From assembly GCA_029641185.1 (NCBI GenBank), contig JAPWGK010000002.1:2108001-2172000 (forward strand): a stretch of DNA of 64,000 bases, in the 5' to 3' direction. A model generated the notes under the pieces. It did no database searches. It saw nothing but the letters and a program-made list of their open reading frames with translations, and was not told the origin of the DNA. This DNA comes from Pseudofabraea citricarpa. Taxonomy: Eukaryota > Ascomycota > Leotiomycetes > Helotiales > Dermateaceae. Shown here in pieces: positions 1 through 64,000 of the stretch; the stretch's first letter is position 1, and each line of letters starts with the position of its first letter. A program made the position numbers and the translations under genes.

Positions 1-1665
1 AATATTTAATGCTGAAAATCATGCCTTCAGTTTGACGGCTTGTTAGACCTTCATTTTTACCACGTACACCAAATACCTACGTGTGGGATAATAAAACACA
101 TTTCGAGTCTCGTGGTACAGTGATACCACATATGTACTGTACTTGTAACATAGTTCACGTGTGTTTTTCTTTCCCCCCTTCTTTAGTTTCGAGTTCATGT
201 GCATATTCCTGAACCTATCGGCTCTACTCCAGAATTGGAAGAGAATCTTTTCAGCCACCCGAATTAATTTTCTGTACAGAACTTGTACAGCCCTACAGCC
301 GGAATCGATGCCAAATTGTCACACCCAAGGCTGAACAGCCACCGGCCCATCGGGAAGGTAAGTGAGAGTGAAATATGGTTGGCAGTATGGTTCATACTGT
401 ATGGAGCACTTGGCTATTAGCTTAAAGTGCAAGTTGGTATATGGCACAGACACTCGAGAAATGAAGAAGCGCCGTAGCTGCAAGTGAGGTCTGACAGCGG
501 CTTCCGTGCATAATCGCGATGTTCTGGTCCTTGGGATCACCACTCCCAAGGTTCCATTGGGCATGGAATCGGGGACACTCCCGGAATTTCTTTTTTACTC
601 CGACATGCTCTTATCCATAAGTCGGCCCTGCATACCCAATCATCTCGGGTCCCAGCAGAAGAGAGCCCGTGGAAGGACTGTGGCGATTCATTAATTTGGA
701 ACCGATCTAGATTGCTCACCTCATATCAAAGCACACCTCGGCTATTGCCAAGTAAGCGACACGTGACATGATCTACATTTGGTGTTGTTTTTGTTTGTTT
801 TCAACCCATGACTCCAGATTTCAACTGGCTACCACCCCCTCCCCTGCTGCATTCGCCGATGCATCTTCCTTACCTCACACATCAGCAGAGAGAAGACGAC
901 ACGCTATCGATAATTTGACATAGTCCTGGCCATCTGCTGCCACTCGTGCCACTATCCTAATATGGAAAAATTCACACTCGATTACACCAATCACAAAACC
1001 TGCCATAGACAGCGTGACAGGTAAAACGTTGCCAGCCACCCGAGATGAACAGATCAACAGAGCTATCGAGAGGCCAACGTGGCACAGTTTGAGTTTCCAG
1101 AAGGCTCGCCAAACCTTTCTGGAATCAAGGACGAGAGATGCTCCAACTCGTATGTTCTTGGATGGGCGCGATGAGGCTGCTTGGGACACGGTACCAAGCT
1201 TCTTTAGGCTCGTCAGGCCAGTAACACGAGCGAGTTCCACGATCAGTGAGGCGTCTATGCCATCCATGGACGCTCGTCTACGGATAGCACCTGCGATGAG
1301 CCGATATGGGCAGGAGAAGTCATCCGCATGAACGGGCCGGTCGTGTGTGGCTTCAGAGCTCGTTTCCCCTTCTGGTACACGAACCGCAGATATTACCTCC
1401 GCGAAGCGACCGCTACCCCTGTGTACATATAATTAGGCGGGGTATGGGGTAGCTTTTGCCGGAGTTGAGACCTCCGCAGCCTGCATTTGGCACCTTAGCC
1501 GCCGTCTGAGGGTGACTATCCAAAATCATACAATCTTACACCTGATGCAGGCCAGTTATTATATTAAGGAGATGCTCCTCTTGAGTTTTGGATTCTGTAT
1601 CCCCGTCGGCAACCTCCTCGAAGACATTACTAGAGTCGACTCTCAGTAATTGTGACAATCTCAAG
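1..1665. other. Upstream region without a supportable gene
   Basis: No convincing gene is visible. Several short open frames exist, the longest being a 130-codon ATG frame on the minus strand (875-1267) overlapped by an open frame on the other strand. None has recognisable motifs or splice structure. The last few hundred bases hold the promoter and 5' leader of the sugar transporter. Confidence 0.6.
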
Positions 1666-3476
1666 ATGACAGACGAAAAACACAGCTATGGCGTCGGCCA
1701 TGAAGATGTGGGGGAGAAGGCACCTTCTGTTGCGGCCGTGAAGGTCGTTATCGGCGATGAGTCTTTCCAACAAGCTTTGATCAAAGAACCACCCAAGGCA
1801 TTCAATACGATTGCACTCCAACTGTACCTCATCTCTCTGGTCGGATTCTTCTGTTCGACATCTAACGGTTTCGATTCTTCCCTGTTTGGTAACCTGCTCG
1901 CCAACAAAACCTTCAAGGCATTCTTCGATGTTAGAAATGTGGGTATTTGGGCTGGCATTGTCACCTCCATGTCGCAGATCGGTGGTGTCGTTGCTCTTCC
2001 ATTCATTGGGCCTGCCATTGATACCTTTGGACGGAGAGTCGGTATGATGATTGGCGGAGGTATCATTACTGTGGGTGTTATCATTCAGGGCACTTGCGTG
2101 GCAAGCCACAGCATTGGCCAATTCATGGCTGGTCGCTTCTTTATGGGAATGGGTGTCTCAATGATTGCATCAGCTGGTCCCTGTTATGTGGTCGAGATCT
2201 CGCACCCAGCCTACCGTGGAGTTGTTACTGCTCTCTACAACGTTTTCTGGTTTGTGGACATATCTAAAAGTTCATCCGAAACATGCTAACAACTTTTTAT
2301 TTAGGCCTGTGGGAGCTATTGTTGCAAGTGGTGCATCTCGTGGTTCTATTACCATGACTGGTAATGCTTCTTGGGTCGTCCCAGTCTGGCTCCAGTTGAT
2401 GTTCCCCGCATTGGTTGTTGTTTTCGGCCTTTTCCTTCCAGAATCACCACGATGGCTCTATACCAATGGAAAGATGGATCAAGCAAAGGCTGTCCTGACT
2501 AAGTATCATGGAAATGGAAACCCTGAGAGTGAATGGGTCAAGCTTCAAATGAGAGAATACGAGGCTCATCTCGAACTCGATGGTGCCGATAAACGCTGGT
2601 GGGATTACCGTGCGCTGTTCAAGGACAGAGGATCCAGATATCGTCTTATGTGCAACTGTCTCGTGGCACTATTTGGCCAATGGGCTGGAAATGGTAAGTT
2701 CCTAGAACCATGTATACATGTGACCACATTCTAACGCAACCTTTAGGTGTGGTGTCTTACTTCCTCAGTGGCGTGCTTGACACAGCTGGTATTACTGATG
2801 AGATCAAGCAATCCAACCTTTTCGTCGCAATGAATGCCGTACAAATTGTAATCTCCGCAATTGGTTGTATGTTCGTTGACAAGATCGGTCGCCGACCCAT
2901 GTTGATCTGGGTCAATCTCGGATGCTGCATTTGCTGGATTGGTGTTTCAATCGCAACCTCGATTCAACACAGAACTGGCTCCGATGCGTCCAGTATCGCC
3001 ACCGTTGCCATGATCTACATTTTCCAAGCCGTCTACTCCTTTGGTTGGACACCCCTTCAGGCCTTATACCCAGTCGAAGTGCTTTCCTTCGAAATGCGTG
3101 CCAAGGGAATGGCTTTCTCCAGCTTGTTCACGGCTGTTGGCACACTCGTCAACCAGTTTGGATTCCCAGTTTCTCTCGATAACATCAAATGGAAGACCTA
3201 CCTTGTCTTCACCATCTGGTGTGCCGTTCAAACTGTCATTCTGTGGTTTTTGGTTCCTGAGACGAAGAATCGTACTGTAAGTTTTCCTTCATTCTCGTCG
3301 TTTCGAATAGCTACTAATGATTTCCTGTCTAGCTCGAGGAACTCGATGACATCTTCCATTCCAAGAGCCCTCGCAAGACCTCTTTGCTCAAGAAGAAGTT
3401 GGAGCTTGATCACAATGCCAACATTGTGCATATTGAGCCTATCACCAATCTTGAAGACACCCGTACTGCTGCATAA
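1666..3476 (+). CDS. MFS sugar transporter (fungal sugar porter family)
   Basis: Probable plasma-membrane hexose or disaccharide proton symporter with 12 transmembrane segments. Model: exons 1666-2249, 2305-2693, 2747-3276 and 3333-3476, giving 548 residues. Introns are 55, 53 and 56 nt; the first uses donor GTTTGT with a GCTAAC branch site and restores ...YNVFWPVGAIVASG. Sugar-porter signatures are clear: DTFGRR after TM2, PESPRWL after TM6, DKIGRRPM after TM8 and VPETKNRTLEEL after TM12. The length fits the family. The ATG at 1666 is chosen because the upstream open stretch has no ATG and this one has a good context (CAAGATGAC). The cytosolic tail is rich in Lys and Glu. Substrate cannot be read from sequence; lactose/cellobiose permease-like or hexose transporters are both possible. 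Confidence 0.93.
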
Positions 3477-4315
3477 GTCTTGCCTCTATTCTTCATTAGA
3501 AAGACTTGCTTCTTAGAGGGTGCGAAGTAGTTGAGCTTTTATTGTGTGGTAGATATAGTGCTTTGTCTTTCAAGACCAATCCTGAAACTTCTTAACCATA
3601 CCTGCTATTTATCTTATTCAGATTATCCAATGTGTTAAGAATAATCTTTTGGCCCCTTGCTATAATAGAAGTTTTAGTAATAAATCTTAGGATATGTGAT
3701 AAATAACATTATGTTACCCATCATTAGCATCACTTTTCTCAACTGCAGTTAACCCCAACTGAAAAGCAAAAACTGCATGATTTCGTGAAAGCTTGCCCAT
3801 ACCCCCCTTGAGCCTGCCAGTGGGGGAGATTGGCCCGCTCCATCTCGAGCTTTGGAGGAGATAGATAGAGATCAGGGGGCCACATGGGTCGAGTTTATGA
3901 TTGAGATCGTTGATGATATTATAGTGTGTTAAGTACAAGGGGCGGGATGAACCGTCTACTGTCAGGATTCGTCCGCTGATATATCTGAAGATGGTATTTA
4001 TATGGTGTTGGACGTATCCCAGCTGTTCGCTGGATATTGCTGACATTTTGTATGTGGGATTAGTGCGAGTCGAAGCTGAAACTACAACTTCCTCCTCTAT
4101 TTTGAAGCGATTAAGGTCCGTTGACACTTGGAGGCAAGCTGACTGTTGACAGCTTTGGAATTTCCACGGACCTGGAACAGCACATTGCGTATTAGCAAAA
4201 TCAGTCCTAAAATGGCAATATTAACTAAAAAATATCTCGCTAATAGCTTACAACAGTATCTCAGGCTACATCCACTTCTCCGAGTATCATCATCGAACAC
4301 TGCAAGTCTGTCTCT
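3477..4315. other. Intergenic region between convergent genes
   Basis: This gap lies between the 3' ends of the sugar transporter and the APH-fold kinase. It should contain both polyadenylation regions. A 137-codon minus frame (3714-4127) opens only from a GTG, lacks motifs and is not called. Confidence 0.5.
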
Positions 4316-5919
4316 TTACTCCACCGTGGTTTCTGTACTATTTTGCCTGGTAGTGCCGAAAGCCTCATTCAGCTGTGTTACGTAGACCTCTTTGTCTTTG
4401 ATTTTCCTGTTTATGACATCCTGTGCGCTTACTCCCCAGTACCACCAGAATACCTGGTCAAAAATCGATTCCTCACAGTGTTCCTTGTTGAACAAGGGCT
4501 GTATATTAGAGTTAAACACTCGATACATCCCCTTAGGAACTTTAGCCGCATGGAAATACCAAAAGCTCCCAGTCTCCCAGACATGTCGCATGATGGGCGT
4601 TTGGTAGATGATACCATTCCGCGCCTTTTCTTCCTCTTCGTAAATATCAAAATATTCTTTGAAAATGGTATCCAACTCAGCGACAGACTCAGAATCGTTA
4701 AATTCATCGACAGCCTTAGATGTTAGCCAATAAGGCGGCAGTTGCATTTCGACTGGCTGTGAGCATGCCCATTCAAGATCAATGATAGTCTTGATGTTCC
4801 ATTGCTCGTCGACAAAAATGTTGCTTCGGTGGAGATCGGTTAAGGTAAAAAAGAAAGGACCGTCACGAAAGTTAGGACGGATGAAACGATGCATAGTGGC
4901 TCGTAGAGCTGTCAGGGCCGCAAGTTGCATTTCACCGTCATTCTGACAGTGGACGGCATTCGGCTGACACAAAATTTTGTTATCCTGAAAACTGAGAAGG
5001 TCGGAGATATAAGGTTCTACAGAGCCATAGGTTCTTTGTCGTGGGATGCCCGATGGTATCCCGTCATTCTCTAGCATCTGAAAATAGAGAGTAAGAGGTC
5101 GGTTAGACAGCGTAATAACGCCGCTCGAATCATAAGTTAATGACCCTATTCGTGGTAGGGGTTTCCTGTTCAATGAGATGAAAATACGTGCAAGGTCACG
5201 AAAAAGCCTGGATCGATAAGACTTGTCGTGTCGATGATGTTCCCATGACTTATGAAGAGGTTCGCCTTTCGCTTCGCTGATGATAATATACCCTGATTTG
5301 AATGGATTGTATTTTCCACGTCGTACATAGTCGCATGGAGCCGAGGAGCCAAGCAAGGATAGAATCAGGCGTTTTACCCTCCAGATTACCCTTGCAAAAA
5401 ATGGTAAATTTCGAGGGTGTGTGAGCTGAATACATTAGACTAGAAGTAAACAATGTAAGCTCGACTTACGCATTGTCCATTAGGAAGACCGAAGCCGTGT
5501 AAAGTAGGAATAGGCACGTCGGGGCACTGTTCCTGAAGCCAAATATAGGCCGCAATCTCCGTCCGGAGCTTCTCTTCGACGTTTCCTGGATTGATTGCCT
5601 CTCCTAGCTTGTACGGCAGCGGAAAGCGAATAAAGACTTTGCTAGGCCCCTGATCGCCAGCCGCAGGGATAAGGATAGGTATGCATACGTTGAAGCTTCC
5701 GGATTTCCACGTCTCCATCACACAAACATGGCACCGATTTATGCCTAAATGACAACAGACCAGGCTCTCAATATCGGCATTATGGGCCATCAGATAATTA
5801 AAGAAATCCTTCTTTTGTTGTGGAAGCGGCAGCTGGGCTAACACATCATCGTCTTCGTCTAACGCGTCTTCGAGGTGAATTGGCCCCTTAAGAAGTGGAA
5901 GGGTTGGTAGGTCTGCCAT
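4316..5919 (-). CDS. Aminoglycoside phosphotransferase (APH)-fold kinase-like protein
   Basis: Fungal APH-family protein with a kinase-like fold; the substrate is unknown and real aminoglycoside resistance is not implied. Model: complement of 5470-5919 and 4316-5425 with a 44-nt intron (5426-5469, GTAAGT...CAG), 519 residues. The join gives GLPNGQC followed by LTHPRNLPFFARVIW, typical of this family where the lobes meet. The catalytic loop is visible at about residue 350 (LTDLHRSNIFVD), followed by IIDLEWACSQP, the metal-binding Asp motif. The N-terminal 20-30 residues are acidic. Such proteins form large expanded families in Pezizomycotina. The gene is convergent with the sugar transporter. 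Confidence 0.88.
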
Positions 5920-8439
5920 ACCTCTATAGAACTTTGTTGCGGAGGCAAGACATGAATCGCAAAAACATTGGTTGTGGTGGTAAGGCGTGGAAAGAGGTTG
6001 GTGTCATAGGGGCATCGCAAAAGAGAAACACTGTGATTTAGGGTGGTGAACCGCGGTAGCCGGGGGTTACATTTAGAGGTCGTGTTGAGAAGGATTGAGA
6101 AATTGGTTGCGCGCGAAGACTCATGGTATTTCTCGACATAAATTTAGTTCAGCGTAGATCATAAGACATATAGCGATACAGAGAAAGCTATCGTTGTACA
6201 AAAAATACCCCAAGTGCTGCCCACCTGATAATCACGTGTGCCACCTAATTTTTACCTTCCCAAGGGAGGTACAGTTGTCCAGGTAGACTCTTATAGCTAT
6301 TAAAGATACTTGGTAGATGTACATACTACAGTCTTGTACTGGTTTACTCTTTCTTTACTTTTCCACTTTTACCTTTGCTCCTCTTTTGTCGCGCATCATA
6401 AAAGTACATTCTCGACATAAGCTGCATTCGCCGCTTTCTCTTGGCGACTCATAATCTGAATTATTTGTGCCACCGGCCCCTCCCATATTCTGGACATTTC
6501 TCCCAGACGTGTTTTCGGGTTTCTCAGCCTCTTCACGGCTCCTAACCGTATCGTCGCTTCAATCCAAAAAAAATTTAACTGCTCCTCGCTCAACTCTACC
6601 GATGTTTCCAGCACCAATCATCGCTTAAAGGGACTCGACAAGTGATATATTTCAAAACCCCTTTATAAAAAGCTGCGAAGGGGTTTTAATTAAAGCACTC
6701 TTTGAATGGCCATCAGCTTCTCACTAAAAAGAAAATTCTTAGCACCGGTGAATTTGACTCCACAAATTCTCGAATTGTACCAGCTGCATAAACTGCTGGA
6801 TCACCAAAAATGTATCGGTTAATTTGATTCGCAGCCTCGGGTTTTGCAAGCTTGTTGATCGCCCAGCACTCTTATCGCCCCTTTCATTGCATACCTTACC
6901 TATACAATTATGCAGCAATACTCGTCAAATCTACCCCGTGCCAGGCTGGCAACCAACAGTCGAAAAAAGCCAGAAAGGGATAAAACCACCCAACCCAGAA
7001 TAGAAACAGAAGATTTCGATTCTTGAGAAGCTTACAACGAAGTTAGATAGAAGTCGAGGGATTCTATTAACTTTGGAAAGTTAAGCGAGTAGAAAGGTTG
7101 GATAATCCTTCAAAGGTAGCTAGCTATACCTGTAACGTGTAAATTTGACAAGATGAATTGAGATGGAGAAGTGTAAGAATTTACACCCTCAAAATCAGCT
7201 ATCGTAAAAATGATTACGCAGGTTGGAAAAAGAAAAGAAAAGGAAGATAAAACTCATTACCGACACGAAAAGTTCGTATCGAACCTCAGGAAAGCAATTG
7301 ATTACATGGCCAAACATCTTTGCTGCATGAAAGAGATAGGTAGGTATCATTTATCAAAATTTGAATTTCCCTAGTTTGCTGTACCCCACTTTCACTTAAA
7401 ACAAGTAACAAGTAGTATAAAACTTTGCATGTAGAATAGGTTGAAAACTTCGGACATCAATACAACCGCTTTGTATCTAAGCACCAACTCGGCTGCAGAG
7501 GAACAAAGAACAAAAAACTGTTCCTTGTTCAGCTACAGTCGATTATAACCTGAAAATAACTTGAAATCTTGATGTACCAAGATAACCAAGACACTAATCT
7601 AGCACATGTTATCTTCTATGCTTCTGGAAGCATTACCATGACCATCAAGGTACAGTATTCGAGGACCATTATGCACACTAATGAGAAAAACGTGGGATTT
7701 AAGGGTATTACGAACTGGCTCGAGTAACTTCCGTGTACTTAAGCTTATTTCAACGTCTTCTCTATCCACCTAAGTGATTCTTTGGCACCGTACTTGAAAG
7801 TGAATTAGAGGCAAATGCCTCGAAAGCATAAGCGAGCTGAAGAGAGGATTATTTCCATGCACAAGTTCAATATGAAATCACTCGGTTGCCTACTGCACTT
7901 GGTTGGCCTCAAAGAGCATCATGTCTCTAGGCTCCAGGATGAACAATGTGATTTTCCTGCTGCGCTGTAGGTAGGAGTAGATGACAAGGGTTCACTAACA
8001 CGTAACCAACCACACACGTGATGCCACTTTGTCTCCTGGTCTAGATTCTGTTGGTCTGGAATCGGAAACAGATTCCTGGCATGCGAGAATACGAAATTCA
8101 CCCATATCCTGGCTGTGCAGCTAAAGTTTGGGCAAAATGGCATGTGCTGGGTGGAATTGTGGGAGTCTGGAAAGCACTGCGCGATATTTGCGGATTTATG
8201 TTCCTGCATCAGCCACAGTACGTCACCAGCATATGCTCGGCGCCACAAGGACCCCTCCTCCGTTCGCCCCTTCGACGCATCATGTCAACACGCTACCTTT
8301 CCCACCAACTTTAACCTCTGCAGTACAAAAGCATAGCCTTCTTCTCCCCATCTCTTTCTCTCCCATACACAGTCAACATTTACCAAACGACTCTGCAAGC
8401 AACTACCCATTCACCCACAATCAGGTCGACACTTTCACA
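5920..8439. other. Long intergenic region, no gene recognised
   Basis: About 2.5 kb of AT-rich sequence without a supportable gene. A 73-codon minus frame at 6396-6617 opens only from TTG. The last ~130 bases before 8440 are strongly CT-rich and end CACAATGTC, the usual look of a fungal promoter and leader for a highly expressed gene. Confidence 0.6.
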
Positions 8440-10114
8440 ATGTCTGCAACTACTGTCCACGTCAAGAATATCTCTGCCCAGACAGGCGAGAAGGAGGTCA
8501 AGGACTTCTTCAGCTTCTGGTAAGTCGTTATGCGCTCCAATCCTCCCTACCACCATTCGATACGAGCATCTTCAATGTCCTCAACAGCCAGCTTCAGATT
8601 GAGGCTGTCTGGCGCCTGTTGGTCGGCGAGCATTTGTTGACTCGAAGTGCGGGGTTCACCTCCTCACCTCAGCGAACTTAATAACATTTGCGAAACCGAG
8701 TACTAACTTTATTTTCAGTGGCAAGATTACCGAAATCAAGATCACCCCAGCTGGCGAGACTCAAGATGCCACTGTCACATTTGAGAAGGAGACTGCAGCT
8801 AAGACCGCTCTGCTCCTTGATAACACTCAACTCAATAGCACCCATGTCAAGGTGACCAGCGCCACTGGTTCCACCGAAGACGACGGAAGCCATTTCACCA
8901 GCAACACCGAGCGTGATAGCGACGAGATTACACAGGAGGAGAAGCCAAGAAGCCGAATCATTGCAGAGTATCTCGCACACGGATATGTTGTTGGTGATAC
9001 CGCAGCCCAGCGTGCTATCGACCTCGACTCCAAGCATGGCATCTCTACTCGATTCCTTACCACCCTCAAGAACATTGATGCCAAATACCACCCAACCGAT
9101 AAGGCCAAGTCTGTCGACACTACCTATGGTGTTTCTACCAAAGCCAACAGCCTTCTTTCTGGTCTCACCTCATACTATGAGAAGGCTGCCGGTACTCCAA
9201 CTGGCCAAAAGCTCGTCAACTTTTATACGCAAACCTCTCGCCAAGTCCAAGATATCCACACCGAGGCTCGCCGACTAGCAGATCTCAAGAAGCAGGAACA
9301 GGCGGGAAACAATACTTGTAAGTGTGGTTCTGATTCGGAAAAGTGTCCCTGCCCACCTGGGAACTGTACATGCGCCAACTGCGCCAAGTCTGATGTAAAG
9401 ACTGTCCCTGGAACTAACAACAAGACAACCTGCAAATGCGGTGGATCTACGGAGGCTTGTCCATGCAAGGAAGGCCAATGCGCTTGCTCATCATGCCCCA
9501 AATCCGATGTCAAGACCGTTCCCGGATCCGATAAGACGACCTGCGACTGCAAAGGATCGACTGCCAACTGCGCCTGTGAGGGAGGAAAGTGTGCTTGTGG
9601 TTCCTGCCCCAAGTCAACATTGAAGCCCGTCTCCGGAACCGATAAGACAACTTGCGATTGCAATGGATCTACTGCCAATTGTGCCTGCGAGGGTGGCAAG
9701 TGTGCCTGTGGTTCTTGTCCCAAGTCAACGCTAAAACCTGTCTCTGGAACTGACAAGACAACCTGTGACTGCAAAGGATCCACTGCCAATTGTGCATGCG
9801 AGAACGGAAAGTGTGCCTGTGGTTCCTGTCCTAAGTCGACCCTGAAGTCAGTTTCTGGATCCGATAAGACGACGTGTGATTGCGGAGGTGCCACAGCCAG
9901 TTGCCCTTGCGCACCTGGAAAGTGTGCAGTAAGTAAAACCTTTGAATGGTACCATTTTACTGAGCTAACAATAACTGAATAGTGCAACTCATGTGCTAAG
10001 GCCCAGACCGAGCTCGTCCCAGGAACTAATAAAACCAAGTGCAAGTGTGCCGGAGACGACAAGAATTGCCCTTGCGAAGCCGGTGCCTGCGCCTGCGATG
10101 GATGCTCCAAGTAG
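8440..10114 (+). CDS. Vip1-type RRM protein with seven C-terminal metallothionein-like modules (long isoform)
   Basis: Long form of an RNA-binding protein related to fungal Vip1. Exons 8440-8519, 8719-9928 and 9983-10114 encode 473 residues; introns are 199 nt (TACTAAC branch site) and 54 nt. Residues about 4-75 form one RRM (TTVHVKNIS as RNP2, a β-rich second half ending STHVKVTSA). Residues 76-226 are the helical Vip1 region with PRSRIIAEYLAHGY and FYTQTSRQVQDIHTEARRL. From residue 227 the chain becomes seven 22-residue modules of pattern CxCx6CxCx4CxCx2C, 49 Cys in all, like the 7-Cys core of Neurospora copper metallothionein. They are joined by 15-16-residue KS-T/D-K-V-G linkers. There is no Met in the array, so it can only be made as a fusion. 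Expected role: RNA binding plus Cu, Zn or Cd binding in cytosol or nucleus. Confidence 0.85.
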
Positions 10115-10307
10115 AATGACCTGGATGTTCTTTGGGCGAACAAATTTTTAATTCTGTATCAATATTGCGTTGTATTTGCTAACTTTTGCTTTTGCTTTTT
10201 CAGCTACTCCTTCTGCAACTGCTGCTGCTTCTTCTGCACCTGCTGTTCCTGTCGTTGATTCTACAAAAGTTGCACCTCTCAATGATGAGAAGACTACTTA
10301 TGCTTAA
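8440..10307 (+). CDS. Vip1-type RRM protein, short isoform without the metal-binding array (alternative splice)
   Basis: Alternative product of the same gene, predicted from splice signals. Exons 8440-8519, 8719-9317 and 10204-10307 give 260 residues, a normal length for Vip1 homologues. The donor is a perfect GTAAGT at 9318-9323. The acceptor is a strong site with TTGCTAAC branch region (10177-10183), a T/C tract and CAG at 10201-10203. The join is in phase (T+CT gives Ser) and adds a 34-residue Ala/Ser/Pro tail ending in APLNDEKTTYA before TAA at 10305. Joining the other donor (9929) to this acceptor is out of frame and gives a poly-Leu peptide, so the phase match to 9318 is meaningful. This is probably the ancestral, constitutive product. 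Confidence 0.72.
9317..10105 (+). repeat. Seven metallothionein-like coding repeats, 111-bp period
   Basis: Modules start at 9317, 9431, 9542, 9653, 9764, 9875 and, after the inner intron, in exon 3. Module six is split by the 54-nt intron between KCA and CNSC. Modules 3, 4 and 5 are nearly identical in protein and differ mostly at silent positions, suggesting recent duplication or homogenisation under selection on the protein. Modules 1, 2, 6 and 7 are more diverged. Confidence 0.9.
9318..10203 (+). promoter_or_regulatory. Alternative intron containing the metallothionein array
   Basis: This 886-nt interval is an intron in the short isoform and mostly coding in the long one. Its donor overlaps the codons for the first Cys-Lys-Cys of the array. 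It contains a nested 54-nt intron (9929-9982, GTAAGT...TAG). Whether it is removed or kept decides if the protein carries metal-binding modules. Confidence 0.65.
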
Positions 10308-10733
10308 TCGTTTGGCGTTGTTTTTCACGGATGTTGAACGGAATGGAAAAGTGGACAGAATGGATGGCTATTATGGAGATGATACCAATGGACGGGTGAT
10401 GAGATGAGTTATTATGCTCTTCTAAAGCGAGGCGATATTTGCGTTGCTTGGTTTTTCTGCTTTCGTAGGAGTAGAGAATCAATACCTTTACTACAATTTC
10501 TTGGACAACTCGGAAGCACGTGTGATTGTTAAGACCATTCTTAGGAAATAAAATCCCTTAAGAAGTTTTGATTTTCGACTGCCACTTATCAAATTACAAT
10601 AGTTGTACAGTTATTTACGTCATCAAATGGACTTTCATTTTTGTCCTATTCTAATTCCATCCTTCCCAGATTATTATCTACCAGCCTCCGAAGAATGAAT
10701 TAATATCGTGTATCATACAAGTAATACCATCCT

Positions 10734-11023
10734 TTAAGCTTTTGAAGCATTCTCAGGGTGATTGACAGTCTTGCTGGTAGTCTCCTTCAAATGGTCCTCG
10801 AGAATGGGCTTTGGGTTGGACTCTAGCTTCTATTGGATCGGTGATCAGTTGTTGTTCAAAAGGTCAAGATGGGAAAGAAGCATACCTCGATATCAGACTT
10901 GCTGGTATCCTGGTTGGAGCTCGAATCATTGACGCCCTTTCCAGTGGATGGAGCATCTCCCTGCTGGTTGCCCGACTGACGCTCTGGCTCAGGAGATTGG
11001 CGGCCGGTGTTTTGTGCAGACAT
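10734..11023 (-). CDS. Small conserved fungal protein, function unknown
   Basis: A 77-residue hydrophilic protein beginning MSAQNTGRQSPEPERQSG, a start that recurs in small uncharacterised ascomycete proteins. Model: complement of 10886-11023 and 10734-10829 with a 56-nt intron (GTATGC...TAG), joining ...KSDIE to KLESNPKPILEDH. The chain is rich in Ser, Gln, Asn and charged residues, without hydrophobic segments, so it is probably disordered and soluble. It is convergent with the Vip1 gene and ends about 430 bp from it. The start at 11023 matches the conserved N-terminus, although an open stretch continues upstream. Confidence 0.8.
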
Positions 11024-12080
11024 GATGAAGGGATTGGTTGGTTGCGTTGATGGAATTGAGTTTGGAGTTTTCTGGATGTGGAATGTCAGTGAGGGTAGAT
11101 GGGAATAAGGTTGTTGAGGAGCGAGGGTCTGGAATTGAGATAGATTGGCAGATGATAATGTGCGCAAGTCAAAGTAAGAATACGATGAAGGTGAAACGGA
11201 CTTACTGGTGAAAGGAAGCTTTGGACTTTTGGGAGGAGGATTGCAGTTTGCAGTTTGCAGTTTGGAGTTGTATGTTGGAGGAAGAAAGAGGAGGGAGATT
11301 GTGTTGAAATAGCCTCTCACGTCTTGTCAGCAGCGTGCAACAAGGTCTTATTAAGCCCCACCATCGCCATCAAAAAGGAGGGGCAGGTTGGGATCGGGAG
11401 CTCTTTTTGCCATGACATCACCCTCTACGTAGCTGAGTAGGTACGTAGCCTTCTTTGATCAGGCTGAAAGTGGAGCACGTGATGGTGATCTCGATTACGT
11501 GGTTGTGATGATGTGAGGAGTCGATCACTTGGGATGACTCGTTTGCTTCTGTACTTTGGTTCTGAATTTGTGGATGGTCAACTCAACTTGTTTTAATAAT
11601 TTAATGTACTTGATGTTTGAGGGTTAACGAGGGCTTCTATAGGTAGGTACCTAGATACCTATACAGAACTCAATATTGCTAACTTACCTAGAGTAGCTGA
11701 AAAGGAGTTTGGTAATCGCACACATATACCTACCTAACACCCTTTCAGGACATTGAAACGTTCGACAAGAGACGACCGCAAGACTGAAACAAACATGTGT
11801 TCTGCAGATTTCTACAAACATGGTAGCCTTCTAGATCAGGCTGAATTATACATCTGCACGTGATCACCGTCGCGTTTTGGCGGAGAGGCTGCCATATAAT
11901 TGGCAGACAGTTGTTGGTCCTCATCTCATCCCAAACGCGACCTTGCTCTTTGGCGTCAAGTGTAATCCTATCCGTCCCATCTTGTTTTGGGGAAGTTCGG
12001 GCTGAAATAAGGATTCTTCTCCTTTTTCTAGCTCTCGTACCATTCCTCAAACTAAACCACAACACGACCTGGACTTCAAC
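11024..12080. other. Divergent promoter region
   Basis: About 1 kb between two divergently transcribed genes, the small MSAQNTGRQSPEPE protein and the Ser-rich coiled-coil protein. A short direct repeat (GCAGTTT, several times near 11243-11265) and runs of GTAGGTACCTA-type sequence near 11640-11660 are visible. No gene is seen. Confidence 0.5.
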
Positions 12081-13299
12081 ATGGCGCCCGATCTTAACTC
12101 GGTACCTCCGTCTCCTCGACCCCTAGCTTCCTCTCCGCAAGTTGTATCGCGGAACCCCTCAAGACGAACCTCTACTCAAGCTGCCCCTCCTTCTTTACCA
12201 CCTGCATCGCCCTCCTTCAACATCCTACCTTCAAATCAATCTGCCGTCAACGCTATCAGTCCTCCTCTAGCTTCACCAAACATGACAACAAGTATGAGCG
12301 CTGGTGCAACCATGGGTATGGTGGGGGATAATACTGGTGTTGGATCTGGTCCTGGGCCTCTGAGACACCCGCGCCCTTTAACAGCTGCCGATCTCCATCT
12401 TCAGCTGGAGAAGGAACAAGAAGCAGTTGTAAGTAATGAGCTGTTATGTTACACATGTTGTGTTGTACTAATCCTCTCAGGTAAATCGGCTTACACGCGA
12501 ATTATCTATGCTTCGAGCAGCTCAGAATGCTTCCGTCGTGTCGAATACCTCCTCGACTTCAACTGGTGTTCCCGATCCAACAGATACAAACCACCTCCTT
12601 TCTGGGCCCTCTCATCCTGTTCCCTCTCAGCGTCGTCACCATCGTTCCTCTTCTAGCACCAGTACTCGAAGCATTACCGGAACATCAGCGAGTCTCAGTA
12701 CAGTTGGAGGAATTGCGGGCAGCATTGCACCATCAACTACAGCAGACCGTCATAGTCGTGGAAACCTTCCACGCCATGATTCGATTCCACAATCACAATC
12801 CATGAGCCGCCAGAACTCGATGACTTCTTCTCGTCGTTCGGGTGCTTCCAGTCCAGCCCCACTGAGCTCAGCTCAAAGCTCATATCAACATCCCGAATTT
12901 CTCCCATATTTCTACCAGCAGAGACCCGCCATGACGCACCACTTATCCGCTGGTCATTCTACAACCCTTTCCAACGGCCCAGACCCATCTCGTAGCCGCA
13001 GAGAGTCTTTGACGCAGGTTCCTACTACTGGACGCTACGAAGAGGCAGCTTTCCACCGTCATGAACTTGAGAGTGTAAAGCGAGAGAATGAAACCCTGAA
13101 GCGACGAATCCGAGAGTTGGAGAGGACTTTGCAAGCGAGGAGACAGAGCGACGCTAGTGTGAACCGTCCACGCAGCGAGAGTGTTAGCACAACTGCAAGC
13201 CATGTGGAGCCTGGTATGGGACGTGGTAGAGATAGAGACAAGGAGAGCGAGGATCCTGTGAGTGTAGGGGAGAGTGCTAGCACTGGTCGCTTAAGATAA
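12081..13299 (+). CDS. Ser/Pro-rich coiled-coil protein, function unknown
   Basis: A 388-residue protein from exons 12081-12428 and 12481-13299, separated by a 52-nt intron (GTAAGT...CTCAG). The N-terminal 95 residues are Ser/Pro-rich and look disordered. A conserved-looking helix follows (PRPLTAADLHLQLEKEQEAV, continuing VNRLTRELSMLRAAQ across the intron), a likely coiled coil. The middle is Ser, Arg and His-rich. A second coiled coil lies near the end (HELESVKRENETLKRRIREL). The C-terminus is charged. There is no catalytic motif. It resembles uncharacterised proteins common in filamentous fungi; a scaffold or cytoskeletal role is only a guess. Confidence 0.85.
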
Positions 13300-14154
13300 C
13301 ATCACTCCTTTTTTATTTTTTTTACGAACTTTTCTTTCATGTCTGTGTGCGTTCTTTCAGCGAATGGATAGTTTGGGATTAGGGTCTGGCAAAAAAACAA
13401 ATTGAAATGGGCGCAGCTCGGATGGCGTTTTGAGCTCTGGTACTTTTACGTATCTAACAGGGAGGTCTTCTCTTATAGGGATAGAAATTTGAAAGCTAAG
13501 ACAATAAAGGTCTTTTTGTTCTTACATATATAAGGCTTTTGAGGATGTGACATGTTATATTCTTATAAGTATATCTATAAAGTTTTCTAGTATCTTTGCT
13601 CTAAGTAGTTGAGGTTAAGATCTTTATTCACGCCCTTTATTTCTATCTGTTTAAAACTTGTTCAAACTAACCTAGATATAAATTATTAATCAGAATATAT
13701 AATACACTAACATAATTTATTAAAAGTAGATATATTCCAAGGCTTTATAACTACTTCTTATATTTCAAGTTATAGAAACTGCTAACATATTATAACATGG
13801 AATATAAAAGGTAGCAATACAAATTAAGTGATATAGTCTGAAATTCCAAAGGTGCCCACTTTTTCTGCTTGGAAATCATCTAATTAAGAGGCTGAAAAGT
13901 GAAAGACATAAACCAAGATTTGAGTGATACTCCCCAAAATCTCGCTGATCGCTTACTGCTTCTTTAATTCTTCGTCTACCTAGACTTTGCTGCAAAGTTC
14001 AGACTGCACATGCTAAGACGCATTCTGCATCTGCATCTCCATTGAATGAGCGTTTAACATTTTACATATATTGCTTTTCTTTTAAAAACAGTACCCAGCT
14101 GCTTTCGCACTACACTGCTAGATCTCTCTCGCACATCTGTAAACTGCTATCTCG

Positions 14155-14640
14155 TACGAGTGACAACCGGATGGGAGATGACAACCGGACGGTTCGTGAC
14201 AAGAAGAGTTGTAATTTAGGAGAAAACCGAGGTCGGATAGTTGTAAGACTTGTACGAAGACGGTTTATGTCTATGGGACTACTTTGTGATAAGCTCTTAA
14301 AGCATCTGCCCTGCCGGTAAATTGCGATATTATAAAACTAATAACCGAATTATAGATGATAACCAGATAGTATATAATAAGAAGAGTTGTAAGTTAGGAG
14401 AAAACCGAGGTTAGACGGTTGTAAGACTCATAGGAAGACGGTCTTTGGGTCTGCCCTGCCGGTTAATTAGGATATCGTAAGATTGACAACCGGATTGTAG
14501 AGGACAACCGGACGCTACGTGACAACAGGAGTCATAAGTTAGAAGGAAATCAAGGTCGGACGGTTGTATGACTCGTAGGAAGACGGTCTGTGAGTCTATG
14601 AGATTGCTTTGTGATACGTCCTATGAACATCTTAGCCCGA
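14155..14640. repeat. Three diverged tandem repeat units with RIP-like differences
   Basis: Units start near 14161, 14339 and 14482. Each carries an ACAACCGGA-type motif twice, then an AGAAGAGTTGTAA block, a GAGAAAACCGAGGT block and a GGAAGACGGT block. The middle copy differs from the outer ones mainly by C to T and G to A (for example GACAACCGG to GATAACCAG). Confidence 0.7.
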
Positions 14641-14754
14641 TCAATTGCCTGCTGCTCTCTCGTCTGAGAGTTAACCGTCTGGGGGTTGTTGAAAGACTGG
14701 CTCGGACTTGGGGCTATTTATACTTGCTCAGAAAGAGAGGACTCGGTGTATGCA

Positions 14755-15010
14755 CGTGATATGCTGAGGGAGCAGAAGGAGGGAGGTTCGGGTTTGGTAT
14801 AATATATACAAGGTGAAAAGGGGAGGACTCGATATATTCACATCATATGTAGAGAGAAAAAAGTTGGGGAGGTTTGGCTTCGGCTTCGGCTTTATATATA
14901 CACGCTCATGAAGAAGAAAGATCAGAGAAGAACTCAATATACTTGTATGGTATATAAAATGAGGAGAGGAGGGAATTTCGGCTTCGGCTTAATATATACA
15001 CGCTTAGAAA
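14755..15010. repeat. Short diverged tandem repeats with a CGGCTT-TATATATACACGCT core
   Basis: Three to four imperfect copies of a unit of about 90-110 bp are present. Cores lie near 14790-14815, 14875-14910 and 14980-15008, each with a GG-rich stretch followed by a TATATATACA segment. Confidence 0.55.
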
Positions 15011-15100
15011 GATCAGGCTCCGTTGGTTAATGGTTTGATTTATGCCTGACATAAACCCTCGCCCCCTAACAATTATCTTGCTACACTCGCATCTACACCT

Positions 15101-15530
15101 TCAAAGTTTTGACTTGACCGCAGCGCCTCTATCGTCATTCGTAGGTTCCGAATCAGCAGTCTCAGCCTTCAAACTAACAGGGTCACCCAATTGACTTGGA
15201 TTCTCATCCAACTTTTGCAATGCCTTTTGTCGAAGAGTCTTGTGTCCGCCATTAGCCCCTGCTCCTTTACCCTTTCCATCGGCATCGCCTTCTGTTGGTG
15301 CTGGTGCTGCATTCTGGATATTTTTCTGCAAAGAGGACGCTGAAGATGCACCCCTGTCTTGGTCCGTCGGCTCGCTGTTCGACGTCTCTGCTTTCAAGGA
15401 CACCGGATCGCCGAGCTGAGAGGGGTTGGTTTTGTTGGTTTGAAGAGCGGTTTCGCGGAGGGTTTTCTTAGGCTTGTAAGATCAGTACTATGCGGTTGAA
15501 GGTGACTTGTTGACTTACTGAAGAAGCCAT
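15101..15530 (-). CDS. Small conserved fungal protein with duplicated NPSQLGDPVSLKAE motif
   Basis: A 127-residue hydrophilic protein. Model: complement of 15519-15530 and 15101-15472, with a 46-nt intron (GTAAGT...AAG) after only four codons (MASS). The motif NPSQLGDPVSLKAET-SEPT-DRGA occurs twice, at about residues 20-45 and 95-122. The two copies are separated by an Ala/Gly/Lys-rich spacer and a basic HKTLRQKALQKLDE block, itself similar to the KKTLRETALQT block before copy one. So the whole protein is an internal duplication. Proteins with this motif are small, hydrophilic and fungus-specific; their function is not known to me. Confidence 0.82.
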
Positions 15531-16714
15531 ATTTGAATGCTTTGATTAAGTTTTCTATTTATCTTAACTATGACTGTAAAAATGATACGGATGTATATTA
15601 CAGGTTTGCAAACTGATTGCGATCATTACCTATCAGTTGGTTTTGTAGTATTAATACAAGGGCATGTGATAATCCCAAGTACGATTTTATCGATGACGCG
15701 GTGGAAGTTGTAAGGATCACCGACCTTTGCAAGCGGAATAGCTTCTTATGCTAAACGAAGACTAGAAATAGGGGCCCCGTGGGGTTGACTCGCTAAACCC
15801 CGGGCCAGCTGATTGATCTACTTTGCAGGAACTTAAGTATCGCATTTAACTTGTGTCGGGTTTTTGAAGACTTGTTTGCTTGGAATTCGGTGGCTAGCGA
15901 AAGCTTTTGCTTGTTGAAATACGTGATTAATCGAATATACTTGGGTACCTACTAATTTCAGTCAAGTATCCGACTAAGCTTTGAATTTGAAGCTCTCTTG
16001 TATCCTACTTTTGCGACGACTTGCTAATAACCTTTGCAGATGTTAATGCTATCTAAGTCTCTATATTCCTAGCTATTAAGAACACAACTTCATTACATAG
16101 ATACTTCAATTACAGGTGTAAATTGAAACACTAATTTTCTCTGGAACAATTCTAACATCACCATAGTGTTGCTGAACAAACCTGTACTTTAGTTGAAAGT
16201 CGCTTTTTACTTACTGTTGGAATAATAGTCAAACAAGGCACGTGGTACGCTAGTGCCTATATAAGGCCTCCTCCTGTAGCTCCTCTTCCAATTGAACAAC
16301 CATCTTACATCAATCATTACGAGCCACCACAGTGAATCACTGTATTGACCTTATGATATCGGAGGATACCGACACTTACATTTGATTCATTTTTCAACCA
16401 TGCGCGACTTATGCAGGCAACGTCATTTTAATTTTGTGTTGCGACTTTCGTTGTCTACTAAGAGAAAATAACCAATAAAACAACACATAATAATTTACGA
16501 AGTAACTTAGTGATACGTCAAAGGAAGTGGCTATGTTCAGAACGCCTTGTCGCTTACTGCAGAACATGGGTGTTTCGCCAATGAACGAACCTCCCTTGTG
16601 TTCAGCCTTATCAGCTCATATGCAAGCCATATAAGGTTCAGCTGAATTGAGAACTTCAAGAAACCCAAACATGAATGGTTTCTTTTCAAACCTGAATCAA
16701 TTGTTTTCTTGAGC
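15531..16714. other. Divergent intergenic region
   Basis: This gap carries the promoters of the duplicated-motif protein (minus) and the HeLo-like/pseudokinase gene (plus). No gene is seen. A CT-rich stretch with a TATA-like TATATAAGG lies near 16257-16266, but about 450 bp from the next start codon. Confidence 0.5.
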
Positions 16715-18358
16715 ATGGAGACTGGGGCTCTTACAACCGATGTCGGTGAGTTACTGCTCGCTTTTAAAGGAGCAGTAAACGGCTATGTACCCATCAAGGC
16801 AATCATAGAAAACGACAACGGCTCACAACATCTGGCCTTACGATATTTCGTCGAAAAACAGAAGCTGATCCTTTGGGGGCTGCACTTTAACGTCGATGAA
16901 GAAAAGTGTACTTTCCAAATCGAATCCAATCACACACAGCAGGTTATAGCTGCAATTCTAGCAGAGATACAAGTGACTCATGCTATAGCACTACCATACG
17001 TATCTCGATACAGTACAGGTATCACACAGCCAATTCAGCAGACTGCACAAGATGGGGCGGGCTATTTGAGAAGCTGGGCAAAAAAGGCCAAAGCAAAAAG
17101 TGGCATTCGCAAAACCCGCCATGGCACCCGATGGACTGTCAAAGACAAAGCCAAATTTGAGCAGCTGGTAAATAGGCTCACAAAACTCAATACTGATCTA
17201 TACAATATCATTCAAGTCCAAGACGCTCAATTACTGGATAAAGCTCTTATATCCGCTGTCATCGCTTCGCTCGATGACGCAGAATCCCTAGATACACTAC
17301 AGGATATCAAGTCTCAACAGACGGAAAAAGCATCTCTCTTTGGCCTAAGTGCTAAGGTTAAGAGGTTACTTCTTTCTTCTGATTCAGATGCAGCCAAATG
17401 GACTATTCATGTACCCGCCTCATCCATTACTCTTGCACCTGCTACGACAAACAATACATCTACTCAGGCTGGATACTATGATTCTCCAGGTGGGACGATT
17501 ATACCTATTTGGGTTGAATGGAAAGTTTTACAACCACAACTATCAGCCATGGACAAAGATCGCATGCGACAACGTATATTGGCTCTTAGTGCTGCCTTAT
17601 CCACCGCGGCAAAGCAGCACTCCCAATTCCTCATACCTTCATGCGTTGGAACCTACGAGGACAGAGAATACGCACCAAACTTTCTTGGCCAGTATCGGAT
17701 AGGATACATTTTTCAAGTACCAGCAGAAGTTGGGAGTGGGGCACAGAGATATTCCCTTCACGATATCATCACGCGGTCGGCTCAAGTCCATGATCGATAC
17801 CCACTCGGAACTAGATTCCAGCTTGCTAAGAGCCTTGCCATCTCTCTGTCGCTACTACATGCTTGCAGCTGGCTTCATAAAGGGTTTCGCAGCCAAAATA
17901 TAATCTTTGCTTCATCTACACCCGATGTCTCCATATCTCGGCCGATGGTAACTGGATTCGAATACTCCCACCCACACAATGGCGACTCGGCCAGTACGCA
18001 GTGGCTGCCAGAACCAGAGGTTGCCATATACCAGCACCCCGAAATTGGCCAAGAATTTCAAAAAATGCACGATGTGTACAGCTTAGGTGTTGTTCTGTTT
18101 GAAATTGCGCTCTGGCGACCGCTTATTGATCTCAAGTCGAAGAAAATAAAGAAAAGCGCAACGCGGCAGGCAGTGCGAGACTTCTTGCTTAATAATTTGG
18201 TTTCGCTGCGGGGGCTGGTTGGTGATATCTACACTGATGTTGTGAAAACATGCTTGACATGTTCCTTTGTTCAACATACTACTTCTTCGGGCCATGTCTC
18301 GTTTGAGCAGGCTTTCTTTAGTGAGGTAGTTCAAAAATTGGATAGTTGTAAAGCTTAA
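16715..18358 (+). CDS. HeLo-like domain plus pseudokinase protein (fungal MLKL-like architecture)
   Basis: Predicted cell-death or incompatibility factor in one exon, 547 residues. The N-terminal ~110 residues resemble the helical HeLo/prion-inhibition domain, with a helix ending in EKQKLILWGLHFNV. A Lys-rich linker follows (about 125-150). The C-terminal half is a kinase-like domain: AKSLAISLSLLHACSWLH, then HKGFRSQNIIF in place of HRDxxxxN (about residue 387), GFE in place of DFG (about 414) and DVYSLGVVLFEIALW (about 452). The catalytic Asp is absent, so it should be a pseudokinase; this family typically has HKxxRSxN. The architecture parallels plant and animal MLKL. The ATG at 16715 is used; the N-terminus is shorter than in typical HeLo domains, so an upstream exon could be missing. 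Confidence 0.8.
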   Translation: METGALTTDVGELLLAFKGAVNGYVPIKAIIENDNGSQHLALRYFVEKQKLILWGLHFNVDEEKCTFQIESNHTQQVIAAILAEIQVTHAIALPYVSRYSTGITQPIQQTAQDGAGYLRSWAKKAKAKSGIRKTRHGTRWTVKDKAKFEQLVNRLTKLNTDLYNIIQVQDAQLLDKALISAVIASLDDAESLDTLQDIKSQQTEKASLFGLSAKVKRLLLSSDSDAAKWTIHVPASSITLAPATTNNTSTQAGYYDSPGGTIIPIWVEWKVLQPQLSAMDKDRMRQRILALSAALSTAAKQHSQFLIPSCVGTYEDREYAPNFLGQYRIGYIFQVPAEVGSGAQRYSLHDIITRSAQVHDRYPLGTRFQLAKSLAISLSLLHACSWLHKGFRSQNIIFASSTPDVSISRPMVTGFEYSHPHNGDSASTQWLPEPEVAIYQHPEIGQEFQKMHDVYSLGVVLFEIALWRPLIDLKSKKIKKSATRQAVRDFLLNNLVSLRGLVGDIYTDVVKTCLTCSFVQHTTSSGHVSFEQAFFSEVVQKLDSCKA

Positions 18359-18551
18359 TAATTATATAGAATCCAAAAGATTTCCTAAGAATCTATACGT
18401 CATATATATATATTCCCACATTGATATAAACGATACTACAAGTAGTCTATTACAAAAGATGAACATTACCTTCCCACAGGTGATATATATCGCGTTACTA
18501 TAAGCTTATCATATTATTATCATTGTTGTTGTTGTTATTATTATTTAAAGT

Positions 18552-18640
18552 TCTGTTGTCAGTTCTAATACTGTTGTCAGCTGTATTACTGTTGTCAGCT
18601 GTATTACTGTTGTCAGCTGTATTACTGTTGTCAGTTATGA
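18552..18640. repeat. 18-bp minisatellite
   Basis: The unit CTGTTGTCAGCTGTATTA occurs three times exactly (18571, 18589, 18607) with imperfect copies on each side. It lies in the 3' flank of the HeLo-like gene, just after an ATT/GTT-rich tract. Confidence 0.9.
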
Positions 18641-19762
18641 AAACAAGCAATATTTTACAGGTAAAACACATGCCCTTTGCTGATTTTAATATAACTTCCA
18701 CTCCCAACTATACACCTGCATATCTGTACGCCTACACATCTATACCATGCACACACACACTCTCTCATCGTCATCTTGTGCCGATATTTGCAGTTACGGG
18801 GCAAACTTTTACCGGCCGCCGCTCTTATATATTCCCAAGACAGGCACTCGCTACGGCTTTTTAGTGTGGCCAATCACTTAGCTTGGGAAGTATGCTCTCA
18901 AGCAGTGCTAAGCACTTGTTAATACCTAAAGTCTATGGTATCGACGCTAAAAGTCGCAACAACTAATCCAAGGGATAAGACTTGACAAATTCTAGACTCA
19001 GAGATCCCCATACATAGCATGATAAATATTCTAATAAAAAATCAAAGAAAAAAAGCGCCATTCCATTATGCAATTCTTTCTACTCCGAACCTTAGAAGAA
19101 TCAAATGACCTACAGCCTATTTAATCATGTACAAGTGCTTTGTGACTCTTCAGACTGTTAGTCGCTTAAGCACTTGGCTATTTGTGAAGAGAAAAGGCAC
19201 CCAGGTAATTAAATCCAAATAGAAAGCATAGCTATCTTTTCTGATATTATAGGTAGATAGTCAATGCCTGCAGTACTTGTATAGGAACACCCTGACTAAT
19301 CATGTCAAGCTTTGCCAATACTAGCGAAGCATTCAACCGTCATGTCTGGGCAGGCCTGGGCAACGCGTCCAACCAAAAACTAGCCACAGCAGTGTCGATC
19401 CGGAACGAGGTGCCACGAATAAGCAATCACGCCTGGTCAAGATGAAACTGTAATTCCATCGAAATTGAGCTTGGCGCACGCAATTCTGCGTTTTGACGGG
19501 TGCACAATGCCATTCCAAGTTTTCTTGGTATTATTTGCCAAGGTGACGTCAGCCACACCCCCCAGTCTGTGCGCTCCATCTCCATGCACACTAGCGAGCT
19601 GGCAAAGCAAACAAATACCTGACAACAACCCGCCGATGGCTTAAGAAGTCATATCTCCCTTCGTTATTTGTCTCTCCTCCTTCATCAACATCCTCAGGGT
19701 TGAACTGAGCGCTCTCTCTCTCTTGATCCCACCCTCTCCACTTCTCAGATCGCATCATCAAG
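18641..19762. other. Intergenic region upstream of the PAP2 gene
   Basis: About 1.1 kb without a supportable gene. It contains one copy of a dispersed fragment (19256-19370, listed separately). The last 150 bp before 19763 are CT-rich, as expected of a fungal promoter and leader. Confidence 0.5.
19256..19370 (+). repeat. Copy 1 of a dispersed 5'-gene fragment (partner at 40676-40790, inverted)
   Basis: About 70 bp from 19299 match the minus strand of 40745-40676 with one mismatch. An open frame from ATG at 19302 would begin MSSFANTSEAFNRH in both copies. Upstream of the ATG the similarity continues weakly, mostly with C/T and G/A differences. Downstream the copies diverge after GGGCAACGCG. 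This copy has no further supported coding sequence. Confidence 0.75.
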
Positions 19763-20984
19763 ATGGGACTCTTTACGCGACGACAGCCCGAGGCACATGC
19801 CGCTCCTAACAATGGACATGGGCATGTTAAGCATGAGAAAGCCGCCCGCCATGGCCGCAAGGAACCACACATCACGAACATGAGCAGCAAGCCATCTTTC
19901 GGTCAATGGCTGAAGGTCACTTGGCTTGATATCCTTACTATGGCTGCCATGGGAGTTATCGGTCTGGGAGTAAGTTCGCCATCAATTAACCACCTCGCTT
20001 CCATACTGACAGGCAATCCAGGTTTACGAAGCTCATCCTGCACCATCTCGATCATTTCCAGTTTATTTCCAGGATGGCGAGATTGTCTATCCTCAATTCG
20101 CATACCCCATGCGAAACGAGATTGTTCCTATCTGGGCTGCCGCACTCCTCGCCGCACTTGTTCCTATTTTCGTCTTCTTGGTCTGCCAGATCCGCGTCCG
20201 CTCATTTTGGGATGTCAACAACGCCGTTATTGGTCTTCTCTACTCCCTCATCACCGCAGCAGTCTTTCAAGTCTTTCTCAAGTGGTTGATTGGTGGCCTT
20301 CGCCCTCATTTCCTGACGGTTTGCAAACCCAATATTCCAGTAACGACTGCACAAGAGACTGGCAATGGATTGAACATGATCATGTATGATCGTACCATCT
20401 GCACTGGAGACCAAGATGAGATTGATGATTCCCTTGAGTCCTTCCCATCTGGTCACTCGACTGCAGCATTCGCTGGATTCGTCTTTCTCTACTTATATCT
20501 CAACGCAAAGCTCAAGGTCTGGTCCAATTATCATCCAGCAATGTGGAAATTGATTGTCACTTATGCTCCAATTCTTGGTGCAACCCTCATCGCAGGTGCT
20601 CTTACTATTGATGAGTATCACAACTGGTATGACTGTGTGGCAGGTGCCATCATCGGAACTGTCATGGCTTTCAGTGCTTACAGAATGGTCTACGCCTCCA
20701 TCTGGGACTGGCGTACCAACCATATCCCACTTAACCGTAGTGTGCCATTCCCTGGTGCAGCTGCTGGTGCCGAATTGGAAAATGCTGTCTTCACCCATCA
20801 AGTCGGCTGGGGTACTGGTGCTGGATACGGACATGGGCACCACCGTGGCAACGGAGGAATGGTTCAAGGTGGTGAGATTCCAAACAAGGAATATGCTCAC
20901 GGAAGTGGAGTTGGGAGAAAACCAGTCGCTGGCGGTTCCAATGGAGTTGGTGGCCACTATAATGGCTCAGACAACATTGTCTAA
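19763..20984 (+). CDS. PAP2-superfamily lipid phosphatase (diacylglycerol pyrophosphate phosphatase-like)
   Basis: Membrane phosphatase probably acting on phosphatidic acid or diacylglycerol pyrophosphate, like yeast Dpp1/Lpp1. Exons 19763-19969 and 20022-20984 (52-nt intron, GTAAGT...CCAG) give 389 residues. There are about six transmembrane segments. The phosphatase motifs are KWLIGGLRP (about residue 156-164), FPSGHST (about 210) and EYHNWYD (about 268). In the third motif the usual Ser-Arg before x5-H is replaced by Ala-Leu (GALTIDEYHNWYD). The His and Asp of that motif are kept, so activity is likely but not certain. The N-terminus is His/Lys-rich and the last 70 residues are Gly/His-rich. 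Not clearly linked to its recognition-gene neighbours. Confidence 0.9.
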
Positions 20985-21617
20985 ATGATTGACGATGAAA
21001 AACTTAATCAAAACATTAAACGACCTTTCGTCCTTCTTCTTCTAAGGTATTGGAGCATGGCGTGGAGCATTTGGCGATGGATTCTTCTCTCCTGGCCAAT
21101 AATTTAAGGCATTCAGGAATTTCAATAATCAATTATTCTAATTTGGCAGAATAGCAAAGCAAAATATACCCCCTCAAATTCTGAATGAAAATAGTCTTTC
21201 TTTATACCCCTCTATATTTGAAAACGTTTGTACAAATTTTGGTCATATTCTAAGAGCAATCTATCGTCAGAGGAAACATCCCGAGTAGAAAAATATGGAG
21301 AGGAATTAATAGATCAATGATAAATTATTATCCTTTGGAACTTGACTGAAAAAGTTTTCATACCTTTTATATACGCCAAGCAAGTTATGATTGGCTTTAA
21401 GACTTGACTGTCAATGAATGACTCGGATGAACCCATAATAATTTCTTGAGTTGCTTTATTTCGCTTGTTTGCTGTGTGCCATAGCCAAGCTGACCCCACC
21501 TTTATGATCCAACCATCTTGAGTCCACAATTGATGTTTTTCCTTTGCTAAAAACAATGAATTATGTATCTTGGTGAATAAACACAGTCGCAACCCTCGAT
21601 CCTGTAATTTATGCTAA
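20985..21617. other. Intergenic region
   Basis: This gap holds the 3' flank of the PAP2 gene and the promoter of the HET gene. A 92-codon minus-strand frame (21314-21592) has no motifs and is not called. Confidence 0.5.
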
Positions 21618-23711
21618 ATGGCCCAAGCTCGTCTAACCTTCCCGAAGGACAACCTCGATAATCGATTGTCAATCTCCTGCCACGTTGCTGAAGACTGGGA
21701 GTGTTTTAAAAAGAAAGAGGATGCTTGGGTATGCGTCTATTGCCAAACTTTTCTGTCGAAATGGCCCCAATGGAGAGAGCCCAACAAAAATGGCTGGAAA
21801 ATATCAAATTTGTATCCCAGCACCCTGAGATTATGGAGGGATAGCATGGAGAGCTTAACGTACTGTTCGGCTTGTACGCCTAGCTTAGAGAGTATTCTAC
21901 AGCATTACAAAAAATTCAAGGATGCGAATCATGATTCAAACACATACCTTGATGACGAGCTTTTTTTCTTTGTCGTCGAACAAAATCACGAGGGATCTTT
22001 TGGATGGTGGAGACTTGACGTCAAATACACGAACGAGGACTTGAAATTTAATGCTGGAATTGATTCCTGGGAGGTTTTTCGTATTTTGAATCTATCAGCG
22101 TCTGAAAAGAATGAAGTCCGAGGAGCTTCGTGTTGGTTGACGCCTGATATTTTGCGCCAGAACACTTTCCCATCAATACCTCTGTATGGACAATCGACAG
22201 GAAACGTACAGTCTTCTGCTTTAGTCAAAAGATGGTATGAAGAGTGCGTAGCAAGCCACCCTGACTGCAAGCACCAGGGCCAGCGAAAGCTGCCAACTCG
22301 ACTGCTGAAGTTCCAAGACGGGAAGCTGAAGCTCTGTCTGGGTGCCGAGCTCCGCAATGACAGCCGGTATGCGACGCTGAGCCATTGCTGGGGTACTTCT
22401 GAGAGAATGAACTTGGTACGGGACAATTTCCAGGAATTTCTGGTGGATATACCTCTCACTAAGCTGTGTAGGACGTTTCAAAATGCACTCTGTGTGCTTG
22501 GTCGCTTAGACCTTCACTATATCTGGATTGATAGCTTATGCATTATCCAAGATGACGCTGCAGATTGGGGAAGGGAAGCAGTGCTCATGCAAGATGTATA
22601 TGGATTTTCAGATCTCACAATTGCAGCAGCTAGTTCCACGGATGGGGACCAGGGCTGCTTTCACGAACGAAACATACGACCGCCGGTCGTGCTCAAGGTG
22701 AGTATAGCAAATATTGGAAACTGGGGTATTATTCCTGAAGGAGAAGACAAATGGATACCGGTAATCTCCGACCTCCCGTTATCCCGCAGAGCATGGGTCT
22801 TTCAAGAGCGAATTCTCTCCCACCGTATCGTCTACTTTACCGATACGCAGCTGGTGTGGAAATGTTTGTCGAGCAGAACGTTAGAATGTCAACCGGACCT
22901 CGAGCCATACTCAAGCGTAGACCCGATTGGCGGCCCTAAATTCTGGATTCAAGCCATCCAGCAATACTCGGCATGCGATTTAACATATGCAAGCGATAAA
23001 CTGGTTGCCATTTCTGGCGTCGCTAAGAAAAGATACAATCTATGCCCAGACCAATACGTCGCAGGGTTTTTCAGAGAAGATTTAGAAGAGCAACTCTGCT
23101 GGTACCATATTGGCAAAAAGGCCCCAAGACAAGAACAGTATACGGCTCCATCTTGGTCCTGGGCTTGTGTGTCAGGCCCAGTAATTCCATGCAACTATGT
23201 ATGGTACGAACAAGACGAGCATGCACTAATTCTTATCAAAATCCTTGACATTGACATCACACTCTCTGGACCGGATCCAATGGGAGCTGTATCGAAAGGC
23301 GCATTGACTTTGTCAATCCCTGGCCTCTTCACTAACAGTATCTGTGTCGAAACACACAGCAAAGACGAGTTTAAACGTGAGTTGATAGTAAGGCTTGGAA
23401 GTTTACGGCTTCGTGGCCAAGCTTACTACGATATCCTCCTTGATAAATACACAACGTATGTACTTTTGCCAGTTCGACAAGTTAGGGTCCAGAATGAATA
23501 CCGTACTGCTAGAGTGGAAGGTCTTATTATAAGGCCTACGTCTCAACGACCTGGTGAATATGAAAGAATTGGCTTCTTCCGAGTATTTCACACAATCACC
23601 ACAGATTGGAAATCTCTAGAGACCATGATATCCTATACATCTGTTGAGCAGACAACATTGTTTACGGACGCAGAAGGTGTGCCTGGAGCATACATAATAT
23701 CTCTTGTGTAG
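21618..23711 (+). CDS. HET-domain protein (heterokaryon incompatibility type)
   Basis: Single-exon gene of 697 residues. The N-terminal ~240 residues include Cys-rich segments (CVYCQTF, CSACTPSL, CKHQGQRK) of unknown role. The HET domain starts near residue 250: YATLSHCWG, then FQNALCVLGRL, IWIDSLCIIQDD, DWGREAVLMQDVY and LTIAAASSTDGDQGCF, followed by SRRAWVFQERILSHRIVYF. This matches the canonical layout closely. The C-terminal 300 residues are variable, as usual. HET proteins trigger cell death on non-self recognition in fungi; many paralogues are of unknown specificity. It lies with other recognition-type genes between 16.7 and 33 kb. Confidence 0.93.
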   Translation: MAQARLTFPKDNLDNRLSISCHVAEDWECFKKKEDAWVCVYCQTFLSKWPQWREPNKNGWKISNLYPSTLRLWRDSMESLTYCSACTPSLESILQHYKKFKDANHDSNTYLDDELFFFVVEQNHEGSFGWWRLDVKYTNEDLKFNAGIDSWEVFRILNLSASEKNEVRGASCWLTPDILRQNTFPSIPLYGQSTGNVQSSALVKRWYEECVASHPDCKHQGQRKLPTRLLKFQDGKLKLCLGAELRNDSRYATLSHCWGTSERMNLVRDNFQEFLVDIPLTKLCRTFQNALCVLGRLDLHYIWIDSLCIIQDDAADWGREAVLMQDVYGFSDLTIAAASSTDGDQGCFHERNIRPPVVLKVSIANIGNWGIIPEGEDKWIPVISDLPLSRRAWVFQERILSHRIVYFTDTQLVWKCLSSRTLECQPDLEPYSSVDPIGGPKFWIQAIQQYSACDLTYASDKLVAISGVAKKRYNLCPDQYVAGFFREDLEEQLCWYHIGKKAPRQEQYTAPSWSWACVSGPVIPCNYVWYEQDEHALILIKILDIDITLSGPDPMGAVSKGALTLSIPGLFTNSICVETHSKDEFKRELIVRLGSLRLRGQAYYDILLDKYTTYVLLPVRQVRVQNEYRTARVEGLIIRPTSQRPGEYERIGFFRVFHTITTDWKSLETMISYTSVEQTTLFTDAEGVPGAYIISLV

Positions 23712-24392
23712 GGTGGCTTTTATCCACATTTATTATTCTTCTACCTTAGAACCAAAATCTTTAAACTATTACAGAAACCATTTATCATAAAGCCCTTCAT
23801 AAAATACTAGTGTCAAAAAGCTACCTTCCTATTTTTAAAATTGACAAATCTCTATATGATAGATATTAGCTAGCTGGATTTTATTTGTTGAACTTCCAAG
23901 TGATAGTTTTACATTTATATCGATTCATTCATTAGCCTAAAAACTGAAACCCACGAAATTAAGAAGCTAAACATACTAAAGTTTCATTATTTCAAAGAAT
24001 ATTTCAAGAGATTAATAGCGAATTTGACTTCAAGTTAGTGAGTAGAATCTTCTTATTTAGTGTCTGTTTTCTCAGTTACTCGGGAACTGTATTTCGGGTC
24101 CAAATTTCGGGAAATATCTTAGCACTCCCTCTCATTTATAGATTCCATTTATAATAAATAAACACCCACCGAGAATCCAGTGCTTTATTTTGAGGTCTCG
24201 AGATCTATTATAATAATGTAATGCTAAAGTGAAAAAAGGTATACTCATATGACTTGGCGAGTATTTTGAGTAAATATAGTTTTAAACAAGCGTTATTGCT
24301 GCAACAAATCGGGTTTGTGTTTTAGCACAGTATCCTGTCATTTGGGCTTGTGGTTTAGCGGAATAACAATACCATGGTACTGCTGCTAGCAG
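23712..24392. other. AT-rich intergenic region before the tRNA
   Basis: No gene is seen. At its 3' end are one clear and one weaker copy of the 5' half of the neighbouring tRNA. Confidence 0.5.
24344..24369 (+). pseudogene. Partial tRNA-Ala copy (5' half)
   Basis: GGGCTTGTGGTTTAG-GG-ATAA repeats the acceptor strand and A box of the complete tRNA 49 bp downstream, with one or two changes, and then stops. It has no anticodon arm, no B box and no 3' acceptor strand. A weaker copy (GGGTTTGTGTTTTAGCA) begins at about 24311. Confidence 0.7.
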
Positions 24393-24476
24393 GGGCTTGT
24401 GGTTTAGTGGTATAATACTCCCTTAGCATCTCTAAAGGTCTGGGAGTGGTCCAGGGTTCGATTCCCTGCAAGTCCA
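24393..24476 (+). tRNA. tRNA-Ala(AGC) with a ~12-nt intron
   Basis: The acceptor strands GGGCTTG and CAAGTCC pair fully and include a G3:U70 wobble, the alanine identity element; A73 follows. The anticodon stem is CTCCC/GGGAG. The loop reads TTAGCA, then about 12 nt of intron after position 37, then T. This gives anticodon AGC and the usual alanine loop TTAGCAT. The T arm is CAGGG-TTCGATT-CCCTG. The A box (TGGTTTAGTGG) and B box (GGTTCGATTCC) are intact and a TTTT terminator follows at about 24482. The D stem is weak, so folding should be checked. Confidence 0.85.
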
Positions 24477-25533
24477 TCAATCTTTTGCTCTTTTGTTCTT
24501 TGTTTTTGTCCTTTATGAATTTTGATTTTTGTTTTGCGTTGGTGCTTACTTGTTCCTCGCTAATTTTTTCCCCGTTAGCTGATTTCTACCTTAGCCGCGT
24601 GCGCACAGACCCGCCCCACTATGATTTATCTGACGGTTCGCACCAAGCGAAAGCGAGTGAAAGAAACCCTTGGAAACCTGCGTCTTTTAGAGTACCTAGG
24701 TACGTTTGATTAGCAGGTTACCAAATATAGATTTAAAATATCTTACAAGGAACAAATACTATTTATTCCCTTGATATTGCTATAACTACGTGAGGGAGTC
24801 TAACTGGTCGAATCCCTATGTAGCGGAAGAAAAGGATAGCTAGTTTGAAGCTGTCTTACTATTATAAGACTGTATATAGATTTCTTTTGATTTTAAAACG
24901 ATATAGTAATTCTAAGTCTAGAATAGAGATAACTGAGAATGTAATATTGAAAGTCGAGTTATAACACCAAAAAAATAATTATTGGTCTGGTGGTGTTTGA
25001 AACTGGGTTTCTTTATATGATAGGCGCGTTAACTACTTGTCGCATTTCAAGAGAGGAAACTTATTAGTAAATGAATGATTGCCGTGGAAGTCGAGCTAAG
25101 AATTGGTACTACTTATCATAATAGCCCCTCGAAGTCTCAAATTAACGACCTATAGAAAGAAGAGTATCACAATTCTCAAATAGAATATCTTCCATTTTTT
25201 TCGAACATTTTAAAGGACACCTATGTATTCGACTTTAATGTGAGCAAACAATCAATTATTTCAAGACTTTCAGCTCTATACCACAGAGTTTGGTATCCCG
25301 AGCGAAATAATCAAATCAAAACCTTCAATCCAAGCCACGGTAGCGGCTAGCTTTTATTGTTCAATTGTGGCTGGCAAACAACGCAACCTCAGGCTTGGCT
25401 AAAAGCTGAAAAGACGGCCAGACCGGGAATCAAAACATTGTCAACGAGATAAGAACCCCAAAGACTTTGAAACATCTTCACCGTAGAAAATCGTAGCTTG
25501 ATATATGAAATTTAATTGTATTTCGACCATAAA
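24477..25533. other. Intergenic region between tRNA and second HET gene
   Basis: No protein gene is seen. It includes a hairpin-forming stretch near 24786-24822 (CTACGT-AGGGA against TCCCTATGTAG). It also has a decayed tRNA-like element on the minus strand near 24965-25045. The promoter of the HET gene occupies the 3' end. Confidence 0.5.
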
Positions 25534-28258
25534 ATGGATTACAGTACGGTCAAGCTAGGTCCTGGTCAGATTCGCTTAATCACCATCCACCCCCCTGAGC
25601 CAGCTGGAGACTTGACGAGTCCTATTCGGTGCAAGATTGAATGCGTTAACCTTCCTCCAGGCCCTCCAGGCCCACCTACTAATGTGCGACCGGATACCCT
25701 TCCAGAAAACTACATCCACTTTGACCACTGGGTAACAGATAAGCCAGAAGAAAGCTTGGGAGCTCTTCTACTTCGTGAGGTTCGCCAAGCCGAATCTTTC
25801 GCCAGTGGAAGAGAAAAGGAAAGCAAAACAAACAAAACAGTTCGTGGTATTGCTAATGGTGCTCGCTGGGCTCTCAGGAGACCACCCATCAAAGTTGACG
25901 ATTTGCGCATTCCAATCCAGTCCTTGTTCCACTTGGTGACAAGGGATGATATCGCAAACACGATCCGCAGCGAAGAACTCAATGGAGGCTTTACAATCTC
26001 TCGCCAGACAGACCGACATGGAAATCCTCTTTCGGAGTATCAACAATACATCGCACACGTCAAAATAGCAGATTTGCCTCAATTCTATCGTTCCTATAAG
26101 GAAGATACCAATCCGTCCGCGCCTGTAAATCGATCAAACAACTATGTTGCAATGTCGTACTCCTGGGGTCCACCGACACCGAAAAAAAGGATCTTCCTGA
26201 ATGGCTATGCTCACGACGTAGGAGTAAATCTGGAAGCTGGTCTTCGCCAGTTCCGCAATATGGAGTATTTTCAGAAGAAGGGGAAGATTTGGATTGATGC
26301 GCTTTGCATCAACCAAACTGACACTACAGGCGAAAAAGAGGAACAGCTAAAACTCATGGGAACAATCTATCGACAAGCAGGAAACATCATCGTATGGCTT
26401 GGAGTTGCCGATGAACATACCAATGCTGCAATTGACAGTCTTCACACTACCAGTCTGATGTATCGGACCGAATACATGGAGGCGTTTGATAACTCGGATC
26501 CAATACTTGCTACAGCCCATCGAGAAATTTCATACATGAGGCAGAAGTCAGTACTTCAAAAATACACCAAGCTTTTGTATGATCACTATCACGAAATGGA
26601 TACCACAAAGGAAGATTTTCTGGTTTATCATTTCTTCAATAATCCTTATTGGCGCAGATTATGGATCATCCAAGAACTTGCAAATGGCAGATCGGGAATG
26701 CCAATCGTATATGGCTCTAGAGTAACTCAGTGGAGATACATTCGAGATGCCGCCTTTGTCTACACTGCATTCTTTGATCTTCTTCAAGAGAAGACTCGAG
26801 AGCTTCCCAACCATATACGTGGGTTGGAACTGAAGGACCATTCCATTTTCCACGTGGCCGGTATAGCTCAGATTGAAACCCACGGCCACCGTAAAAAGCT
26901 ACCGGAGATCGATAGGACATTTCTGCCATTTCAATTCAAGAACGGTCTTGGACATGGCCCTATGAGAGGATCTACGTTGCGGCAAGCATTGATGCTCGCG
27001 TCTCAAGCCGATTGCTTCGAGGCAAAAGATCGCGTGTATGGAATGCTTCAGATCCCTGGTCTTCCAGATCTCGGCATCACAGTAGACTACAAGAAAGCTG
27101 TGGGTCAGATATATCGAGAGTTTACGCAGGCTTTCACTGATAAGGGGAAGTCACTTGATGTCTTTTTCCTGCTCGATGGTTGTGGGATGTCGCTTACGGA
27201 TATCAATGGTAACGCACAGGAACGCGAGTCTTTACCTTCGTGGGTACCTGATTTTGGAGGAAAGCGCTCGCGTCGGCTTGGAATCATTGAAGGCACTTGG
27301 CATGCAAGTGGCAATCAACAAGGATTCGTGTGGGAATTTGATGGGATTCCAAGAGCAATTGAACCAATTACTAACGACGAGATTCTTCGCTGCTTTGGTT
27401 TCGTCGTCGAGACTGTCTCCGGAGTAGGGGCTATAAATCCTCGGGATATTGAAGGGAACCAGGTCGTGGAAGCAGGTTGGTTTAAATCGGGCGTCGTACA
27501 GCCGCGACAATCAGACCCTTTGGGACGTTCTGATACCGACTTGCTAGCATCACGCCTTCGCAACATGTTCCTTGGAGCCTCTGGAGGTGGTTCAATGATG
27601 GGGCAGTCATGGTCTGACGAGACTGATGCCGATTCCGAGGATGCAAATATCGATGATGTCTTGGTTGCAGGGACGAGAATAGGTGGTGCGAGAGCACCAG
27701 CTGATTTCAAATGCCTTCTGAATTGTTTCACTGGTAAGCGCTTTCTACTAATTCTTGATCGCTGTAAATTTACATACCGTGATCATGGCTAACGTTAATG
27801 GGACGCGACCAGACGAAGAACCATCGCCCGATCATCCAGACTATCACAACTGGCATTTCATAAACAGCAGTTCCTCGCTCTTGATTCAAGGACGTCCACT
27901 TTCCTCTTATTTCAGCTCGCCACCTCTTGTTCGTGATGAGGCACCATACCTTCTCACAGCAGCACGCCAGGCAATGCAAGCGCACACACACAAACGTCGC
28001 TTAATTGTGTCTTCGTCTGGTAAATTAGGACTAGCACCGATTGCAACACAACCAGGAGACTCGATAATTATTCTTATTGGTCACGGAATACCCATTATTG
28101 CCCGGCCTGCAGGAACGGTAGATGAAGCGAATGGCAGCCGGCATCCTGCTTGGACTATCATGGGTGAGTGTTTTGTGAATGGAATGATGATGGGTGAGAT
28201 GATGACGAGGGATATTTTTTCGGGCCGTAAATCAGTGAAGCCGTTTTATTTTGTATAG
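25534..28258 (+). CDS. HET-domain protein (second, HET-6-like layout)
   Basis: An 881-residue protein from exons 25534-27733 and 27813-28258. The 79-nt intron has donor GTAAGC, branch GGCTAACG and acceptor CCAG, and joins ...LNCFT to DEEPSPDHPDY in phase. The HET domain starts near residue 204: YVAMSYSWGPP, IFLNGYAHDVGVNL, KIWIDALCINQTD, MGTIYRQAGNIIVWLG, then YWRRLWIIQELANG. The C-terminus has the block common in this group, WTIMGECFVNGMMMGEMM. An N-terminal extension of about 200 residues contains a Pro-rich segment. ATG 25534 is the first in-frame ATG. The expected role is in incompatibility or non-self response. Confidence 0.92.
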
Positions 28259-28796
28259 ACATTACTAGTTCGTGTATCCCTATCTTTGTTTTTCTTAGGA
28301 TGGACTTTTTAATCGATTGTCTGGAGAGTACAAGCAACGAGTAGCCTTTCTTTAGAATTATTGATATCTTGGAAATGATGTTCCATATTCAGACGTGATT
28401 AACACGACCAGATACACGAGAACTATGGCCATGAGACGCTCCATTCGATAACCAATCATTTGTTGTCATTCCGCCTTAATTTCCCTGCATATTTCAACTT
28501 TGATCAAGAGCTAAAACATCTGAAAGTCACGGAGTAAATTTTCGGCGTATAAATTTTCCAGGTACCCGAGCTATTAACTCAATGTATGTGACCGTAACTC
28601 TTTCAGAAAGATAAAAGAGTATATAAGCAAAGCTACGGCCATGTGAATGAACTACCTAGGTACTTACTATAAAGTACCTGGAATTAAACCATCCCCAAAA
28701 ATGTTCATAGCCAAATCAATAATCCGGATATAATGACAAGAAAAGAAAAGAAAAGAAAGGAAAAGAGAAAATAACAAAAGCCTATTGAAAATGTAA

Positions 28797-28842
<46 letters not shown>

Positions 28843-29658
28843 TCTACATAGATCTAGGAGCACCATTAAACCACATGACCACAAAAGACCCACGATTCCA
28901 GAGACATAAATCCCCATCGATACAGCAAGGCTCAAGAGAATCTATCAATCTCAATCAAACCTCTATCAGAACACTATCTGAGAGCCAGGCCGAGAACCGA
29001 GCACATACATGGAGGTGGCAGCAAGGCTCCAACCCAAAGACAAATCAATCCACAGCAACATGCCCCTTTCCAGACCCTCAAAAACGCCACTCCCTATTTC
29101 TAGAACAGACCGTGATGTCAAGAGATATTTCCTAGTGAATCACTGACAACAAAAGCGCGAATGGCAACAGAAGCTAAATTTCAGCCGACAAATACTTCGA
29201 ATCCGTGACAGAGGTGGGAAATATGCTGGTGGGTGTTTGTTCTCTTTGGAGGGTTTGCACAGGACGTCGGGCAGTTCTATCTGGATCGCTCAAGTCGTAT
29301 CTTGGTCTTTTGTATCACGTAAAGAAAAAAGCAACGAGAAGGGAGAAGGGCTTTCTCAGATAGGATTTGCAGCTGGTTTTGTTCACTCTCAGATGACGGG
29401 GTTTTGTTTAGCGAGCTAGAACCGGGTATTTGCTTGATTCATCGAAGACTTATACTAGAAGCGACTTATAACTTGAAGCTCAACTCAAGATTGTAGATAT
29501 AGCAAAACTATCACTTCTCGCTATAAGAACTACTCATGTTCATGAAAAATTGCTCTGTTATATACAAGATCTGATGATTCGAAGTGCATTGCTTTCCAGT
29601 CCCTGAGGGATCAAGCTCAAAAGTCACTTCAGATATGAACAACTCCCATGCAGCATCC
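28259..29658. other. Intergenic region with simple repeats
   Basis: This gap lies between the HET gene and the 3' end of the NLR gene. It contains an AAAAG-rich purine tract (about 28738-28770), a TA run and a GT run. No gene is supported. Confidence 0.6.
28797..28838. repeat. (TA)n(GT)n microsatellite
   Basis: About six TA units followed by about 15 uninterrupted GT units (28809-28838). Confidence 0.97.
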
Positions 29659-32600
29659 TCACTCCATCCAAGCCAACACATCACCGCTAGACCTCCTCGT
29701 CTTCCTAAAAGATATAGCACCCGCAAGCTGCGGCTTCGTTCTAATGACATAATCACGATGTCGGATCCAATACGCCGCCGCGTACGTAGTTCCAAAGCCA
29801 CCCTCTTGAAAAGATTCAATGACAGTCAGATTGACCGAATCCGAGTCAAAACTTTTAAGAGAGCACGTGTCAGGGTCATCTTCGATCGTACCATCGAGAT
29901 TCCGTACACAGATGCCAGCTATCTGCGCGTGGACTTCGGACGCGGACATAAAGTACCGCTTTTGTCTAAAGTGATCCTTGACAGATTGGTGGCATAGCGC
30001 GACCAGAGAATTACCGCGGCGGTTCTCGTTTACCTGTTGGATATTTTGGATGGAGTCAGATATGGCGAGCAGTTCATCTTCATCGAAATCCTGATCCCAT
30101 GGATCTTGGATTTGGATCAATGGTCCGAGGAGGCGCTGCAGGTCTCCTTCAATATCAAGTGGCAGGAAATCCTCCACTGCCCATCCCAGTGAAATAAATT
30201 GTGGTTGTTCTGGTTCTTCCTTTTCTTTCCCGCTTGATGCGGAATTATTAACGTGCTGGAAAAGAGAGCCTGGTCCATATTTTACTGAGGGTTCTTGGGG
30301 TGATGTTTCCTGATCCTGCTCAGAATTACCAGTTTTCCCTTGCGATAGTAGATGTGCCTTAAACGCTGCGTTGCGATCATATATAGCAACGAATCTAGAG
30401 AATTCTATTAAAGTAAGAGGAGTAAATGCGCACAGAATCCAGGAAAAGAATGTATGGGCCCTGGTGGCATCTTCACCCTCCACCGTTTGTAACCAAATCT
30501 GATCATATATTTCTGAAAGTGTTGTTGGAAGAGAGTTCAGAAGCTCTGTGATAGCATGTGGTGAAGATCTTGCTGAGCCCTGAAGCATATCTACTAGTAA
30601 CTTGACAATCAAGTACATCTTTTCTGCCCGAGATGCGATCCGATGGATTATTTCGGTCCGGTACGGCTGAAAGTGTGGTCGTCTCTGTATCAAATCGAAA
30701 ACCCTGAACTTGGTATATGTTAACAGATCGTGGTCCATTTCTGCCTCGAGGTTCAGATCCAACTTGATTAGGTTTTTAGTTTGGAAAGAAAGCTCTGTGT
30801 AAGGCCGGCTAGTTAATATGAACCTCACGCAATTACGAGCTGCCGTTTGGGATGATATGATTCGGTCCATGAATGAGACGAATTCAGCTCTTTCAGCTTT
30901 CACTACACACTCATCGAGGCCATCGATAATAATTACCACTGGTGCTCGTAATCTAAAGTCGGGGTATGAGTCCATCAGAAGTGAGTATAAAATACGCAAA
31001 AGTTCTTGGGTTGACCAGATCGCTATGGGGAGCTTCTGAGCTACGAGGTGACGATATCTGTCCAACAATTCCTCGGGTAATGGCAAATTGCACTTTTGTA
31101 GGATCTGAGCTATCAGAGAGGCTATGATATTAGAAAGACGACTTCTTTTCTCGACACGGGCATTGAATGCAAAGAAGGCGATGGTTTCCTGAAAGGTTGT
31201 TAGCCGGCATACAGATGCAAGCGGTAAGAGACAAACGTTTGTCCTTCGAGCACCAAGTCTCGTGAAAAGAAACTTCGATAATACACTTTTCCCACTTCCT
31301 GGCTTGCCAGTTATATACCAGGCGCCAGAGAGCTCATGTGTAATGCTTTCACGATATCCCGTGTGATTTAGGGTCCACTCAAAAGTCCTCGTCTCCCGGT
31401 CAACAGTGTCATAAAGATGCTGTTGAACATTCATTGAACTTAGACTTTCGAGGGCTTTTATACATTGATCTGACAGAGTCTCCGTGCTATTATGACCTAT
31501 ACCACAGGCTTGGTAAGCGAAATGGATATCCTCTGAGGTATAAGTCACATTACATGACGGCAAGAGAAAATTAAAAACCTCTACATACGTTGAAAATGAT
31601 CTTCGCTCTCTTGAACTTCTGTCGATACGATGTCCTTGCCATTTAAAGACGTTGCGCAAGCTTGGACATCGACCGAAACATCCTTCGTCGCAAGATATAC
31701 TCGAGTAGCAGCAGCAATTTTTGCTGACTCTTTATATTCCTCAAGGCCAACATTCTCTAACCCTCTTACGACATTAAACCGGTAGTATGCCTTTGTTGTT
31801 CTCCTCTGGCCCACGACACAGAAACGTTGGTGCATACTTTGAAATCTCTCAGCTGTCTCCTCGGTCTCGGTAGAAATCGCAACGAGGGTTTTCGCTACCT
31901 GGGGAATAGAGCTTCCAAAAGCCCCCAATGTTGGCCGTCCTGTGCCAATGCTGATTATAGCTTCACAGCGCTCGTCAAAATCTGGCCATAGTGATCGCGC
32001 CTCTTCTAACACTCTCTCGACGGGATTGTTGCAGCCAGTCGCACCATCTACAAACTGCTCTCCAAACTCACCAATCTTAATAGGGTCAAAGAACGTTGAT
32101 GCTGCCGACGTTGCTCGACCAGCCTCCCATATTTTACAGTCAACTTCGCTTGGGGCTTTCGAGCTATAGCTTCGAAGGATGGCAGTCTTTGTGCCCAATT
32201 CAGATCGAGTAGCACAAACAAATCTAATGAACAGCCCTCAGCATGTGCTCTAAATATATGTACCTCGAAAAGACTCACACGCGACATTTAGGATGCGGGT
32301 TCTCTTTGTCTTTCAGCAGTGCCTCGCAATCGCCGGTAGCCCTTTCCGAAATATCTTGTATCGCAACCCTCAATGCCTCGGAGTCAAACTTCCCTCGGAC
32401 CTTGACAGCATCTGATATTCTTCCCAGCCAGTCGCTCTTCCGCCGCCGGGGCTGGAACACCGTTTCCGACAACCGAAGATAAATAGATATGCAGTCCTGG
32501 ATATCCATTTCGAGGCGTCCGAGCATGAGCGCTATTAAACTACAACCGAATAAGCATATTTCTGGAGCCGCGACGGATGTGCAAACCCTCCCGTGCTGGT

Positions 32601-32796
32601 CCCCCCTATCAAGTCGAACACTTCGCATGGCTTTGGTGGTGGGTCTGGAAAGGCTGCTCGGAGAAGTTGTTGAAGGATAAGCAGGCTGGAGAGTCCCCGT
32701 ACGCCTCCTCCATCTGGGAGAAATCAGTGACTTGTTTTTCACAGGTAAAACAGACCTACCTAGCGACAAGACTCGAAGTGGTTTTGGCGTCGCCAT
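29659..32796 (-). CDS. Patatin-NACHT NOD-like receptor (fungal NLR)
   Basis: Fungal NLR with a lipase-type effector domain, 977 residues in five exons: complement of 32760-32796, 32587-32713, 32279-32539, 31589-32223 and 29659-31532. Introns are 46, 47, 55 and 56 nt and every join keeps frame. The patatin domain has the oxyanion motif DGGGVRGL (residues 13-20), the nucleophile motif GTSTG (about 50) and the Asp dyad DGA (about 200), so it should be an active phospholipase. The NACHT part has Walker A GKPGSGKS (about 429) and Walker B VVIIIDGLDEC (about 557), then ILTSRPY. After a YAAAYWIRH segment the protein stops; no TPR, ankyrin or WD repeats follow, although most relatives carry them. PLP-1 of Neurospora is a characterised relative that triggers cell death. 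Confidence 0.9.
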
Positions 32797-32891
32797 GAGG
32801 ATATGAAAGCTCCTCGATTTTCATAGCATCACAGCCTTGTCAGAGCCGTCCCCAGAAGCATACCTCACCTATTTTGCTCTCAACCCGGCAT

Positions 32892-33379
32892 CTACAACAG
32901 ATAGTTCAGATTGCGAATGCTGTGTAGCTCGACGTCTGTCGTAAACACCACCATAGTGTGTATTCCAATCTGCCATTGTGATTTCAAGTCATCAGCAAGA
33001 GATTGGAGCTGAAACTGTACCTCGATAGTTGTTGCCTTGCCTGCAGCAATGCCAGGGCTTTCAGTGGTGCTTCAAGCGAAAAGCTGCAGGTGACCATAAT
33101 TAGCAAGAGCTGAATACTTGCGCCTCATTTCGTAGATTGCAGCACACATTCACTTTGGCAACTTGAATAAGTAGGTATCATAAATTAAATACCGAGGTAA
33201 GTAAATTTATAACATACACAACATTCGCTCTGCCCTGATAGGGTTACATCACACAATATCTCCCCAAACTCCGTCGCTAAACTAATCTCCCCATCCTTTC
33301 TTGGCGACTCGTTTTGTATGTTCAGACTTGTTGCTTCTTCTGTGTCCTCTGGCCTTAGATTGAGAGTAGTTTTACTCAT
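32892..33379 (-). CDS. Possible small two-exon protein next to the NLR
   Basis: Tentative model: complement of 33220-33379 and 32892-33040, with a 179-nt intron (GTGTAT...CTGCAG), 102 residues. Exon 1 is polar and acidic (MSKTTLNLRPEDTEEATSLN). Exon 2 is open and protein-like (TTIEVQFQLQSLADDLKSQW, ending HSIRNLNYLL) and stays in frame with exon 1. I do not recognise a family. The donor is weak and the intron long, so exon 1 and exon 2 could be unrelated. It starts between the NLR and histidine kinase genes, all on the minus strand. Confidence 0.35.
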
Positions 33380-33467
33380 CCATTATTGGATTCATTTCGA
33401 CTCGATTAGTGCCCCATAATGGGCGTTTATCTATCCTTATAGATGCTGAGATATCCGGCTCATCTTT

Positions 33468-36400
33468 TCAGTCATCTTCGATCTCTAAAACTCTCTTCTT
33501 TACGGACCTCATCTTGGCAACAAGCTCGTTGACTCGGAAAGGCTTACACATAACATCATCCTGTTCATATTAGCTGAGTCCTTATACTGAGGTGATTAAG
33601 ACTTACCATTCCGGCAGCTATGGCAGTATCAATCTGCTGCCGCCTTGCGTTTGCTGTCACTGCAATTACAGGAACATGTCCTTGCATTTTTCCGTCTCTC
33701 TGCAAGCCTCGGATCTTTCGAATGCAAGTCAGCCCATCCATTACTGGCATCTCGAGATCCATAAGTATCATGTAGACATCCTCCTTGGACTTTCCATTTG
33801 TCCAGAATCGTGTATTCTGCAGGAAATTTAAGGCCTCTTCACCGTGGTTTGCTACATGCACGATATAATTTTCGTTAACAAGCTGTTTTGACAGAACTTT
33901 TTGATTTACAAGATTGTCTTCAACAATGAGTACTACTTGTTTTTCCGAATCCTCGGCCATTGAGTCACCAGCTGCTGGGAGTTCAGCATGGCTTAAAACA
34001 TCTCCAGTTGCAATGCGACTCATGAACGCCATATCTTTTTCCGCTTGAGAAAGCTTTGAGGGCGAAGTGGCACGGTGCATAGATGGTCGTCTTGGTGGTG
34101 CAGCTGGCGTGGCTTTGATGTAGAACGCAAATGTACTTCCTTTGCCAGGCTCTGATTTAAACCCAATCTCTCCGCCTTGCATTTCTGTGAGTTCACGAGA
34201 GATGAAGAGACCAAGTCCAGATCCACTGTATTGTACGTGCGTTCTTGGTAAGGCCTGCGAAAATCGTTTGAATAGCTTCTGGCTCTCAACTTCGGTCAGA
34301 CCAGCTCCTGTATCTGATACTGCAAACTTCAGAAAGAATTCGTTTCCTTCCGGCGCTTCGAGATCACTGTCCTGGCGAGAAAGTTTTGTGGGTAGATAGT
34401 TGATCTGATGTTCGTTTTGGGTAGGTCGTTTTGGTGAAGCACCAATACTCAAATTAATCCTCTTTTCTGCTTCCGGTATCGTAATTTTGATTGCATTGGT
34501 GATGAGATTTACTAGAACTTGGAGAAGCCGGCCTGGATCCAGCATAACCCAATCGACGTTCATTCTATAGAATGAGTTCTTTATTGTTAGTGTGGCCTCA
34601 ATTCCGTTTGCTTGGCATTCACTGTTGAACATTTTTAATGCTCGTTGCACAACTGTCAAAGGCTGAATACTGGTAGGGATGATAGACAAAAGGTCGGAGT
34701 CGAGTTTTGAAAGTGTTAAAATATCATCGATGATACGCTTCTGATGTTGGGCACAGAGTATGATCGTTTCGATGGAGTCCTCGATATCGGCCAAATCTTC
34801 CCTGCCTTGAAGGACCTTTGAAGAACTCAAAGTGCCTATAATCCCATCTGAACTCTGAATTATCGCACTCAAAGGATTGCGCATCTCGTGAGAAACCATA
34901 TCGATGAAGTTTTCCTGTTGTCTTTTCAGTTCCTCTGCCTCCTTTCGCCTTGTATCTTGAACACCCTCGGCCCATTTTTGCTCGCTGATATCTGTGATAG
35001 TGCCCATTATCGACTTGATTGTTCCGTCTTCATTCTTTTCCGGATATGCGCTCGCCAAAACCCACGTCGCACCTTCAAACATTTCATCAGTTCCAGGAAT
35101 TTGCTTTGTCCATAGTTTCTTCAGCCGGATTTCATATCGAACCAATGGTTGGTCCTCCATCAACATTGACCAATGCCTCTCGACTTTAGATGTATCCTCG
35201 TCTTCAGATATGAGCTCAAGGAAGGATAAAGACTCCCCTGTATTCACCGGATGCCCAGTGATATCAAACCAAGTTTTGTTGCCCCAAACGAGCCTACCCG
35301 ACGGGGTGTAGTTGAACATTCCAACTGGTGCATGCTCGGCCATTTGCTTAAACCGATCTTCCATCTCCTCTACTCTGGTGATTAATTCTTCACGATCCGC
35401 AGCCGCGATCTGTGCTGAAATCTCAGCACGCCGCATTTCCGTTTCCAGAAGAACAATTCCAGCCACAGATGACGAGAGTTGTCGCTCGAGTAATTGCACA
35501 TATTGGCGATACTGGTCATCATAAGCCCTCCGAGTATTGATGCCCAATACCAAGAACCCTAGAATTTTTTTCGAGGCAGTGGGGTATACTGAAAGAATGA
35601 CTATCTCTTGGCAAGGCTCGTCAAATCCACGCCATTCGATGCCTTCCAATAGACTCTCGGGGAAATTCTTGTCGCTCCTCTGCAAATGCATTGCAGTTCG
35701 CTCTTTCATAACCTTCCGGAAAGCAGGAGCAAACCCCCCAGAAGTTTTGAGAACTTCCAGAATTGGAGGCGCACAGGGATGTCCGTCTGGGACTCCTATA
35801 GTCCCTTCCAGATTACAAACCTCTGTGACCATCCCAGCCGATTCCGTCAGTCTTTCCACGGCCTCGTTTACTGAATAGAGGATAGCAAATGGCGCATCGC
35901 GGTCGTTGAGAGCAAGAGCCTGGAGGATTCTTCCCCAGAAGTCTTTCAAGCCCCTGGCATCCGCGGTCAGCTGACCAAGGCACAAGAGTGTTGACAACCT
36001 CCTCTCAGCCAATCTTTCCTTGGTCGTTTCTCGCACAGGCTCGAAGAATCCGATCACCTTTCCATCTGGACCTAGTACCGGTAGCATGTCGAAAGTAAAG
36101 TAGGCCTCCTCCAGGTATCCATGGCGGTTAAAGAACATATTGACATCAACTTGTCTGATTGCCTGCCCCGTTTGGCGGCATTGCTGAAAGATAGTTGCAA
36201 AGTGATCCCACGCGTCAGGAAAGATGGTAAATGGGTCAGATCCCAGAAGTCGAGGGTGGTTCTGGCCGGCCAGGAGGATGTATTGTTCATTGTAAATGAC
36301 AGTCGGGACATCACCCCAGAACAGAATACAGGGCCCTGGATCGATCATGACCATGTTGGCCATTTGTCGTAGCTGAGGAGACCATGATGAAAGGGGTCCG

Positions 36401-36726
36401 AGAGGAGTACTTCCCCAGTCGATGCTACGAGCAAGTTTGATGTGCTCAGAAAACTCGGTCTTTGAAGATGGCAGCGTCCAGTCCAAACTTCCAGTATTTG
36501 GGTCTGACTCGCCGGACAAAGGATCGTGGAGTACAGAGCCTGGAGACTGGAGAGGCGTGGGCAATTCTGTCGGTTCAAGACCAGTGCGTGCGATACTCTC
36601 AGCGGCTGTGATATGAACTCGGCGTTTATCGTCGGGGGTTGTGCCAGGATTCATTGGGGGCGTATTCAGCGACATTCGACCCAGATCAAGATCAGGTAAC
36701 AACTGATCCATACTTATCGGAACCAT
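33468..36726 (-). CDS. Hybrid sensor histidine kinase (PAS, HisKA, HATPase, receiver)
   Basis: Cytosolic two-component hybrid kinase of 1,070 residues: complement of 33607-36726 and 33468-33560, with a 46-nt intron. The last exon supplies DDVMCKPFRVNELV, which holds the conserved receiver Lys. A PAS-like region (about 85-210: ILFWGDVPTVIYNEQY...GFFEPVRE) is followed by a GAF-like stretch. A second PAS lies at about 470-590 (MFNYTPSGRLVWGNKTWFDI). The H-box is VSHEMRNPL with the phospho-His near 613. The N-box is LVNLITNAIKIT, and the G-boxes are SDTGAG and GSGLGLFI. The receiver has VEDNLVN and LMDLEMPVMDG, with the phospho-Asp near 990. No transmembrane segment is visible. It should pass phosphate to an HPt protein, as in other fungal HHKs; its stimulus is unknown. 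Confidence 0.94.
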
Positions 36727-38053
36727 GTCGTGCGTCAGGAGTGACTAGAGGCGGGCCTTTCAGGGCGATGTGGTGCGGTGTTGGTCTTGTACATTGATAC
36801 TCGTGCCTATGCTCGTGTCCTTGGGCGACTTGGGAGCATCACGATGAAGATTGCGACTGTTTGTTTGTTGTTCGACTGGATCAAAGGTGGAGCCATTGAA
36901 AACAGAAGTTGCAAAGATAATAAAGATCAGGCACACCCCCTGTTTGTCGTCTTGCAGGAGGTGGGCACTGACTGGGCACTCGCTGGGCAACTCGCTGGGC
37001 ACCTTGAACCCGGCCTGAACCCCTAAAGACACCGTCAGGGTCCGGCTGGTTGCCGGCCCTGTCAGGATGTGGAGCGTAGAGGAGTTTATCGCGTGAGGTC
37101 TGGGGATGATTGGTTTCTGGGCCACAGCAGCCAAGAAACCCGCAAGCAAATGGGTCATCACGTGGATCCCTCGCTCGGCTACGCCCCCGCCGGAAGTACT
37201 CGGTGAGTCTCGACTGTGTGAGAGAGAGAGTTTAGCTATCGAACTTAGTTGCCCGGTGGCAATGAAGACCTGAATCGCCTCCCTTTTCCCCATTCTAGAC
37301 TTCTGGATCGGTCGAGCCGAGTTTGGCTCTGGAGTCGAGATGCTACTTTCGACAGTATTTCTGTATAACCGTGCCGCTGTCCTTGCTTACGGGAATGACT
37401 CCGAGTCTGGGCTGCAGCCGACTGTGCGCAATATGCAGGGTGCTCGGTCTTGGTGGTCGCCTTGATATGTGTGATAACTCGTCATCGAGCAGGTAAGGCG
37501 ACCCTATAAGCATAGAGTTCCTCCCTCCATCAAGTCATGCATGTCCAGTCGAGATATCGTGCAACCTCATAAAGATTGCTCTACACCGGCAGCATGTTCA
37601 AGTCTTTTATTCGCTATCTTTATTTATCGACAAGCGAGTTTGCCACTAGCTTTAAAGTAGCATCTCTAGCTTTGCATGGCAAGGATAATTAAGTGGTGCT
37701 TAGGCAAGATGGTTCGTTTTCTTTCTGTGGAGAAAGCTTGAGTTGTCCGGAGTTATATTTACACGTGCTTACCATGGTACAGTACATAGAGTATGTAGAT
37801 AACACAGGATGACAGGAACTTTAATCGCAAGGTATTAGTCCCCGTGTACGAGTCTTTTCCTTATGGAATATACTATCCTTAAGTGGAAACATCAAATTAT
37901 GCAGGAAATTATGAAAAGAAAATATCGAAAACCCACAGTTCTGAAAACCAAGTTTTATTAAGCGCTTCACTTCCCATTTTCTACTTACTCTTTTTAAGTA
38001 AAGCATGTTTTCAAAGGCCTCAAACTTTCTCGATCACCTGCGACTTCTGCTAT
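36727..38053. other. Intergenic region upstream of the histidine kinase
   Basis: A GC-richer stretch (36727-37480) probably holds the promoter and long leader of the kinase gene. A GGGCACT-type direct repeat lies at 36962-37003. A 177-codon minus frame (36760-37293) has no motifs and is not called. The rest is AT-rich and empty. Confidence 0.5.
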
Positions 38054-38704
38054 CTAGACGTCTCGGTATGTGAAATACCTTTCCGTGTCCGTTGTTTCTT
38101 CAGGCCAGTCAAACGCAGCTAGAACATTACAAGATGTCTTACCCGCATCAACCATCCGTAGCCTCGGACACACATAACCCGGCTCACCATTATGGCATTC
38201 CATGAACTTTCCTTTCACCTTTTGTAACCATTCCATCCGAGCATAACTATCCAACCATTTCTCAAGTCCAACCCGAACAACCTCCAACGTTAAGAGAGTA
38301 CGCGAGTTGCATAGGACCTGGGATACGTAGTAAAATATGCTTTCGAGAAGCCGATCCTCGTGGACAATCCTGATAGCCAGATGACGAATTCGCAACAGGT
38401 CCTGAGGTTGGAAATACCTGATGAATCTGTCATCCAAGACGACGGTATCGCTAACGAAATCCGTAAAAGTGTATTTCGGGACGAGATAAATGGCTGATGC
38501 ACCCCCGGTGTAGAGGAGCGGGTAGATCTTCAGAGCTTCGATGCGGGATTCATGACAGGCGTGAAGTGCTGATGGTATAGAAAGTTTCCATCCCGCTATT
38601 ACGTGTCGTGGTCTTGGATATGTATGCGTCCAGATCAGAAGGCGAAGTTCCATCGGGAGGAGGGGAAAGAGGTGAAATGACGTGAGCTTGGCTGGCTCAG
38701 CCAT
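38054..38704 (-). CDS. 2EXR-domain protein
   Basis: A single-exon protein of 216 residues. Its N-terminus carries the 2EXR signature: FHLFPLLPMELRLLIWTHTY, then RHVIAGWKLSIPSALHACHESRIEAL. This is the F-box-like short motif found in many copies in Leotiomycetes and Sordariomycetes. The rest has the usual layout (FVSDTVVLDD, then LLRIRHLAIRI) and a variable C-terminus. The function of this family is not known. The start at 38704 precedes the domain directly, so the N-terminus is credible. Confidence 0.85.
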   Translation of the reverse strand: MAEPAKLTSFHLFPLLPMELRLLIWTHTYPRPRHVIAGWKLSIPSALHACHESRIEALKIYPLLYTGGASAIYLVPKYTFTDFVSDTVVLDDRFIRYFQPQDLLRIRHLAIRIVHEDRLLESIFYYVSQVLCNSRTLLTLEVVRVGLEKWLDSYARMEWLQKVKGKFMECHNGEPGYVCPRLRMVDAGKTSCNVLAAFDWPEETTDTERYFTYRDV

Positions 38705-40091
38705 TGCTTGGGAGTGTTTAGGTTTAGCAAACAGCGACTGAATACAGCGGTTCGCCTCTGATCGTCTGGATATATCTAAAGATGTACACTAGAAAGAATA
38801 TTTCGTAGGTGCTCACGGATGGTGAATCATTCATGCTGTAAACGGAGTTTTATTGAGGAGAGCTGAAAGGCTAGCTACGGAGTCACGAGAGCTTATATAG
38901 CTCGAGGCACTGTCATTAATACAATGCAGTTCTTTAATTACAAAGAGACGAGAAACAAAGGTTCAGCGGGAGCTAAGCGCCCGCTATCAAAGCTGAATAA
39001 GACTCTCCTGCGCTATTTTCTCGAGCAAACATTTTCGAAGCCATGGGACACGGCCAAGAATTGTGAGCTGACAACCACAAAAAATGTGGCCAGCCTTTCA
39101 TCTGCTTTTTACCTTACAGCAGGGTTTCTCTTCTATTCCTCTTGATATCAGCCAGTGCCTGTATAAAGCCATCAACCTTCGCTTGATTCTACATCGAGCT
39201 AATCATAAGAAGTTGTTTCCTCTACCAGAAAGCAGCATCAGGCGACTGACTATCTGCATACGAATATGGCCGACATAGGCGAGGCTGAGCCTGCCTTTGT
39301 ACCTTCAGGTCTCCGTGTGAATGGTCTCACCATCTTGCCAGGGATTTCTTCAATAGCAGAAACAGTAGAGTAATCACAGGTTTTGCTCGGCAATGTTATG
39401 CGAATGCTGAAATGAAGTAGTGGAATCGATATTTATCTTACGCTCGTCAAGCTGAGCTGACCACTGGAAGATCTCAAAAACCATTGTTCGATGAAGTAGG
39501 GGATGACGTGTTCCAATGGGTAGGTTTTTTTTTTAATTATAATTTTTAAAGCTTAATATTCGAACAACGATCGCCCTATTAATTAGGACGCATTTAAAGA
39601 TGAAATCAAAGACTTATCCTTACTAAGTACCTGGGCATATACTATGAAATTAACACGTACTCCAGTCTTAATCATATGATTGGTATTTAGTAGATATTAT
39701 ATAGCTGAAGAAAGAATAAGCTGGTTAATTATATATAATAATATATAATTACCAGAAGGTATATAATTACTAGAAGGTATATAATTACTAGAAAGTATAT
39801 AATTACTAGAAAGTATATAATTACTAGAATATATATAATTATTATAGAGTATATAATTACTAGAAGATATATAATTATTAGAAAGTATAAAATTACTAGA
39901 AGATATATAATTACTAGAAAGTATATAATCACTTAAAATTATTATAAATATCTAAGAGAATCACAGGGCTAGAGAACATGAAATTAAATATAGTTACTAT
40001 TAGTATAGTGGTTGATTGAATTATAACTATAGAGTGGAGAATAGAGCTAATGACACCGGTCGATTATATGTCCCTTGAGTGTAATCTTCGT
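38705..40091. other. AT-rich intergenic region with minisatellite
   Basis: No gene is supported. Composition becomes very AT-rich after 39520, ending in an 18-bp tandem repeat. Confidence 0.55.
39748..39935. repeat. 18-bp AT-rich minisatellite
   Basis: About ten imperfect copies of TATATAATTACTAGAAAG, or close variants, lie head to tail. Confidence 0.9.
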
Positions 40092-40652
40092 TTACCATCC
40101 ACGCTGTTGAACTAGTTCAGCTAGCTTTGCACGAGTCATCGCAGTCGAGCAGTCTCTGGTATTATGAGAACCGCAACACTTCTTGCAGATGACCACTGTG
40201 CACTGAGCGTCCTTGTGGCTAGTACGCTTGCATATGTTGCATTGCATCGTCGTGAGGTGTGTAGGACAATCTCCCTTCGTGTGCTGCGTTGAGCGGCATA
40301 CAGAGCAAGGCCGAGGCAAGTGACATTCCGAAGCGCGGTGTCCACTGCACTGTTCTTTCGCGTTTCGATATCGAAGGCAAAACGGGACCATAGGTTGAGG
40401 ACAGTCTCTTGATATGTGACGTATGTCGCCACAGTTTCTGCAAGTAATATCAGGGTTTGGCTGATGGCCGTCCCTAACTTGAAGGGAAAATGTTGCACTT
40501 TCAAACTCATTAACCAATGCCTGTTGAAAATCATCCTCGTATGCAGCATTGTAGACGTGCGGAATGATGTAAGGCTTCTTGTTGTGAGATACAATCACTG
40601 CTCGCTGCAAGAGAATGATCGATCGGTCCATATAAGCAAGAATGTTTCCCAT
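40092..40652 (-). CDS. CCHC zinc-knuckle protein
   Basis: A 186-residue protein, probably binding RNA or single-stranded DNA. After a 65-residue N-terminal part (about residues 70 onward) come CCHC knuckles of pattern Cx2Cx4Hx4C: CRNCGDIRHISRDC, CSVCRSTQHTKGDC and CNICKRTSHKDAQC. A shortened one follows (CKKCCGSHNTRDC), and an irregular Cys/His stretch lies between the first two (CLRYRNAKEQCSGHRASEC). The start at 40652 is the first ATG in frame. An ATG about 90 bp upstream (40742) opens a different frame beginning MSSFANTSEAFNRH, so an upstream spliced exon is possible. Knuckles of this kind occur in cellular RNA-binding proteins and in retroelement Gag-like proteins; no other retroelement part is visible. 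The exonuclease gene upstream is on the same strand. Confidence 0.7.
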   Translation of the reverse strand: MGNILAYMDRSIILLQRAVIVSHNKKPYIIPHVYNAAYEDDFQQALVNEFESATFSLQVRDGHQPNPDITCRNCGDIRHISRDCPQPMVPFCLRYRNAKEQCSGHRASECHLPRPCSVCRSTQHTKGDCPTHLTTMQCNICKRTSHKDAQCTVVICKKCCGSHNTRDCSTAMTRAKLAELVQQRGW

Positions 40653-40675
40653 TGTGAGTGACTTTTTGTTGGGCG

Positions 40676-40790
40676 AGTCGCGTTGCCCAGGCCTGCCCAG
40701 AAATGACGGTTGAATGCTTCGCTAGTATTGGCAAAGCTTGACATGATTAGATAGAATATTCCTATAATTGCAAAGGTTTACATTTTAAAC
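40676..40790 (-). repeat. Copy 2 of the dispersed 5'-gene fragment
   Basis: The inverted partner of 19256-19370. It is identical over about 70 bp except one base, and lies just upstream of the zinc-knuckle frame. That suggests it is the true 5' end of this gene family, while the copy at 19 kb is a detached fragment. Upstream differences look like C to T changes in this copy. Confidence 0.75.
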
Positions 40791-40996
40791 ACTGGTGACG
40801 AAGCGACTTGAATTAAGATGGTAAGCTATACTGCTAATACATTTATTCCTCTACCTCGGTTTGTAGAAATTAATTGAAGAGACAAACTTCAGAGAGGAAA
40901 AAGAAAAGAAAAAGCTAGAAAAGGTTGCAAACGAAGTTCCCTGCCAGGCACATACAACCCTAGATACACGAAAGTATGAGCCCCAATGTGTCGCAT

Positions 40997-42788
40997 TTAA
41001 CCTGATCTTGACCTTTGATATATCTCAATTGCCTTCCTGAGCATTTCTGAACACATGATAGCATCAGGAAGGGCTTTATGACTCTTCCTTAGAAGATCTT
41101 GTCTGTGTGGAAATACAAGCGCAAACAAGAATGTTAGAGTATGAGATGCTAAGCCGGGCAGTATCATTCTCCAGAGCTTAACGGTGCAAAACACATTATC
41201 TGGGGGCGGAAGAAATTGCTTCAAGTCCTCTGGACAGATATCGCAAAGCCCTCGGTAGTCATGTCGATTGCAACTATGTTCCACAATGATAGAGGATGGG
41301 CCCAACCCTTTATCAATGAAAGTCTGGATGATTTGTCGACCAGTTAAGCCAGGCATTGGATCGTTAGTTTCGGGACCGTATGACTTCTTTATTGCTGAAA
41401 GATGTGTGGCGATGCTGTTTATCTTTGGATTGCTACGTGTCTTCTCGTAGAACTCGTGAAGTGTACCACCGTGATTGACTAACGAGTTGACAATAGTATT
41501 TCCCTCAAGGGTTATAGCACCAACTTCGTGAACAATAAAGTCGTATCCAGCTTCAGTGTCTATAACAAAAACGTCTGAAAGATTGTTAGGTGCGTAATGG
41601 AGGAAATCAAGGAATCTTGCATCAAGAACCGAGTCGATAACAAGTCCACCTAAACATTCTTCCATAGCGAAACTATCAAGTATGTTTTTGCCAGGACCGA
41701 GTTTCATGTTACTATTAGGCTTAGTGCTAGCCTGAGAAATGAGACGAGTAACTTTAGCGACCTGCTCGATCTCGGTGCATTCTTGGCACCGCAAACAACC
41801 TGGAAGTCTTGGGTTGGTGCATTTTGCCGTATACGAACACAAAAGTACCCCTTCTTTGTTTTTTTGACGTCTTTGAACAGATTGTGTATGATTGGCAACT
41901 CTGATACATATGAAGCATCTTGTTGGGAACAAAAACTCTCCCTTAAACTGCTTCAGCGTCGTCGTCGACAACGATATAGGAGAGCGATATGGACATGTTC
42001 CTCCTTTGACTGGACTAGAGCAATATCGAATGCCATTGATAAAGTATTTTTGAACTGTTGCTGCTTGTGGTTTTTCCTCGCGAATCTTCATTTCCGGATG
42101 TTGCTGCTGGACAGCGGCGTTGAATGACTCCACATGGCTCTTAACTTCGTCGGTAAAACCAATCTTGCACAAATGTTCACAAGCGAAGTAGTCCTTGTTG
42201 TCGACATCGATTACATTGTCTTGTTCGATGTCTTCAGCATCCTCCATGAGTTCATCGTCCAGCTCAATAGGATGTAAAGGAGAATCTCGAAGGTTGGACA
42301 TCTTCGATGGCCCTGGCAGAGGATGAATGTCATTAAGTCCAGTGCCATCAATTATTCTTGGCATGTATTTAGGTTCCGTCTGTGATCCAAATGAGTGTCC
42401 GGATTGGGGATCAGGAGGAATTTCATCGTTATCCGCATGGTTAAAAGGTATGTTTTGATCATATTTGTACTTGGCAAATATGGGCTTGTGCATGTGTTTA
42501 ACGTGTAGAAGAAGTTGGGCGAATGTATGTGCTGCTGGATAATGGCATCCTTCTTGGAGGCAGGGAAAGGTTGGTACTTCATGTTTTCTAGAATGCAAAC
42601 GTTAGGTCATTTAATGTTATTGTCCATGGTACAACATACCTCGTATGTTTCCTGAGTCCACTGATTGATGCGAAGGTTTTGTCGCAATTGGCTTTCGTAC
42701 AGGGGTATATCTTTGCAGTATGATATCTAGTGACATGTGCGTCGTATCCAGATGTCAATACCATCTTTGAACATTGTGAACACCTCAT
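40997..42788 (-). CDS. C2H2 zinc-finger protein with DEDDh 3'-5' exonuclease domain
   Basis: A 579-residue protein: complement of 42640-42788 and 40997-42587 with a 52-nt intron (GTATGT...TAG). The N-terminus has zinc fingers: CSQCSKMVLTSGYDAHVTRYH, then CTKANCDKTFASISGLRKHTRKH across the splice, then CLQEGCHYPAAHTFAQLLLHVKHMH. An acidic linker and a Cys-rich middle follow (CFICIRVANH, CTNPRLPGCLRCQEC). The C-terminal part looks like a DEDDh nuclease: VFVIDTEAG (Exo I, about 394), NRHDYRGL (Exo II, about 491) and SHKALPDA (Exo III, H and D, about 554), so all four acids and the His are present. A 5' UTR intron probably ends near 42815. It could act on foreign or aberrant nucleic acid; this is a guess. 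I do not recognise a named family. Confidence 0.75.
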
Positions 42789-43350
42789 TCGTGGTCCCTC
42801 AACTGGGCGCGCCACTACTTATCGTTAGTCAAATATTTACCACACAATAACTGATTTACCCACTATTGAATGTCTATACAGAGATTGAGAACAATGAGAC
42901 TGGTGGAAGCTGAGGGCCCTGGTTGATTTGAGTGGGAACGGTATACTGATGCGTACGAAAACAATGCTTTTCGGTCGATCCGCATTAGTATATTGTGGTA
43001 TTTGGTCGATTATGAGGTTGCATACTTACAGAGCTCAATGTGAAAACATTCCACTCATCTGATGTGAGGATTGTCCTGGGAAGAAGAACAATTTCTAGGA
43101 GATACTGTCCTGAGTGAGAGGAGTGGCAGGGGCGCTAAAGTGCGCATGTTGAGCATTTAAGGAAGGAACCAATGCAAGAGAACCACAAATCAACTGAACC
43201 CTCAATGCAAAGGTTTTGATCCAATGATTTCCTAAAACTCTGGTCAGTGATCTTTGAACAAACAAATAAGAACATATCTTGATTTAATTACCCTATAAAC
43301 TTGATCTCGCGAGAGGGACAGGTGACACGAGGCAATGTTCATATTAATGA

Positions 43351-43885
43351 CATGCGAAGAGGGCTTTTTAGGGCCAGTGGAAGCGGTTCAAGCTGCAGTT
43401 TAAAGTCATACCAAGGACTACGCTCTCGGTTGCGCCTGAATGTTGACGAGGTGAATGAATAGACGGATAACTGAGATTAGATAACTGAGATTGGGCAACG
43501 TTTGACCTTGAACTTGCGAAGAGGGCTTCTTAGGGCCAGAGGGAAGCGGTTCAAGCTGCAGTTTAAAGTCATACCAAGGACTACGCTCTCGGTTGCGCCT
43601 GAATGTTGACGAGGTGAATGAATAGACGGATAACTGAGATTGGGCAACGTTTGACCTTGAAATTGCGAAGAGGGCTTCTTAGGGCCAGGGGGAAGCGGTT
43701 CAAGCTGCAGTTTAAAGTCATACCAAGGACTACGCTCTCGGTTGCGCCTGAATGTTGACGAGGTGAATGAATAGACGGATAACTGAGATTGGGCAACGTT
43801 TGACCTTGAAATTGCGAAGAGGGCTTCTTAGGGCCAGGGGGAAGCGGTTCATGCTGTAGTTTAAAGTCATACCAAGGACTGAGGT
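43351..43885. repeat. Tandem repeat, 149-bp unit, about 3.5 copies
   Basis: Copies begin with GCGAAGAGGGCTT at 43354, 43516, 43665 and 43814. The first interval is 162 bp because an internal TAACTGAGATT segment is doubled. The second and third are 149 bp and nearly identical. The last copy is cut after ATACCAAGGACT. Confidence 0.95.
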
Positions 43886-44336
43886 TAGGGACTGCTCAGT
43901 CTACACCCGCCGGAACCATCAGAATGGCATCAATACAGTAGATTGTGATAAACGGTGGAGAGTGAGCTTGCTCAAGTAGCCTGAGACATTGGTTATCTGC
44001 AGATCGTGACTGCCAGTTGAAATTTCAAAGTGCAGTCCAGGCTGTGATATGCTAGAGGAATGGCCGAGGGAATATGTACGGTTTCTTCTCAACCTGGCCG
44101 TTGGTTCGGTACGTTTGATTTCTTGGCATGATGATTGAGCGTCTCTCTTGTCAAATAGTATGACAAGATATCTGGCCTGGGCCTATGGATGTAGAGAGGC
44201 CGAGGGTCCATCGATCTGCGGAGGTTGCTACGACGAGTGTGATTTGCGTGTTCTTGATGCAGAGAATGCAGAATTCCATTTGGTAGCTGTTGAACGGTTA
44301 GCGCAGAGTCCTCTTGATTCCATGTTACACACACGA

Positions 44337-44700
44337 TCAAGATTGAAAAGAAGAAAGTTGATTCAATACCCAAGCGCGAAGTGTGGGGTGACTGGTATAC
44401 AAGACTTCCAGATGCCGTGCCTTGGTGTTGTAATCGGAAGGAAAGGAGAGCCGGAAGTGGGATTCAAGAGTGCATTTTGGTGAAAAAGGTAGGTTCGAGT
44501 AGTAATCCGACAAGTATTGAGCGAGGAGAACAGTGTAGAAATATACGCGGTGCCACATAACCAAAACAAGATCGAAAGAAGTTGATTGAATGCCCCGGCG
44601 CGAAGTGGGGGGTTACTTGAACACAGTACTTCTGGACGCCGTGCCTTGGTGTTGTAGATTGAAAGAAAGGAGAGAAGAGGAATGTCGGATTCAAGAGAGT
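44337..44700. repeat. Diverged direct duplication
   Basis: Two blocks about 235 bp apart share AAAGTTGATT, GCGCGAAGTG and CCGTGCCTTGGTGTTGTA, then a GAAAGGAGAG run, in the same order. They start near 44340 and 44571. Confidence 0.75.
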
Positions 44701-45240
44701 TGAGGTTGCGCATGTCACCAACTACTGAGGAGCGCAAATACGCATTCTACCGACGTGCAATCATGTGAGCACCGTCCCAACCCGGGGCAAGCAGTTTAGT
44801 TTATACGCAAGTCAACGCCATTAATCGGTCCTGAGCAGTTGTAGCTAACACGACAATCTGCCACATCATCATTTCAGGCGATCTCGCTTGGTTTCTACTC
44901 CTCAGAGCGCATTCGAAGCATTAACGCAAGAGGGCCTTGGCCCGACCAATTAAAAACTGTTCTATTTATGAAAATGAGAAGCTTGCTATCATTATATTGT
45001 TCTAAGTATCTTACCTATATTATAGATGTCCCTCAAATTTGACCAGCAGAAATTGGTCCGTGGAAGCAAAAACGAAAAGGTCACCCAGGACCCAAATGCG
45101 CAAGTAATTCACCTCAGTGCAAGTCGCGCCCTATCTTACCACAACCGCACGCCCAGAAAATGGTTAACAATACTATTTCCCTACAACTTCACCCCAAAGA
45201 GTTCTGCGCTCTAGTGCGTATCCACACTACTCCTATTGCC

Positions 45241-45952
45241 CTACTTCAAGATGCCACGAGGAAAGAGAAATAAGAAGCGCGATGGGTAGAAACTCGAAGC
45301 CAAAGCAAATCCAATCACGAAACCCATGCAACAAGCCACCAAGAATCCCGAGATCACAGCCGCAGCTTCACCATCCCGTAGAATCAGATTCTCGATGAAA
45401 ATGGTATCGCCACTTTTAAGAGTTGACTTCCACGACACAGTGACATCAGCTATGAGGCTATCTCCAGCGGAAAAGCTAGCCACGAACTGATCATCTGGAA
45501 TTACGCGGACATTTTCACCACGCTAATAGTCTTCAGGGTCGATCTTAGGTGGACGAGACTCGTTCTGCTACTGGAGGGGCATTTGTTCGTGGTGGCGCAA
45601 GGATGCAGATGAAGTCGTCGCTAGACGTGGAAGAGAATGCACCAGGGGATTTGGAGACTATCTGTTCCTCATAGCGTGGTTTCTTCTGTGGCGGATTAGT
45701 AACAGATGGTTGGATAGGGCGCTTGTATAACAACGAAGTGGATGTGGGATTTGATTTTGCAGTTTTTACGAGTTGTGTCGAACCATCATGTATCTTTGTC
45801 GGGAGGACCTGGACCTACTTTGCCGAGTTCTCTATTCGGAAGATTTTAAGGGGTGGTGAGTCTGCAGTCGTCGGGGGATAGTAGGCCGCGTCTATGTTTC
45901 CTAAGTAACAGAAGTCATATAGGAGGTCAGAAGCAAAGCCGACAATTGTCAT
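45241..45952 (-). pseudogene. Decayed gene for a protein with one C-terminal membrane helix
   Basis: From an ATG at 45952 the frame reads MTIVGFASDLLYDFCYLGN and continues through 45733 (LLYKRPIQPSVTNPP...ICILAPPRTNAPPVAE). It is broken by an in-frame TAG at 45815-45817. A one-base shift follows at about 45545-45550, and a second TAG lies at 45523-45525 in the new frame. Beyond this the reading continues (RGENVRVIPDDQF, VTVSWKSTLKSGDTIF) into a hydrophobic helix (AAVISGFLVACCMGFVIGF). The continuity of protein-like sequence across three lesions argues for a former gene. Both TAGs could come from CAG by C to T. The family is not recognised. Confidence 0.6.
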
Positions 45953-46647
45953 TCTTTGTTTCAAAAGTTCCAGTCTATGCCAAAATTAGCCTATTCCTCC
46001 CCGGGCCAGTATGTTAGCTCACCGTACTTGAAGATCTTATTTATCTATTGATATTAGCCGAAATTCGTCAACAAACATCGGGCGTTTGGTCTAGGTACGT
46101 CACTACAGACTCCTCACCAAATCTAAATATTTACAACAATACAGGGGTATGATTTTCGTTTCGCAGGCAAATAGCTTAGTCTATGAAAGGTCGGGGGTTC
46201 GAATCCCCCATGTAAGTATTTCCCTCCATTACAAGTTGACATTATAACTAATGTATCTTGAAGCGTCCACTTGTATATTGTCAAGAATCATTTTTTTTGT
46301 CGAAGTTGCAAGCTGAACATTATTGTTTGCAAGCGATCTCGCTTATATTTTCGCCTCTCTCCACTTTAACAAGGCGCTAGTATAATAGATAATTATCTTT
46401 TAGCCTTAATATAAATAATTATATATATTATTTTTAGTATAAATCTTTAGAGATCTTCAAATTATTAACAGCCTGCTATATTAGTTATTATTCGCTTAAA
46501 CCTTATCTTTAGTATTTCGTTTACTTTACTTCCAAATAAAGCGCGTGGTAATTCTGTGATGTAACGGAATATCAATATCCCGGTGATCTCACCCCTTTTC
46601 TTCTCTTTGCATTCCTTTGCATTTCTGATCCGAACAAACGATTCACA
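45953..46647. other. AT-rich intergenic region with a tRNA-like element
   Basis: No protein gene is seen. A perfect T arm with B box (GGGGG-TTCGAAT-CCCCC) lies at about 46191-46210, inside sequence that resembles a damaged tRNA. The stretch 46375-46520 is almost pure A/T. Confidence 0.5.
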
Positions 46648-48816
46648 ATGGAACTATCTCAGGAGCCATTTTTACTCACAGAGCACTGTGGATTATGCTC
46701 AGGGCGGTTGCCCCGCTACCGACTTGCAGGTCTTGACAGCTGGAGATCTTTGTTTCGTGCTAGTAAGCAAAAACTGTCCTGATTTAGAGTAGAACTAATC
46801 TTGTCATTAGTCATTTGCATCAATCCTAGAAACAGACAAGATGAGAATGCATTTATTCTTACTGGAAATGCGATACTTCCTGATATTTACGAGTCTGCTG
46901 AAGTCTCCGTGCCTATCAACCAGGATTATATCCAAAGCCTTGTAGTTACACGTGATTTTGATGTTAATCGCATTCACAAGCAAGATTTAATAGCCTACTC
47001 TATTCACAGTTGGTGCTATTCATTCTTATCTTTGAAAATTGAACGACGTTCTAAGGCTATGCTTTATAAGCTCCTTCGTTCCTTAACTCTAGAACACTCT
47101 TCACAAGATACAGAATCCATAAGTCGTTGCGTCTCACAAAGCAAAAGGCTATTGTCAAGGGCAGAATCTTCTCTTCAACCGCTACTATTATCAACATTAC
47201 CAATAGAGTTGCGGGACCGCATCTGGGATGATATAGGGCTTCAATCCCCTTATAGCATATTTCTTTTAGTGGCAGGTGAAACATCCAAACTTGCTCGCAA
47301 TGTTTCAGAATACGCTATTCACGAAACCATTCTAAAAGAAAGCTCATACATATCAAGTAGGAATATCGAGGTTTTTGGGACAGAATATCTTCGGAATCTG
47401 AGATGTAATTCAGAAATCGGCGATTTACAGATCTTGAGACCCGTAAAATACTTAAGAGTCATTTTAGGTCTACGAGGTATATGTGCAATCAAGATACTTG
47501 GCGAAAATTGGGAGACTGCTTGGTTTGGCCAGCAGCCAGATAAACCATGCATTCTGGGATATGAGATAGTGAAAGTTATCTCACCCACTGTATATCAATA
47601 CTTCAATGTGAGGCTGTTACATGTCTATTAATCATTATATGAGCTAACGATAGAAGGGCTTGAACATAATTCGTATTTCTAGCTCATTGGCAGATTTTCC
47701 GCGGATTGTTTGGGATCATCCAGCCGTTCCTACAACCCTGGCCGACTCAGACACGAAGTTGTTTGACTTCCAGCGTGATTTTCATGGGCATGCTGCTTCA
47801 GTAGTAAGCCATCGAAGACAACTATTTTTCAAGTATCTATCTCTTTACAATGGAGGGGAGTATATCAAAGGTCTTACTATATATATATCTGGATGTGGCA
47901 TAATTGGGATAGAAGCTCATTTTGCATCTATCTCATGCTTATCAGGATCTCATTCTGGAATTGCTTCTCATTTCCCTCTTTATGACGAGGAACGAATAGC
48001 ATACGCTTGGCTTCGGCTTATTGATTCTGATAATCTTATATTTAAGTACCCAGCATTAGTCGTAAGTCCGTTTTCCTTCAAGCTAAAGTGTTACTGATTG
48101 GAATAATCAGATACAAACGACGTTAGGAAGATTCTATACATTTGGACAATATAGCTTGCCATCTCTTGTCTTTCAGAACCAGTATAAGTGGGTTTCTTTA
48201 AGCACAAAAGGTTATATAACAGGCTTTTATTACGAGGCTGATAGAGTTGGTTCACTAATTTCAAGACTCGGTGTTGACTGTGATATGATATCGAGGGAAG
48301 TTCCACGCCTACTTCCTTCGTATTACAACTGCGACTACCCTAGGATCGGTACTCCGAACGCTGATCTATTTCTGTCTATCGCACTCGTGTCTGATATTAG
48401 AAGGCTTGAAATTTGCCGAGTCCACGATCGCTGTATAGGTTTATTGATCACTTACGATAGCCGGCCAGCAGTAGCTGTAGGACAGTGGCGCACCGAACCT
48501 CGATCACAAGTATCTTGCATCTATAATATTGACGAGAAGACCCTCGCAGGCATTTTGTTTCAGACGAAGAAGGTTGACAACCATAAAATTGTCACTAATA
48601 TTATGGCTATAACGGATCAAAATGAAATTAAGCACGAAACAGATTCTCTGGTTATTCGAGTCGGAGAGGTAAGATCATATCTTTGTGTCTCTCAAAGTTA
48701 TTAATCTTTTATAGTATATGGTCTGGTGGTTTTCGAGGCTTTATGATCATGTTCAACAGTGGGAAGGAAGGCTTTCAACAATTTCGAGGAATCATGAAGT
48801 AAATGGCAGGAGGTAA
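46648..48816 (+). CDS. F-box-like protein of unknown function
   Basis: Five exons (46648-46762, 46811-47607, 47654-48061, 48111-48668, 48715-48816) with 46-49-nt introns give 659 residues. Every junction keeps frame, for example TYQYFN-type end to KGLNIIRISSSLADFPR and GE to YMVWWFSRLYDH. The N-terminus (MELSQEPFLLTEHCGLCSGR) has a Cys pair. An F-box-like motif lies near residue 165 (LLSTLPIELRDRIWDDIG). This is followed by SIFLLVAGETSKLA, a layout seen in large, poorly known fungal families. The C-terminal half has β-rich segments and ends with a Trp-rich block. It could be a substrate adaptor for SCF ubiquitin ligases, but no partner data are implied by the sequence. Confidence 0.82.
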
Positions 48817-49591
48817 AGCCTCTGTATACACTTAAAATATACAAACTGGCTTCATAATGAGCTCTGAATTACAGTTCCAAAGCACTTTGAATATGTATAA
48901 ACAACTCAGTAAATTAATACTAAAAATGAAACAAACCATATTTAAACGTCAAAATGTTTCTCGATTTTCCGAAGTGAGTCCAAAGGATTATAACTGAGGA
49001 ATCAACATAAAATAAGAAATAGGCGTTTCAAGTAAGAGACAGGCAAACAACCTTGGTAGGAAATTCTCCTGCAGAGTCAAGTCAAATATGAAAGTAGAAT
49101 ATATTTTTTTCAAAGCAAACGACCTTGGCTGACGATTCGGAAGTACCCAGATGCTTGAATAATTATTTCTAGATTTCAAGCAGTATAACTTCATATATTA
49201 TATAGGGAAATGATCTGATATATGACTAAATAAGTGATTAGATTTTCCAATAGATAATATTGTCTATTCGTCACGTGCGATCGATGCCTTTGAAAGCTCT
49301 CCACGAAAGTTATTACGTCTACGTATCCTCTACTATATTGATTTTAATTTTCACCAGTTTAGCGAAGTAGGCTGGTGGTATTAATGGGAAAGAAAGATAA
49401 AAACCATTGGTATTTAATTTAAATATCACAACGATCTGTTCTGCTAGATCTCCATAGCTTACAATCTTCGCTTACGGTATTCCGCTCCACCCCAGCAGGA
49501 AAGTTCTACAATCCGGAACTGCTTGATAGCAAACCCCGTCTACGATAACCCGGAAGAGGGAAAAAAAACACATCTTCACGACAAGAGCTAC
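48817..49591. other. Intergenic region
   Basis: No gene is seen. It is AT-rich up to about 49430. The last 150 bp form the promoter and leader of the nucleolar-type protein gene. Confidence 0.5.
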
Positions 49592-49599
49592 ATGTAATG
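49592..49599 (+). promoter_or_regulatory. Start-stop upstream ORF overlapping the main start
   Basis: The sequence ATGTAATG places an upstream ATG (49592-49594) directly before a TAA (49595-49597). The last A of that TAA is the first base of the main ATG (49597-49599). Such minimal uORFs can stall initiation and reduce main-frame translation. Confidence 0.7.
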
Positions 49600-51276
49600 G
49601 CCAAAAGTACGGAATCGCCTGCTCCCGCAGATTATGTTCGTCTGCATATCACACCCTTAACCCCTGCGCTACTCAATTCAATTGTCCCGCCATCAATTCT
49701 TCCAGCCGCGCGCAATATTTCCTACCATACCATCGAGACATTCCCCGAGCGCGCCTACGGATTCCTCGAGCTGCCTACATCAGACGCTGAGAAAATCAAG
49801 AAGAAGCTCAACGGTGCGATTTTAAAGGGAACAAAAGTGCGCATTGAAGCTGCCAGACCCATGAAGGAAGCTAGAATCGAAGAGGAGAAGCCTGCGCGGG
49901 CCCGGAAGGAAACTGGAGAATCAAAAAAGAGGAAGAGACATGAAGAGACGATAAAGGGGGTCGATATCGGGGAGAGGAATGTCAAGAGAGGATGGACAAC
50001 ACCTGCGGCAGCGCTGGACAAGGCCGAAAGAGAGAAGAAAGCTTTTGTCAAGTCGAAATACACTACGGGAAAAGAATGCTTGTTTAAAACGACCCTACCT
50101 CCAAATATCGCGGCGAAGACGAAAGCGGTCGACAAGGAACCGAAACCCGAAAAGAGAAGGAAGTCAAAACCTGGGAGAGAAGCTGTGGTTCACGAATTTG
50201 CAAAGACTACCAAATATGCTACCTTCTTGAGAAGCAGCATTGGAGGGAAGAAGACAAAAGCTGTTGCGGAGTATGTTGAGGGTAAAGGCTGGGTGGATGA
50301 AGATGGAAATCTTGTTGAAGGGGCTGTCAAAAGGATTCGAAAGCCAACGATACCTGTTGAAGTTGTAAAGCCTGTAGAAGACGAGACCAGCTCATCTGAG
50401 GAGGCCGATGATTTCGAGCACAGTGAAATCAAAATTCCAGCCGCAGAAGTCATCTCAAAAGAAGACTCGTCAACTTCAAGCTCGGGTTCTTCCGAGGACG
50501 AAGAGGAGCCAGATGCGATGGAAATCGATGCTCTCAAGACCGCAAAAGCTGCATCACCAAGCTCAGAGACATCATCAGACGAAGAATCATCAGAGGAAGA
50601 TACAAATCAGGCGGAGGCAGAAAGTATAAAGGATGGTATAGAAGCAGTTTCATCAGACTCAAACTCCTCGTCTTCGGATGAAGACTCGGAAACATCATCT
50701 TCGGACGACGAGAGTGAAGCTGAGGAGAACTCAAATCCTGGTTCACGACCGCAATCATCATCAGGCCTGACTATCAAGATTCCATCACCAGAGCCCATTG
50801 CGACCGAGATCCACCCATTGGAAGCTCTCTATAAACGCAAAGCACCTTCTGCAGAAACAGGAGAAACCAAACCGGTAGTTCCAGCTTTCTCTTTCTTTGG
50901 TGCTGACAACGCTTCCGATGTGGACGAAGAAGAAGCAGAAGCACATGACCATGTTCCTATGCCCATGACACCATTCACACAAAAAGACTTTGAACACCGG
51001 GGACTTCGAAGTGCAGCTCCTACTCCAGATACCGCACATGCTTCCAAACGGTTCATTTGGCCGACAGAGAATGAAGAAGACGAGGACGATGACGAGACTA
51101 GCTCACCGATTCGTGAACCAGCCAATCGGAAAGAGGGAAAGACAGCGCAGGACGACAGCGATTTCCAAAAATGGTTCTGGGAAAACAGGGGAGATGCCAA
51201 CCGAGCCTGGAAGAAGAGGAGAAAGGTCGTCGCGAAGGAAAAGAGACAGAGAGAGAACAGGAAGAAGGGAGTCTGA
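49597..51276 (+). CDS. Nucleolar-type RRM protein with acidic Ser tracts (Nop8/NOL8-like)
   Basis: A single-exon, 559-residue protein likely acting in ribosome biogenesis. Residues about 12-85 fit an RRM (VRLHITPLTPALLNS...AYGFLELPTSDAEKIKKKLNG, ending TKVRIEAA). Then come Lys/Arg-rich nuclear targeting segments (KKRKRHEE, EKRRKSKPG). A long Ser/Glu/Asp-rich region runs from about 255 to 395, with SSSSDEDSETSSSDDESEAEE-like runs typical of nucleolar CK2 targets. The C-terminus is FQKWFWENRGDANRAWKKRR followed by a Lys/Arg tail, which is the part most like Nop8-group and SRP40-annotated fungal proteins. Family assignment rests on layout, not on a search. The main start is preceded by a start-stop uORF. 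Confidence 0.75.
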   Translation: MAKSTESPAPADYVRLHITPLTPALLNSIVPPSILPAARNISYHTIETFPERAYGFLELPTSDAEKIKKKLNGAILKGTKVRIEAARPMKEARIEEEKPARARKETGESKKRKRHEETIKGVDIGERNVKRGWTTPAAALDKAEREKKAFVKSKYTTGKECLFKTTLPPNIAAKTKAVDKEPKPEKRRKSKPGREAVVHEFAKTTKYATFLRSSIGGKKTKAVAEYVEGKGWVDEDGNLVEGAVKRIRKPTIPVEVVKPVEDETSSSEEADDFEHSEIKIPAAEVISKEDSSTSSSGSSEDEEEPDAMEIDALKTAKAASPSSETSSDEESSEEDTNQAEAESIKDGIEAVSSDSNSSSSDEDSETSSSDDESEAEENSNPGSRPQSSSGLTIKIPSPEPIATEIHPLEALYKRKAPSAETGETKPVVPAFSFFGADNASDVDEEEAEAHDHVPMPMTPFTQKDFEHRGLRSAAPTPDTAHASKRFIWPTENEEDEDDDETSSPIREPANRKEGKTAQDDSDFQKWFWENRGDANRAWKKRRKVVAKEKRQRENRKKGV

Positions 51277-52028
51277 AGACGAGGAATTTTAATCTTAAAA
51301 TTTAATGAGAACAACGATCTTTTAATATTAATTGTTGTTCCAACACAGACATTGTCTTATATCTTGATTCACAATTTCATCTTATATGTCGCAAGTTATT
51401 TTCTGTTTCAACTCTCGCTAGTAGCGATGACTTTACTTCGGGACCAGACTTTTTGCGCTGCTAAATTTGGGTACTTGGACTTCTCTTCTATATTACTCAA
51501 ATTCTGTGTTATTCTAGGGTGTAAAGTAATGTAAGTAACCCTCCCTTTCCAGTCTGATTGTTGTTCGAATTCATTGTGTTCATCTTCTCTACACCATTGT
51601 CTGACTGGGACAAGTTTCTTGCCCCATCTATACTCGGCATTAGTAGCATTATCTGGATTTATTTCCTATATTACTTCAGAAGTAACATAAGTATAACTAG
51701 GTAATGTAGTCATATTCAGCGTTCAAATAGAAATAAGCGTTTTATGCCCGTGCAACTTATTTCAAAACCTAGAAAAGCTTCAAAATAACAGGCTGCACCA
51801 TTTCAACATCGTGAGATAAATTAGAATAACAAAACAGGTAGCAATGATTGCTGTAGAGAATCTGGAATCTATCTTATCATTACTCTTTCGTTTATCCCCA
51901 TCTTGGTTCTAGAGTTTAGGTATACAAAAAACAAACGTGAAAAAGAGGAGGGTTCTTTATAACAGCCGCGATAAAAGTCTGTGTATCTCGTAAACGCCAC
52001 CCATGCCCAGTCAACCAATTCCAATCAT
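51277..52028. other. Intergenic region between convergent genes
   Basis: This gap holds 3' flanks of the nucleolar-type and UbiB genes. No gene is seen; short frames here lack motifs. Confidence 0.55.
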
Positions 52029-54177
52029 CTATACATTTGGTGATAGAAGATCATATTTCACACAAGCCTCGACCTGTATTTCATGTCAGTGTAACACCAA
52101 GAAAACATTTCTGAATCAACTTACACTCTCAACTGAGATCTGCAGAAATTTTCTTGCCTCTAACCCAGCCCAGACTCTCAACATGGAGAAGTCACCTTGT
52201 CTCAACATACCACCACCACTTTGTGCACCAAGTTGGCGTAAGATTGGCAATGCACTCGATAACAAATCGATGTTGGGGTTAAGTGACCGGCCAATGCCTT
52301 CCAGCAGCAGGATACTAATCACCACGTTCACAAAGTCGCCTTCCATTCTTACATGATGCTGTCGTACCATACCTAAGACTTCATTTAAGATATCACCAAT
52401 CTTCATATTACCCAATGCCAAAGTTCTGGATTTGACACCAAGAACAAGGTGCTGCATTTTCAGAGCGAATATCTCTTGATCGATAACAGCCTCAGGTTGT
52501 CGACAACGCTCACACATGAGGTTACCAGCTTTATAACCATCGAATTCGGCCACTGCCTTGAAAAGATCCAGGAAATTCCGCCGGTTGGTTGCATTGAGTT
52601 CTGTAACAAGACCAGTATCAATGAAGATGAGCTGAGGACGAAAGCCTTCATTATCAATCTTTTGAAGCTCGGTTTCCCAGGCTTTGGTATCTTTCTTATG
52701 CCTGTAAGGCCGAAGCCTGGCAAGGACTTCCTCGGTGACGTCTGGCTGTTTTTGAGGGTCCTCGTCTTTATGTTTGCGTCTAAATGGCAGTGAGGGCTGA
52801 GATGACTGATAAAAACGGACCATGATATTTCCTGGATGTAAGTCGGCATGAATGAAATTATCCATCAACAACATCCTCAAGAATGCATCAAGTCCTTCAT
52901 CTGCAATCTCTTGTTGAAAGATTCCACCGCCATTCTCCATGAAATCTGATAAAGGAATACCCTGAGCAAATTCTTCTACCAGAACTTGGCGAGTAGTGAA
53001 TTGTGTATATGGATATGGGAACCACGCGGTTGTTCTCTCTTTGAAGTTTGTGCGAAAAATGCTTAGATTCGCGGCTTCAATCCTCAAATCGAGTTGGAGT
53101 CTCATCATCTCTCCGAATTGATCAACCTCATCTGGTAATGATAGCCATTCGATGGTTGGAATCGCATTCAGAACTGACGCAAAGAAACTCATTATCTTCA
53201 AATCTCTTCGGACCGTCCTCTCAACTCTGGGATGCAAAACCTTGATTGCTACAAATGTGGATGGAACTCTGTGCGGCGTGCTCTTCATTAATGTATCAAC
53301 GTTCTTTCGCACACTCCTGCGGAAATCTTGAGGCTCATCCAGGTCACCATCGCCTGGGACAGCTAAACCCGGCTTGAGTTTTGCCTTGTAAACTTGTGCA
53401 ATTGCACCTACTCCTAAAGGCTTCTCATCAAACTCTTCGAAAATATCCTCGAAGTTTCGGCCGTTGAAGGCACGCGATATGATGCGTTTGGTAGCATGCA
53501 GGGAGTGAGCTGGCGCATTTGAGTGTAACTGAGACATTATTTCGCACATCTCTGTAGGGAAGATGTCGGATCGTGAAGCGGCCCATTGCCCAAGCTAAAA
53601 GGTGTCAGCGGTGTTCTAACAACTTTGGAATTCATGTTACCTTAATGAACGCAGGTCCAGCACGTTCCATTGACTTGACCAAGAACCAATACCACCATAA
53701 CGAACCAGTTCTCTCGTTGTCCCTGTTCTTTCGCCGAGGTCCAATCCACAACGCCGGCACAGAGAGAATAACTGGCATGAAGATCACGAAGAGATGGCAA
53801 AATCGCAGGCCGGTACACAATGGCTCCCAAATATAAACATCCAAGAATAAACCGATGCTTTGTCCGACTCGCTTCCATCCATGAACGTCTGCGCCGACCT
53901 TCTTAGCAATCTCGTCCCTTGAAGCCTCCAGCATCCTCCCTTCTGCGGTTTGTTCGGTCCCTTCATTATCCTTCTCGGACAACGTCACAAACGCTGCTGG
54001 GGATAGCGCTGCCGCCGCATATAATGTCCCTCCACGCCTCGGCGGCTGATTGTACCATTTACCCCCTCCGCCATATGAGCGTCGCGCATTCTGTTGGACC
54101 AGGCGACATTGAGATACCGGGCGTATTCGGGGCCATTGACGGAGGCATATCCTGCCTATGGTCAATGCCGGCCTCAT
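52029..54177 (-). CDS. Mitochondrial UbiB/ABC1 family atypical kinase (ADCK2/Mcp2-like)
   Basis: A 683-residue protein: complement of 53641-54177, 52125-53594 and 52029-52073, with introns of 46 and 51 nt. The N-terminus is Arg-rich without acids (MRPALTIGRICLRQWPRIRP), a likely mitochondrial presequence. A membrane segment lies at about 125-145. UbiB marks are the KxGQ motif (FIKLGQWAASR, formed across the first intron, about 178-182), GVGAIAQVYKAKLK in place of the glycine loop, AIKVLHP, HADLHPGNIMV (about 428) and FIDTGLV. The family supports coenzyme Q or lipid homeostasis at the inner membrane; the Mcp2/ADCK2 branch is my best guess. The short last exon (ending KYDLLSPNV) is inferred from GTAAGT...CAG. 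Confidence 0.9.
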
Positions 54178-54693
54178 TTTCCAATCGAGACTGCTTGGTC
54201 GGCCGTGACACGGGTTGCTATCGACAATCCATGGGGAGATGTTGAGATGCTATGCTGGTATTGTGGCTGAAGCTAAGCTTGTGATCGAGGGCGAGCGAAG
54301 AACGGAATCGTGACGTCAGTCACCGTAGCTGTAGCAAGGTCAGAGATCAACCAAAATTTGTCTAGTGCATCTTATGCAGTTCGAAAACGCTCAGGTATCC
54401 ATATGCACTCACAATGATGACCCCATTAAAGCAGATGTGGATTTCCGGTGTTTCGTGGCGGACGGTCCAGTGAAGTCGACTTAATGGTAATCGGGAGATC
54501 TCGGTGAGTGGAAGCGGCCGGCAGAATTCGTCTCTGGCGCAATTTGAACTTGGATGGTTTCGGCACCGTCTCCTCCTCTTTTCACCACCTTCGATATCGA
54601 CCATTTACGCCTTCTATACATCTTCAACTCTTCAATTCGATCACTGTCTTCCTATACACACTTCTAATTATCTTATCCAATCTCACCAGCACA
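54178..54693. promoter_or_regulatory. Shared divergent promoter of two mitochondrial genes
   Basis: Only 516 bp separate the start codons of the UbiB kinase (minus) and the heme lyase (plus). Both leaders and promoters must lie here. CT-rich leader sequence precedes the heme lyase ATG (54555-54690). Confidence 0.7.
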
Positions 54694-55732
54694 ATGGGAT
54701 GGTTCTGGGCTGATTCCGACGTCTCGGTCGTCAATGCAAGAACTGCTCCTCATCCCATGCCCAAAGATGGCAGTCTTACGCCACCAGTATGTCTTCCATC
54801 TTTGTAATCTGCAGCTTTCCTAACTTTAACGTAGCCATCATGCCCAATGCACCAAGGGAGTGCTACAGCCATGAAGAAACCCCCAACGCCTCTGGCAGAG
54901 ACTGCCTGTCCATATACACCCGCCGATATTGTCAAACCCACGGCCGACACCAGTGCCACATCCAAGCGCTCCAAATATAACCCCCTCAACTACATGTTTT
55001 CCGATTTGTCCCAGGAACGCGCGGCAGAGCAGACTGTTGCTCTGCCTACTGACCGGGAACCATCCACGATTCCTAAAGGAACTGGTGATGGAAACTGGGA
55101 ATATCCTTCTCCTCAGCAGATGTACAATGCACTTCTTCGAAAAGGATATACCGATACGGATGCTACGGCAGTAGAGAGCATGGTATCGGTACACAACTAC
55201 TTGAATGAAGGTGCTTGGGCCGAAATTGTGGATTGGGAGAGAAGATTTGGCAAAGGACTGTCAAAAGGATGGGAATATTGCAAGAAGGGAGAAGAAGGAG
55301 CGGAGAGTGTTTTGGCACGCGAGGAGGATGATGTTCAACCCAAATTGCTCCGTTTCATGGGTAGACCACAAGAAATGACACCCAAGGCAGCGATGATTCA
55401 ACTTCTCGGGCGCTTGTACCCAAGCAAGTATGGGTAAGTTTCTCGACTTTTTCGATCATCTTTGTCTCCATTACTAATCGATGACTAGCATTGAGCCACC
55501 TTTTGATCGCCACGATTGGTTTGTTCAAAGAGAGGTCGGAGGACAGAAGAAAGAAATCCGCTACGTTATCGACTACTATTCAATTCCCGATCCTAGTGGC
55601 GAGCCTGTATTTTCTCTGGATGTTAGGCCTGCTGTTACACCCACAGCCGCCGTTGAACGAATGATGAGATGGGGAGGTGATGTTTGGTACAAAGCCTCAG
55701 GATCAGTGGTCCGAGAGGAGGCCAAAAACTGA
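54694..55732 (+). CDS. Cytochrome c-type heme lyase (holocytochrome c synthase)
   Basis: Attaches heme covalently to apocytochrome in the mitochondrial intermembrane space. Exons 54694-54786, 54835-55433 and 55489-55732 (introns 48 and 55 nt) give 311 residues. It begins [11 protein letters not shown], a start typical of fungal cytochrome c lyases. Two Cys-Pro heme-binding motifs follow, SCPMHQG (about 33-39) and ACPYTP (about 55-60). The catalytic region is complete: [51 protein letters not shown] and [10 protein letters not shown], then EIRYVIDYY and DVRPAVT. Presence of CP motifs and the start favour the cytochrome c enzyme (yeast Cyc3, Neurospora cyt-2) over the c1 enzyme. Confidence 0.93.
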
Positions 55733-56290
55733 GCACTTGCTCTAATTCAGATTTGTCGTTTCGACTCTCTTTTAATGCGTCACGAGCGAGTGCATGGACA
55801 ATGGGGTACTGGTGTATTTGGACAAGCTTGGGTCTCTGGTAATTTTGGAATGGATGGTCAGCGGGCTGTTTATATCCTTGGCGATGCGACTACTTCTCCT
55901 CTTCGACTGTAAGATATAATATCAAATTGTGTGCCACATATCCGACTTGAGTTCACGCCGAGTACTCCTTGCCGATGACGATGTGTACGCAAGGGTAAAT
56001 TGAGATTCGGGTAAAGTAAATGCAGGCTTCTTCAGATTACTATTCGCACAAATCATCAACTGCTGTCAGTCATTGGAAAAATCCTAGCAGCCGAAGTCGA
56101 GCCATCGGGCTTGGATCACTGAAAACAACCCTGTGGTTCAAGGATACACGCGACTTCAAAATACATCATCGCACACGTGATGGTATCCAGCACCCCAGAA
56201 TCTTGTCTCTCATGACCCCATCTTTTGTCCTCAGCTTTCTCTTTATCACTTTCAACGCATCTCATAGTGAATCGAGAATCAAGAGCAATC
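55733..56290. other. Intergenic region
   Basis: This gap holds the 3' flank of the heme lyase gene and the promoter of the HRI1 gene. No gene is seen. Confidence 0.5.
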
Positions 56291-57469
56291 ATGTCGAAGC
56301 CACATATTTCCACTCGAAAGTCCATCAAATGGGGTGTATGTACTTCGAATTCTCACGCTATCTGAAGCATCTGCCCACCCCCTCTATCGCACTTGGTCAT
56401 TTATGCTAATTCGAACCTGCACAGGACGCTGAAGCTTTTGAGAACACCAAGTAAGCACTTCAAATCCGTGCACTTGCGTGAAGCTGTCACTCTCTGTTCG
56501 CGAACAAGACTATAAGCTCTCTGGACGACGTTAGCACTTGTAGCAAGATGTTACCATTGAGATGGCTCGATTATCGAATTGCCATTTCCCCGCTTGACCA
56601 GTGTCTATGCTCGGGATGATTTCGGCTCTGTATCCAAGGCGATTTTGGTATCTTTTCGATTTCTGATCATGTTTTCGGATTTAATTTGTTCGAAGCAGAC
56701 TGTAAACTTTGAGTCATGTCGTATCGCAATCTGTTGTTCGAGCCAGCCATTCCCATCTCGCCATTTCTTTTTGCCGCCTCCTATTTTCCCCCACGGCATG
56801 TGAAAATTCATGGCTATCTTTCTAATCTCCTCTCTGAATAGCACGCTAGTCCTCACTTCTGCTGGAAAACACTATGTGGACATCCGTGTTTATCTTCCCA
56901 CATCACCGTCCGAACCCCAAAAGTTAGAATGGGGCTTCGCTGGTACTTCCAAGAGTACACCACCACAATTTTCAGAGAACAAACTAGTTAAACCTGGACA
57001 TAGCCAATGGTTTCACTGGGTTGATAACAAGACCCTAGAAGAAGTTCAAGACGAAGGTTACATGTATCCCATTGAAAACACCAACGAGGTACGAGAAACC
57101 GGCTCCATGGCACATCCGGATTCCAAGGAAGTCACGCCGTATGAAGAGATATGGACCGATGTTGAAATCACCAAAGCTGGATCCCAAAACAAATTTGTCA
57201 GCTGGGTGATGAAGCTGGACGACGAACACGCCAAGACAAGAGGCATGATATGTCGAATTGGGGCCTGGGTCCAAGGCGTACTGAGGATTGGTGATGAGAT
57301 GAGTGTGGTGAGATACAAGTGGGATGAACAAAACTCTCAATGGCAGCTAGACTTGTCCATGGGGAGATTTGACATGCCTCGGGATGTTGTGTTGGAAACT
57401 GAGCGAGAGCTGAAAACTGGAGAGGAATTTGGTGGTTGGTCAGTTGTGGAGAGTTACTATTGGACTTGA
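56291..57469 (+). CDS. HRI1 family protein
   Basis: A 232-residue cytosolic protein like yeast Hri1, which binds the casein kinase Hrr25 and Sec72; its molecular job is unclear. Exons 56291-56335, 56425-56450 and 56842-57469. Intron 1 is 89 nt and intron 2 is 391 nt, unusually long for this window. Exon 2 is a 26-nt microexon. The joined start reads MSKPHISTRKSIKWG-DAEAFEN-TNTLVLTSAGKHYVDIRVYL, which fits the family opening. Further family marks are LEWGFAGTSKSTPP, GHSQWFHWVDNKT, YEEIWTDVEI, CRIGAWVQGVLRIG and GGWSVVESYYW. The first two exons rest on splice signals and frame only. Confidence 0.85.
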
Positions 57470-58328
57470 TTATCTTGGTATAAGGTTCGTGAAAATATTT
57501 TGGTTGTTCGTTTCCGAATTCTCACGATAGGGGAAAACATGTGATTCTGCAGATACTGACATCTGACAGAGCACATGTCTAGGAGCTATTGATCAATTCA
57601 ATTTCTATATCACACTATGGAACAAGGAACGGCTACTGGCGTTCTATTTCAATCGAGATCGACACGCAGTATAAAAACCCCCCATGCAAGAGATGGTTCC
57701 TCATTGAAGCGATGAGATTGCCTAGCCGCCAGACTGCTGGCTCTGCTTTAGTTCGGCCTCTTCCCTCACCGGTTGAATGATTCCGTGCGCTGTTAGAAAC
57801 TTAGTTGCGATATTCATGAGGCTGAAAATCTGGTGGAAATTTCCTTATGAGCACTATGATCTCCACCCCGAATCTTTCAAGATCGAGCGGAGTGAAGTCA
57901 CGAGCTTGGGGTATTTTCTTGCAGTCTATCTGAACACGAAATACCTTACAGTTGTTTGACTACAATTCACAGCAGTTATTGCGAGGAATGCGGCCAGCTC
58001 GGAAGGTTTGCAGTGCTGAACAAAATCCTCAGCGTGGGGTGGTTGGAGCAATGCGCCAAGTGGTACGGCTCATATTGTGAATCGCTAAAACAACCTTATT
58101 TCGATTACTTAGAGATGTTACATTCCATCCGCAACGAAAGCTCGAGGAATGTACGCCATCACGCGCTCCGGCGCTACACAAACGAGACTCCCCTTTAAAC
58201 TACATCCGCAAAGCCTCTTGTCTTTCACTACTTTATACCCTTCTCTCCCTTCACCTTTCTAGAGGATTCCCTTGCGTATCTATCGGATTCCTCTACATTT
58301 GCACAAGAAAATCTGTACAGACTTGATT
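57470..58328. other. Intergenic region
   Basis: No supportable gene. Two adjacent open frames (57777-57959 and 57956-58198) are short and without motifs, and the second lacks an ATG start. A CT-rich leader lies at 58215-58270. Confidence 0.5.
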
Positions 58329-60037
58329 ATGCCGTGGCTCTCTCGTTCCAACAGTCCGAATCGCGACACTTACTTGAATAACCCTGAAGATGTCATCCAT
58401 AAGGCTCCACCAACCGTTGCAGGGGTCACTTTTGTGCCATCCATGATCGATGGTAGTTGTGGAACAAGTCCAGTTTCCTACCGGCAAACACCAATACGCT
58501 TATTTTGGAACGACGTAAGAATTATGGTACAAAATTTGAACTGTCTTCCTGAGATGGCAAAATCGATATGTACGCTGGAGGCCGCTAAGGAAGCATTTGG
58601 GACGTGGAAAAGTGCGCGAGATATTTTACTACAGGTGCTACTTGCAATTGTGGAGCTTTGTGCGCTGACAATGGTTGTTCCATCTTATCTGGTTCTCCCT
58701 GGTGCTGCATTTTTGACCGGTTGTTTTATATTGGCAGGAACCATTGCACTTCTTTCGGCGCCATTGAAAGGAAGGCGGGTAGTAAGAAACAAGTACTATG
58801 TTGAGGTGGAGTATTCGGATGAAAGGTGGATATATGTCAATGGTTCTATGACGAGGTAAATTCTTTGCCAGCACTACCATTATTTTCCTACTGACATGAA
58901 ATAGTCACAACCAGCTTCAAAATCAACTCACAACACTCTCGGATATCTTTGGTCGCCAAATTACTGGGATACATAATCGCTCCAATGGCATGGTTTTGGA
59001 TTTGATATACTCATTCTTGTCTCACTGTTTGTCATTGACGACGCCGGTATCAACAAATCTCTATACGCAACTTCGAGAACCTCTTTTATCCCCGACCATG
59101 CGCAAAGTCATTGTTATCGGCCATGGAACAGGTGCCCATCTTATCTCGCTAGCCCTTGATAAACTCCATGCCGACCTCCCAATCGACGTGCTCTCCAAGT
59201 TAGAAATATACACCTTTGGTTCAGGCGCGAGACATCTCTCAAACCCTCTATTTATTCTCGATGGTCCAATGAATATAAATGGGAATGGACCGATGACAAG
59301 AGCTGATGGCAGTATCATCTCACCTGTGAAAGCAGCTTTAGCGACCAGAGGTTACAGAACAGAAGACACTGAGCGCATACTTCCGGTTAGTTATACAGAT
59401 CATTTTTATTACTAACACTGACTTTAAACAGCATTGCGAGCACTATGCTTTCTCATCAGACTTGACAGCACAATGTGGCATTCTTCATCACACTCGACAA
59501 ACACTCGACAATCGTCTTTGTGGACGCTTATTCATTCTTCATCGTCCAGGCTTTCTATTCTCGCATTATCTGAACACACTTTTCCCCTCAAAACAGTCGC
59601 CGAAAGATGTATTAAATGAACTCGTGAATGTGGATGTTCAAACTGCCGAAAAACGCGAATTTACGGCTCAAGGCGTTTCGGTACCGTTGAAGACCACCTC
59701 GCCACGCAACTCACTCATGCTCAGTACCTCGCCACTTACATCGACGAGTGGGAAACGCAATAGTTGGAACAGTGGCGGTGTCTATGGTACGGCAATGGAT
59801 TCTGTCGGGCAGGCACGGAACAGTGCTCGCGAAGCAGAAGGCCAGACGGTTCAACAACTGAGTAGGTTATGGAGGTACGTAGACGGGGCGCGGCCGGTGG
59901 GGGAGGGGATCCCAGCTATGAATGGGACGGGAAAGTCGAACGGGCCCCCTTCCTACAAAGCTACTCCTGGATATCAAGTGCATCAGAAAGACACGATGGG
60001 GTCGGGGTTCAGCAATGGGCATCACATTATGATGTAG
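58329..60037 (+). CDS. Fungal membrane protein with α/β-hydrolase-like GHGTG motif
   Basis: A 537-residue protein from exons 58329-58855, 58905-59385 and 59432-60037 (introns 49 and 46 nt, all in phase). Two adjacent hydrophobic helices lie at about 95-140 (VLLAIVELCALTMVVPSYLV and LTGCFILAGTIALLSAP). Then RRVVRNKYYVEVEYSDERW leads into a region with IVIGHGTGAHLISLALDKL, which looks like a β-strand and nucleophile elbow with Thr in place of Ser. IYTFGSGARHLSNP follows, like the acid region of lipases. The usual GxSxG is therefore altered. The C-terminal 120 residues are Ser/Thr-rich and disordered. I do not recognise a characterised member. The 3' end overlaps a different open frame (next entry). 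Confidence 0.78.
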
Positions 60038-60441
60038 GAGATGCGATAGATTTTGACTGGCACGATATCCACGACCAGACGCTTCATGTTACTAATGAGA
60101 ACGAGGATATGGATGAGAACGAGGAGGGAGAGGTAATGGAGAAGGAAAACGGTACGGACATTTCTGATTGGGGTGTGGAAAATGAATACGAACAGGACGA
60201 ACTAGATGACGAAGATGAGATTGTGCTCTTGCATGCGAATATGGCCGTCGGTCTGGATGAGGATTGTGCGTGGGATTGGAACTGGAAGATGGATATGGTT
60301 AATGCTAATGGTTTTCACGAACGAGGTGAAGAAAAGGAGGACGAACAAGAGACAGAGAAGGTGGAAGAGGTGCAGATGGACGTGGATGCCGGAAGGGAAA
60401 CAGAAAATGATTTGGACATGTTGGTTGCTTGTTGGTTTTAA
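59869..60441 (+). other. Overlapping open frame with acidic C-terminus, possible alternative 3' end
   Basis: A 190-codon frame overlaps the last 169 bp of the preceding gene and runs 404 bp further. Its second half is strongly acidic and Trp-rich (FDWHDIHDQTLH, DMDENEEGEV, DEDEIVLLHAN, CAWDWNWKMD). A 41-nt intron from GTACGT (59875) to CCCAG (59915) would join exon 3 of the hydrolase-like gene to this frame in phase, after ...LSRLW. The intron is very short and has no clear branch site, so the link is uncertain. Confidence 0.35.
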
Positions 60442-62215
60442 TATCCCCCTCCCGTTTTCGTTGTTTGTTTCGTGTTTCTAACTACCCCTCTCCGTTTATG
60501 TTTTGGTGTGTGTTTTGTTCTTGCTCGTCTGTCTTTCGATTTTCGCTGCTGTTTCTATGGAGTCGCTGGATGTTTGTCAAGTTCTTGGGTGATATGGATA
60601 GGAAAACGCGAATGGACAAAGAAAGGAGATTCTCAACATGTAATTTTAATATATTAAATATTTCCGGTGGTAGGAATTTTGTAATATGGGTTTTTGGATT
60701 TCTCGATCCTGCTGTTCTTCGATTCTGGCGAACCAAAGTACCGGCAAAAAGCGAACTCCTTCACGATAAGAACAAGAGGAGATAGAGTAGCTTCAATTCA
60801 TCTTCAAAATGAGAAAATGTTCTAGACCCTGTTTATTTCGTAGATAGCAGTCCAGCCCAGGCTGAATCAAAAAGTGAGACCAAAACTTGCTTGTGATCGT
60901 GAAGTGTCCATGTCAGGAAGGTCGAGGGGTGTGTATACGTAACCTCCCCCAAGCGCCTCCAGAAACCTTTAGCCCGTCGGGAGTTTCCGAAACATAGGAA
61001 TATACCCACCGCCATCAGCACCCCCGCGAGTAAGTATGTAGGTTTTTCGAGAAAGCGAGATTAGATCTCGACGTGTCACACGGTGTACTAGGTGCTGGAG
61101 TCAGTAAATTCTTACGTGATTAGAGTTTGGTGTGTGTAGTCGGCGTGGGGAGTTTGGCGAGGGTACGGCGAACAGAGTTCCGACTCCTGGAGTATTGGGG
61201 GCAAAGAGAGCTGAGTACCTGACAGCAGGCCAGAATATTTCAACGGAAATGGCGAAGTACCGATTCCGTCTTTTGGATTTTTTTCTTCCCATTCTTACTT
61301 TTTGAAGAAAGAAGTCCGAGGTTGCATTGTTTCACTCGGCTGTGCCATAGCTTTAAATTTTCACTTTATTCTTATTCTTATTTTACCCTTGGGAAAAGGT
61401 ATTTTTGTAGTTGCATGGCCTCGGCGGTTAGGTTACTTTGGATATACATCAATAGAAAATATACGAGAAGTTTAGCAAAGGGTTTCGTAGACTGGATATT
61501 TTGGGCTATAGTGTTCGCGCTATCGCGACATCGCTTCACGGAGAAAAAAGTCAAGCGAGCTAACAGAAAACGAGTCCGAGTGTGACTTAGTTTATGATAC
61601 ATAAATCATATTTACAATCTTCTAGGTGCCAAGCTATATTTATAGCTGTGTAAAGCAATACATGCGATGGAATTTAGACTGCGTAAGCGTCGCTATTGAT
61701 AAGGGGCCATCGGCAACCAAGAGATTGATCGGATCTCTTAACTGACGAGTCTGAATAATCGGTCAGCAAATCATATTTCCTCATTTGCTCATATTGAGAC
61801 AGAAGAGAGTTGTGAGTAGTTGACTCTTACCGGTCAGCATTTCCAACGTATGTGAGAAGTCGCATGCTAAAGCATCTATCACACTGCATGCAGATCGCGA
61901 GTAGGTTCGCTTATTGTGTCTTTTCCTAATCGATAGTTGGACATGCATGCTTGGCTTTATTGGTGGACTTTAATTAAAGTTAGCTGCATTCACGAGGTAC
62001 GTCAGTCAAGCCCCTCCAGCACAACCCACTTGTGAAGCTCCAGCACAACCCACCTGTGAAGAGGCAACTCGGCCGACTCGGTCAACATTGTTGCCTATCT
62101 CCCGCCACACCTTTAAAATCCACGCTATCGAGGTGCCACCCGCCAAGCCATCCAGAGTATCCCGTTGACTCCTTAACCTTAATCTCCACAACTCCGCTTC
62201 AACGATCCGAAACAA
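60442..62215. other. Intergenic region, no gene recognised
   Basis: About 1.8 kb without a supportable gene. Short frames occur on both strands with no motifs. A direct repeat of a CTCCAGCACAACCCAC-type unit lies at about 62014-62060. Confidence 0.55.
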
Positions 62216-63199
62216 TGGCTAGCACAAAAACCCTCGTGCTGGGCGCCACGGACTTCATATGAGAGATGAGGACTTTTGTGGCTCCTGCAAGACTGACCAC
62301 AGGAAGCAGCGGCACCGGTCTTCATGATTTTCTCCTGCACAAAAATCCATACGAGCCTTCGGCCTTGGTACGCAGAGGAGACCATACCGCTTGATTAAAG
62401 GAAGTGGGTGCGGATTCCTAGTTCATTTAGAGCCTTGTAGATATTGAAGTAAATCGGAGAGCTGTGGCAGAAAACCTTGTAATCCTGGCTGCGGCGTCGG
62501 CCCGCTATGAAGATTGCGCGCAAGCTTGTATTGAGGGACTTGGGGGAGCGGATGAGGACCAAAGACCACTGGAAGCGACGTGCATTTCTCCCACACCTCC
62601 GGAACTTCCATGTTCAATGATTGGCCGGCATCGGGCGGCAGAGTCCATACATCATTCCACTCTCACGCCGTCGATGATATTTTTGATCATGAGTGAAGTC
62701 TTTGGGAGCCTCGTAACCCGGTCAGAGAGATCAATCAGCTCAGCTGGCGATAGCCACAGTAAACGTGAGGGCGTAAAAACGTTACATTGAACCGCCACCA
62801 CTCATCCTCAGAGCTGGCAGCGGTTTTGTTCTCCAGAAACAATATACGAGCTGACAGCCTCGTGCAGCTGCCCCTCATCCAAAAGCTGCCTCGGGCGGTT
62901 GTGCTTGACGCAGGAGAAGGTGTCTGGATTCGAGTCATCACCCTTGATCTCAGCCATTCCTTCTACCTGCTGGTGCGGGCGGTAGGCTCCAGAAGCATTC
63001 CAAGCGGCAGGGAAGTATATTGCTTTGCAGAAACACATCGCAGAGCTAGTCGAGCATCTCCGAGACGAGTAGCAAAGCATTGAATGTACGCGGAGCACCG
63101 GAGTCCGAAGAGGTTGTGATGGATATTTCTGTAGGAAGGAAGCAGCAGATGGACGCGGTAATGGATGAGAAGGAAGCAGAGATGTCCCTTGGCTAACAA
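62216..63199 (+). pseudogene. Decayed NAD(P)-binding Rossmann-fold reductase (extended SDR/epimerase type)
   Basis: Fragments of one extended-SDR-type protein appear in the correct order and spacing but in several frames. MASTKTLVLGATDFI (62216) is the nucleotide-binding strand with the glycine motif damaged and a stop right after. Next come PYEPSALVRRG (about 62350), NLVILAAASARYEDCAQA-IEGLG (62470-62550), a DDIFDHE acidic patch with a stop (about 62680), and LVQLPLIQKL-GEGVWIRV-LDLSHSFYLL (62850-62975). GREVYCFAET (about 63010) corresponds to the GyyFAENGE stretch of intact relatives. At least three frame changes and several stops are present. Spacing matches a protein of about 320-330 residues. 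Confidence 0.72.
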
Positions 63200-64000
63200 G
63201 TAAGTGCCGTCCCATACAACGTAGTTACTTTGCCCGACCCCGACTAAAATCGGGTCTGGGATGGGCTAAAGCATAAACTCGGCAGTGCGAGGACCAGAGG
63301 GGATCGTGCACGCCGTGTCTTGGGCGAGATGCCGGTACACAACCTTGGAGACTGTGTACACGACATAATTAACGTGGTCTCCATGATTGCCATGAGTCAA
63401 TCCAAATAGTCCGTGGGCTGTACGTACATGTCTCGAAAGAGTCGACGAACGATTTACAGTCAAAAATGGTGCGATCAAAACTTTGCTGATGGGTGCTCGC
63501 AAGGTTGATCCTTTCGAGCTCGAGATAAGCCGCATTGTTTGGGTGACTTGGGATGACACGGACAACAGATGTTTCCTCGGGTAAGACATATAACCAACGA
63601 CTATAGCTCGCGTACGCGTTAGCAGTTGACTCGCGCAAGCATACAAGCGTATACGAGTCGTTGAACAATGCAGAACCCCAGCACAGCAACAATGACCAAC
63701 AGCTTGCAAATTCTTAGAGTTCTGAGCGGTGTTTCGGCCCCCAATCAACCAATGCATACCCAAGTGTCGATCATGTGACAGCCCCAATGGTGTGGCCAGC
63801 TCGCCAAGCCCGACTTCAGTCCCTTGTTCTTTTTCTTCCTTTCCCTCGTCCTTGACAACAACCAGCTACTGCAGAGTCTATACTGTGCCAGCCTACTACT
63901 CACTACTGTGCCTCCATCACCATCACCCTGCTGGGATGACGCACAATTTTTCGCATTTACGAGAGAACCCAAGAGTACTCGCCTGGCTCCCCCGACGGCC
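63200..64000. other. Intergenic region to window end
   Basis: No supported gene. A near-palindrome lies at about 63234-63261 (CCCGACCCCGACT/ATCGGGTCTGGG). From about 63820 the plus strand becomes CT-rich and an ATG at 63937 stays open to the edge, so a gene may begin here and continue outside. Confidence 0.4.

Follow-up and report, generated by a model that had tools for sequence, protein, structure and literature searches.

A single gene on the + strand of the window (the whole 64,000-nucleotide stretch of the Pseudofabraea citricarpa contig that was analysed), at positions 8440-10307, encodes a Vip1-type protein with an RNA recognition motif (RRM) and has two alternative 3' ends. The favoured explanation, which is probably correct, is that this one gene yields two C-termini by splice choice, and that the long form would be an RNA-tethered thiolate buffer. 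Sequence comparisons give good support to the view that the gene encodes a conserved, alternatively spliced RRM-metallothionein fusion, because modules of the metallothionein-like array are under selection, the fusion is spread over fungal classes, long and short proteins part at the same switch point, and the splice donor appears to have left a Lys imprint on the protein. The parts of the gene are as follows (window positions).

8440-8519, 8719-9317 and 10204-10307, + strand: short transcript, encoding 260 aa
8440-8519, 8719-9928 and 9983-10114, + strand: long transcript, encoding 473 aa, with stop TAG at 10112-10114
8440-8519, + strand: first coding exon, where the sole in-frame start lies and the RRM begins; relatives align across it
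8520-8718, + strand: intron 1 (GTAAGT ... CTAAC ... CAG)
8719-9317, + strand: common part of exon 2, which completes the RRM and adds the helical region of Vip1; the short form exits at 9317
9318-10203, + strand: facultative intron of 886 nt, removed in the short form and retained in the long form
9316-9928, + strand: array modules 1 to 6, ending at the inner donor; module 6 is finished beyond the inner intron
9929-9982, + strand: inner intron of 54 nt (GTAAGT, CTAAC at 9965, TAG)
9983-10114, + strand: rest of module 6, followed by module 7 and the long-form stop TAG
10204-10307, + strand: last exon of the short form, with a tail containing TKVAPL, a motif that recurs in relatives, and stop TAA

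A preliminary description of the locus had proposed one RRM gene with two 3' ends produced by splicing, and its exons and frames proved exact to the base; the lengths of the proposed 886-nt and 54-nt introns and the GTAAGT donors were likewise confirmed in the sequence. Joining 9317 to 10204 would produce the 260-residue protein with its conserved TKVAPL tail, and keeping the 886-nt intron while removing the 54-nt intron would produce seven modules resembling fungal metallothionein, with the stop ending at 10114. If the 54-nt intron is also retained, the protein ends at 447 aa. GTAAGT occurs three times in 8440-10400 (at 8520, 9318 and 9929), exactly the three proposed donors. CTAAC is found at 9965 and 10179, each upstream of one of the two acceptors, and again at 9414, where it has no such place. 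When the facultative intron is retained, its donor doubles as the first Cys-Lys-Cys of the array (T-GT-AAG-T). No in-frame ATG was found across 8603-9982; hence the array exon is without a start of its own, and translation of the array must therefore begin at the Vip1 start, in agreement with the earlier claim that the array exists only as a fusion. We infer that the window species makes both transcripts. On the - strand, a 311-codon open frame lies antisense to the array (9223-10158) and is probably a by-product of the TGY-rich repeats.

Several comparisons bear on the identity of the common part. The N-terminal RRM matches RRM_1 above the Pfam cut-off, and the common part of exon 2 carries both this match (E 9.4e-08) and the conserved core. 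The short form is 74-77% identical to named Lachnellula and Monilinia proteins over 98-100% of its length, relatives are annotated as "Protein vip1" in databases, and the region that follows the RRM is shared with vip1-named proteins, with many invariant columns beyond residue 99. A PDB look-up of the short form gave weak RRM matches only, the best at E 0.003. In the predicted structure of a relative, P0227 (mean pLDDT 65), the RRM (residues 1-70) has high confidence, and the helical part beyond it and the rest of the model have low confidence. Within the 44-Mb genome, a 98-residue piece of the array gave four matches, all inside the Vip1 gene, and the Vip1 core hit its own gene, with a single additional match at E 0.1. 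By these searches, both the Vip1 locus and the array are present once. Elsewhere in the window, 15 kb at 16646-31731 hold a HeLo-domain protein (16646-18358), two HET-domain proteins (21618-23711 and 25516-27792) and, on the - strand, an NPHP3_N (NACHT-like) protein (29659-31731), a group that looks like a fungal incompatibility or NLR-type gene cluster.

The array comprises 248 aa with 49 Cys (19.8%), arranged in seven modules of seven Cys with a period of 37-38 aa and the pattern C-x-C-x6-C-x-C-x4-C-x-C-x2-C, i.e. three CxC and one Cys. Met is absent, as had been noted for the seven modules at the outset, and so are His, Phe, Tyr and Trp (0 of 248 residues); these five residues together account for 33 of 3513 positions in the arrays of 37 long relatives. 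Comparison of the modules with one another indicated selection. Across 36 codons, modules 3 and 4 have 17 synonymous differences and 1 nonsynonymous difference (binomial P 8e-10, taking about 75% of codon changes to be nonsynonymous when there is no selection), modules 3 and 5 have 15 and 3 (P 3e-7), and modules 4 and 5 have 14 and 4 (P 4e-6). The remaining 18 module pairs are more diverged, with 12 to 23 nonsynonymous and 6 to 15 synonymous differences and no such excess, so the test speaks for the recent trio only. These data show that the protein sequence of modules 3-5 is under selection and that the array is more than chance; on this synonymous excess, a non-coding repeat inside an intron was rejected. 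Database searches yielded no match for the array: the first 205 residues matched no Pfam family up to E 1, the whole array had no match in NCBIfam, and a 99-residue piece had no sequence match in the PDB up to E 10. A search of the fungus's own genome with Pfam Metallothi_Euk2 was uninformative, as none of 14 controls was detected either.

Additional evidence came from proteins of other fungi, collected with three queries. Among the best 120 of 1442 matches to the long-form protein, 75 carry an array and 45 do not; named proteins with an array come from Coleophoma, Hymenoscyphus, Mollisia, Diplocarpon, Hyaloscypha, Botrytis, Rutstroemia, Pseudogymnoascus, Chlorociboria and Geoglossum. The second query was a distant fusion, P0118, with proteins under 260 aa left out. 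Its best 120 of 1167 matches included 14 that were already known and 106 new ones, all 106 with at least 7 Cys past the core and 68 of them with exactly 14, which usually means two modules. Genera in this Dothideomycete/Eurotiomycete-type set include Cercospora, Dothistroma, Zymoseptoria, Aureobasidium, Elsinoe and Phyllosticta, as well as Fonsecaea, Exophiala and Phialophora. The best 120 of 2168 matches to the short form added 47 further proteins, all of them short, including those of Lachnellula, Monilinia, Sclerotinia trifoliorum and Glarea. Together, the best 120 matches per query gave 273 proteins, 181 long and 92 short. As judged from these protein sequences, fusions of an RRM with an array are spread over Leotiomycetes, Dothideomycetes, Chaetothyriales and Geoglossum and are not peculiar to this genome.

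The position of the array within the protein varies. Among the 75 long proteins from the long-form query, the array ends the protein directly after the last module in 35, as in the window, and within three residues in 43. In 12 long proteins among the best 120 of 1442 matches to that query, a KVAPL- or KIQPL-type tail comes after the array, and four such array-plus-tail proteins (P0025, P0027, P0086 and P0114) lie on jgi contigs of 1.0 to 1.5 kb. A further tail past the array is found in, for example, Pseudogymnoascus, Diplocarpon and Chaetothyriales, and the array-plus-tail proteins suggest that certain lineages may use the array as a cassette instead of as the end of the protein. Two Teratosphaeria models, P0121 (T. 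destructans, 626 aa) and P0176 (T. nubilosa, 488 aa), have an RRM, an array and an extra C-terminal stretch that none of the other collected proteins shows, perhaps a merged neighbouring gene. A protein of Phialophora macrospora, P0190, bears the database name "hypothetical protein, variant", which hints that annotators saw a second transcript.

Long and short proteins part company at a shared point. In Leotiomycetes, long proteins typically read KTT|CKC at the switch and short ones KTT|S. The array opens with TTCKC in 49 of the 61 usable long proteins (long-form and short-form queries), a looser KTTS-type pattern stands at the switch in 64 of the 92 short proteins, and 71 of the 92 have the TKVAPL tail motif. 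The long protein P0035 and the short protein P0106 are identical over 248 residues and then diverge exactly at this point, as KTT|CKC and KTT|SPS. The first 34 of these shared residues precede MSAS and are probably translated 5' leader. P0035 carries the source label "merc", used for proteins assembled from metatranscriptomes of marine eukaryotes; P0106 was built from four jgi contigs, of which the longest has 1241 bases, and its near-copies P0111 and P0112 are merc entries. The pair represents both forms in one species, probably sampled as metatranscripts. Another protein, P0028, lacks the first module, which may reflect an isoform or an error; metatranscriptome assemblies can collapse repeats. 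In Drepanopeziza brunnea, the long P0029 and the short P0251 have 204 identical core residues and part right after KTT, but the P0029 model skips the start of the first module and places a tail behind the array, which limits the comparison with P0251. Diplocarpon coronariae P0005 (array plus tail) is 97% alike to the short D. rosae P0108. Among the 273 proteins, these three groups are the only long-short pairs at least 97% alike. The preliminary description had suggested looking for the same content in Vip1 orthologues of Leotiomycetes, and proteins of both lengths that part at this shared position do occur there; as these relatives are known here from proteins, their donors and introns are presumed.

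If the donor of the facultative intron is used in relatives, it should leave a trace in the long proteins. A working GTAAGT donor needs AAG, and the residue between the first two Cys should therefore be Lys. Lys occupies the first CxC in 58 of 61 first modules and in 25 of 104 later modules; after thinning, the counts are 53 of 56 and 24 of 96. For this count, P0061 and P0118 were excluded beforehand, and 12 of the remaining 73 long proteins were skipped where the first Cys opens no standard module. The associated P (1e-20) overstates independence, since the proteins are related. In the Dothideomycete/Eurotiomycete-type set, Lys is found in 29 of 106 first modules and 7 of 94 later ones and is thus somewhat favoured there too. 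Codons at the Lys position were read in the window, and relatives were compared at the protein level. While these data are consistent with an imprint of the splice donor, the Lys could have another cause, in that the first module may itself need it as a protein.

A tree of cores bears on whether two kinds of gene underlie the two kinds of protein. It comprises 157 cores (72 long, 84 short and the window), with proteins lacking a clear core omitted and 12 named proteins offered from the 106 of the P0118 query. The long and short labels change 29 times, with at least 9 changes forced by well-supported branches, so the forms interleave. The labels are also clustered: shuffled labels need 51.8 changes on average, none of 500 shuffles was as low as 29, and some groups, such as that of Pseudogymnoascus, are represented by long proteins only. 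This clustering counts against the reading of two forms from one gene. It would fit two paralogues, a plain Vip1 and a Vip1-metallothionein, as would the origin of most long and short proteins from different clusters. However, the one Vip1 locus here contains both ends, with the next match at E 0.1, and the gene models P0001, P0005 and P0029 hold array and tail in one gene. Paralogues are thus a highly improbable source of the two forms, and this reading was rejected on the single locus and the interleaving on the tree. The window groups with P0001 of Coleophoma cylindrospora (91% core identity).

Other explanations differ from splice choice in which of the two forms they treat as the real product. 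The long form might be constitutive, with short proteins arising by low-level missplicing or from gene callers that skip the Cys-rich stretch. The array found in all 106 new entries of the Dothideomycete/Eurotiomycete-type list, from which proteins under 260 aa were excluded, fits this, and gene models at the Vip1 locus do err, as in P0098, where the array is read in another frame. Nevertheless, a constitutive long form is unlikely given that many short proteins lie on jgi/lgn contigs of about 1 kb that are probably transcripts, that the short P0269 is a Trinity transcript, that the TKVAPL tail is conserved, and that Lys is kept in the first CxC. Conversely, the short form might be the product and the long form an unproductive retention event without a working protein. 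This is very unlikely, since the array is under protein-level selection, has its own intron, often has a stop right after its last module (35 of 75 long proteins) and is kept in several fungal classes; retained introns are nonetheless common in fungi, and short proteins are numerous (92 of 273). The least probable alternative, to the point of being nearly negligible, is a separate downstream metallothionein gene that was wrongly joined to Vip1 in the reading. As a domain the array would be complete on its own, but its exon has no start and the fusion recurs in many species and on short contigs, and the merged gene was rejected for these reasons.

Parts of the system have known counterparts. 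Fungal 7-Cys copper metallothioneins include the Neurospora crassa type and the multi-module CMT proteins of Cryptococcus. The window array resembles them in its tandem CxC, CxC, CxC, C modules, its Cys content of about 20% with CxC, and its lack of His and aromatic residues; it differs in that its spacers are one residue longer than in the Neurospora module and that, where fungal metallothioneins are small free-standing proteins, it lies within a 473-aa protein, joined to an RRM protein and translated only when an intron is retained. Exitrons, and regulated intron retention more generally, involve introns that are coding and either spliced or kept. The 886-nt intron is coding when retained and would likewise be spliced or kept; the proteins P0035 and P0106 may reflect both states in one organism. 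Unlike exitrons, it holds a whole repeat domain, a second small intron and a stop codon of its own, its length is not divisible by three, and it seems to be conserved throughout a fungal class. Alternative 3' ends within introns, which exchange one C-terminus for another, are also a known kind, and the two C-termini of this gene, chosen by splicing, would be of that kind. Like the Vip1-type RRM proteins, named after Schizosaccharomyces pombe Vip1, the protein has an RRM followed by a helical region, its type being set by vip1-named relatives, but its long form bears the metallothionein-like array. The RNAs bound by S. pombe Vip1 are described as unknown in PMC7397868.

We know of no other case of an RRM and a metallothionein-like chain in one protein. 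The preliminary description had likewise named no known precedent for such a fusion made by alternative splicing, and a search of the open-licence literature found no report of an RRM-metallothionein fusion. Neither "RRM" nor "RNA recognition" appears in the main text of PMC12508003, which deals with metallothioneins from Agaricus and further fungi. PMC3158057 cites, as its reference 61, a metallothionein-like gene at the mating-type locus of Pyrenopeziza brassicae, a Leotiomycete. One array protein has appeared in an expression study: P0187, a two-module RRM-array protein, is MYCFIDRAFT_158260 of Pseudocercospora fijiensis. The plant bZIP factor VIP1 is, to our knowledge, unrelated to the fungal Vip1-type RRM protein. 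PMC10607838 lists MYCFIDRAFT_158260 ("Protein vip1") as one of the ten genes with the highest expression in germinating conidia; work on plant VIP1 is cited there for its role.

Under the favoured explanation of splice choice at one gene, the long form would carry its thiolate modules like beads on a string, tethered to RNA, and would buffer Cu(I) or other soft metals. The share of the Vip1 pool that bears the thiolate chain would then depend on splice choice. To judge by their Cys pattern, the array modules very probably bind metal, and RNA-bound metal buffering is the likeliest role of the long form. The splice ratio may matter or be regulated; that metal controls it is a tentative suggestion, and a rather doubtful one. 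The confidence placed in metal binding and in metal control is a judgement and was not computed. A more elaborate model, which seems less probable still, is a metal-responsive regulator in which metal loading alters RNA binding, and Vip1 or metal status shifts the splicing of the array intron, so that a single gene would sense metal, buffer it and respond to it post-transcriptionally. In this model the fusion would date far back in Pezizomycotina, and Leotiomycetes would have developed its splice control further. RNA binding and a metallothionein-like chain are joined here in genes labelled merely "RRM domain" or "Protein vip1", and surveys for small metallothioneins would miss arrays that are reached by intron retention. 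If splice choice sets metal-binding capacity, copper buffering in filamentous fungi would become directly testable at one locus.
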